39,179 bases of DNA from Chitinophagales bacterium (GTDB taxonomy: Bacteria; Bacteroidota; Bacteroidia; Chitinophagales; JADIYW01), in NCBI GenBank assembly GCA_019694955.1, contig JAIBAX010000046.1, positions 1 to 39,179 on the forward strand, in the 5' to 3' direction. Below are positions 1 through 39,179 of the stretch, one piece after another. A model generated the notes under the pieces. That model was not told the origin of the DNA, made no database searches, and worked only from the letters and a program-made list of their open reading frames with translations. Numbering within the stretch: the first letter of the stretch is position 1; every line of letters starts with the position of its first letter. The position numbers and the translations under genes were made by a program.

Positions 1-742
1 CATACTTTGGAATAAAATTGGATACATTCTTTTTTCTTTTCAGCAGGAGTGCATTGATTTGTAGCAATACATCCTTCTGTCCACAGTCGTACCAATTGTC
101 AACTTTGTATCCGGTGAACTTCGTTCCACGTTCAATCATCCTTTGTAGTCCATCCGTTAGTGTAAATTCTTGTGTGGTTTTAAAGTTTGTTTTAATGTTC
201 TCTTCTAGTACGGCGATTAAGTCTTTGAAGTGGTCAATTTTATACCAGCCCACCAATGCATGATTGGATTTAGGTATGAGTGGTTTTTCAACTACTTTGG
301 TGATGCCATCTTTATCGTCCATTTCTGCTACGCCGAAGATTCTGGGATCAGAGACTTTTTTTATTCCTAAAGCAGACCCTTTCATTTCTGCAAATCGTTG
401 AATGTCAGCGTCTATAATGGTGTCTCCTAAGACGATAATAACAGGCTCATCACCATGAATGACTTTTTTGGTAAGGCTAATGGCATGTCCCAAACCTTCC
501 CTACTTTTTTGCTCGACGAAATTTGCTTTAATTTTCGGATAGGTGATTTGTACATACTCTTTAATTTTTTCTCCTAAGTGTCCGATAATAAATGTAAAAT
601 CTGCGATACCAATTTCTAGCAGTTGTTCAATGATATATCCTAAAATAGGCTTCCCTGCAACCGGAATCAGCGATTTTGGTTGTGTATAAGTATGCGGTCT
701 TAGTTTTGTTCCTGCTCCGGCTACCGGAATAATGGCTCTCAT
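1..742 (-). CDS. Sugar-1-phosphate nucleotidyltransferase (partial, C-terminus cut by window edge)
   Basis: Transfers a nucleotidyl group from an NTP to a sugar 1-phosphate, giving the activated sugar used for envelope polysaccharide. The ATG lies at 742-740 on the minus strand and the frame stays open to base 1, about 247 residues. The N-terminus reads MRAIIPVAGAGTKLRPHTYT followed by QPKSLIPVAGKP, the nucleotide-binding loop of the glucose-1-phosphate thymidylyl/uridylyltransferase fold; the more usual GTRLRP arginine is lysine here. Further motifs are VLGDTIID (metal-binding Asp), GVAEMDD, VEKPLIPKSN and GWYKI. The C-terminal oligomerisation or left-handed helix part is missing, so the exact sugar and nucleotide cannot be told (RmlA-like or GalU-like). 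It is divergent from glyA, with 100 bases between the two starts. Confidence 0.85.
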   Translation of the reverse strand, partial: MRAIIPVAGAGTKLRPHTYTQPKSLIPVAGKPILGYIIEQLLEIGIADFTFIIGHLGEKIKEYVQITYPKIKANFVEQKSREGLGHAISLTKKVIHGDEPVIIVLGDTIIDADIQRFAEMKGSALGIKKVSDPRIFGVAEMDDKDGITKVVEKPLIPKSNHALVGWYKIDHFKDLIAVLEENIKTNFKTTQEFTLTDGLQRMIERGTKFTGYKVDNWYDCGQKDVLLQINALLLKRKKNVSNFIPKY

Positions 743-842
743 TTGATAAATTATAGGCTAAAAATAAGAATTATACTTTCAATAACGCAAAAAACTAATG
801 TTAGGATATATTAAATTGTATCTTTAGCGGCAAATTTTCAAG

Positions 843-2114
843 ATGCAAAGGGATACAAAAATTTTCAGCCTCATCAATGACGAGTTACACAGACAAACAG
901 TAGGGATTGAGTTAATTGCTTCAGAGAACTTTACCAGCAAGCAGGTAATGGAAGCGATGGGAACCTGTTTAACCAATAAATATGCCGAAGGGTATCCCGG
1001 AAAGCGATATTATGGCGGGTGTGAAGTAGTGGATCAAATTGAGCAATTGGCGATTGACCGCTTAAAGGAACTTTTTGGGGCCGCTTATGCCAATGTTCAA
1101 CCGCATTCAGGCGCACAGGCCAATGCATCGGTATTTTTAGCCTGTTTGAAGCCCGGCGATACTATCTTGGGTTTCAATCTTGCTCATGGTGGTCATTTAA
1201 GTCATGGGTCTCCGGTGAATTTTTCAGGTAAAGTGTATCAACCAGTATTTTATGGTGTGGAAGAAGAAACCGGCACCATTGATATGGATAAAGTGGAGCA
1301 GTTGGCGCTTCAAAATAAGCCAAAGCTGATTATTTGTGGTGCTTCTGCGTATTCCAGAGATTGGGATTATGCGAGGTTTCGCCAGATTGCAGATAGCGTA
1401 GGTGCTTTATTATTAGCGGATATTGCTCACCCCGCCGGATTAATTGCCAAGAAAAAGTTAAATGATCCCATACCTCATTGCCATATAGTTACTTCCACGA
1501 CACATAAGACCTTGCGTGGACCAAGGGGTGGTATCATTATGATGGGTAAAGATTTTGAAAACCCATGGGGCGAAACCTTACAGAATGGTACTGTAAAGAT
1601 GATGTCGCAGGTATTAAATGGAGGCGTTTTCCCAGGTATGCAAGGTGGTCCATTGGAGCATGTGATTGCTGCAAAAGCTGTTGCATTTGGCGAGGCGTTA
1701 GATGTTGATTTTGAACGTTATGCCACACAAGTGATGGACAATGCTTCGACGATGGCACAAGCCTTTGTTGATTTAGGGTATAAGATTATCTCCGGTGGAA
1801 CAGATAATCATCTCATGCTCATCGATTTGAGAAATAAAAATATCTCCGGCAAGAAAGCAGAGGAAGTATTAGGAAAAGCAGATATTACCATCAATAAGAA
1901 TATGGTTCCATTTGATGATAAATCACCATTTGTTACTTCCGGTATCCGTATCGGTACTGCTGCAGTTACCACAAGGGGATTGATTCAGGAAGATATGCTG
2001 AAAATTGTTGAGTGGATAGATGCACTCATCAAAAATCCAGATGATAGTATTTTGCAAGAACAAGTGAAGAAACAAGTTAATGAATACATGGAAGTATTTC
2101 CTCTGTCGAAGTAA
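843..2114 (+). CDS. glyA: Serine hydroxymethyltransferase
   Basis: Cytosolic PLP enzyme that interconverts serine plus tetrahydrofolate with glycine plus 5,10-methylene-tetrahydrofolate, the main source of one-carbon units. The 423-residue length is normal. Visible motifs are LIASENFTS near the N-terminus, [24 protein letters not shown], the strand ending in DIAHPAGLI, and the PLP site [12 protein letters not shown] with Lys222 as Schiff-base lysine. The ATG is 12 bases after TATCTTTA (823-830), a one-mismatch version of the Bacteroidota -7 box, so the leader would be very short. The gene is monocistronic and converges on the murF-alr operon. A small hairpin (2167-2184) in the 97-base gap may end transcription from one or both sides. 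Confidence 0.97.
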
Positions 2115-2166
2115 TACTAAGTATAAATACAAAAGTCATCATAAAACAGACCTTAAATTCTGTGTT

Positions 2167-2184
2167 CTCTTGGAGACACGAGAG
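2167..2184. terminator. Hairpin between convergent glyA and murF-alr
   Basis: A 6-bp stem, CTCTTG (2167-2172) with CGAGAG (2179-2184, one G-U pair), and loop GAGACA. It lies in the gap between two converging genes, where a bidirectional terminator would be expected. There is no clear U-run on either side, so a terminator role is inferred only. The core GAGACACGA recurs in the hairpin before rbfA, and a related sequence occurs in the hairpin beside recO. Confidence 0.35.
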
Positions 2185-2211
2185 CGAGAGTAGTTGATTT
2201 ACAACGATCAA

Positions 2212-4686
2212 TTAGTCCCAGAAATATACACGCTTTACTCTGGATGAAATGGATGTCAGTAATTCATACGGGATGGTGCCAATAGCCTTCGCCATTTCAA
2301 TGATGGAAATTGAATTCCCATAGATTTCTACTTCGTCTCCCTCTTCAGCATCAGGAATATGGGTTATATCTACCATAGTCATGTCCATGCAGACATTTCC
2401 AATAACTTTGGCTTCTTGCCCTCGGATGTTTACTTTGCCGATGCCATTGCTGAATCGCCTGTCGTATCCATCTGCATAACCAATGGCTAATACGGCTACT
2501 TTCCCTTCGGTTTCTATAATTCCTTTTCGGGAGTAGCCTACTGTTTCGCCGGGATGTACTTGTTTTATTTGAGAAATTCGGGTCTTTAAGTAACCGATGG
2601 TCTGCAAGCGTGTTTGGATGGTGGCACTACTATCAATTCCATATAGACCAATTCCTAATCGAACAAAATCAAACCCGGCTTCAGGGAAGCGTACAATGGC
2701 TGAAGAATTAGACAGGTGTTTTTTAACGGGATAAGGCAAGAATTGTTCCGCTATTTTACTTAATAGTTGAAAACGAACGATTTGCGCTTTCGTAAAATCG
2801 TCCAAGCTAGGTTCATCTGATGCTGCGAGATGTGAAAAAATGGTGGAGACTTGCAATTTTTTTTCTTGGGCAATGCCAGGCATGATTTCTAGTATTTCGC
2901 TTTCATTTAGACCAAGCCTATTCATGCCTGTTTCGATTTTAATATGGATTTTTAAGGGCGAATGTTCTTCAAAATGGGCTAAAAAATGTTTTAATTGCTC
3001 CCATTGTTTTACGGAATAGATTTCCGGTTCTAGTTGATAATGTGCCATTATAGGAAACTCTCCGGGATCTGGGTTTAATACCATGATAGGCATGTGAATA
3101 CCGCTTTTTCTCAGTGCTATACCTTCATCAGCGTAAGCAACAGCAAGATATTCCACATTTTCACTTTGTAATAAATGTGCCAACTCTACGCTTCCACTTC
3201 CATAGGAATAGGCCTTTACCATAGCGATTATACCTGTTTCTTTCGGCAATAACGACCGATAAACATTGAGGTTATGAATAAGGGCACTCAAGTTGACTTC
3301 CAAGATAGTACGGTGAGACTGCCCTTGCAGATATTGGGAGAGTTTTTCAAAGGAATAACTTCTAGCACCTTTCAACAAAATAAGCTCACGGTCGAAGGTA
3401 AGGTTTTCAATATCATGTAAGATAGTGTTTGTATTTGGATAGGCATAATATTCCAGCTCAGAAGTATCTAACATATTTCGATGGGTGATGAACACACTTC
3501 CGACACCTACTAATTTTTCTATTTTATATTCTTCCAAAAAAGTATTCAATTGCTCACAAAAGGATTCTTCATCTATTCCAGCATCCTCAAATTCGCTGAT
3601 AATCAACGTTCTTTTCTTTTTTCCTTCTTGTTGAGCATAGAATTCCAGTGCAATTTTTAGAGAAAGGAAGTCTGCGCTGTAACTATCGTCTATCAGGGTG
3701 CATTCATTGATACCATACTTTAGTTCGAGCCGCATGGGCATATTGCGAATATGAGAAATGCGTTCCGAAATTTTGTCGAGGCTATAGCCTTTGTAAACCA
3801 TCAGTGTGATACAATGCAAGGCGTTTTCTATGGAGGCTTCATCTGAAAATGGGAGGACAATTTCTTTCGATAATCGTTGATATTCAACTGTTAGAGAGGT
3901 GTTGTGTAATGATGTTGAAACCTTCTTTACAATGATGTCTGCATTTGCCATTCCCCAAGTAAACGTCTGTTGATTTTTAAGGAAATGATCAATGGGGAAG
4001 TGGTCTCTACAATAAATGACGGTTTCACAGTTTTTGAAGAGGAGTGCTTTTTCCTTTATTTTTTCGCTATCAGAACTAAATCCACCAGCATGCGCCGGAC
4101 CGATATTCGTGAATATGCCTATGGTGGGTTGTATGATGGCTGCTAGTTTTGCCATTTCTCCCGGTTTTGAAATGCCCGCTTCAAAAATAGCTAATGAATG
4201 TTGGGGTTCGATATTCCAGACAGAAAGGGGGACACCAATTTGCGAATTATAACTTTTTGGACTTCTTATGATACGTTCTTCCCGCGATAATAATTGGAAT
4301 AGCCATTCTTTGATGATTGTTTTACCATTGCTACCGGTAATACCTATTACCGGAATGTTGAATTGACTTCTATGGTGTTTACAAAGTTGTTGGAGTGCTT
4401 CGAGCGTATTTTCTACCACTAAGACTGCACAACCGGTGTTTTTTATTTTTGAAAAGTAATCATGGGCAGGTTCAGAAATTACGAAAGTTCTGATACCTTT
4501 GTTATAAGCATCGTCGATATAATGGTGACCATTGTTTCGGATGCCTTTAAGTGCAAAAAAGACGGTATGGAAGGGGTTGAGGACTCTACGGGTATCGATT
4601 GAAATTTCTTTGATGGAGAGTTGATGATCTTGGATGGCAATTTTTCCTGCCAAAATGCTAGCGAGTTGTTGAAAACTGTATGTCAT
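2212..4686 (-). CDS. Bifunctional MurF ligase / alanine racemase fusion
   Basis: An 824-residue fusion known from Bacteroidota. The N-terminal half (about 1-455) is UDP-MurNAc-tripeptide:D-Ala-D-Ala ligase. It has the ATP loop GITGSNGKT at 115-123, FTNIGPAHAGGF near 192-203 and the central-domain segment DDSYSAD near 333-339. The C-terminal half (about 460-824) is alanine racemase: it begins LEVNLSALIHNLNVYR, has the PLP lysine in MVKAYSYGSG (Lys491), and the opposite catalytic tyrosine in VGYSRKG (Tyr718). Joining the two puts D-Ala supply and D-Ala-D-Ala addition on one cytosolic chain for peptidoglycan synthesis. The ATG follows the stop codon of the upstream SRPBCC gene with a single base between them, so the two genes are one operon. 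The usual YN pair of the MurF motif (as in DSYNSD) is YS here. Confidence 0.96.
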   Translation of the reverse strand: MTYSFQQLASILAGKIAIQDHQLSIKEISIDTRRVLNPFHTVFFALKGIRNNGHHYIDDAYNKGIRTFVISEPAHDYFSKIKNTGCAVLVVENTLEALQQLCKHHRSQFNIPVIGITGSNGKTIIKEWLFQLLSREERIIRSPKSYNSQIGVPLSVWNIEPQHSLAIFEAGISKPGEMAKLAAIIQPTIGIFTNIGPAHAGGFSSDSEKIKEKALLFKNCETVIYCRDHFPIDHFLKNQQTFTWGMANADIIVKKVSTSLHNTSLTVEYQRLSKEIVLPFSDEASIENALHCITLMVYKGYSLDKISERISHIRNMPMRLELKYGINECTLIDDSYSADFLSLKIALEFYAQQEGKKKRTLIISEFEDAGIDEESFCEQLNTFLEEYKIEKLVGVGSVFITHRNMLDTSELEYYAYPNTNTILHDIENLTFDRELILLKGARSYSFEKLSQYLQGQSHRTILEVNLSALIHNLNVYRSLLPKETGIIAMVKAYSYGSGSVELAHLLQSENVEYLAVAYADEGIALRKSGIHMPIMVLNPDPGEFPIMAHYQLEPEIYSVKQWEQLKHFLAHFEEHSPLKIHIKIETGMNRLGLNESEILEIMPGIAQEKKLQVSTIFSHLAASDEPSLDDFTKAQIVRFQLLSKIAEQFLPYPVKKHLSNSSAIVRFPEAGFDFVRLGIGLYGIDSSATIQTRLQTIGYLKTRISQIKQVHPGETVGYSRKGIIETEGKVAVLAIGYADGYDRRFSNGIGKVNIRGQEAKVIGNVCMDMTMVDITHIPDAEEGDEVEIYGNSISIIEMAKAIGTIPYELLTSISSRVKRVYFWD

Positions 4687-4687
4687 G

Positions 4688-5134
4688 TTATTTATCTAAA
4701 ACCTTGCGATAATTCTTCACAAATCTATCTACGATATTATCTACTTGTTTTTTTATGAGGAATTTTGGCATCAACTCTAAAGGACCTAAATTTATATCGA
4801 TTGTAAGGCTGGCACTGCATTTTTTTCCTTCGTCTCTTACCTTTATCGTAATTACAGGATGAAATGGGGGCATATGGCATTTAGAAGCGATGATTTCATT
4901 TTCCCGGTAATCTGTAACCTCATAGTCAATGTTTAAGGGAAAACCGATGAAGGTTAATTTTTCTCTGTAAATAGAACCCAATCCGTCTTCAGTACGTTGC
5001 AGCCATTCGCTTTTATCCATGATATCAATAAATTCCGGACGTCTGTCCATATTGGTAAAGATGCTAAAAGCTTCTTCTTTTGAGCAATTAAATGTGTTGA
5101 CATATTCAAAAACCATGTCGTAAGTATTTGGCAC
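4688..5134 (-). CDS. SRPBCC (START-like) family protein
   Basis: A 148-residue single-domain protein of the polyketide-cyclase/START-like fold, which binds hydrophobic ligands. The pattern FEYVNTFNCSKEEAFSIFTN near the N-terminus, a central beta-rich region and a long C-terminal helix (about 121-146, PKFLIKKQVDNIVDRFVKNY) are typical. No catalytic residues can be named and the ligand is unknown. The open frame begins with a GTG at 5134-5132; an ATG at 5116-5114 (residue 7, starting MVFEYVNTF) is an equally good start, and no ribosome binding site decides between them. It is the first gene of an operon with murF-alr, whose ATG lies one base after this stop. Confidence 0.75.
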   Translation of the reverse strand: MPNTYDMVFEYVNTFNCSKEEAFSIFTNMDRRPEFIDIMDKSEWLQRTEDGLGSIYREKLTFIGFPLNIDYEVTDYRENEIIASKCHMPPFHPVITIKVRDEGKKCSASLTIDINLGPLELMPKFLIKKQVDNIVDRFVKNYRKVLDK

Positions 5135-5211
5135 TAAAATACATGATTGAATTGGAATTCAGTAGTGAAAGTGCAAAAAAGGAGCTTATTCTTTATGTTT
5201 TGTGAAGTGAG

Positions 5212-5295
5212 TGCCCGGGACTGGACTCGAACCAGCATGTCCTTGCGAACGCTGCGACCTGAACACAGTGCGTCTACCAATTTCGCCACCCGGGC
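5212..5295 (-). tRNA. tRNA-Leu (anticodon CAG)
   Basis: The reverse complement folds as a class II tRNA. The acceptor stem is GCCCGGG/CCCGGGC with discriminator A. The D-arm holds TGGCGAAATTGGTAGACGC. The anticodon stem CTGTG/CGCAG closes the loop TTCAGGT, so the anticodon is CAG. A long variable arm CGTTCGCAAGGACA follows, then the T-arm with GGTTCGAGTCC. The 3' CCA is not encoded (the next bases after the discriminator are CT), so it must be added by CCA-adding enzyme. On the minus strand CTATCTTGCAC about 30 bases upstream resembles a TAnnTTTG promoter box with one base lost. Confidence 0.96.
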
Positions 5296-5623
5296 ATAAG
5301 CATTTGAACACTAACAATGGGTGTGCAAGATAGCTGTTTTGTATAAAATGTAGTACATTTGTTATAAATTTATATTAAGCCCTATGCTTAACGTCTTGGT
5401 GTGCGATATTTTATTTTCGTCGAGACACGAAAATGGGGAGATTGGCTATAATCGTGTGGTGGCGTATCGGCTTGACCTCGCCTGTAGCAGTAAGGTTGTC
5501 AAAGTTTCGGTTGTCATCCGTGGACAAACAACAAATATTCAAATGTATCATAATTTCTTCTAATGCTGAATCTAGGTTGAAGGTAATGGGTATTATACTA
5601 TCTTTACATCGAAATTTACAGAA
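5296..5623. other. Intergenic region between tRNA-Leu and rbfA
   Basis: 328 bases with no gene I can support. Seen here: an 8-bp inverted repeat, ATTTTCGT (5413-5420) with ACGAAAAT (5427-5434), loop CGAGAC; and TATCTTTA at 5599-5606, a one-mismatch -7 box 17 bases before the rbfA ATG, its likely promoter. Short open frames on both strands overlap the hairpin or run into rbfA and have no family signature. Confidence 0.6.
5413..5434. repeat. Dispersed GAGACACGA hairpin (copy 2)
   Basis: Perfect 8-bp stem, ATTTTCGT with ACGAAAAT, around CGAGAC. It shares the string GAGACACGA with the hairpin at 2167-2184. It is about 190 bases upstream of rbfA and not at a gene end, so a plain terminator role does not explain it. 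Confidence 0.45.
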
Positions 5624-5998
5624 ATGGAGAGTATAAGACAAAAGCAAGTGGCGAAGTTGATTCAGGTGGTGATGAGTGATATTTTCAGGGAGGAGGCGCA
5701 CGAGATTTTGGAGCATTCACTTGTTACGGTGGCGCATGTTCGGTTAACACCGGATTTGTCTGTTGCAAGGATATATTTAAGTATATACAATACCGGTGCG
5801 TTGAAACCGGAGGATATTTTAGGGTATATTACTTTTAATAATAAGCAGATTAGGGGTATTTTGGGTAAGAAGATTAGAAACAAGGTGCGGCATATTCCCA
5901 ATATTGAATTCTTTTTAGATGATACTTTGGATGAGGTGTTTAAATTGGAGGAGTTGTTTAAAGAAATCAGGGATAAAGAAAACAAGGGCGAGGCATGA
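5624..5998 (+). CDS. rbfA: 30S ribosome-binding factor A
   Basis: A 124-residue cytosolic 30S maturation factor that binds the small subunit during late 16S rRNA processing and in cold adaptation. The N-terminal ESIRQKQVAKLIQVVMSDIF matches the family start helix, followed by LVTVAHVRLTPDLSVARIYLSIY (positions 33-55) of the KH-like core and RHIPNIEFFLDDTLDE near the C-terminus. The length is normal. The ATG is 17 bases after TATCTTTA. Its stop overlaps the start of the following permease (ATGA at 5995-5998), so the two are co-transcribed and probably translationally coupled, an arrangement I recall as frequent in Bacteroidota. Confidence 0.95.
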   Translation: MESIRQKQVAKLIQVVMSDIFREEAHEILEHSLVTVAHVRLTPDLSVARIYLSIYNTGALKPEDILGYITFNNKQIRGILGKKIRNKVRHIPNIEFFLDDTLDEVFKLEELFKEIRDKENKGEA

Positions 5999-7221
5999 AT
6001 TTTTCGTTGACAGTAGCGAAACGATACCTGATTTCTAAGAAATCTACCAATGTCATCAATGTCATTTCTATATTGACGGGCTTGGGAATGTTTATAGGGA
6101 CGGCGTTCTTAATCATCATTCTTTCTGTATTTAATGGCTTTGAATCCTTGGTGATTTCTTTGTATAACGTCTTTTATCCTGATATGACGATAGAAGCTAA
6201 GGTGGGGAAATCGTTTGAAATGGATGAGGCAACGATTCAAAAGCTTCATGCGATAAAATATGTAGATGCTGTTTCAAGAACAATAACAGAAAACGCTATT
6301 GTCGATTATCTAAAGAAGCAAGATGTTGCCACCTTAAAAGGGGTTGATTCTGCGTATTATAACGTAGTAAAGGATTTGGATAAACACATAGTAATGGGCA
6401 AAAAGACGTTGAAAATCAACGACAAAGAATTTGCTATTGTTGGTGCAGGTATTGCCAATAAGCTGGCCATTAATCCTGAAAACCCTTTTGAGTATCTCGC
6501 CATTTTTATGCCTGGGAATAAGAACACCTATTTAAATTCTTTTCAGAATCCCTTTAACCGTGAGTTGGTTTTTCCCGGTGGAATCTTTTCTTTCCAACAG
6601 GAGTTTGATGGAAAGTATATTATCGTTCCGATTTCTTTGACGCAGAAATTATTGGGTAATTATACGCATGTTACTGCATTGGAACTATCCTTAAAGAAAG
6701 GTGCATCAGTAGATAAAGTCCGTAAAGAGATACAAAAAGTAGTTGGGAACAAGTATAATGTCGTTCCTAAAATTGAGCAAAATAAAACACTATATAAGAT
6801 CATGCGGACAGAGAAATGGGTGGCATTTTTTATTATTGGATTTATATTACTGATTATCTCTTTTAATATTATTGGTGCTTTATCCATGTTGGTCATTGAG
6901 AAGAAGAAGGATGTTTCTACTTTGATTGCTTTAGGAGCATCTGAAAAGACCATCAGGAATATTTTTCTTTTAGAAGGGATGTTATTGTCTGTTGGTGGAG
7001 GGTTGTTGGGTATGTTGTTTGCCTTTTTGGTATGTATGATACAAGAAACATTCGGCATTGTACCTATGCCCGGAGATAGCTTTTTAATCCACTCTTACCC
7101 TGTTGAGATGCAGGTTGTTGATTTTTTTAGTGTATTTGTATTAATTGTGCTATTAAGCATTCTTGCTTCATGGCTGCCAGCCGTACGGGCTTCCAAACAA
7201 AAGATTAGTATTAATAGTTGA
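5995..7221 (+). CDS. FtsX/LolC-type ABC transporter permease
   Basis: A 408-residue inner-membrane permease of the MacB/LolCE group. It has the expected four transmembrane segments: one near the N-terminus (about 20-48, NVISILTGLGMFIGTAFLII), then a large periplasmic domain (about 50-265), then three C-terminal segments near 273-298, 322-350 and 372-398. The N-terminal pattern AKRYLISKKSTNVINVIS is typical of the LolC/LolE family that extracts lipoproteins from the inner membrane, but sequence alone does not prove the substrate. No ATPase gene is adjacent, as is common for this family in Bacteroidota. It overlaps rbfA by four bases and converges on recO. Confidence 0.88.
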   Translation: MNFSLTVAKRYLISKKSTNVINVISILTGLGMFIGTAFLIIILSVFNGFESLVISLYNVFYPDMTIEAKVGKSFEMDEATIQKLHAIKYVDAVSRTITENAIVDYLKKQDVATLKGVDSAYYNVVKDLDKHIVMGKKTLKINDKEFAIVGAGIANKLAINPENPFEYLAIFMPGNKNTYLNSFQNPFNRELVFPGGIFSFQQEFDGKYIIVPISLTQKLLGNYTHVTALELSLKKGASVDKVRKEIQKVVGNKYNVVPKIEQNKTLYKIMRTEKWVAFFIIGFILLIISFNIIGALSMLVIEKKKDVSTLIALGASEKTIRNIFLLEGMLLSVGGGLLGMLFAFLVCMIQETFGIVPMPGDSFLIHSYPVEMQVVDFFSVFVLIVLLSILASWLPAVRASKQKISINS

Positions 7222-7225
7222 TTTT

Positions 7226-7240
7226 CAACGACAATCGTTG
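7226..7240. terminator. Hairpin just after the permease stop
   Basis: CAACGA (7226-7231) pairs with TCGTTG (7235-7240) around the loop CAA, five bases after the stop codon. There is no U-run, so termination is only suggested. The sequence TAGTTGATTTTCAACGA at the stop resembles TAGTTGATTTACAACGA at 2191-2207. Confidence 0.35.
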
Positions 7241-7379
7241 TGGAGGCATGCTAATTCAAAATCTTGAGGCTAAGTGGATTATTTGAGCGACTTCGTGGTG
7301 CAATATTGATACATTGAGTATAGTATTTATTTATCACAAAAGTAATTATAGAATAGCTTATTAGTAAAATCCAATTCCC

Positions 7380-7403
7380 TGTTCTCGTGTCAACACGAGA
7401 ACA
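7380..7403. terminator. 10-bp perfect hairpin between permease and recO
   Basis: TGTTCTCGTG (7380-7389) pairs perfectly with CACGAGAACA (7394-7403) around TCAA. It lies in the 213-base gap between convergent genes, 32 bases past the recO stop, so it could end transcription from recO and from the permease. Its arm is related to the GAGACACGA hairpins at 2167 and 5413. Confidence 0.5.
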
Positions 7404-7434
7404 CGAGTGGACTACATTATAAATCAACCTGTTA

Positions 7435-8148
7435 TTATTCCAAGATTTGGTGTAAAATAGTGGGGGAGTTTGGTGCAGAAAATCCCGGAATATGCAATTG
7501 AAAGTAGAGCAACATTTTTTCGAGTAGTGTTCGTCTCTCATCAGGATAAAGTCTAGTAAACACATCGGGATTTTCAAATAGTTGTAGTGCTCTTCTAAGC
7601 ATGCCTGATTCTATTATACTTAATCCGGGAGATAGATAATTGGGTTGTTCGCTGAAGCAGCCATGTTCTAAGTCGAAATAATCACCCACGTTCTGATTGG
7701 GGTAAAACCCCAAGATTTTAGATAGTTCAAATAGAATAAAAAGTGGCTTATAGGTGATATCGGTTGGTGATTCATTTAAGGCGTCAAAAGTTTCTTTACA
7801 AAAGTCGAAAAGTTCTTCATTTTCTTGTCTTTCATGTATACACTTTCCAATTATTTCGGTGAGGAAGATGGCAATACTTCTCCTACGGAAATCTGTAAAC
7901 AGAAGCGGGTACATATTGTCAACGTTGATTTCTTTAAGGCTCAGCAGGTTTTTTTGTTCTCGATAATAAATATCCAACAATAAGAAATTGAGTGGTTGCA
8001 GCAGATTTCCTTTTCCTGTTTTTGAATTCCTAGCACCTTTAACAATGAAGGAAAGGATGCCGAATTTCCTAGTGAATATTTTAGCGATTACACTTGTTTC
8101 GGCATATTTTATGGAGGAGAGTACCAGCCCTTCAGTTTTTTCAAGCAT
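7435..8148 (-). CDS. recO: DNA repair protein RecO
   Basis: A 237-residue recombination mediator that, with RecR, loads RecA on SSB-coated single-stranded DNA in the RecFOR pathway. The N-terminal OB-fold begins LEKTEGLVLSSIKYAETSVI and continues with IFTRKFGILSFIVKGARNSK and LLQPLNFLLLDIYYRE. The C-terminal helical domain (about 85-237) has no CxxC zinc motif, as in many homologues of this phylum. The length is usual. The start is an ATG in a good context for the family. porZ lies just upstream on the same strand, with 55 bases between its stop and this ATG, so the two may share a transcript; the hairpin at 7380 lies just past the stop. Confidence 0.93.
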   Translation of the reverse strand: MLEKTEGLVLSSIKYAETSVIAKIFTRKFGILSFIVKGARNSKTGKGNLLQPLNFLLLDIYYREQKNLLSLKEINVDNMYPLLFTDFRRRSIAIFLTEIIGKCIHERQENEELFDFCKETFDALNESPTDITYKPLFILFELSKILGFYPNQNVGDYFDLEHGCFSEQPNYLSPGLSIIESGMLRRALQLFENPDVFTRLYPDERRTLLEKMLLYFQLHIPGFSAPNSPTILHQILE

Positions 8149-8203
8149 TATTCTATTTTTCTGGAATTGAAATGCATGGAAGGAACTTTTTGTGTATTTA
8201 TGA

Positions 8204-10492
8204 TTAATGTATCAATACGAATTTGGTAACAGCCTTTTCTTTTCCGGAATCATTGACGGCGAAAACCAAATAAACGCCACTTGCAGCTTTTTCTCCACTT
8301 AAAAGGTTTCCATCCCAAATTGCTTGTCCCCCTAAAGCGATGGTTTCATATACCAATTTACCGCTTACGGTGGTTATTTTAACTTGTGCATTATTCGGTA
8401 AATTTTTGATGGCGATAGGTCCATTATAATCTTCTCTGACAGGATTTGGATAAACAAAAGGTTTAGCATCGCTATTTGCCGTAAGCGTTGCATCTGTTCT
8501 ATAGCTTTGGATGCCAATTTCTGTTCCAATGTATAAGTCACCAGAATTTGGTTCAAAGGCGAGTGATTTTATTTTGTTAGAAATTAAAGGTGAATTGTCT
8601 TCATTGAAATAATGGATAGTTTTCAAACCATCGGCAGAGATAAGAAAAAGTCCATTGTTAGTGCCTATCCATTTTCTGTTTGCTGGGTCTACTAGTATGC
8701 AACGGATGTTTTCATCTTCAAGTAAATAGTCGCAGAAATTGGAGGTATCTCCACGAGGTACGCAGATGCGTTCAGCATCACATTGTCTGTCAAAGGCGGC
8801 AAAGGGGCATCTCACTACGGAGATACCTTCTTCCGTTCCAATCCATAATTCTCCTTCAGCATCCTTGACAATACACGTAACGGCGTTAGTATGTAACCCT
8901 CCGGCTCCAACACTGGTTGTATAAGAGATGGCATTGTCATCAGATGGGTCGTCAATGGTATTATTTGTATTATAAACGACAAGTCCCACGCCATTGTTGA
9001 CTAGCCATAATTGATTATTGTCGTCAACGGCAATATCTTTAATAAGCTTATTGTTAAGGAGAGTGTTGGTATATCCAGTTAAGGAACCTCCGGGTTTTCT
9101 TACAGCAATAGGTGCAGTAGTATAAGCATTGCTCATCCAAATATTTCCCTGATTATCCTCGGCAAAACCTGTGACAGTAAATTTATTATTTGCAGCGCTG
9201 ATAGCTTTTTCTGTAACTTGTACTGAGCGAGCAGCAGGGTCAAATTCTATTAACCCATGATAAAAAGCGCCATAGAGGACTTTGTTTTCGGAGGGTATTG
9301 TTTTTACAGTGCCAATGTCTAAGAGGCCGTTTAGTTCGGGAATGGTGTTGCTTCTGAAGGTTTCCCAGAAATAATCCTTTGCAACATAAAAGCCAACACC
9401 ATTGAAAAGAGGATCCCAGCGCGTGATGATTGGAGCAGACGCAGCATAAATACTGCCATTCATAACATCTATTTTTCCAACTGTCTCTGCATAAGGGCCA
9501 TTGGGTAAAATAGAAGTGGTATTTCCGTTGCTGAAATAATTCAGTCCTACATATAAATCGGCATACCATACCCTGTTTTGGTTGTCTATGGCAACGGCGG
9601 TAGGTCTTTGCAGGATAGCGCTGGCATTTATTTTTTCAAAATTGACACCATCGAAGAGGACGATTCTGGATTCCACTACATCGCTGCCATTATATTTCCA
9701 TTGGCTAAAGACCATTTTATTATTACCGATATTCAGAAACTTTGTTTGCCAGTTGTTTTCGGTATAGAAAGCTTGCCAGTCAGTACCATCATAGCTATAA
9801 ACGCTATTTCCTACGGCAGCATATGCTTGATTATCATATACACAAATGGCACTTGATGATGCGGAAGGAATGCCATCGGATAAATCGAAGGCTTGCCAGT
9901 CTGCGGGGTTAGACAGATTGATGCCCGGAGCGATATCACCTTTGTAAACGCCGTTTTCTGTAGCGCAGAATATACTGGTGGATGTCGCCCAAGAAGCATT
10001 TACTTTATTTGTTGTACCCGTACCGGGATAATATGTATCGCTGATTTCTTCTTTGATGAGGTCTAATTTAACCAATCCAAATCCGGCAGATAAGTATGCT
10101 ATTCCATTGGTGGCAAAGACATGGTAAATTGTCTTATCTCCGGTAATAGATTTATTTTTTATGTCTGGAAGATTGATGATTTTCCCATTTTTAAGGATAT
10201 CGATATTTGAGTTATTATATACTACTACCAAGATATCATTTGTGGTGTCTTTACCAATAGCTGCAACTCCCGCATCCGATAGTCCATTGGATTTAGAGAA
10301 AGTATTGATTTCTCCGTTGTCGAATTGTACAGAAAAGTAGGCATATGGACTATTGCAAAATACTTGATTTTTATCCAGAGCAAGACCATTGGCAATTACA
10401 TAAGAATGATGGGTACGCCAAGAACCGATTACTGACTGACTCTTGAGGAATCCCGGCATCAATAAGAATAGCCATATAATGCGTTGTAACAT
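8204..10492 (-). CDS. porZ: Type IX secretion system protein PorZ (two beta-propellers plus CTD)
   Basis: Probable surface component of the T9SS attachment complex; in Porphyromonas PorZ works with the sortase PorU and delivers anionic LPS to it. From the chosen ATG it has 762 residues, matching the family. It starts with a signal peptide (MLQRIIWLFLLMPGFLKSQS), then GSWRTHHSY. Propeller-type repeats follow throughout, for example GEINTFSKSNGLSD, ELWIGTEEGISVV, RKWIGTNNGLFLI and DLYIGTEIGIQSY. A C-terminal Ig-like sorting domain starts at KPFVYPNPV (about 677). The open frame extends 13 codons further upstream, but a promoter box TACTTTTG (10505-10498) lies inside that extension, so I place the start at 10492. 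Proximity to recO also fits other Bacteroidota, from memory. Confidence 0.8.
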   Translation of the reverse strand: MLQRIIWLFLLMPGFLKSQSVIGSWRTHHSYVIANGLALDKNQVFCNSPYAYFSVQFDNGEINTFSKSNGLSDAGVAAIGKDTTNDILVVVYNNSNIDILKNGKIINLPDIKNKSITGDKTIYHVFATNGIAYLSAGFGLVKLDLIKEEISDTYYPGTGTTNKVNASWATSTSIFCATENGVYKGDIAPGINLSNPADWQAFDLSDGIPSASSSAICVYDNQAYAAVGNSVYSYDGTDWQAFYTENNWQTKFLNIGNNKMVFSQWKYNGSDVVESRIVLFDGVNFEKINASAILQRPTAVAIDNQNRVWYADLYVGLNYFSNGNTTSILPNGPYAETVGKIDVMNGSIYAASAPIITRWDPLFNGVGFYVAKDYFWETFRSNTIPELNGLLDIGTVKTIPSENKVLYGAFYHGLIEFDPAARSVQVTEKAISAANNKFTVTGFAEDNQGNIWMSNAYTTAPIAVRKPGGSLTGYTNTLLNNKLIKDIAVDDNNQLWLVNNGVGLVVYNTNNTIDDPSDDNAISYTTSVGAGGLHTNAVTCIVKDAEGELWIGTEEGISVVRCPFAAFDRQCDAERICVPRGDTSNFCDYLLEDENIRCILVDPANRKWIGTNNGLFLISADGLKTIHYFNEDNSPLISNKIKSLAFEPNSGDLYIGTEIGIQSYRTDATLTANSDAKPFVYPNPVREDYNGPIAIKNLPNNAQVKITTVSGKLVYETIALGGQAIWDGNLLSGEKAASGVYLVFAVNDSGKEKAVTKFVLIH

Positions 10493-10497
10493 AGTGT

Positions 10498-10532
10498 CAA
10501 AAGTAAATAATAAAATGGAAAACGGTATCAAA
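10498..10532 (-). promoter_or_regulatory. Promoter of porZ
   Basis: On the minus strand TTTG (10532-10529), a 23-base spacer and TACTTTTG (10505-10498), an exact TAnnTTTG box. Only five bases separate the box from the chosen ATG at 10492, so the message would be leaderless or nearly so. The spacer is somewhat longer than the usual 19-21. Confidence 0.5.
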
Positions 10533-10619
10533 CTTCAAAAATAGGCTATATTTTATTAATTTTAATATTGATTTCATTTAAGAACACCTTTATTGAAACG
10601 CCAACTATTTCATTTTTAG

Positions 10620-10627
10620 TATTTTTG
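10620..10627 (+). promoter_or_regulatory. -7 box of the ileS promoter
   Basis: TATTTTTG fits TAnnTTTG and lies 27 bases before the ileS ATG. A TTTG at the ideal upstream spacing is not seen (the nearest ATTG is 24 bases upstream), so this is a partial match. Confidence 0.45.
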
Positions 10628-10654
10628 CAACCATAAAATTTCATTACGTCGGTT

Positions 10655-13600
10655 ATGAGTGAGTCTGTGTATAATAAAAAATTTAAAGAGCATAAGTCTG
10701 TGCATCCTGTAGACATAGAAAAGGAAGTGCTAGATTTTTGGAAGCGAGAGAAGATCTTTGAAAAAAGTATTTCTTCTAGGGAAGGAGCGCCAGCATATGT
10801 TTTTTATGAAGGACCGCCTTCTGCCAACGGTATGCCGGGTATACATCATGTTTTATCCAGAACGATAAAAGATATTTTTTGCAGATACAAGACGTTGAAA
10901 GGCTTTCAAGTACACAGAAAGGGTGGCTGGGATACCCATGGATTGCCCGTGGAGTTGCAAGTAGAAAAGGTATTAGGCATTACCAAAAAAGATATAGGCA
11001 CTAAGATTTCTGTTGAAGATTATAATACCAAATGTCGCGAGGAGGTGATGAAATTCAAGGATGCTTGGGATGATATCACCCAAAAGATGGGTTATTGGGT
11101 AGACTTGGAGCATCCATATATTACTTTTGACAATGATTATATAGAGACATTGTGGTATTTGTTGAAGGAATTATACAAGAAGGATTTCTTATATAAAGGG
11201 TTAAAAATTCAGCCATATTCTCCGGCTGCCGGAACGGGGTTAAGTTCTGCCGAACTAAATTTACCGGGTTGCTATAAGATGGTGAAGGATACTACGGCTG
11301 TTGCTCAATTTAAATTGCAGTCTCCGTTTCCGAAACACTTGGCCGATATTGAGGGAGATGTTCATATATTGGCATGGACGACCACACCTTGGACTTTACC
11401 ATCCAATACAGCATTGGCGATGGGTAAGAATATTGAATATGTTTTGGTGAAAACCATCAATCCATATACACACGCACCGCTAAACGCCGTATTGGCAAAA
11501 GTGCTGATGAGCAATTTCTTTCATCCGGAACAGGAGAACAAAGATTTCTCTACGTATCAGCAAGATGGAAAAAATATCCCATATAAGGTTTTAGCCAGTT
11601 TTAAAGGTGCTGAATTGGCAGGGTTGTCGTATGAGCAACTCTTACCTTTTGAGGCGAATACAAAAGAGCATATTGAGGGAGATGCGTTCAAGATAATACT
11701 TGGGGACTTTGTCACTACTGAGGATGGTACCGGAATTGTACATATTGCGCCTAGTTTTGGTGCCGATGACATGAAAGTGGCAGCAGAAAACGGTATTGGG
11801 TCATTAACGATGGTTGATAAAGAGGGAAAGTTTATCGATGGCATGGGGCCATATTCTGGCAGATTTGTTAAAGACTATAAGGATGAACCGAATTATGTTT
11901 CAGTTGATGTTGATATTGTTATCCAGCTTAAGAAGGAAAATAAGGCATTTAAGGTAGAGAAATATGAGCATACTTACCCACATTGTTGGCGAACAGACAA
12001 GCCCGTTCTGTACTACCCACTAGATTCTTGGTTTATTAAAGTTACGGCGGTAAAAGAACGGATGATTGAGTTGAACAAAACCATCAACTGGAAACCTGCC
12101 AGTACTGGGGAGGGGAGATTTGGGATGTGGTTGGAAAATTTGGTTGACTGGAATTTATCGCGTTCAAGGTTCTGGGGAACACCCTTGCCAATTTGGCGAA
12201 CAGAAGATGGCGAGGAAGAAATCTGTATTGGTTCGGTAGCAGAATTGCGTAGTGAAGTCTTAAAATCTGTTGCAATGGGTTTTATGGACGCTCCGCTTGC
12301 AGATGATTTTGACTTACACAAACCCTATGTTGATCAGATAATATTGACTTCTTCAAAAGGAACGCCAATGAAGCGTGAGTCTGATTTAATAGATGTTTGG
12401 TTTGATTCCGGGGCGATGCCTTATGCACAGATACACTATCCCTTTGAAAACAAAGAACAGTTGCATCAAGTTTTTCCTGCCGATTTTATAGCGGAAGGTG
12501 TTGATCAGACTAGGGGATGGTTTTATACCTTACATGCCATTTCGACCATGTTATTTGACTCTGTCGCCTACAAAAATGTTGTTTCTAATGGACTTGTATT
12601 AGATAAAAATGGCAATAAGATGTCTAAGCGTTTGGGTAATGCAGCAGATCCTTTCCAGACGTTAGGTAAATATGGGGCGGATGCCACCCGTTGGTATATG
12701 ATTTCTAATAGTCAGCCTTGGGACAATCTTAAGTTTGACTTAGAAGGTATCGAAGAGGTAAACCGTAAGCTATATGGTACATTGTATAATACTTATGCTT
12801 TCTTTTCGCTATATGCCAATATTGATCAATTTAGTGTGGTTGAGGAGCAGATACCGCTTTCAGAACGACCTGAGATAGATAGGTGGGTGATATCTTTGTT
12901 GAATACCTTGGTAAAAAATGTAGATGCATTTTATGCAGATTATGAACCAACAAAAGCCACCAGAGAGATACAAACTTTCGTAAACGACCATTTAAGCAAT
13001 TGGTACGTTCGGTTGTGTCGGAGGCGTTTTTGGAAAGGAGAATATAGTAAGGATAAAATTGCTGCTTATCAAACCTTATATCAATGCCTGGAGACTGTTG
13101 CAAGACTTATGGCACCTGTTGCACCTTTTTATTCCGATTATTTGTATAAATGCCTCCATACTGAATTGGATGATGCGGCTTCTGTTCATTTAGGTCTTTT
13201 TCCGGAAGTAGATTTTGTTGCTATTAATGAAGACTTAGAAAAGCGAATGGATATTGCTCAGGAGATATCCTCCATGGTACTTTCATTGCGAAAGAAGCAA
13301 AGTATAAAAGTAAGACAACCTTTACAAAGGATTATGTTGCCCGTAGTGAGAGAAGGCTTTGTAGAACAGGTTGAACAAGTGAAGGAGTTGATTCTCAACG
13401 AGGTGAACGTGAAAGAGATAGAATATGTAAATGATACCTCCGGAATAGTGAAGAAACGGATAAAACCAAACTTTAAGGTATTGGGAAAGAAGTTAGGCGG
13501 AAAGATGAAGATGGCGGCAGATGCAATACAACAATTTAGTCAGGTAGAGATACAGCAATTAGAAAATGCAGGTAATAAGGAACTTTATCTCGACGGAGAA

Positions 13601-13972
13601 CGTTTTGAAATTGCATTAGAAGAGGTAGAAATATTTTCGGATGATATAGAAGGATGGTTGGTGACCAGTAATAATGGGATTACAGTTGCATTAGACATCC
13701 ATCTTTCAGATTCCTTGTTGAATGAAGGGTTGGCACGAGAGTTGGTGAATAGAATACAAAATGAACGGAAGGATGCCGGTTTCTTTGTTACTGACTATAT
13801 AAAAATCCATGTGGAAGAAAATGAAAGTATAAAAGATGCTTTAATAGAATTTAAACAGTACATTTGCGGCGAAACATTAGCAAAAGATTTATATATGGTT
13901 TCATCTTTGCCAGAAGCAAAAGAAATGGATATAAATGAGGTAATGGTTCGCATCCTTATTGAAAAAATATAG
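10655..13972 (+). CDS. ileS: Isoleucine-tRNA ligase, type 2-like, with GxHH signature
   Basis: Charges tRNA-Ile in the cytosol; class I synthetase of 1105 residues. The Rossmann start FYEGPPSANG is followed by PGIHH (61-65) where the canonical motif is PHIGH, so the first His and the Gly of HIGH have exchanged places (GxHH). An editing CP1 domain follows (about 200-420, with AWTTTPWTLPSNTALA and DGTGIVHIAPSFG). The catalytic core resumes at NLSRSRFWGTPLPIW and the KMSKR loop is intact at 655-659. The anticodon-binding and C-terminal domains are of the long eukaryote-like type with no C-terminal zinc motif evident. A -7 box lies at 10620. The gene overlaps or abuts the DksA-like gene, with lspA next, as one operon. 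Confidence 0.97.
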   Translation: MSESVYNKKFKEHKSVHPVDIEKEVLDFWKREKIFEKSISSREGAPAYVFYEGPPSANGMPGIHHVLSRTIKDIFCRYKTLKGFQVHRKGGWDTHGLPVELQVEKVLGITKKDIGTKISVEDYNTKCREEVMKFKDAWDDITQKMGYWVDLEHPYITFDNDYIETLWYLLKELYKKDFLYKGLKIQPYSPAAGTGLSSAELNLPGCYKMVKDTTAVAQFKLQSPFPKHLADIEGDVHILAWTTTPWTLPSNTALAMGKNIEYVLVKTINPYTHAPLNAVLAKVLMSNFFHPEQENKDFSTYQQDGKNIPYKVLASFKGAELAGLSYEQLLPFEANTKEHIEGDAFKIILGDFVTTEDGTGIVHIAPSFGADDMKVAAENGIGSLTMVDKEGKFIDGMGPYSGRFVKDYKDEPNYVSVDVDIVIQLKKENKAFKVEKYEHTYPHCWRTDKPVLYYPLDSWFIKVTAVKERMIELNKTINWKPASTGEGRFGMWLENLVDWNLSRSRFWGTPLPIWRTEDGEEEICIGSVAELRSEVLKSVAMGFMDAPLADDFDLHKPYVDQIILTSSKGTPMKRESDLIDVWFDSGAMPYAQIHYPFENKEQLHQVFPADFIAEGVDQTRGWFYTLHAISTMLFDSVAYKNVVSNGLVLDKNGNKMSKRLGNAADPFQTLGKYGADATRWYMISNSQPWDNLKFDLEGIEEVNRKLYGTLYNTYAFFSLYANIDQFSVVEEQIPLSERPEIDRWVISLLNTLVKNVDAFYADYEPTKATREIQTFVNDHLSNWYVRLCRRRFWKGEYSKDKIAAYQTLYQCLETVARLMAPVAPFYSDYLYKCLHTELDDAASVHLGLFPEVDFVAINEDLEKRMDIAQEISSMVLSLRKKQSIKVRQPLQRIMLPVVREGFVEQVEQVKELILNEVNVKEIEYVNDTSGIVKKRIKPNFKVLGKKLGGKMKMAADAIQQFSQVEIQQLENAGNKELYLDGERFEIALEEVEIFSDDIEGWLVTSNNGITVALDIHLSDSLLNEGLARELVNRIQNERKDAGFFVTDYIKIHVEENESIKDALIEFKQYICGETLAKDLYMVSSLPEAKEMDINEVMVRILIEKI

Positions 13973-13976
13973 TGCT

Positions 13977-14339
13977 ATGAGTGAGAAAACAAGGTATTCA
14001 GATAGTGAATTATTAGAGTTCAAAGAACTTATCCAGAAAAAAATGGCAAAAGCCAAAGAGCAACTTACTTTTTACCAAGAGCAAATTATTAATGCTGGAC
14101 AGAATGAAGAAAAGTATGGTGGGTTAGAAGACGGCACCATGACTTCAGAAAAAGAGGCATTGAATAATTATGCGGCTAGAGAAGTGAAGTTGATCCAGAA
14201 TTTGGAAAAGGCATTGATACGAATAGAAAATAAAACATATGGTATCTGCCGTGAGACAGGTAAATTAATACCTAAGGAGAGGTTATTGGCGGCGCCGCAT
14301 GCGACTTTAAGCATTGAGGCTAAAAAATCACAGAAGTAG
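13977..14339 (+). CDS. TraR/DksA-like protein with degenerate zinc finger
   Basis: A 120-residue protein with the architecture of DksA: an N-terminal helical hairpin (about 5-75, rich in E/K/Q) and a C-terminal remnant of the zinc-finger, YGICRETGKLIPKERLLAAP. Canonical DksA has four cysteines there; only one Cys is left in this protein. In DksA the coiled coil enters the RNA polymerase secondary channel, so a similar role is possible but not shown. I use the ATG at 13977, four bases after the ileS stop; the open frame could begin at a TTG (13959) inside ileS, which is less likely. The gene ends directly at the start of lspA, so ileS, this gene and lspA are one transcription unit. Confidence 0.85.
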   Translation: MSEKTRYSDSELLEFKELIQKKMAKAKEQLTFYQEQIINAGQNEEKYGGLEDGTMTSEKEALNNYAAREVKLIQNLEKALIRIENKTYGICRETGKLIPKERLLAAPHATLSIEAKKSQK

Positions 14340-14342
14340 GTG

Positions 14343-14981
14343 ATGAAGCGTCGTTGGTTGGTGGTGCTGGTGATTTTTGGTGTGTTACTGGTGGATCAGT
14401 GTTCCAAGTTTTGGGTGAAGTTGAACATGATGAGCGATGATGAGTTCTTCATCTTCGGCAGTTGGTCGAGAATACATTTTATTGAGAATCCCGGGATGGC
14501 ATTTGGGATGGAGTTTGGCGGTAATTATGGTAAGTTAATGCTAACCATATTCCGTATCATTGCCGTTTTTGTGTTGATTTATATCATCAGGAATCAGATA
14601 AAGATTAAGGCGCATACCGGATTTTTAGTGGCACTGTCCTTTATACTCGCGGGAGCCATGGGCAATATCATCGACAGTATTTTTTATGGTGTTATTTTTA
14701 GCCATAGTGACGGGCAATTGGCGACCCTATTTCCGCCAGAGGGTGGTTATGGCACTTTGTTTCACGGCAAAGTTGTCGATATGTTGTATTTCCCAATGGT
14801 GAGTACGACTTGGTCGGAGTGGGTGCCTTATTTTGGTGGTAGGCATCTTTCATTTTTTGACCCCATTTTCAATATAGCAGACGCTGCTATTTCTACCGGA
14901 GTAGTTATTATATTATTGTTTCAGAAGAAATTTTTTAAAGACGAGGAGACTGGTGGTTCACACGTCGTTAGCGAGGGGTAG
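14343..14981 (+). CDS. lspA: Lipoprotein signal peptidase (signal peptidase II)
   Basis: Inner-membrane aspartic protease that removes signal peptides from diacylated prolipoproteins. There are 212 residues from the ATG (a GTG directly before it is an alternative start, abutting the previous stop). It has four transmembrane segments (near 4-22, 66-84, 93-112, 178-196). Catalytic aspartates are visible in GNIIDSIFYG (Asp111) and FNIADAAIS (Asp180), and ENPGMAFG matches the family box. The stretch between the two catalytic motifs carries the extra 25-35 residues usual in Bacteroidota. It is the last gene of the ileS operon; many lipoproteins in the window (for example at 33.3-34.8 kb) would be its substrates. 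Confidence 0.96.
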   Translation: MKRRWLVVLVIFGVLLVDQCSKFWVKLNMMSDDEFFIFGSWSRIHFIENPGMAFGMEFGGNYGKLMLTIFRIIAVFVLIYIIRNQIKIKAHTGFLVALSFILAGAMGNIIDSIFYGVIFSHSDGQLATLFPPEGGYGTLFHGKVVDMLYFPMVSTTWSEWVPYFGGRHLSFFDPIFNIADAAISTGVVIILLFQKKFFKDEETGGSHVVSEG

Positions 14982-15172
14982 CTAACTGATTTTCATTTCG
15001 TTCTATTTGCTTTGATTTTTCATTCTTTTTTTGATAAATGGAGTATGATTTTAATTTTATATAAGAAATGGATCATATAATGGCTTGATTGTCAGCAATT
15101 TGATAATAATTCATTTTTCAATTGGATTAATTTTAACACTTTTTTTTCTCGGCAAGTTTGTAAGATACGGTC

Positions 15173-15180
15173 TATCTTTG
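15173..15180 (+). promoter_or_regulatory. TAnnTTTG box
   Basis: TATCTTTG is an exact match to the Bacteroidota -7 element, about 195 bases before the CTD protein gene. A TTTG at proper spacing is not present; the region 20-30 bases upstream is a T-run. Probable promoter for the CTD protein gene and the small open frame between. Confidence 0.4.
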
Positions 15181-15197
15181 AAACAAATCTCTTATTT

Positions 15198-15323
15198 ATG
15201 AAACCGTATCCTTCTAGAGAAGACCTTATAAATTCAGTATTTATTCAAAGAATCGCAATGTCGAAATTCGTTAATGGAGGCTTAATGATAAAATATTTCT
15301 TTAGGCATTCGAGAGATGGATAG
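15198..15323 (+). CDS. Possible small protein (41 aa), unknown
   Basis: A short frame, starting MKPYPSREDL and ending FRHSRDG, that begins 17 bases after an exact TAnnTTTG box. The placing right after a promoter is the only support. No signal peptide, membrane segment or known family is seen, and it could equally be part of a 5' leader of the next gene, whose ATG is 51 bases downstream. Confidence 0.2.
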   Translation: MKPYPSREDLINSVFIQRIAMSKFVNGGLMIKYFFRHSRDG

Positions 15324-15374
15324 TTGATTATTCAATATTTTTTAATGTATTATATAACCTTTTAAAATTTTTTT

Positions 15375-17585
15375 ATGAAAAAGATAATTTTATTGATAGC
15401 ATTGTTTCATATTACCTTGAATAATGTGTTTAGTCAATTACAAGTAATATCTGCTCCATCTGTTGGTAACGCTGGTAGCACAAATAGTGTACATTTTGGC
15501 ACAAATACTGGAAATAATACTTCCCCAACCAATTCTGTTTATATTGGAAATAATGCAGGGCAATTTTCTACAGGTACGAATTCAAATTCTTATGTAGGTT
15601 TTAACTGCGGAAATACTTCTACATTAGGTGGTGCCAATTCATTTTATGGTGCAAATGCAGGTTCAAATTCAAATGGAAGTTCAGCACTTTCTTTTAATAA
15701 CTACTTTGGTTATAGAAGTGGTCAGTTTAATAGCGGTGTCAACAATTGCATCTTTAGTTCTTGGTGGGGAAACCCACAAGTTACTAAAGTGAGCAATAAC
15801 AACTCAATTTTTGGTAACTCTTCTGGTATGTATATAGATGGTGGTGCCAGTAATTGTTTCTTTGGTTTCCAATCTGGGTGGTCTACTTTAACTGGATCTA
15901 ACAATGTATTTGTTGGAGTTAATGCAGGGTATTCAAACACTACTGGCAAATATAATACATTTGTTGGTGGATTGTCAGGAGGCGCAAATGTATCAGGCAA
16001 TTACAATGTATCCATTGGCTATAACAGAGGTAATGGTAATTTTGGTTCTTCTCAATCAAATTCAGTAACAATTGGAAGTAATGCAACATCTTCGGTTGAT
16101 CATTCTATTATATTAGGTGCTATACAGGGTGTTATCGCAACTGGATTTGAGGGTGTACCCATGTTTGCTCCAAACTCATATATGAAAGTTGGTATCAATA
16201 CCTCTTCACCTGCTGCACAATTACATATTATTAGAACTGCTGCACCATATGAAGTAGCAGGACCTGGTATAGATGGTGTCGACCCTGTACTTAACCCAGC
16301 AAATCAAGGCGTTGGGAATGGTTTTTATTCAAGGATAATTTTTGACAATCTACCAGCTACCAATGACAACTTACAATATGTTGTTGTAGGAAATAATGGA
16401 AGATTATATAGACGTACCTTAACAGTTCCGCCTGGTAGCGGTGCTACTTTAAACTGCGGCACATTAAATTTCGTACCACGAGTAACAGCAGCAAATACTT
16501 TAGGTTGTAGTCAAATATTTGATAATGGGATAAATGTGGGTATAAATACAACGACTCCGACTTCTAAGCTAGATGTTAGAGATGCAGGCAATTCGATTAT
16601 AGGTACAACTTCAACGGCAAATGGATCTGCCGGATTTTCAGCAATATCAAGTGGAGCAAATTTAGCATCATTGGCATTAACAGGATCAGGAGGAGGAAAT
16701 GGTGCAGCAAATGCAGTAATTGTACTAGCTGAAAATCAAAATAATAGAAGATGGAATATTAATCATACGAATAATCAACATACCATGCTTCAAAATACAT
16801 TAGCCTTTGATTTCTTTGACCCTACTTTTATTATTCCAGGAGTGGATAATGGATGGAGGAATGCAATGGTTTTTACTTCAGATCCTAATACTGTTGGGGA
16901 ATTATTTTGTGGATTAGGTTTAAATCTACCGGGAGGTGGAGGTATTCGACCAAGTACTCGGCTTGATGTAAACTGTGGATTGCCTGCAAACCCAAATCCA
17001 AGCCCAAGCGGATTGCGTTTTCAAAATTTGCCAGCAGGATTAGGTACATCATTGGTAATTGACGGTAATGGATTTGTATTTACTTCTAATGATGATCTTC
17101 CTGGTATTACGGCTAGTTGCGATCCTACTACAATTCCAGCTTATCAAGTATATTACGATCCAATTACTAGACAAGCTTTTTATGATAATCTAGGCTGTAG
17201 AACAAACAGCAATAACAATGACGAAGTCATCAAAGACCTTCAAAACCAAATTGAAGAATTAAAAGCACTTATCAATAGTTGCTGTCAATTAGATAAAGTT
17301 ACTCCGGAAAATCTGGTAAAAGGGAAGGCATTACTGTATCAAAATACTCCCAATCCTTTTGAAGAAAGCACCAAAATAGACTTCTTTATTCCAGAAGAAA
17401 GCAAATCTGCTAGCATAATTATCTATAACCTACAAGGCAATCAGTTGATGAAGTTTGATATTAGTGAAAGAAACAATGCTTCCATTTCAATCAATGGAAA
17501 AGAACTAACAGCAGGTATGTATATCTACTCATTAATCATAGATGGCAAAGAGATTGACAGCAAAAGAATGATACTAACAAATTAG
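15375..17585 (+). CDS. T9SS-exported protein with head-type repeats and C-terminal sorting domain
   Basis: A 736-residue exported protein. Signal peptide MKKIILLIALFHITLNNVFS is cleaved near residue 20. Residues about 35-245 carry imperfect repeats of the kind NxFxGxxAGxxNTTG (for example NNVFVGVNAGYSNTTGKYNT and SVYIGNNAGQF), which resemble repeats in trimeric adhesin heads and tail-fibre-like proteins. Two segments like VGINTSSPAAQLHI and VGINTTTPTSKLDV, typical of fibre-shaft proteins, follow. A short coiled coil (EVIKDLQNQIEELKALINS, near 617-635) precedes a type A sorting domain (about 656-736) starting LYQNTPNPFEESTKIDFF. The family suggests a surface or secreted fibre. The ATG is correct for the signal peptide. 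A strong terminator follows. Confidence 0.85.
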   Translation: MKKIILLIALFHITLNNVFSQLQVISAPSVGNAGSTNSVHFGTNTGNNTSPTNSVYIGNNAGQFSTGTNSNSYVGFNCGNTSTLGGANSFYGANAGSNSNGSSALSFNNYFGYRSGQFNSGVNNCIFSSWWGNPQVTKVSNNNSIFGNSSGMYIDGGASNCFFGFQSGWSTLTGSNNVFVGVNAGYSNTTGKYNTFVGGLSGGANVSGNYNVSIGYNRGNGNFGSSQSNSVTIGSNATSSVDHSIILGAIQGVIATGFEGVPMFAPNSYMKVGINTSSPAAQLHIIRTAAPYEVAGPGIDGVDPVLNPANQGVGNGFYSRIIFDNLPATNDNLQYVVVGNNGRLYRRTLTVPPGSGATLNCGTLNFVPRVTAANTLGCSQIFDNGINVGINTTTPTSKLDVRDAGNSIIGTTSTANGSAGFSAISSGANLASLALTGSGGGNGAANAVIVLAENQNNRRWNINHTNNQHTMLQNTLAFDFFDPTFIIPGVDNGWRNAMVFTSDPNTVGELFCGLGLNLPGGGGIRPSTRLDVNCGLPANPNPSPSGLRFQNLPAGLGTSLVIDGNGFVFTSNDDLPGITASCDPTTIPAYQVYYDPITRQAFYDNLGCRTNSNNNDEVIKDLQNQIEELKALINSCCQLDKVTPENLVKGKALLYQNTPNPFEESTKIDFFIPEESKSASIIIYNLQGNQLMKFDISERNNASISINGKELTAGMYIYSLIIDGKEIDSKRMILTN

Positions 17586-17631
17586 TTCATGATAGATTGA
17601 TTTTCGTTCTCTGATGCAAAATCAGGGGTAG

Positions 17632-17665
17632 AGAAGGCGGTCTTTTGGTCGCCTTCTTGATTTTA
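17632..17665 (+). terminator. Rho-independent terminator after the CTD protein gene
   Basis: AGAAGGCG (17632-17639) pairs with CGCCTTCT (17650-17657), loop of ten bases, followed by TGATTTT. It lies 47 bases past the stop codon. Confidence 0.85.
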
Positions 17666-17674
17666 ATCATGCAT

Positions 17675-17702
17675 AAAAAAAGCAGGGCGAGACCCTGCTT
17701 TT
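17675..17702 (-). terminator. Strong terminator read on the minus strand
   Basis: GCAGGG/CCCTGC stem extended by A/T pairs, with loop of five; on the minus strand it is followed by seven T (17681-17675). On the plus strand the following run is weaker (TTTTACTTTT), so it may work both ways. No protein gene on the minus strand ends here, which implies a noncoding transcript. Confidence 0.8.
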
Positions 17703-18090
17703 ACTTTTAAACACGCATGATGATAAACTATTGGATCAGCAGGTATACCAGAAAAGTTGTTTTTCGAAGACCTTGACAATAGCAGAAAACTTTTAAATGT
17801 TTGAGCACGCAAGCACATTAGGATAAATACCTGATAAGAGATTATGCAGACCTCTAATAATAAAGAGGTTTGATTGTCAAAGCAAATATTCATAACTATA
17901 ATAGCAAAGGTTATTTCAAGGATTAGTCCGGAAAGATTTTTTGTGGTACGAATTTTTTTGTATAAATACAATGTAACCTCTATTGCAATAGATAACTTTG
18001 CATGTTTCCTCCTGATACTATTGATTAGAAATAACCAACCAATCTCATACAATAAAATCCTGCCGCACATATAAGTCGATTTATCTCAAT
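17703..18090 (-). ncRNA. Candidate structured noncoding RNA
   Basis: 388 bases on the minus strand between two minus-strand terminators, with no convincing gene. The minus strand shows a high density of inverted repeats: ATTGGTT/AATCAAT (about 18040-18017), the perfect 14-base palindrome TCTATTGCAATAGA (17992-17979), TTGTA/TACAA (about 17970-17957), ACCTCT/AGAGGT (about 17869-17850), and a long-range pair TTGACAAT (17880-17873) with ATTGTCAA (17781-17774) that would enclose a junction. It does not contain conserved strings of RNase P RNA, tmRNA or SRP RNA that I can recognise. A 135-codon frame here runs through the terminator and is not believable. The promoter is unclear. Confidence 0.3.
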
Positions 18091-18118
18091 AAAAAACCCG
18101 GATATGACTACCCGGGTT
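18091..18118 (-). terminator. Rho-independent terminator (minus strand)
   Basis: AACCCGG (minus, 18118-18112) pairs with CCGGGTT (18101-18095) around ten bases and is followed by a T-run (18096-18091). It could end the transcript of the fatty acid hydroxylase gene (stop 208 bases upstream) or of a small RNA starting near 18190. Confidence 0.8.
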
Positions 18119-18192
18119 ACGAAAAACTATTATAGATAGAAGTTTATTGCTCCGAATAGGAATGTCCGATATGTATTGAATATTTGTTCATT
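18091..18192 (-). ncRNA. Candidate small RNA of about 100 nt
   Basis: On the minus strand TAACTTTG (18204-18197), an exact TAnnTTTG box, stands about 80 bases before the terminator at 18118-18091. A transcript from it would be about 100 nt with a terminator hairpin as its 3' end. It also contains a 15-codon frame starting ATGAACAAATATTC. A TTTG at the -33 place is not seen. The alternative is that the segment is just the 3' untranslated end of the hydroxylase mRNA. Confidence 0.3.
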
Positions 18193-18326
18193 GGTGCAAA
18201 GTTAAGTCATGGTTGCGGATTTTTTATTTTTTGTCCTGTTAAAAACTTGTGAAATAAAAAATAATCAATAAAATAATCATTCTATTGACTTATTTATAAA
18301 AAAATGGAATACTCGGAAGCAATTTC

Positions 18327-19589
18327 CTAAGACTTGGCGATGATTTTTTTTGTTAGACCTATAAAACTGGTTTGATATATAGTATTTAAGGTAAACCAAA
18401 CGATAAAATAGATGCCTAACACTAGAGAAGCAACCAGTGTTACTTGAAACCAGTCGATAAAATGCACAAAATAAAGCGCATTCAATCCTATTAGAATCAT
18501 GGCAATTCGAAAATATTCAGCATATCGCACCCATTTTTTCTGCTCCATGATGGCACCACAAATGGCAGTACTTAAAATTAAACCCACAAATCCGGCAATC
18601 TTAAAGAATATGTGCAACCCTTCGTAGTAATAAATAAAAGCGCAGGCACCCAATAAGATAAAGACGAATTGCGCAAGCACATAAATATTTTGACTTTTGC
18701 TGCCATGGTCATTGAATTTTCTATAACTTATTTTATCCACTTCAGGAGGTGCTTGATATCCACCCAAATATTCAGGAAGCCATCCCGGTTTGGCAAAAAG
18801 CAAGGTTAGCCGATCTTTCCAAAGCATTTTTTTTGCAGCTTTCACCATATCTATATAGTAATGCGTGTTGGCATAAACAGGATTCCAACTTTTTAGTTGG
18901 GTGGTAATGCCATAAGTAGGGGCTTCTTCCTCCTCTTTAAATGTACCAAATAATCGATCCCAGATAATAAACATACCACCATGATTTTTGTCGATATATT
19001 TCGGATTTACACCGTGGTGTACGCGGTGGTGGGAAGGCGTGTTAAAGATAAACTCAAACCATTTTGGCATTCGCTTTATGGCTTGTGTATGTATCCAAAA
19101 CTGATAGAAAGAATTGACACTCATGGCAATACCTAAACTGATGATATCCACGCCGAGTAACGCAATTGGCAAAAAGAAAACAATGGCAATGGTACTATGT
19201 ATCCAACTTTGTCGCAAGGCGACTGAAAGATTATAGTCTTCGCTTTGGTGATGCACCACATGTGCTGCCCAGAAGAAATTCACCTGATGACCGTAGCGAT
19301 GCGCCCAATAAAAGCAGAAGTCATAAACAACCAACAAGATGACAACTGACATCCATCCCGGTTTTAGGTGTAGTAAAGATATATGTTCACTCACCCAAAA
19401 GAAAAGCCCAAAGACCAAGCCCCGTGTAAATAGATTCATGATGATATTGCCGATACCAATATTTAGGTTTGTCAATGCATCATTCAGGCGATAAAGTTCC
19501 TTGTGTTTTCTCCATTGATAAATGAGTTCGACTAAAATCAATCCCAGAAAAAAGGGAATGGCCATTAATGTGTATAAAGACTCTTTCAT
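18327..19589 (-). CDS. Sterol desaturase / fatty acid hydroxylase family membrane protein
   Basis: A 420-residue integral membrane di-iron oxygenase. Histidine boxes that bind the metal pair are HRYGH (97-101), HVVHHQ (110-115) and SHHRVHH (186-192), with H131 and H167 between, the order found in the alkylglycerol monooxygenase (TMEM195-like) branch. Transmembrane segments are predicted near 8-24, 48-68, 80-96, 133-160, and in a C-terminal extension (about 300-405) of extra hydrophobic helices beyond the catalytic domain. The substrate (ether lipid, fatty acid or sterol-like) cannot be decided. It is monocistronic, with truA upstream on the same strand 124 bases away. Terminator at 18118-18091. 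Confidence 0.88.
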   Translation of the reverse strand: MKESLYTLMAIPFFLGLILVELIYQWRKHKELYRLNDALTNLNIGIGNIIMNLFTRGLVFGLFFWVSEHISLLHLKPGWMSVVILLVVYDFCFYWAHRYGHQVNFFWAAHVVHHQSEDYNLSVALRQSWIHSTIAIVFFLPIALLGVDIISLGIAMSVNSFYQFWIHTQAIKRMPKWFEFIFNTPSHHRVHHGVNPKYIDKNHGGMFIIWDRLFGTFKEEEEAPTYGITTQLKSWNPVYANTHYYIDMVKAAKKMLWKDRLTLLFAKPGWLPEYLGGYQAPPEVDKISYRKFNDHGSKSQNIYVLAQFVFILLGACAFIYYYEGLHIFFKIAGFVGLILSTAICGAIMEQKKWVRYAEYFRIAMILIGLNALYFVHFIDWFQVTLVASLVLGIYFIVWFTLNTIYQTSFIGLTKKIIAKS

Positions 19590-19713
19590 AAGCGTATAGA
19601 TGGATAGTACAATCGTTAAACGAATTGAAATTACATAGAAAGAACATATGTAAAAAACATTTATCCGTTTTTAACTTAAATTTATGAAAACTACCTAGGT
19701 AAATGCAATGTGG

Positions 19714-20457
19714 CTATTTGAGAGTTGGAAATTCATAAACAACATCCCAGAGATGAAGACCATGTGCAGGAGCAGCAATTTTTACATTTAAGGGCGTTTT
19801 TGTCTCTAATGAGTGAACCATAGTGCTAATTTCCATTTGCCTGATGCCTATTTGTATCAGACAACCAACAATCCGTCTCACCATATTGCGCAAGAATCTG
19901 TTAGCGGTGATGGTAAATACCATTCCGCCATCAGATGCTTCCCATGCTGCGTGGTACATATCACAAAGGCTATGTTTATTGTTGCTGCCTTTTTTTTCGA
20001 AGGATGTAAAATCTGCATATTGCAAAAGCAATGAGGCAGCCTGATTCATCAATACAATATCAGGTTGTTTATTTTCTAACCACCAGCTTCTGTCTTCCAG
20101 AAAAGGGTTCTTGTTAAAATGTACAAAATATTTGTAGGTTCTTCTCTTAGCATCAAAACGGGCATGAAAAGTGTCATCTACAGGAAAGATATCATAGAGG
20201 GCAATTTCATTTGGAAGGTATCTGTTGATTCTCATTAAAATCGTTGATGGTACGGGCGTGTCACAATCAAAGTGTGCAAAGTAATTGTCAGCATGAACAC
20301 CCGTATCTGTACGACCACAACCAATAATTTCAATGTTTTGTCGTAATACCTTGGTGAAGATATCCTCCAGCGTTTGCTGAACGGTGATATCATCCTTTTG
20401 CCTCTGCCAACCGAAAAAAGCACTTCCGTGATAAGATAACCGAATAAAATACCTCAT
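19714..20457 (-). CDS. truA: tRNA pseudouridine(38-40) synthase
   Basis: A 247-residue enzyme that isomerises uridines 38-40 in the anticodon arm of tRNAs. The catalytic motif GCGRTDTGVHA contains Asp51. It is preceded by LSYHGSAFFGWQRQ and followed by FHARFDAKRRTYKYFV and FLRNMVRRIVGCLIQIG, all typical. The length is normal. The ATG is four bases after the exact -7 box TACCTTTG (20469-20462), so translation may begin at or next to the 5' end of the message; the family N-terminus (MRYFIRLSYHG) agrees with this start. Confidence 0.97.
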   Translation of the reverse strand: MRYFIRLSYHGSAFFGWQRQKDDITVQQTLEDIFTKVLRQNIEIIGCGRTDTGVHADNYFAHFDCDTPVPSTILMRINRYLPNEIALYDIFPVDDTFHARFDAKRRTYKYFVHFNKNPFLEDRSWWLENKQPDIVLMNQAASLLLQYADFTSFEKKGSNNKHSLCDMYHAAWEASDGGMVFTITANRFLRNMVRRIVGCLIQIGIRQMEISTMVHSLETKTPLNVKIAAPAHGLHLWDVVYEFPTLK

Positions 20458-20461
20458 ATGT

Positions 20462-20469
20462 CAAAGGTA
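20462..20469 (-). promoter_or_regulatory. -7 box of the truA promoter
   Basis: TACCTTTG on the minus strand, an exact TAnnTTTG match, ends four bases before the ATG. There is no TTTG at the expected -33 spacing. Confidence 0.45.
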
Positions 20470-20629
20470 GTTTTTTATAGTTTTTAAGGAAGTTATTTTG
20501 CAATAAATCGATGTTTTTTGTACTATTTATGTAATAAAAGTTAGAAATATAGTTTTCTTAACAGCCTTTAACTAAATTTTTTTACCGATTATATATAACT
20601 ATGCAGTCTCTTAATTTTCGAAGACGATT

Positions 20630-20980
20630 ATGACCATACAACAAATTGATTTAAACAAACTGAAAGAAGCAACGGAGTTATTAAGAGCGGTAGCGCATCC
20701 TTTAAGACTAAGAATAATAAACCTAATAGATCACGAAGAAGAAGCCAATGTAAATACTATTTACACAAAGCTCAATTTAGAACAATCCATTACCTCACAA
20801 CATCTGAAAGTCCTTAGGGATAATAAAGTAGTGATAACTACCAGACGAGGAAAGATGATATATTATACATTAAATTACAATGTGTTAAAATGTATATTTG
20901 AAGGGGTGAGTTCTTTTGATTTAGTCACAAAAGACAGACAAAAGAAACTTAGACGACCCAAAGAATCGGTCTCAAATTAG
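20630..20980 (+). CDS. ArsR-type winged-helix transcriptional regulator
   Basis: A 116-residue DNA-binding protein. The core LLRAVAHPLRLRIINLIDH (17-35) is the ArsR-family start. The recognition helix lies near 52-64 (QSITSQHLKVLRD) and a wing at VVITTRRGKMIYYTLN (67-82). It has only one cysteine (Cys88), so the classic ELCVCDL metal site is absent; the ligand, if any, is unknown. It is 81 bases upstream of the AhpD-like gene on the same strand. I infer it may control the genes behind it, but no operator could be identified. Lies divergent to truA, with a 172-base intergenic region. Confidence 0.88.
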   Translation: MTIQQIDLNKLKEATELLRAVAHPLRLRIINLIDHEEEANVNTIYTKLNLEQSITSQHLKVLRDNKVVITTRRGKMIYYTLNYNVLKCIFEGVSSFDLVTKDRQKKLRRPKESVSN

Positions 20981-21061
20981 CGTAGTTCTCATTATGTATA
21001 TTCTTCAGAATAGGTAAAGATCTACTGAATAAATAAGCTATTACAAAAAATCTTTGGTTAA

Positions 21062-21460
21062 ATGCCGATATCTAAGCGGTATTTGCATAACTTTATTCAA
21101 AATTTATTTATGCCATCTAAAGTAGAGGAATTTAATACATACAGAGCGCAGATGAATGAGAAGATTCTCGCTCAGAACAACCTCACCCTCAATAGATTTT
21201 GGAATTTAGATATGCATGCCTACAAGGAAGGGGCACTCAATACCAGAACTAAGGAAATGTTGGGGTTGGTTTCTTCCATGGTGCTAAGGTGCGACGATTG
21301 CATAAAATATCATCTTGGAAAGTGTCATGAATTAGGCATTTCAACAGAAGAAATCTTTGAAGTATTTGCCATTGCCAACCTAGTAGGCGGCAGTATTGTT
21401 GTTCCACATACCCGCAGAGCAACAGAATATTGGGAAGCCTTAAACATGGAAACCAAATGA
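21062..21460 (+). CDS. Carboxymuconolactone decarboxylase / AhpD-like protein
   Basis: A 132-residue small helical protein. It contains the redox motif RCDDCIKYH (Cys77, Cys80, His84) of AhpD-type alkylhydroperoxidases. Many members reduce peroxides or peroxiredoxin partners using this CxxC. The first about 20 residues could be extra; an ATG at 21110 (MPSKVEEF) is a possible start. The last four bases overlap the start of polA (ATGA at 21457-21460), so the two genes are translationally coupled. No AhpC partner is in the window. Confidence 0.88.
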   Translation: MPISKRYLHNFIQNLFMPSKVEEFNTYRAQMNEKILAQNNLTLNRFWNLDMHAYKEGALNTRTKEMLGLVSSMVLRCDDCIKYHLGKCHELGISTEEIFEVFAIANLVGGSIVVPHTRRATEYWEALNMETK

Positions 21461-24261
21461 GCGAGAACAAGAAATTATATTTATTCGATTCCTTTGCGTT
21501 AATTTTTCGCGCATATTTTGCTATGAGCAAGAACCCACTGGTCAACTCTAAGGGGCAGAACACATCTACGATTTCAGGTTTTTTGAGTACCATTCATGAA
21601 ATCATAAAGAGTTATAAACCCACACATGTTGGATTTGCATTTGACTCGCCTGTTATCACTGACAGACAAGCTGCTCATGAATTTTACAAAGCAAACAGAC
21701 AGGAAGCCCCCGAAGATATCAAGTTTGCAATACCATATATAAAGCACATTATTAAAGCCATGAACTATCCATTGTTAGAAGTGGATGGCTATGAAGCAGA
21801 TGATATTGTTGGTACACTGGCAAAACAAGCTGCAGCGCAAGGATACAGTGTTTACATGGTTACCTCGGATAAGGACTTTGGACAATTAGTAGAAGAGAAT
21901 GTCTTCATTCACAAGCCGCCCTATATGGGCAAGGGGCATGAAATTCTCGGCGTTGCTGAAATCTGCGAGCGTTGGGAAATTGATGAACCTAAGAAAGTCA
22001 TAGATATCTTAGGGTTGATGGGAGATGCCGTAGATAATATTCCGGGGATTCCCGGCGTGGGGGAGAAAACGGCTAAGAAGCTCATTCAGGATTTTGGGAG
22101 CGTTGAAAGTGTTTTGGAAAATGTTGACCAACTAAAAGGGGCTTTAAAGGAAAAAGTGGAAAAAGGGGTGGAGTATGCAAGAATTTCCAAGCAACTGGCA
22201 ACCATTATGTTAGATGCCCCGGTAAGTTTCCATGAGGAAGACTTTATGTTGAAAGAACCCAATAGAGAATTGGTAGAACAGCTTTTTGCAGAGTTAGAGT
22301 TCAGAACCTTAGGAAAGCGGATTCTTGGCGATAGCTATCAATACCAAACCACAAAATCGGCAATTTCAACACCATCTGCCGATACAAAAGGACAGATGAA
22401 CCTCTTCGGCGAAACATCAGAAATTGTCTTTACGCCACCTAAAAACTTCAAGACAATTGATACCACTCCGCACAATTACAGGCTTGCAAATACTGAAGAA
22501 ACCCTACGGGAACTCTTAAATGCCTTACATCAAACAGCGAAGTGTTGTTTTGACACAGAAACCACTGCCATAGACCCTAATGCCTGTGAATTAGTGGGTA
22601 TGTCATTTTGCTTTGAGGAAACGAGCGCTTGGTATGTTCCTGTCCCGGAAGACCAGAAAGAAGCAAGGGCGCTCGTGCATCGATTTAAACCATTTTTCGA
22701 ACACCCTGAAATCATCAAGATAGGTCAGAATATCAAGTACGATGCGGTTGTATTAAAATGGTATGGCATAGAACTCCAAGGATTTCTATACGATACCATG
22801 TTAGCACACTATTGTTTGGAATCGGATAGCCGCCACAATATGAATATTCTCGCCGAGACCTATTTAAATTATTCGCCGGTATCCATTGAAACACTCATTG
22901 GCAAGAAAGGGGCATCGCAAGGGAATATGAGGAATGTTGAAACAGAAAAAATCAAAGAGTATGCCGCAGAAGATGCCGATATTACCTTCCAATTAGAGAA
23001 AGTCTTCACACCAAAGCTCTCAGAAGAGAAAGTTGAAAAGGTATTCTTCGATGTAGAATCACCGCTGATTACCGTTTTGACAGAAATGGAGTATAATGGC
23101 GTTAAAATTGACACACAGTTTTTAAAAGAATTTTCAGAAGAATTACAACATGATTTAAGGTTGATTTCTGATGATATCTATCAGATGGCGGGACTTAAAT
23201 TCAACATAGATTCTCCACGCCAAATGGGAGAGGTGCTCTTCAAACACATGAAAATTCCCTATACAGAAAAGAACACCAAAGGTGGGCAGATGTCCACTAA
23301 TGAAGAGGTACTCCAGAAATTGGAGGCTGAACATCCCATTGCCTCAAAAATCTTAGATTACCGTGAATTGGCGAAACTAAAGTCCACCTATGTCGATGCG
23401 CTACCGGCACTTATCAATAAAAAAACAGGGAAAGTACACACTACTTTTAATCAGACCATTGCCAGTACAGGAAGGTTGAGTTCTACCAATCCAAACTTAC
23501 AAAATATTCCAATTAGAACAGATCGGGGCAGAAAAACCAGACAGGCATTTATAGCATCCGATGACGATCATATCATCTTATCTGCTGATTACTCGCAAAT
23601 AGAATTAAGAATAATAGCATCCATGAGTAAAGATGAAAAAATGATGGAAGCTTTTGTTCAAGGACATGATATCCATGCGGCTACAGCAGCCAATGTCTTC
23701 GGCGTTTCTTTAGATGCCGTTGATAGTAATATGCGCAGAAAAGCCAAGATGGTCAATTTTGGCATAATTTATGGTATTTCAGGATTTGGGTTGGCGCAAA
23801 GACTGCAAATCAGCAGAACAGAAGCCAATACCCTGATTAAGGAATATTTTGAAAAATATAAAGGCATAAAGAAGTACATGGACGACTCCATACAAATAGC
23901 AAAAGATACCGGATATGCCACAACATTGTTAGGACGACGAAGGTATTTGCGGGATATTAACTCAAGGAATTTTACGATACGAGGGTTTGCGGAGCGAAAT
24001 GCTATCAACATGCCCATTCAGGGTACGGCTGCCGATATGATTAAACTCGCCATGATAGACATTCACAAAGAGTTGAAAAAGAGAAACTTAAGCGCAAAAA
24101 TGACCTTGCAAGTACACGACGAACTCTTATTTGATGTTCCATTATCTGAGTTGGAAGAGGTTGAAAACTTGGTAAAAAATAAAATGCAAAATGCATTACC
24201 TTTGAACGTTCCAATTATTGTAGAAGCGGGTAAAGGCAAAAACTGGCTGGAAGCCCATTAA
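21457..24261 (+). CDS. polA: DNA polymerase I
   Basis: A 934-residue three-domain enzyme that fills gaps and removes RNA primers. The 5'-3' nuclease domain (about 1-290) includes YLFDSFALIFRAYFA, GYEADDIVGTLA and GIPGVGEKTAKKLI. The 3'-5' exonuclease domain keeps CFDTETTAIDP (Asp366, Glu368), so proofreading looks intact. The polymerase domain has motif A LSADYSQIELRI (Asp711), motif B RRKAKMVNFGIIYG and motif C LQVHDELLFD (Asp888). The true start is the ATG at 21457 that overlaps the previous stop; an in-frame TTG nine codons upstream lies inside the AhpD-like gene. The next gene begins ten bases after the stop codon. Confidence 0.98.
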   Translation: MSENKKLYLFDSFALIFRAYFAMSKNPLVNSKGQNTSTISGFLSTIHEIIKSYKPTHVGFAFDSPVITDRQAAHEFYKANRQEAPEDIKFAIPYIKHIIKAMNYPLLEVDGYEADDIVGTLAKQAAAQGYSVYMVTSDKDFGQLVEENVFIHKPPYMGKGHEILGVAEICERWEIDEPKKVIDILGLMGDAVDNIPGIPGVGEKTAKKLIQDFGSVESVLENVDQLKGALKEKVEKGVEYARISKQLATIMLDAPVSFHEEDFMLKEPNRELVEQLFAELEFRTLGKRILGDSYQYQTTKSAISTPSADTKGQMNLFGETSEIVFTPPKNFKTIDTTPHNYRLANTEETLRELLNALHQTAKCCFDTETTAIDPNACELVGMSFCFEETSAWYVPVPEDQKEARALVHRFKPFFEHPEIIKIGQNIKYDAVVLKWYGIELQGFLYDTMLAHYCLESDSRHNMNILAETYLNYSPVSIETLIGKKGASQGNMRNVETEKIKEYAAEDADITFQLEKVFTPKLSEEKVEKVFFDVESPLITVLTEMEYNGVKIDTQFLKEFSEELQHDLRLISDDIYQMAGLKFNIDSPRQMGEVLFKHMKIPYTEKNTKGGQMSTNEEVLQKLEAEHPIASKILDYRELAKLKSTYVDALPALINKKTGKVHTTFNQTIASTGRLSSTNPNLQNIPIRTDRGRKTRQAFIASDDDHIILSADYSQIELRIIASMSKDEKMMEAFVQGHDIHAATAANVFGVSLDAVDSNMRRKAKMVNFGIIYGISGFGLAQRLQISRTEANTLIKEYFEKYKGIKKYMDDSIQIAKDTGYATTLLGRRRYLRDINSRNFTIRGFAERNAINMPIQGTAADMIKLAMIDIHKELKKRNLSAKMTLQVHDELLFDVPLSELEEVENLVKNKMQNALPLNVPIIVEAGKGKNWLEAH

Positions 24262-24270
24262 TTTATAAAT

Positions 24271-26727
24271 ATGAAAAGATTATTCGGAATATTTTTCCTG
24301 TTGTTGGCGACAATTTATGCTTTTGGACAAACACCAAAGCAAAAACCGGATAAAGACCTAGAAAAAGCAAATCAATTCATCAATGAGAAGAATTATGATA
24401 AGGCTTTAGAAATCTTCCTGCAAAAATATCAAGAAGAGAAAACAGATAAATATGCCTTGAAAATTGCAGATATGTACCATCGCTTAGGACAGGAAGAAAA
24501 ATCCTTGCAATGGTTCAAAGATGTAAAATACTTGGATAAAGCAGAAAAACGCTATCTATTAGTATACGCAGATGTCAACAAAGAATTGGGGTATTTAAAG
24601 ACAGCTTTTGATTACTACCTGATGTACGCCATTGAAGCCAACGATGCAGAAGGGGTATATGAAAAAGCCTATGCCTGCGAAAATCTCTTAAAAGCATCCA
24701 AAAAATCCGTATTATATCAATTGAAGCCGTTGTCTTTCAATACTGCTGACAATGATGAGTATGTTGGGATGCTTAGGAATAATCAGATCATTGGTACAGA
24801 TAGAAGCATTGGAAAAAATGCCTTGTTTCCGTTAACAGATTTTTATATGTTGCAGAGAGAATATGACAAATGGCTGGAACCAGTAAAAGTGCTGAAAGCA
24901 AATGTTACAGATACTGCAAGAACATCGTTAACATATACCGAAGATGGCAACATAGTATTTTTCACCCAAACACCTTTTGCTGAAAATAAAGCGGCTACAA
25001 AAGGATATCAAGTAGGGCGTTCACAAATAATTATGGCTTCAAACGCCGGAAATCGTTGGTCAGACCTTAAATTGCTACCACTAAGTCCGGGGTATTCCAG
25101 CAAGGATCCCGCTGTCAATGCCGATGGTTCAGTATTATATTTTAGTTCAAATATGCCGGGAGGCTTTGGAGGATATGATCTTTATGAAGTGAAACAGGTG
25201 AACGGCGTATGGGGCAAGCCAAAAAATCTTGGAGAAGATGTCAATACCAAATATGATGAAGTGTTGCCATTTATCCGTCAGGATGGGATTTTAAAAAATC
25301 ACCTATATTTCTCTTGTAATAATCCCGATGGTTTTGGCGGATGGGACATTTATGAGTGCTCATATGAACTAGACAAATGGACAAATACAGAGATACTTCC
25401 TCCACCCATTAATTCCTCCGGTGATGACAAAAGCATCGTCTTCGACCTCAATAACTACTCCGGATACTTTGCATCAAACCGTAATGGTGGTGCTGGCGGT
25501 TATGATATTTATAGATTTGAACCGTATGATTTAAAACTTGAAGTATCTGCAGTAGATAAAAGCAATGCACCATTGGGATTCGCAGAAATAAATATCTTCT
25601 TGGATGATATTGCCTTCGAACAAGGATTAACCAATACAGATGGCAAAACAGTAGTACAACTAGGCAAAGGTCAGAATTATGTAGTAGTGGTACAAAAGCC
25701 CGGATATAAGCAAGTATCTCAAAAAATAAGTACTGCCGGAAAAAATAATGGAGAAGTGATTTCCATAAATGCCGTATTAGAGCAAGACGTTAAACTTGCC
25801 AATAATCCACAGAATGCCAACCTTCAGGCGGCTGCACAAAACTATATACTTTTCAAAGGAGAAGTTGTCGCCAAAGACAAAGGAAAAGTAGCTTTGGCAG
25901 CTGTGAAAATGATAAACATGGAGAATGGGAAAATTAAGCAGTTGGTTACAGATATCAACGGCAAATTTGAACAAGCACTTTTTATAAACAAGACATATAA
26001 GATATATATTACAAAAGGAGATTACAAGATTGAAGACGACATCACCACCTTTGCAATGGAGCCGGGTAGTGAAATGTACCGCGATTTTGTATTTAAAACA
26101 ACCTCCGATGTCTTTGCATTAATGGATAAAAACGACCCTAACTATCAAGCAGCTTTGTTGGCACAGAAAAATAATCCAACAAAACCAACAACAAATAACA
26201 ACCCTACACCTACAACAGCACCACAGAACAACCCTAAACCCAATACCAAACCGGAGTACACCCCTATTGTAGTGCCAACAGTAGAACCGGCAGTAGTTAA
26301 TGTTGAACCAACAACACAAAACAAACCCAATGCCACTGAACCGAAAGAAAAAATTGAACCTGTGATCCCACCACAAAACAAACCTATCATTGAACCAGTT
26401 GTCAATACACCGCAGCCCGTCACTAAACCGGAACCTCAGGAATTGCTGGCAGTAAATACTCCGGTAACAACTTCTCCTGATAATTTATTGGTATATAAGA
26501 TACAGTTAGGCGCTTATCAGGATAAGAATATGGATTTTTCTAATTTAAATGAACTTGGAAAGATTGAGGCTGTTCCTTCAAAGAGCGGGCAGTATATTTA
26601 TACGCTTGGAGACTTTACAAGTTTAGATGAAGCAAAGAGAAAATTAGACGCCGTAAGAGAAAATGGCATGTTTGTTGCATTTATAGTGGGGTACCTTAAA
26701 GATGAGAAGGTAGGAATTTATCGTTAA
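24271..26727 (+). CDS. PorE-like envelope protein: TPR, PD40 propeller, two regulatory-like domains, SPOR
   Basis: An 818-residue exported protein. Signal peptide MKRLFGIFFLLLATIYAFGQ; TPR-type helices (about 26-145); PD40 beta-propeller strands (about 150-415) with signatures such as YFSSNMPGGFGGYDLYE, YFSCNNPDGFGGWDIYE and YFASNRNGGAGGYDIYR; a carboxypeptidase-regulatory-like domain (about 420-505) and a second one (about 525-615); a Pro/Thr/Asn linker (about 640-735); and a C-terminal SPOR-like domain (about 743-818, KIQLGAYQDKN). This is the PorE layout of the T9SS family, except that the C-terminal OmpA peptidoglycan domain is replaced by SPOR, another glycan-binding fold. Likely periplasmic or outer-membrane attached. 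It follows polA by nine bases; the coiled-coil gene is 17 bases after it. Confidence 0.8.
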   Translation: MKRLFGIFFLLLATIYAFGQTPKQKPDKDLEKANQFINEKNYDKALEIFLQKYQEEKTDKYALKIADMYHRLGQEEKSLQWFKDVKYLDKAEKRYLLVYADVNKELGYLKTAFDYYLMYAIEANDAEGVYEKAYACENLLKASKKSVLYQLKPLSFNTADNDEYVGMLRNNQIIGTDRSIGKNALFPLTDFYMLQREYDKWLEPVKVLKANVTDTARTSLTYTEDGNIVFFTQTPFAENKAATKGYQVGRSQIIMASNAGNRWSDLKLLPLSPGYSSKDPAVNADGSVLYFSSNMPGGFGGYDLYEVKQVNGVWGKPKNLGEDVNTKYDEVLPFIRQDGILKNHLYFSCNNPDGFGGWDIYECSYELDKWTNTEILPPPINSSGDDKSIVFDLNNYSGYFASNRNGGAGGYDIYRFEPYDLKLEVSAVDKSNAPLGFAEINIFLDDIAFEQGLTNTDGKTVVQLGKGQNYVVVVQKPGYKQVSQKISTAGKNNGEVISINAVLEQDVKLANNPQNANLQAAAQNYILFKGEVVAKDKGKVALAAVKMINMENGKIKQLVTDINGKFEQALFINKTYKIYITKGDYKIEDDITTFAMEPGSEMYRDFVFKTTSDVFALMDKNDPNYQAALLAQKNNPTKPTTNNNPTPTTAPQNNPKPNTKPEYTPIVVPTVEPAVVNVEPTTQNKPNATEPKEKIEPVIPPQNKPIIEPVVNTPQPVTKPEPQELLAVNTPVTTSPDNLLVYKIQLGAYQDKNMDFSNLNELGKIEAVPSKSGQYIYTLGDFTSLDEAKRKLDAVRENGMFVAFIVGYLKDEKVGIYR

Positions 26728-26744
26728 TATTAAAAAAAGAAAGA

Positions 26745-27428
26745 ATGAGAAAGTCATTATCATTTATCGCATTAATTTGTTTTTTATTTGTTGCTAATGT
26801 GAAAGGCCAGCAAACCTTTGTTGTTAATGAGATTTACTCTTATATGAGTAAAGGACAACAAACAGGTTTCGAAATCCCCATTCAGGAAGCAAAACCAGAA
26901 GAAGCCTTGGATAATTTCGAGAAGTTTATGAAGAAATACAAAGGAAAGGTTACTTCTCCTTCCAAGAAAAACCCTGAAGGTTTTATCGATAACGCCATGA
27001 TTAAAGAAGTAAGCCCAAATTATGTAGACATTTACTATTCTGCACAAGCAACAGAGTATGGCAGTAAAATATTGGTATATGTTGATTTAGGAGGAGCATT
27101 TTTAGGTTCACAATCGCATCCTTCGCAATTTGGTGTAATGCAAAACCTTCTTAAAGAAGTAGGTCGCCAGCAAGCGATTGTAATTGCAGAAAGTCAAGTA
27201 AAAGCAGAAGAAAAGACCTTGGAAGGCTTGGAGAAAGAATTAAAAGACCTTGCTGAAGATAAGGCTGATTACATCAAAGAAATTGAAAAAGCAAAAGCCT
27301 TAATTGCACAAAGAGAGCAAGACATCATCAATAACGATCAGAATCAAGCAACAAAGCAACAACAAATAGACATCCAAAAAACCATCGTTCAAACAGTAAA
27401 AGATAAAAGAAGCGCTTTGGGAAAATAA
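26745..27428 (+). CDS. Exported coiled-coil protein of unknown function
   Basis: A 227-residue protein I do not recognise. A signal peptide (MRKSLSFIALICFLFVANVKGQQ) is cleaved after GQ. A mixed alpha/beta part (about 25-140) is followed by a long charged coiled coil (about 150-227), rich in E, K, Q and A, with no cysteine after the signal peptide. It lies between the PorE-like gene (17-base gap) and a cytoplasmic coiled-coil gene (76-base gap) on the same strand, so it could assist the PorE-like protein at the envelope; that is inference only. Confidence 0.75.
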   Translation: MRKSLSFIALICFLFVANVKGQQTFVVNEIYSYMSKGQQTGFEIPIQEAKPEEALDNFEKFMKKYKGKVTSPSKKNPEGFIDNAMIKEVSPNYVDIYYSAQATEYGSKILVYVDLGGAFLGSQSHPSQFGVMQNLLKEVGRQQAIVIAESQVKAEEKTLEGLEKELKDLAEDKADYIKEIEKAKALIAQREQDIINNDQNQATKQQQIDIQKTIVQTVKDKRSALGK

Positions 27429-27504
27429 AAAAAAATCCCATTTTTGCAGTCCCTGAAAAGGAGATAACGTACATTTTTGATTATACATTACAGAAAGGAT
27501 TATT

Positions 27505-28818
27505 ATGGTACAAAATATCGTGATGTGGGGTGAAGTAGGAACAGACCAAAAAGTATTGTTCGCCATCCAACTAAAAGAAGATGAAAACAAAGTCCACATA
27601 CATGGATTTCCAAAAGAAAAAGTCACTAAAGAAATTCAAGACAAACTCTTCTCCGAATGGAAAAACGGAGGAGCGTTTGATTTTCCCGAAGACATATACC
27701 ATTGGCAAGTATCAGCCTCGGAAGACAACCTACTTCCTGAAGAAGTTAGAGTAGATCGCCCCGAAATTGTTATTGCAGCCCAAGCAGCTTGGGGCAAAAA
27801 AATCATGAGCGCCCGCCTGAATGAAGTCCTCGTAGAAGAAGCCAATCTTATTGAGCAGAAATTGGAAAGCATTCAAGACTACGACCAGCAACTTTGGGAT
27901 AAAACAAAAGAACTTTGGGCAAAAATTTCTGATTATAGAAAAAAAGGAGAACTCTCGTGGGAACATACAGACGTCCTCAAATCAAAGATTAATGCCATTT
28001 TCGACGGACTTAAAGCAGTAAAAAGAATCGATGTAGAAAAAACAGACGAAGAAAGCGTCCATAACTTTAAAGAATTTCTCCGCAAGATCGAAGAACAAAC
28101 CGCCAAACTCATCTATCCTGACGAGTGGGATAAAGTTTTTGATAACCTCAAAGTCATACAAGCAGACATTAAAGACTATGCACTAAGTTGGAGACATAAA
28201 AGGGTATTATTCGATAAACTAAACGATACATTTCTCGACTTGAGGAAATACAAGAAGACAGAGTTTATCAACAAAACCAAGGATAGAATTAAAAACCTCA
28301 ACACAACCATTGGAGGGATTGTATCTTCTGTGCAGAGAGATAAAGAAAATTATCAAACACAGTTTGAGAAACTCATGCATTATACCAGAGGCAAGCTCTC
28401 TGAAACAGAAGCCGCACAGCGATTAGGTTATATCCTAGATAGGATTAAGGAGAAAGAAGATAAGATAAAAAACATTAAAGACACCATCGATTCATTAGTA
28501 AAGCAAGTATCTAAAGAAGAAAAGGCCAAAGAGGACTTAGTTGTAAAACCTAATAAACCCGAGCGCAAAGAAAAGAAAGACGAGGAAAAAACTGCCGTCG
28601 TGGTTGAAAAGAAAGCAGAAGCACAGGAAAATACAGAAGAAGCCGTTGCAATGGATACACAAGAAGCAGATAACCAACAAGAGGAAATTGCGTTGTCTCA
28701 AGAACAAAGTAAGGAAGAGGTCGTGCCAGCAGAAGATACTACAACAAATGACGAGGCAGAAGTAATTACAGCGCCTCAAGAAGAAATACAGCCGACAGAA
28801 GATAAAAATGAAGCATAA
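27505..28818 (+). CDS. Coiled-coil protein of unknown function with internal helical repeat
   Basis: A 437-residue soluble protein, no signal peptide. An N-terminal beta-rich part (about 1-80, [18 protein letters not shown]) precedes two related helical units: 130-173 ([37 protein letters not shown]) and 208-250 ([37 protein letters not shown]). The spacing of Trp, Lys and hydrophobic residues resembles DUF349-type repeats. A coiled coil (about 290-340) and a Glu/Lys/Gln-rich low-complexity acidic tail (about 340-437) follow. The stop is two bases before the rnhB start, so they are one operon. Function unknown. Confidence 0.8.
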
Positions 28819-28820
28819 CC

Positions 28821-29420
28821 TTGCCTGTCTTATTTGATGCGGATTTAACTTGGATTTGTGGTACAGATGAGGCCGGAAGAGGATGTTTGGCCGGACCAGT
28901 AGTAGCGGCTGCCGTCATCCTTCCCAGAGATTTCAAACATCCATTACTCAACGACTCCAAGCAAATTAAAGAAAGCACACGTTACCAACTTAGAGAAGAA
29001 ATTCAATCAGTTGCCATTTCTTACGGAATTGGAACAGTGTCTCCCGGTGAAATTGACCAAATAAACATCCTCAAAGCATCCATTAAAGCGATGCATCTTG
29101 CCATTGCACAACTGACGCCTGCTCCAGAGCTCATCATAGTAGATGGTAATAGGTTTTATCCATACGAGAAAATTCCGTACCAAACCATTATTAAAGGAGA
29201 CGCCAAATATTTGGAGATAGCGGCAGCGTCAATTTTGGCAAAAACTTATCGCGATGATATGATGAAGGAACTTGATAAATCATTTCCCCAATATCAATGG
29301 AAGAAAAATATGGGTTATCCCACCATAGAGCACCGGAAAGCCATAGCCGAAATAGGTTCTTGTGAACATCATCGAGTAACCTTTCGCTTATTGAAAGATA
29401 AACAACTGGAATTATTCTAA
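28821..29420 (+). CDS. rnhB: Ribonuclease HII
   Basis: A 199-residue endonuclease that cuts RNA in RNA-DNA hybrids and single ribonucleotides in DNA. The acidic active site is complete: [14 protein letters not shown] (Asp16, Glu17), [11 protein letters not shown] (Asp108) and AKTYRDDMM (Asp145), with NDSKQIKES as the family DSK motif. No ATG exists in frame before the first motif: the frame opens just upstream (an in-frame TGA at 28809) and the plausible start is TTG at 28821, two bases after the previous stop. The genes before and behind are on the same strand with short gaps. Confidence 0.95.
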
Positions 29421-29498
29421 ACAATAAAATTGGCGATATTCTCGGGAAATCTTATTATTACTGCTAAATATTATCTATTTTCATTCAAAATATTGTAC

Positions 29499-29804
29499 AT
29501 GTTCATCTATCAGGTAGAAATTTCTATTCAAAAAGACGTGGAAAGAGAATGGCTAGCGTTTATGCAGCACAAACATCTCGACGATGTAGTCAATACGGGG
29601 TGTTTTGTTTCAAAACAAATGTACAAGAAATTAGCGGATATCCCTGATGGAGCAGCTACAACATATATAATGAACTACACGGCAACCACGCAAGAAAATA
29701 TTGACAGTTATCTGACGAATTATGCAGTGGCACTGAGAGAAGAGGTGCATCAGCTTTTTGGTGGGAAATTTTCCGCTAGTCGTTGTATTTTAGAAGTTTT
29801 ATAA
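29499..29804 (+). CDS. DUF4286 family protein
   Basis: A 101-residue protein of a small Bacteroidota family with a ferredoxin-like appearance: FIYQVEISIQKDVEREWLAF at the start, CFVSKQMYKKLAD in the middle and ALREEVHQLFGGKFSASRCIL at the end. Function unknown. The open frame reaches back to 29430, but its extra 23 residues (MAIFSGNLI...) look like untranslated sequence; the family starts at the methionine of MFIYQVEIS. It lies 78 bases after rnhB and 19 before the oxidoreductase, so probably the same operon. Confidence 0.82.
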   Translation: MFIYQVEISIQKDVEREWLAFMQHKHLDDVVNTGCFVSKQMYKKLADIPDGAATTYIMNYTATTQENIDSYLTNYAVALREEVHQLFGGKFSASRCILEVL

Positions 29805-29823
29805 GATTAAAAGGCAAATTGTT

Positions 29824-31074
29824 ATGCAATGGAATGAATACATAGGGCAACCATTTACCTTACCGAATGGCGTGAAGGTAAAAAACAGGCTCTTGAAATC
29901 TGCAATGAGTGAGGCGTTAGGGCAAAAAGATGGAGCGCCTAAACCTGATTTGGTTAAATTATATGGTACTTGGGCAGATGGTGGAATTGGGTTGTGCATC
30001 ACCGGAAATGTGATGATAGATAAACGCGCCTTGGGTGAGCCCGGCAATGTCATCATTGAAGATGAAAGCCATCTTTTAGCCTTACAGGCATGGGCAAAAG
30101 CAGCGACCCGCAACGGAACACAATGTTGGGTGCAATTGAACCATCCCGGCAAGCAATCGCCAAAAGGATTAAACAAAGAGAATGTATCACCATCTGCGAT
30201 TCCTTTCAGGAAGGAAATGCAGGCCTTCTTTGCTGTACCTCGGGCGCTGACACATGAAGAAATTCTGGATATCATTCAGCGTTTTGGCAGGGCTGCTGGA
30301 ATTGTTAAAAAAGCTGGATTCACGGGCGTTCAAATACATGGTGCACATGGTTATCTCGTCAGCCAATTTCTCTCTCCACACCACAACATAAGAACAGATG
30401 AATGGGGTGGAACGCCGGAGAAGCGCAGGAAATTTGTTTTGGAAGTATATAAATCCATGAGAGAACAAGTGGGACCCAATTTTCCTATCGGTATAAAACT
30501 CAATTCTGCTGATTTCCAAAGGGGAGGATTTACTGAAGAAGAATCTTTAGAGACAATACAAGCACTTTCCGCAGCAGGAATGGACTTAATAGAGATTTCC
30601 GGTGGAACATACGAAGCGCCGGCTATGACAGGTGTCAAAGCTGAAGTGAAAGAAAGTACAAAACAAAGAGAAGCGTACTTCCTAGATTTTGCTGAAAAAG
30701 CTCGGAAGACTATCTCTACCCCATTAGCTGTTACCGGAGGATTTAGAAGTTTGGAGGGTATGGCAAACGCTGTTTCATCCGGAGCAATAGATTTTGTTGG
30801 AATAGCCAGGATAACGGCAATAGAACCAGATGCACCGAATAGACTCATTTCCGGAAAAGAAACTAAGCATCAGGTAAAACCTTTAAAAACGGGTATCGGT
30901 CCTATCGACAAAATGGGATTAATGGAAGTAACATGGTACACCGGGCAGTTAAAAAGAATGGGCGCCGGAGAGCCACCAAAGCCAAGAGAATCTGTATATA
31001 TAGTTTTAATAAAAACACTATGGCATCAAATGAAAATGGGTTTCAAGAAACCGGGAAAGTTGAGGGCGAGTTAA
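29824..31074 (+). CDS. NADH:flavin oxidoreductase, Old Yellow Enzyme family
   Basis: A 416-residue FMN-dependent TIM-barrel enzyme that reduces activated double bonds (for example enones) with NAD(P)H. Typical motifs: NRLLKSAMSEALG near the N-terminus, WVQLNHPGKQSPKG, the catalytic/substrate HxxH-type stretch GVQIHGAHGYLVSQFLSP (about 163-180), RTDEWGGTPEKRRKF and the FMN-phosphate region AVTGGFRS and VGIARI. No C-terminal FeS or second flavin domain is present (length fits a single-domain OYE). The natural substrate is unknown. It ends six bases before the thioredoxin-like gene. Confidence 0.9.
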   Translation: MQWNEYIGQPFTLPNGVKVKNRLLKSAMSEALGQKDGAPKPDLVKLYGTWADGGIGLCITGNVMIDKRALGEPGNVIIEDESHLLALQAWAKAATRNGTQCWVQLNHPGKQSPKGLNKENVSPSAIPFRKEMQAFFAVPRALTHEEILDIIQRFGRAAGIVKKAGFTGVQIHGAHGYLVSQFLSPHHNIRTDEWGGTPEKRRKFVLEVYKSMREQVGPNFPIGIKLNSADFQRGGFTEEESLETIQALSAAGMDLIEISGGTYEAPAMTGVKAEVKESTKQREAYFLDFAEKARKTISTPLAVTGGFRSLEGMANAVSSGAIDFVGIARITAIEPDAPNRLISGKETKHQVKPLKTGIGPIDKMGLMEVTWYTGQLKRMGAGEPPKPRESVYIVLIKTLWHQMKMGFKKPGKLRAS

Positions 31075-31080
31075 TAAAAA

Positions 31081-31578
31081 ATGAAAATGAATATACCATA
31101 TAAAACCGTACTATTCGTCATAGCAGCACTTGCTATGGGTGGATATTTTTACAAGAAGTATTTTATTGCCCCTAAAATTTCCTTCCCGAACCTGACCATC
31201 TATGATCTTGAAGGCAAGGCACATCAACTGGATGAATTTAAGGGAAAACCCATTTTGGTCAATTTTTGGGCAACATGGTGCGGAACATGTTTACAAGAAA
31301 TGCCGGAATTGTATGATGCCTCCAAGATACTTAAAGAAAAAGGAATAGAAACCATCCTAATTTCAGACGAAACCCCGGAAAAAGTTCGAAACTATCAGGA
31401 TAAGTCAGGATATGACTTCCAATATTTTACCACAAAACTAGATAGAGAAGACCTGAAGATATATTCTATACCCACAACTTACCTGATGGATAAAAATGGA
31501 AACGTTGTTTTTAGTAAAGTGGGGAAAGAAAGATGGAGTAGTCCTGAGATGATAAAATCTTTGATAGATAAATTATAA
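31081..31578 (+). CDS. TlpA-like membrane-anchored thioredoxin
   Basis: A 165-residue thiol-disulfide protein. An uncleaved N-terminal membrane helix (about 8-24) is followed by a thioredoxin fold facing the periplasm. The active site reads NFWATWCGTC (Cys67, Cys70), with the cis-proline motif IPTTYLMDKNGNVV. It probably reduces periplasmic disulfides, as TlpA/ResA-type proteins do; the partner is unknown. The start MKMNIPYKTV (ATG, six bases after the previous stop) fits. The last 81 bases of the gene are repeated 3.3 kb downstream (34798-34879), with five mismatches. Confidence 0.9.
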   Translation: MKMNIPYKTVLFVIAALAMGGYFYKKYFIAPKISFPNLTIYDLEGKAHQLDEFKGKPILVNFWATWCGTCLQEMPELYDASKILKEKGIETILISDETPEKVRNYQDKSGYDFQYFTTKLDREDLKIYSIPTTYLMDKNGNVVFSKVGKERWSSPEMIKSLIDKL

Positions 31579-31579
31579 G
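31498..31579 (+). repeat. 82-bp direct repeat, left copy (3' end of the thioredoxin gene)
   Basis: The last 81 bases of the thioredoxin gene plus one base. It matches 34798-34879 at 77 of 82 positions with no gap, at an exact offset of 3300 bases. This copy is the functional one: it keeps the reading frame. Confidence 0.9.
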
Positions 31580-31696
31580 TTCTGACTTCTCATTTAAGGA
31601 AAGACCAATTATTGCAACCCAAAACTTAATTTGTGCATTAAGGAGTTGAATCTTATATGAGCACAATTTTTTATATCTTGAAGCCAAAATATTTAG

Positions 31697-33151
31697 ATGC
31701 ATCAACATGAAATAACACGGTTAGTTTTAAAAATTGAACATCAATACTCAAAAGAAGTAAAGAAATATCTACTTAATTCAAAAAAAAGCAGAACCGCACA
31801 ATTATATAAACTGATAATTTCAGCTAAAAATCAAGAGCAGCTAGAAAAAGGTTTAATTTTCAAGAAATTATTTACTAAATCCTATTCTGAAAAAACCGAT
31901 TACTTATGGCGCAATGAAATTCGTTTATTAAAAGAAGAATTGGAAATTTTCTTGATTCAAATGGAGCATGAACATTTCTCAAAAAACAATCAAGCATATA
32001 ATGATTGGTTGTTAATGCATGCTTTCGATAAACTTAAATATATGGATGGTTTAGATGAAAAGTATGATGTTTTAATAAAAGATAAAGATACTTATGCATC
32101 GTATTCATTTGTTTTAGATGCCTGTATGCTTCATTTAAGCAATCTAACACATAAATTTTCTGACATTACGAAACGCTCTAAAGCATATCCAGAACCTATT
32201 GAAGCGACAAAAATGGTTTTAAAGGATGTAGTTTCTGCGAATGCCGCCAGACTAAATGTATATATTTCATACTTTAACTGGATCTCTTATCATCATCAAT
32301 ATAAAGAGAGAGAACCCTTAATCTTGAATGAATACAATTTTATCTTAGAGAAAAACCCTATCAGTAATTTTTATAACCATTTGGCTGGTTCTGTAACAGA
32401 TTCTAGTGAAAAAAGCCATCAAACGCAAATCGAAAATCTGGACGCAGCCCTACAAGATATTGAACCATTATATAAAAAAAACAAGCTGCTGTTAGAGAAT
32501 AGGGTAATTGTATTAATGGCTAAAGGTAGAGAACAATCTGCCAATGGTTATTTTTTGGAAGCAGATACAATATTTAGAAGTATAAAAGAAGACATCGACA
32601 ATTTATATCCGCAACACAGAACGGTATTTTACGTCAATTATATTACCAATTTAGTGAAGTATAAAATGTACAAAGAAGCCTTATATGTTTTAGAACATGA
32701 ATTTACTACAGATAATTTATTGTATAAAAACATGCTGTTGCAGAGTCGGTTGCTTTGTTATTTGTATTTACGAGACACAAGAAATTTAGCTGATTATATT
32801 TCTTATGATTTGGATACCGCTCCTTTTCCGCAAAATTACATGCTAAAGGTTATTAAATCGGCATATTTTTATTTAATTAAAGAATATGAAACCGCCATTA
32901 GCATTAATAACAGTTTGTTGCATGCAAAATATACAACAGATAACTTATTGTATTACAAACCAATTTCTTTGATCTACAAAAAATTATATGCCATTGCTCA
33001 AAAGAATAGCATTCAAAAAAAGATAGTACCCTCAGACCTTAAAATATTAAAAGACGCAGTAGATGAATTTGAAAGAACATCTTCAAATGAAATTAAATTA
33101 GTTTCTGTTTATTTATGGATAAAGCAAGAAATTGAAGGCTTGTTAAAGTAA
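31697..33151 (+). CDS. Helical protein of unknown function (TPR-like)
   Basis: A 484-residue protein I do not recognise. It has no signal peptide or membrane segment. It is almost wholly alpha-helical in appearance, with repeated short helices rich in Lys, Leu and Tyr that suggest TPR- or SEL1-like solenoid packing (for example YFYLIKEYETAISINNSLLHAK near 396-418, and KYKMYKEALYVLEHEF near 313-328). Base composition is clearly more AT-rich than the genes before it. It opens the block between the two thioredoxin 3'-end repeats, 118 bases after the thioredoxin stop, so it looks like a recent arrival. Confidence 0.75.
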   Translation: MHQHEITRLVLKIEHQYSKEVKKYLLNSKKSRTAQLYKLIISAKNQEQLEKGLIFKKLFTKSYSEKTDYLWRNEIRLLKEELEIFLIQMEHEHFSKNNQAYNDWLLMHAFDKLKYMDGLDEKYDVLIKDKDTYASYSFVLDACMLHLSNLTHKFSDITKRSKAYPEPIEATKMVLKDVVSANAARLNVYISYFNWISYHHQYKEREPLILNEYNFILEKNPISNFYNHLAGSVTDSSEKSHQTQIENLDAALQDIEPLYKKNKLLLENRVIVLMAKGREQSANGYFLEADTIFRSIKEDIDNLYPQHRTVFYVNYITNLVKYKMYKEALYVLEHEFTTDNLLYKNMLLQSRLLCYLYLRDTRNLADYISYDLDTAPFPQNYMLKVIKSAYFYLIKEYETAISINNSLLHAKYTTDNLLYYKPISLIYKKLYAIAQKNSIQKKIVPSDLKILKDAVDEFERTSSNEIKLVSVYLWIKQEIEGLLK

Positions 33152-33295
33152 AAATGCAACGCAAAGGATCCATATTCATGTTGATTATTAATTAGTTACC
33201 GATTCTTACTTCAGAATTCCACTCACAAAATCGAAATACTTCATTTTGTCTCATTTTTGTTTTGATGCAATTTCACACCAACAAAAAATGAGATT

Positions 33296-34189
33296 ATGAA
33301 ATCAATTTATCAAAAACTCAAGGATTTAAAAATTAGGTCTTCTGGTAAATCATTTACAAAACTAGTGTCGAGTATAATTGTACTCAGTGCTATTCTTATT
33401 TCCTGTAAAAAAGAAGAAACAACATCCGAAACATGGCAGTTTACCAAATTAGTAAATGCTACTTTAGATAATGATGGCTACATGGTGACATTAGATTTTT
33501 ACCAAAAGAAAGGGGATGAATGGCGAATAGTGCAAATGACACCGGATGATTACGCAAATTTTTATTTGAAGAAAATTATTACACCTAATTCATTTCAATT
33601 GCCTATTGACAATCCTTCTTCATACATTACTTCAAATGTGCAGTTATTTAATCCAGCCGATGAAAAAGTCTACAATCAAGGAAATTTAAGATGGTATTTG
33701 GGAGATCCAATTCAATTTAATAGTTTTAATACTTTCAACTATGAATTTCCAGAAATGCCCATTGCTTATACAGCCATCGGCAAATTTAGTGCGGCAACTT
33801 TTTCACTCGAACAAGCGTATGACAATAACCCAAAAACAAGAACGTATCTTTTCTATGATTTTCCAAATCAAAAATATGTGTACTATGGATTTAGAGTTGG
33901 TGCTGATTTAATACTTGAAAATACTTTACCACAAATTTGTCCAACATGCAATACTATAAATTGGAATACCATTGATGCAGTAACAAATACGGGAATAAAA
34001 GGCAACACGGATTTGTATTACTTTTTCGATTTCGATGCAAGAAAAATGTACATATTAAATAGAATAAATAAATACGCTAATAATGCATCTTTTCAATTAA
34101 ATAATTTACCCATAAATTTTGATGATGCATTTTATAATGAAGCAGGTTCAAATGGTGGAGAAGAGTTGCCCTTCGATTTCAGTAAATAA
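33296..34189 (+). CDS. Lipoprotein of unknown function
   Basis: A 297-residue predicted lipoprotein. A long N-terminal positive stretch (about 25 residues) and a hydrophobic segment lead to the lipobox LISCKKEE with Cys37, and the residues after the Cys are Lys-Lys-Glu-Glu. Without Bacteroidota surface-export data I cannot say which membrane leaflet it faces. The mature part is beta-rich (YYFFDFDARKMYILNRINKY, ISFQLPIDN-like segments) with one CPTC pair near 220. It lies in the AT-rich block, 47 bases before a second lipoprotein gene. Confidence 0.72.
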   Translation: MKSIYQKLKDLKIRSSGKSFTKLVSSIIVLSAILISCKKEETTSETWQFTKLVNATLDNDGYMVTLDFYQKKGDEWRIVQMTPDDYANFYLKKIITPNSFQLPIDNPSSYITSNVQLFNPADEKVYNQGNLRWYLGDPIQFNSFNTFNYEFPEMPIAYTAIGKFSAATFSLEQAYDNNPKTRTYLFYDFPNQKYVYYGFRVGADLILENTLPQICPTCNTINWNTIDAVTNTGIKGNTDLYYFFDFDARKMYILNRINKYANNASFQLNNLPINFDDAFYNEAGSNGGEELPFDFSK

Positions 34190-34236
34190 TTATCGACGAT
34201 TTAAAACAAATTTCTTTAAAAATTAAATACAAAAAA

Positions 34237-34698
34237 ATGAAAAACAAATTAAAAACAATTTCTATCCATTTATTGATTGTGCTTGCAATCGTTACTTCGT
34301 CTTGCAAAAAAGAAAGTGATGACAACAACAGCACTGGAAAGACAGGCACATTCACCATAGATGGTGTGAGTTATGCAGGTGAAACAGAAGAACAGACTTT
34401 TGTAAATGAAAATTACTCTATTGTATGTCAGCAGGATGACCCGTTTAAATTAATACAAGTTACATTTCACAATCAGGCGGAAGCGGAAGCAGGTGGAACG
34501 TTTGATGTAGAAGATTATGCATTGAATGTTCCAACAGGCGGTGTTCATGTAGGTGTTGATGGTTTAACATTTGACCCAGAAGGTAGCCATACAATTTCTG
34601 TTTCAGGCAAAAAAATTACAATCACTAATCTTTCTTTAGAACAAACAGGTGGTGGTTCTCAGAGTCCGGTTGTAAGCAATGCAAGTATTAATTTCTAA
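34237..34698 (+). CDS. Small lipoprotein of unknown function
   Basis: A 153-residue predicted lipoprotein. The signal peptide is KTISIHLLIVLAIVTSSCKK with lipobox Cys23. The mature protein is a short beta-sandwich-like domain (GTFTIDGVSYAGET, KKITITNLSLEQTGG) with a Ser/Gly-rich end. It has no family I can name. It follows the larger lipoprotein by 47 bases in what looks like a small operon. Confidence 0.7.
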   Translation: MKNKLKTISIHLLIVLAIVTSSCKKESDDNNSTGKTGTFTIDGVSYAGETEEQTFVNENYSIVCQQDDPFKLIQVTFHNQAEAEAGGTFDVEDYALNVPTGGVHVGVDGLTFDPEGSHTISVSGKKITITNLSLEQTGGGSQSPVVSNASINF

Positions 34699-34715
34699 TA
34701 GCAAAATTTAAAACG

Positions 34716-34814
34716 ATGAAAAAGCTAGTTAACATTTTACTACTTACATTAATAACTGCATGTAAAAAAGTGACAAAACAACAATTGGTATATAAGAGGA
34801 AACGTAGTTTTTAG
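34716..34814 (+). pseudogene. Truncated lipoprotein gene joined to a thioredoxin fragment
   Basis: A 32-codon frame begins MKKLVNILLLTLITACKKVT, a good lipoprotein signal with a lipobox Cys16, but after only about a dozen further codons it runs into the copy of the thioredoxin 3' end at 34798 and stops at 34812-34814 in that copy. I read it as the 5' end of a lipoprotein gene cut off at the right edge of the inserted block. Confidence 0.6.
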
Positions 34815-34879
34815 TAAAGTAGGGAAAGAAAGATAGAGTAGTCCTGAGGTTATAAAATCTTTGATAGATAAATTATAAG
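34798..34879 (+). repeat. 82-bp direct repeat, right copy (decayed)
   Basis: Copy of 31498-31579 with five substitutions, among them a TGG to TAG change that makes it non-coding. The segment between the copies, 31580-34797, is 3218 bases long and carries AT-rich genes of unknown function. Confidence 0.88.
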
Positions 34880-35088
34880 AATAAAGTTACCACCTTGACA
34901 AAAATGAAAGTTAAACCCAGAATAAGCGTTGGACTTTATAGCGAAAGGGAATTATTTAAAAATAGCTATGAGGCACGGAATTTTTCTCCCGCAGACGTAG
35001 TATAACTGCGTTGAGGACAGAAAAATGAGTACAGAAATAGATATGAAGTAGAATTTTCTTGCAGTAAATTTCTAACGCTTTTTCAGGG

Positions 35089-35616
35089 TTAAAAAATCCT
35101 TCTAAACCCAACCACTCTCGGCGCCCAATATTGGTTAGTCGTTTTAGCATAAGAAATACCTTTGGAACTAGCGGCATTGATAAAAGTAATTTCATCACCG
35201 TCAACAGCAGTAACGATACCTACATGTCCTATATAAGAGGAAGATAAACTTCTACCTTTAAAACATATGACATCGCCGGGTTGAACACAGTCTTTGGAAA
35301 CCTTTTCGCCGAAATGTGCATAATCCATTGCGCGCACAGGAGTAGAAATATTGAAATGTCTGAAAATATAGGAAACATAACCGGAGCAATCAAACCCTTT
35401 TGGAGATTTTCCCCCATATACATAAGGAATGCCTAGAAACTTCTCAGAATAATTGAGTAAAGAGTCAATCTTGTCAAAAATACTACCACCTTCTTCACAA
35501 CTGGAAGTTACCTCTGGAATATAAATATCAGCAATTAAATTAGCATCCTCATGATTTTGCGCCATTAGCGCACCACTAAACAGGATAAATACAAATGTTA
35601 ACAGCTTTCTACTCAT
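35089..35616 (-). CDS. NlpC/P60-family cell-wall peptidase
   Basis: A 175-residue exported cysteine peptidase that would cut peptide links in peptidoglycan. Signal peptide MSRKLLTFVFILFSGALMAQ (cleaved near 20). The catalytic domain has GFDCSGYV (Cys77), IGHVGIV (His131) and a third polar residue FINAAS (Asn147, where many relatives have His). The open frame goes 37 codons further upstream but those residues look unlike a signal; the ATG at 35616-35614 is chosen. A frame of noncoding sequence with a small hairpin follows. The gene stands alone and faces away from the island. Confidence 0.88.
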   Translation of the reverse strand: MSRKLLTFVFILFSGALMAQNHEDANLIADIYIPEVTSSCEEGGSIFDKIDSLLNYSEKFLGIPYVYGGKSPKGFDCSGYVSYIFRHFNISTPVRAMDYAHFGEKVSKDCVQPGDVICFKGRSLSSSYIGHVGIVTAVDGDEITFINAASSKGISYAKTTNQYWAPRVVGFRRIF

Positions 35617-35979
35617 AATCAGTTTGGTTTGGTTGATGAAATAATTTAAAAGCTGGCGCAAAGATATCTTCAAAAAACGGCATAAAAAAATGACGATTTT
35701 GCAAAATCCAGCCCATTTTAGGCGCATTTTTCTTAAAATTTTGTTAACGGATTTCGATATGTGTATTTTTTAACAAAAAATTAAGCATCCTGTTTGCAGA
35801 TTTTGAATGAGAGTGGATTTTATTGCGAATGTTGAAAAAAGTGAAAGCCTCACCATTTATGGTGAAAATAACATTCTGTTAACAATTTTAATGGGAAGGT
35901 TTTATAATATGAACCAAATTTGATGCCATGATTAGTAATTATTTATTTTTCTTACTATTTTAACACCTTGAAATCAGAA
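35617..35979. other. Intergenic region with hairpin and inverted repeats
   Basis: 363 bases between the divergent peptidase and the unknown gene at 35980. Seen: the perfect hairpin TCACCATTTATGGTGA (35850-35865, 6-bp stem, four-base loop), and several GTTAAC-like sites, among them AATTTTGTTAAC close to TTAACAAAAAATT, an imperfect inverted repeat near 35737-35789. No exact TAnnTTTG box was found. These could be operator or promoter parts; nothing is proven. Confidence 0.4.
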
Positions 35980-36735
35980 ATGCAAATGTCGGAACAAAGG
36001 ACAAGAGAAGAACATATTATAGAGAAGTTCAGAGACATGGTTTCTAAAAGATACTATTACCCTGAATTGATTAAAAGATATGAACTGCCCGAATCTATTA
36101 CAGAAGCGGTTGTAGAGGATGTGAAGACATATTTTTTAGGAACCATATACCCACCCCCGCAGAAGCGTAGGGAACTGGAAGACGCATTCAAAGAGTTGGC
36201 TACCTACATGAGACAACCCAAGAAGATTTGGGGTTTATTTGGAAATATGGCTTCCGCCGTATTTAAGTTTGGCCGCCATTTTGTACAGGCACTTAAGGCT
36301 GGGTTTGCCTCATTAGATTCATTTGTTGGTGCCAAGAAGTTTGAATCATCACTAGCAGAGATCGCAAATAAATTAGACATGCAACCGCCCATGTCTGATG
36401 ATGATTTTGAAGATTGTATGTATCAGTTGCCCCGTGAAGAAATCGAAAGATTCATCAAAGACGTATATGGTCTATTTGGCGCCATGATCAACACCAAACT
36501 TTTAGGCAAGACCATTGAAATATTAGAAAGCGTAGTTTCCACCATGAAAGCTAAGCCCGGTGTTTATCCCCAAAAAGATATTGACGGGATATTACTAGGA
36601 AAACAATTGTTGAAAGAAGGGTATGACTTGTTTTCGAAATATGACGAACATACCAGAAAATTAATGGTTGAGTTTATCTATAAGAATGAAATGTGGTTTA
36701 TTGAAGATGTTTATCAGCGTAAAGAACAAAAATAA
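35980..36735 (+). CDS. Conserved protein of unknown function
   Basis: A 251-residue protein, mostly helical, with no signal peptide or transmembrane segment that is clear. Recognisable pieces are FRDMVSKRYYYPELIKRYELPE near the start and LVEFIYKNEMWFIEDVYQRKEQK at the end. I cannot name its family. The frame opens at a TTG (35968); ATGs at 35980 and 35986 are both plausible and I choose the first. Its stop TAA overlaps the RidA start by one base (TAATG), so it is co-transcribed with ridA. Confidence 0.7.
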   Translation: MQMSEQRTREEHIIEKFRDMVSKRYYYPELIKRYELPESITEAVVEDVKTYFLGTIYPPPQKRRELEDAFKELATYMRQPKKIWGLFGNMASAVFKFGRHFVQALKAGFASLDSFVGAKKFESSLAEIANKLDMQPPMSDDDFEDCMYQLPREEIERFIKDVYGLFGAMINTKLLGKTIEILESVVSTMKAKPGVYPQKDIDGILLGKQLLKEGYDLFSKYDEHTRKLMVEFIYKNEMWFIEDVYQRKEQK

Positions 36736-37115
36736 TGGCAAAGAAAATTATACATACAGAAGATGCCCCCGATCCAATTGGTCCATATAGTCAGGCCGTT
36801 TATATAAATGGTATGCTTTTTATTTCGGGTCAAATAGCACTTGACCCATTTAGTGGGAGTTTAGTGTATGGAGATATTGAGCAAGAAACCACACAGGTAA
36901 TGAAAAATCTGGAGGCTATCTTGGATGCGGCCGAAATGGATTTTAGCAATGTCGTAAAATGTTCTATCTTCCTAAAAGATATGGATGATTTCCCTAGGGT
37001 GAATAATATATATGGTAAATATTTTACGGCAAATCCACCCGCACGAGAGACTGTGCAAGTATCCAGGCTTCCAAGAAATGTAAATGTCGAAATTTCTGCA
37101 ATTGCAGTAAGATAG
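36735..37115 (+). CDS. ridA: RidA-family enamine/imine deaminase
   Basis: A 126-residue protein of the YjgF/YER057c/UK114 family that hydrolyses reactive enamines and imines (for example 2-aminoacrylate) from PLP enzymes. Family motifs: DAPDPIGPYSQAV (positions 7-19), LFISGQIALDP (29-39), NLEAILDAAEMDFSNVVKCSIFL (54-76), and the substrate-binding Arg in NPPARETVQV. The length is normal. It is coupled to the upstream unknown gene. An array of 133-bp repeats follows. Confidence 0.95.
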   Translation: MAKKIIHTEDAPDPIGPYSQAVYINGMLFISGQIALDPFSGSLVYGDIEQETTQVMKNLEAILDAAEMDFSNVVKCSIFLKDMDDFPRVNNIYGKYFTANPPARETVQVSRLPRNVNVEISAIAVR

Positions 37116-38072
37116 GATTCAAGAGCAAAAGTTGCTGCAATAAGAAGCAAGACCTTTTAGTAAAATGGGAGCAATGGAGACGAGATAGGATATAAAATTC
37201 AGGAATAAAAGCCTCAAGACTTGTCCTCAATGCGAACCACACTGAAAGAAGCCTCTTTTGAAAAAGTCGCAATACGCAGTACTCGTTACGCACTACTATC
37301 ATAGCAATGGAGACGAGATAGGATATAAAATTCAGGAATAAAAGCCTCAATACTTGTACTCAATGCAAACCACACTGAAAGAAGCCTCTTTTGATAAAGT
37401 CGCAATACGCAGTACTCGTTACGCACTACTATCATAGTAATGGAGACGAAATAGGATATAAAATTCAGGAATAAAAGCCTCAATACTTGTCCTCAATGCG
37501 AACCACACTGAAAGAAGCCTCTTTTAATAAAGTCGCAATACGCAGTACTCGTTACGCTGTACAATTGCCACGTATGCACGAATTTTATGTAAGCATTTGA
37601 AAATGAACGATTAATATAAGAGACAGGTGCTAAAATGGTTACAATGCACTGTATGAATATCACCATGCACACAAAGCAGGCACAAAGTTTCACAAAGTAT
37701 TGCCACTAATGAAAGGATTTTTTTTGACAAAGTCGCAATACGCAGTACTCGTTACGCACTACTATCATAGCAATGGAGACGAGATAGGCTATAAAATTCA
37801 GGAATAAAAGCCTCAATGCTTGTACTCAATGCGAACCACACTGAAAGGAGCCTCTTTTGATAAAGTCGCAATACGCAGTACTCGTTACGCACTACTATCA
37901 TAGCAATGGAGACGAGATAGGCTATAAAATTCAAGAATAAAAGCCTAAATACTTGTACTCAATGCGAACCACACTGAAAGAAGCCTCTTTTGATAAAGTC
38001 GCAATACGCAGTACTCGTTACGCACTACTATCATTGATTTCTCATTTTTTTAATATAAACCTTGTTGAAAAA
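37116..38072. other. Long noncoding region between ridA and rpsL promoters
   Basis: Almost 1 kb made up of the 133-bp repeats and one insert. The insert contains three CACAAAG repeats (near 37667-37697). No gene, tRNA or terminator could be found here. Confidence 0.6.
37171..38035. repeat. Tandem array of a 133-bp repeat, interrupted
   Basis: Four full units at 37171-37303, 37304-37436, 37770-37902 and 37903-38035, and a fifth, shortened one at 37437-37556. Between them stands a 173-base unrelated stretch (37557-37729) whose flanks repeat the sequence AAAGTCGCAATACGCAGTAC. The unit starts GCAATGGAGACGAGATAGG and contains ACGCAGTACTCGT, a near palindrome. Left units read AGGATATAAA and right units AGGCTATAAA, so each group spread locally. 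133 is not a multiple of three, and no frame continues across units, so it is noncoding. No spacer-like variation exists, so it is not a CRISPR. Confidence 0.9.
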
Positions 38073-38103
38073 TTTGGTTATTGTGGATAAAGACGTATCT
38101 TTG
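38073..38103 (+). promoter_or_regulatory. Upstream promoter of rpsL-rpsG
   Basis: TTTG (38073-38076), a 19-base spacer and TATCTTTG (38096-38103). All positions of the Bacteroidota consensus match. A transcript from here would have about 150 bases of leader. Confidence 0.75.
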
Positions 38104-38112
38104 CGCCCCGAT

Positions 38113-38171
38113 TTGGCATGGAGGAATGGTTTTTCTTGCCAATAGGGACGAAGGAATTCAAACAGGGTTAA
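38113..38171 (+). promoter_or_regulatory. rpsL leader with hairpin and a 17-codon frame
   Basis: Just after the first promoter, TTGGCA (38113-38118) pairs with TGCCAA (38137-38142). A 17-codon frame (38118-38171) starts inside the stem, [10 protein letters not shown], and ends at the TAA. This could be a regulatory leader of the ribosomal operon; I have no established family to match it. Confidence 0.3.
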
Positions 38172-38203
38172 CAATTTATTTATCAAAAAAAGGTAAAATA
38201 TTA

Positions 38204-38235
38204 TTTGTTACTCCAAGTTTTTCTCCGTACTTTTG
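38204..38235 (+). promoter_or_regulatory. Downstream promoter of rpsL-rpsG
   Basis: TTTG (38204-38207), 20-base spacer, TACTTTTG (38228-38235), all consensus positions matched. It lies 25 bases before the rpsL ATG. It shows that the open frame reaching back to 38081 is an over-extension. Confidence 0.75.
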
Positions 38236-38260
38236 CAGTCCAAAATTTTTAAGAAGAGCA

Positions 38261-38668
38261 ATGCCTACTATTCAACAATTAGTTCGTAAAGGAAGAGAAG
38301 TGATTGAAGTCGCTTCAAAATCAAGAGCTTTGGATGCTTGTCCTCAGCGTCGTGGAGTTTGTACTAGGGTATATACCACTACTCCAAAGAAACCGAATTC
38401 AGCACTTCGTAAAGTTGCTAAAGTTCGTTTGACAAACAGTACTGAGGTAATCGCCTATATTCCTGGAGAAGGGCATAACCTACAAGAGCACTCTATTGTA
38501 CTAATAAGAGGTGGCAGGGTGAAAGACTTACCGGGTGTAAGATACCACATTGTTCGTGGCGCTTTAGATACAGCAGGTGTTAATAACCGCAAAAAATCTC
38601 GCTCTAAATATGGTACAAAAAGACCAAAACCAGGTCAACCTGCACCAACAACCGGAAAGAAAAAATAA
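38261..38668 (+). CDS. rpsL: 30S ribosomal protein S12
   Basis: A 135-residue small-subunit protein at the decoding centre. It starts [13 protein letters not shown], followed by [20 protein letters not shown] and [28 protein letters not shown]. The two lysines in [11 protein letters not shown] and GRVKDLP, where streptomycin-resistance changes occur in other bacteria, are wild type. The C-terminus is a basic tail (about 112-135) of normal length for the phylum. The ATG at 38261 is chosen over an in-frame extension of 60 codons because a complete promoter lies within that extension. rpsG follows, 32 bases later. Confidence 0.98.
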
Positions 38669-38700
38669 GATTATATAATAAATAGGTATAAAGAAAGATA

Positions 38701-39168
38701 ATGAGAAAGACCAAAGCTAAAAAAAGATATCTCGCACCAGACCCAACGTATAATGATCCGATGGTTACTAGGTTCGTGAATAATCTTATGTACGATGGTA
38801 AGAAAAGCACTTCATACCAAATCTTCTATGAGGCAATGGAGAAAATCAAAGAAATTACCAAAGAAGAAGGTTATGATATCTGGAAAAAAGCAATGGATAA
38901 CGTTATGCCGGCAGTAGAAGTAAGAAGCCGCCGTATCGGTGGTGCTACCTTCCAAATCCCTACTCCAATCCGTGAAGACAGAAAGATTGCCATGATGATG
39001 AAATGGATCATCCTTTATGCAAGAAAAAGAAACGGCAAATCAATGGGAGAAAAATTAGCAGCAGAATTAATAGCTGCTTCTAAAGGGGAGGGTTCTTCCG
39101 TGAAAAAGAAAGAGGATACCCATAAAATGGCAGAAGCCAATAAAGCATTCTCACATTTTAAAGTTTAA
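38701..39168 (+). CDS. rpsG: 30S ribosomal protein S7
   Basis: A 155-residue primary 16S rRNA-binding protein of the head of the small subunit. Typical stretches: [62 protein letters not shown] and [18 protein letters not shown]. Complete, ending 11 bases before the window edge. rpsL-rpsG, normally followed by fusA, is the str operon; the next gene lies outside the window. Confidence 0.98.
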
Positions 39169-39179
39169 TAAAATATAAT

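Follow-up and report, generated by a model that had tools for sequence, protein, structure and literature searches.

A lipoprotein gene block of probable sister-genus origin behind a duplicated tlpA 3' end in a Chitinophagales bacterium

Within a 39,179-nucleotide stretch of a Chitinophagales genome (contig JAIBAX010000046.1; hereafter the window, and the organism the host), an AT-rich inserted block at positions 31580–34795 of the forward strand lies directly behind an intact tlpA-like gene. Four genomes of g3, a sister genus within the same family, have homologues of its genes in a block of their own. Acquisition from the lineage of that genus is the most likely origin of the block; we infer this direction of transfer from protein distances and composition. 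The account that we regard as probable is that a fragment of a g3-type operon was joined to the chromosome behind tlpA by illegitimate recombination, with duplication of the target.

The gene in front of the block (31081–31578, forward strand) encodes a thiol-disulfide oxidoreductase of the ResA/TlpA type, with Pfam matches to Redoxin (1.7e-19) and AhpC-TSA (2.2e-18) and a ResA-like match (1.3e-24) that falls under the cut-off. Its end is present twice. An ungapped 84-base direct repeat runs from GGAAACG (31496 and 34796) to TTATAAG (31579 and 34879), the left copy at 31496–31579 and the right copy at 34796–34879, both on the forward strand. The repeat consists of the final 83 bases of tlpA, stop codon included, and one base past the stop. 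A repeat search of the window paired 31490–31579 with 34790–34879 at 91% over 90 nt, and beyond either end of the 84 bases the alignment falls apart. A duplication of the 3' end of this gene had been proposed in an earlier note on this DNA; it is real, and 84 bases is its extent. In the reading frame of tlpA, the tryptophan codon TGG has become a TAG stop in the right copy and ATG has become GTT; it is thus the right copy that has decayed, and the left copy that still works.

With whole-genome BLAST (4,135,380 bases) the repeat gave an E value of 2.2e-30 and was found in these two places, with no third copy. Chance origin was therefore rejected (E 2e-30), as was a common repeat of the genome. 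Contig ends of the assembly have exact 127-mers in common, i.e. k=127, a length that spans the 84-base repeat, and an assembly artefact is accordingly unlikely as its source. Genome contigs were also searched with the N-terminus of the tlpA product and gave no close relative; the thioredoxin motif dominated this search, making the N-terminus a poor query.

The GC content of the block is 0.303 versus 0.379 in the rest of the window, in line with the higher AT content that had been suspected between the copies. The four genes noted earlier resolve into three intact ones and the truncated start of another. The first, P2 (31697–33151), encodes a 484-aa protein, 58–62% identical to the sister-genus copies. 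P3 (33296–34189) and P4 (34237–34698) encode lipoproteins of 297 aa (lipobox ISC) and 153 aa (lipobox SSC), whose signal peptides were read off the sequence; P4 is 77% identical to the copy in the g3 genome G010. The fourth gene, a lipoprotein start (MKKLVNILLLTLITACKK...) at 34716–34814, is cut off by the right repeat copy. All four lie on the forward strand. In G010 the gene in the same place behind P4 encodes a 138-aa lipoprotein (L076:1444–1860), with relatives in G006 and G004; it is the counterpart of the truncated gene, the two starting alike and their homology ending at the junction. In an old tandem duplication followed by loss, the alternative raised in the earlier note, the foreign content between the two copies is left unexplained.

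Searches of Pfam, NCBIfam, PHROGs and PADLOC gave no convincing family for P2, P3 or P4, and known defence, phage or NCBI families were set aside as identities for them; P2 has no Pfam domain, and P3 has no Pfam, NCBIfam or PHROG family above the cut-off. The AlphaFold model of P2 (pLDDT 89) is an all-helical, TPR-like solenoid. In structure comparison its best matches were Rap, NprR and AimR (Z up to 17.9; rmsd 5.7 over 289 residues), along with other TPR proteins. P2 would thus have a fold in common with the RRNPPA peptide receptors, but identity to these is just 7–13% and unrelated TPR proteins also score Z 15–16, so the comparison yields a fold and not a function. As modelled, P2 is a TPR solenoid, a fold found in many TPR proteins besides the RRNPPA receptors. 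The predicted structure of P3 is of low confidence (pLDDT 56) and was left out of the analysis. The three complete genes, which are still open, probably form a putative small envelope module that is still in use, made up of a predicted cytoplasmic peptide- or protein-binding TPR protein and lipoproteins.

P2, P3 and P4 occur in identical order and orientation in four g3 genomes (G002, G004, G006 and G010), at 53–77% amino-acid identity to the window. In each of these genomes the block is bordered by a DEAD-box helicase gene on one side and by mraZ, a gene of the cell-division (dcw) cluster, on the other. Two further g3 genomes, G008 and G009, have the helicase–mraZ place without the block. The mraZ gene of the host has different neighbours and no block beside it, and the tlpA neighbours in the sister genus differ from those in the window. 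The g3 blocks are longer than that of the window, with variable genes between P3 and P4 and more genes behind P4; two of the genomes encode an Imm10+DUF695-type protein between P3 and P4, and three of the four have a gene for a lipoprotein of 138–141 aa that resembles the truncated fourth gene. Unlike the window, the g3 blocks adjoin the dcw cluster and have no flanking tlpA repeat. Full-length P3 was found in five of 396 genomes of the order, namely the host and the four g3 genomes. The block is absent from the g4 and g2 genomes examined and from part of g3, so it is not a block that all relatives share. A search of 72,556 plasmids and of 50,697 phages gave no match to P2, and neither P2 nor P3 had relatives among viral contigs; phage or plasmid cargo was rejected on these grounds. 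The 117 bases to the left of P2 matched neither the P2 nor the mraZ upstream regions of g3 above shuffles, and a donor mraZ–P2 intergenic region was therefore dropped as their source.

The case for transfer comes from relative distances. RsmH is 58–62% identical between the host and g3 and 80–86% within g3, and the corresponding values for MraZ are 46–49% and 60–85%; for IleRS, the host is 68–70% identical to g3 and 65–66% to g4. By protein sequence comparison, these housekeeping proteins set the host clearly outside g3. The proteins of the block do not follow them. P2 is 58–62% identical between host and g3 versus 55–83% within g3, P3 53–65% versus 56–85%, and P4 58–77% versus 56–76%, so that the block overall spans 53–77% to the host and 55–85% inside the sister genus, and the distances are abnormally small. 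The P4 proteins of the host and G010, at 77%, are closer than any P4 pair within g3, and the P4 tree pairs them with support of 100/99.

Composition points the same way. Third-position GC is 0.254 in the block, 0.24–0.27 in g3 genes and 0.353 in host genes. By codon usage log-ratios the tlpA gene, the OYE-family flavin oxidoreductase gene upstream of it and the NlpC gene on the far side of the block strongly prefer the host, whereas the block does not. In its g3 home genomes the block also has 30% GC, and its AT bias is thus partly a property of these genes. Taken with the small distances, the match in GC3 makes acquisition from the g3 lineage the most likely origin. The earlier suggestion of horizontal or rearranged DNA at this locus is well supported: the restricted occurrence of the block, the distances between its proteins, its GC3 and its codon usage all point to a sister-genus source.

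The trees of P2, P3 and P4 hold five sequences each and are unrooted, and an AU test on P2 did not reject the g3 sequences as one clade (p 0.21); it is for these reasons that the argument was built on distances and not on topology. Topology alone permits vertical descent. A block already present in the ancestor of the family, which changed its chromosomal position in this lineage and disappeared from most relatives, would require no transfer between genera and would be compatible with the unrooted P2 and P3 topologies. It is, however, hard to reconcile with the relative distances, GC3 and codon usage, or with the absence of the block from the g4 genomes examined, g2 and part of g3, and we consider it very improbable.

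On the right, the block is followed by an NlpC/P60 hydrolase gene (35089–35727, reverse strand; PF00877, 5.8e-23) with host-like codon usage. Between the two lies a MITE-like, imperfect palindrome of about 180 bp at 34911–35092, with ends TTAAACCC...GGGTTAA, 31 bases to the right of the right repeat copy. It is a multi-copy element with 44 matches in the genome, counting itself, and the NlpC gene takes its stop codon from it. This palindrome had been overlooked in the earlier note. A supposed gene remnant at 34880–35088 was rejected, the sequence being the palindromic repeat. The palindrome is a neighbour of the junction, and may or may not be a member of the insertion.

Such a repeat could stall replication, and the right junction falls inside a truncated gene as a deletion breakpoint would; both would suit a history in two events. 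Here the tlpA end would be filler at a later deletion junction on the right side, or a small tandem duplication would have come first and the block would then have entered between its copies. Under the filler model, however, it would be coincidence that the duplicated stretch stops so close to the tlpA end, beside the left edge of the block, and two events are invoked where one suffices. We hold this history to be improbable.

No recombinase is encoded in the block, judged from family searches on its three genes, as had been stated from the first reading of the sequence, and a repeat search detected no inverted pair at the block ends. For want of terminal inverted repeats, and with a direct repeat of 84 bp rather than a short target duplication, the block does not fit a transposon or IS insertion. 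The layout does resemble that of genomic islands which, by means of tyrosine recombinases, integrate in the 3' ends of genes such as tRNA genes, icd, prfC and trmE; these islands likewise leave a direct repeat of the gene end, an intact gene and foreign, AT-rich cargo. The tlpA locus could accordingly be read as an integrative element, a remnant or non-autonomous, with the tlpA 3' end as attachment site and its integrase acting in trans or deleted, the left copy then being the gene end that the element restored and the right copy the original that it displaced. As regards this 3'-end-inserting element, already suggested in the earlier note, the geometry fits: a repeat that spans the gene end and stops one base past the stop codon follows the pattern of elements targeting the ends of genes, and like geometry occurs once more in the genome (contig C76, below). 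The remainder does not. Besides the missing recombinase, the cargo ends on the right within a lipoprotein gene, plasmids, phages and viral contigs gave no match, the repeat is not seen elsewhere in the genome and an attachment core of 84 bp would be long. We know of no report of tlpA as an attachment site. For the fit of its geometry, an integrase-less or decayed element keeps a small but appreciable share of the probability; on balance it is unlikely.

With a right end inside a gene and no recombinase, the block looks instead like an operon fragment joined by illegitimate recombination. Under this preferred account, the donor would have been a TPR-protein/lipoprotein operon of a g3 member or of a close relative of g3, a piece of which was taken up and joined, illegitimately, directly behind tlpA. 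In the process the 84-base end of tlpA would have been copied, so that the gene remained whole on the left while a useless duplicate came to mark the right junction, at which the donor's last gene was cut off. Since then the truncated fourth gene would have been decaying along with the right copy of the repeat. The joining may have proceeded through a staggered break that was filled in, or through a template switch near the palindrome 31 bases off, and the 180-bp palindrome might have promoted the event. End joining by Ku was rejected: no Ku gene was found in the host genome or in the four g3 genomes, which leaves them without the classical bacterial end-joining route. A repeat that stops a single base past the stop codon is neater than a random break predicts, and counts against one.

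Homology-facilitated illegitimate recombination during transformation has been described (De Vries and Wackernagel 2002, cited in PMC3784515). Such illegitimate integration resembles the tlpA locus in a donor fragment without element ends and in a rearranged target at a junction; the title of one of the reports speaks of insertion-deletions, whereas the tlpA locus has a duplication of the target. Literature searches turned up no description of exactly this layout, a negative that carries little weight.

Among the loose ends, a second locus of like geometry is the most interesting. On contig C76 (L277), a 67-bp repeat at 12760–12826, made up of the final 55 bases of an ardC gene and its terminator, recurs 849 bp further on at 13675–13741 with 97% identity, and an AT-rich gene with an NYN domain lies between the two copies. 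The 127-mer ending at 12826 of C76 also opens contig C66 (L267), as an exact match, and C66 then continues into other genes; the assembly graph thus forks precisely where the C76 repeat ends. A scan for gene ends recurring behind other DNA found two cases, the window and C76, in 1.48 Mb of host sequence, and none in 1.19 Mb of control DNA from other, unrelated bacteria; two cases are too few for statistics, and the window had been chosen beforehand. For the same reasons they are not proof that the two loci are products of one shared mechanism. Such a mechanism would insert cargo behind genes without a recombinase, duplicating the last 55–85 bases of the target, and would have produced both the tlpA block and the ardC/NYN locus; at present we give it very little credence. 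Were it true, the branch from the ardC end into the different cargo of C66 would mean that the cargo there still changes.

The finding is an ordinary but clearly readable scar of acquisition between related bacteria, without mobile-element machinery of its own, and its likely source can be traced as far as the sister genus. It provides a well-delimited case in which a lipoprotein operon fragment would have crossed between two genera of one family and been kept, with the scar still readable. Should the scar recur, as C76 and C66 may indicate, it would point to an unnamed route that places cargo genes behind other genes and leaves the latter unbroken.

An imperfect, MITE-like palindrome of about 180 bp (34911-35092), with the ends TTAAACCC...GGGTTAA, lies beside the NlpC gene and supplies its stop codon. 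The palindrome has 44 matches in the host genome. A reading of 1.48 Mb of that genome yielded no larger copy sharing these ends, which might have been its autonomous partner. Two arrays of a 133-bp unit are located between the RidA-like gene and rpsL (37170-37557 and 37722-38034). Their units are 96-97% alike, and the 1.48 Mb contained no copy outside the two arrays.

On another contig of the host assembly (L277), the end of an ardC gene and its terminator are present in two copies (L277:12760-12826 and L277:13675-13741), between which an NYN-domain gene is found. A further contig begins with the 127 bases that end at L277:12826 (L267:1-127; contigs here share exact 127-mer ends), but the cargo that follows is another one, made up of three membrane-type genes and, after them, genes for a secreted protein and an SpvB-like protein. 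The ardC-end locus is possibly a site of cargo exchange.

Two sister-genus genomes carry IS200/RAYT-like transposase genes upstream of the helicase gene (L075:3631-4233 and L078:3155-3715, the latter with a Y1_Tnp match), the 3' ends of which are partially copied nearby. Gene content between the lipoprotein genes P3 and P4 differs among the sister-genus blocks (L078:9402-10475, L077:7295-8374 and L076:2380-3321); in two, this interval encodes an Imm10+DUF695-type protein adjoining a 97-aa protein. P4 of genome G002 appears to be a mosaic, its second half being similar to G006. The P2-P4 block is a variable cluster that apparently recombines.
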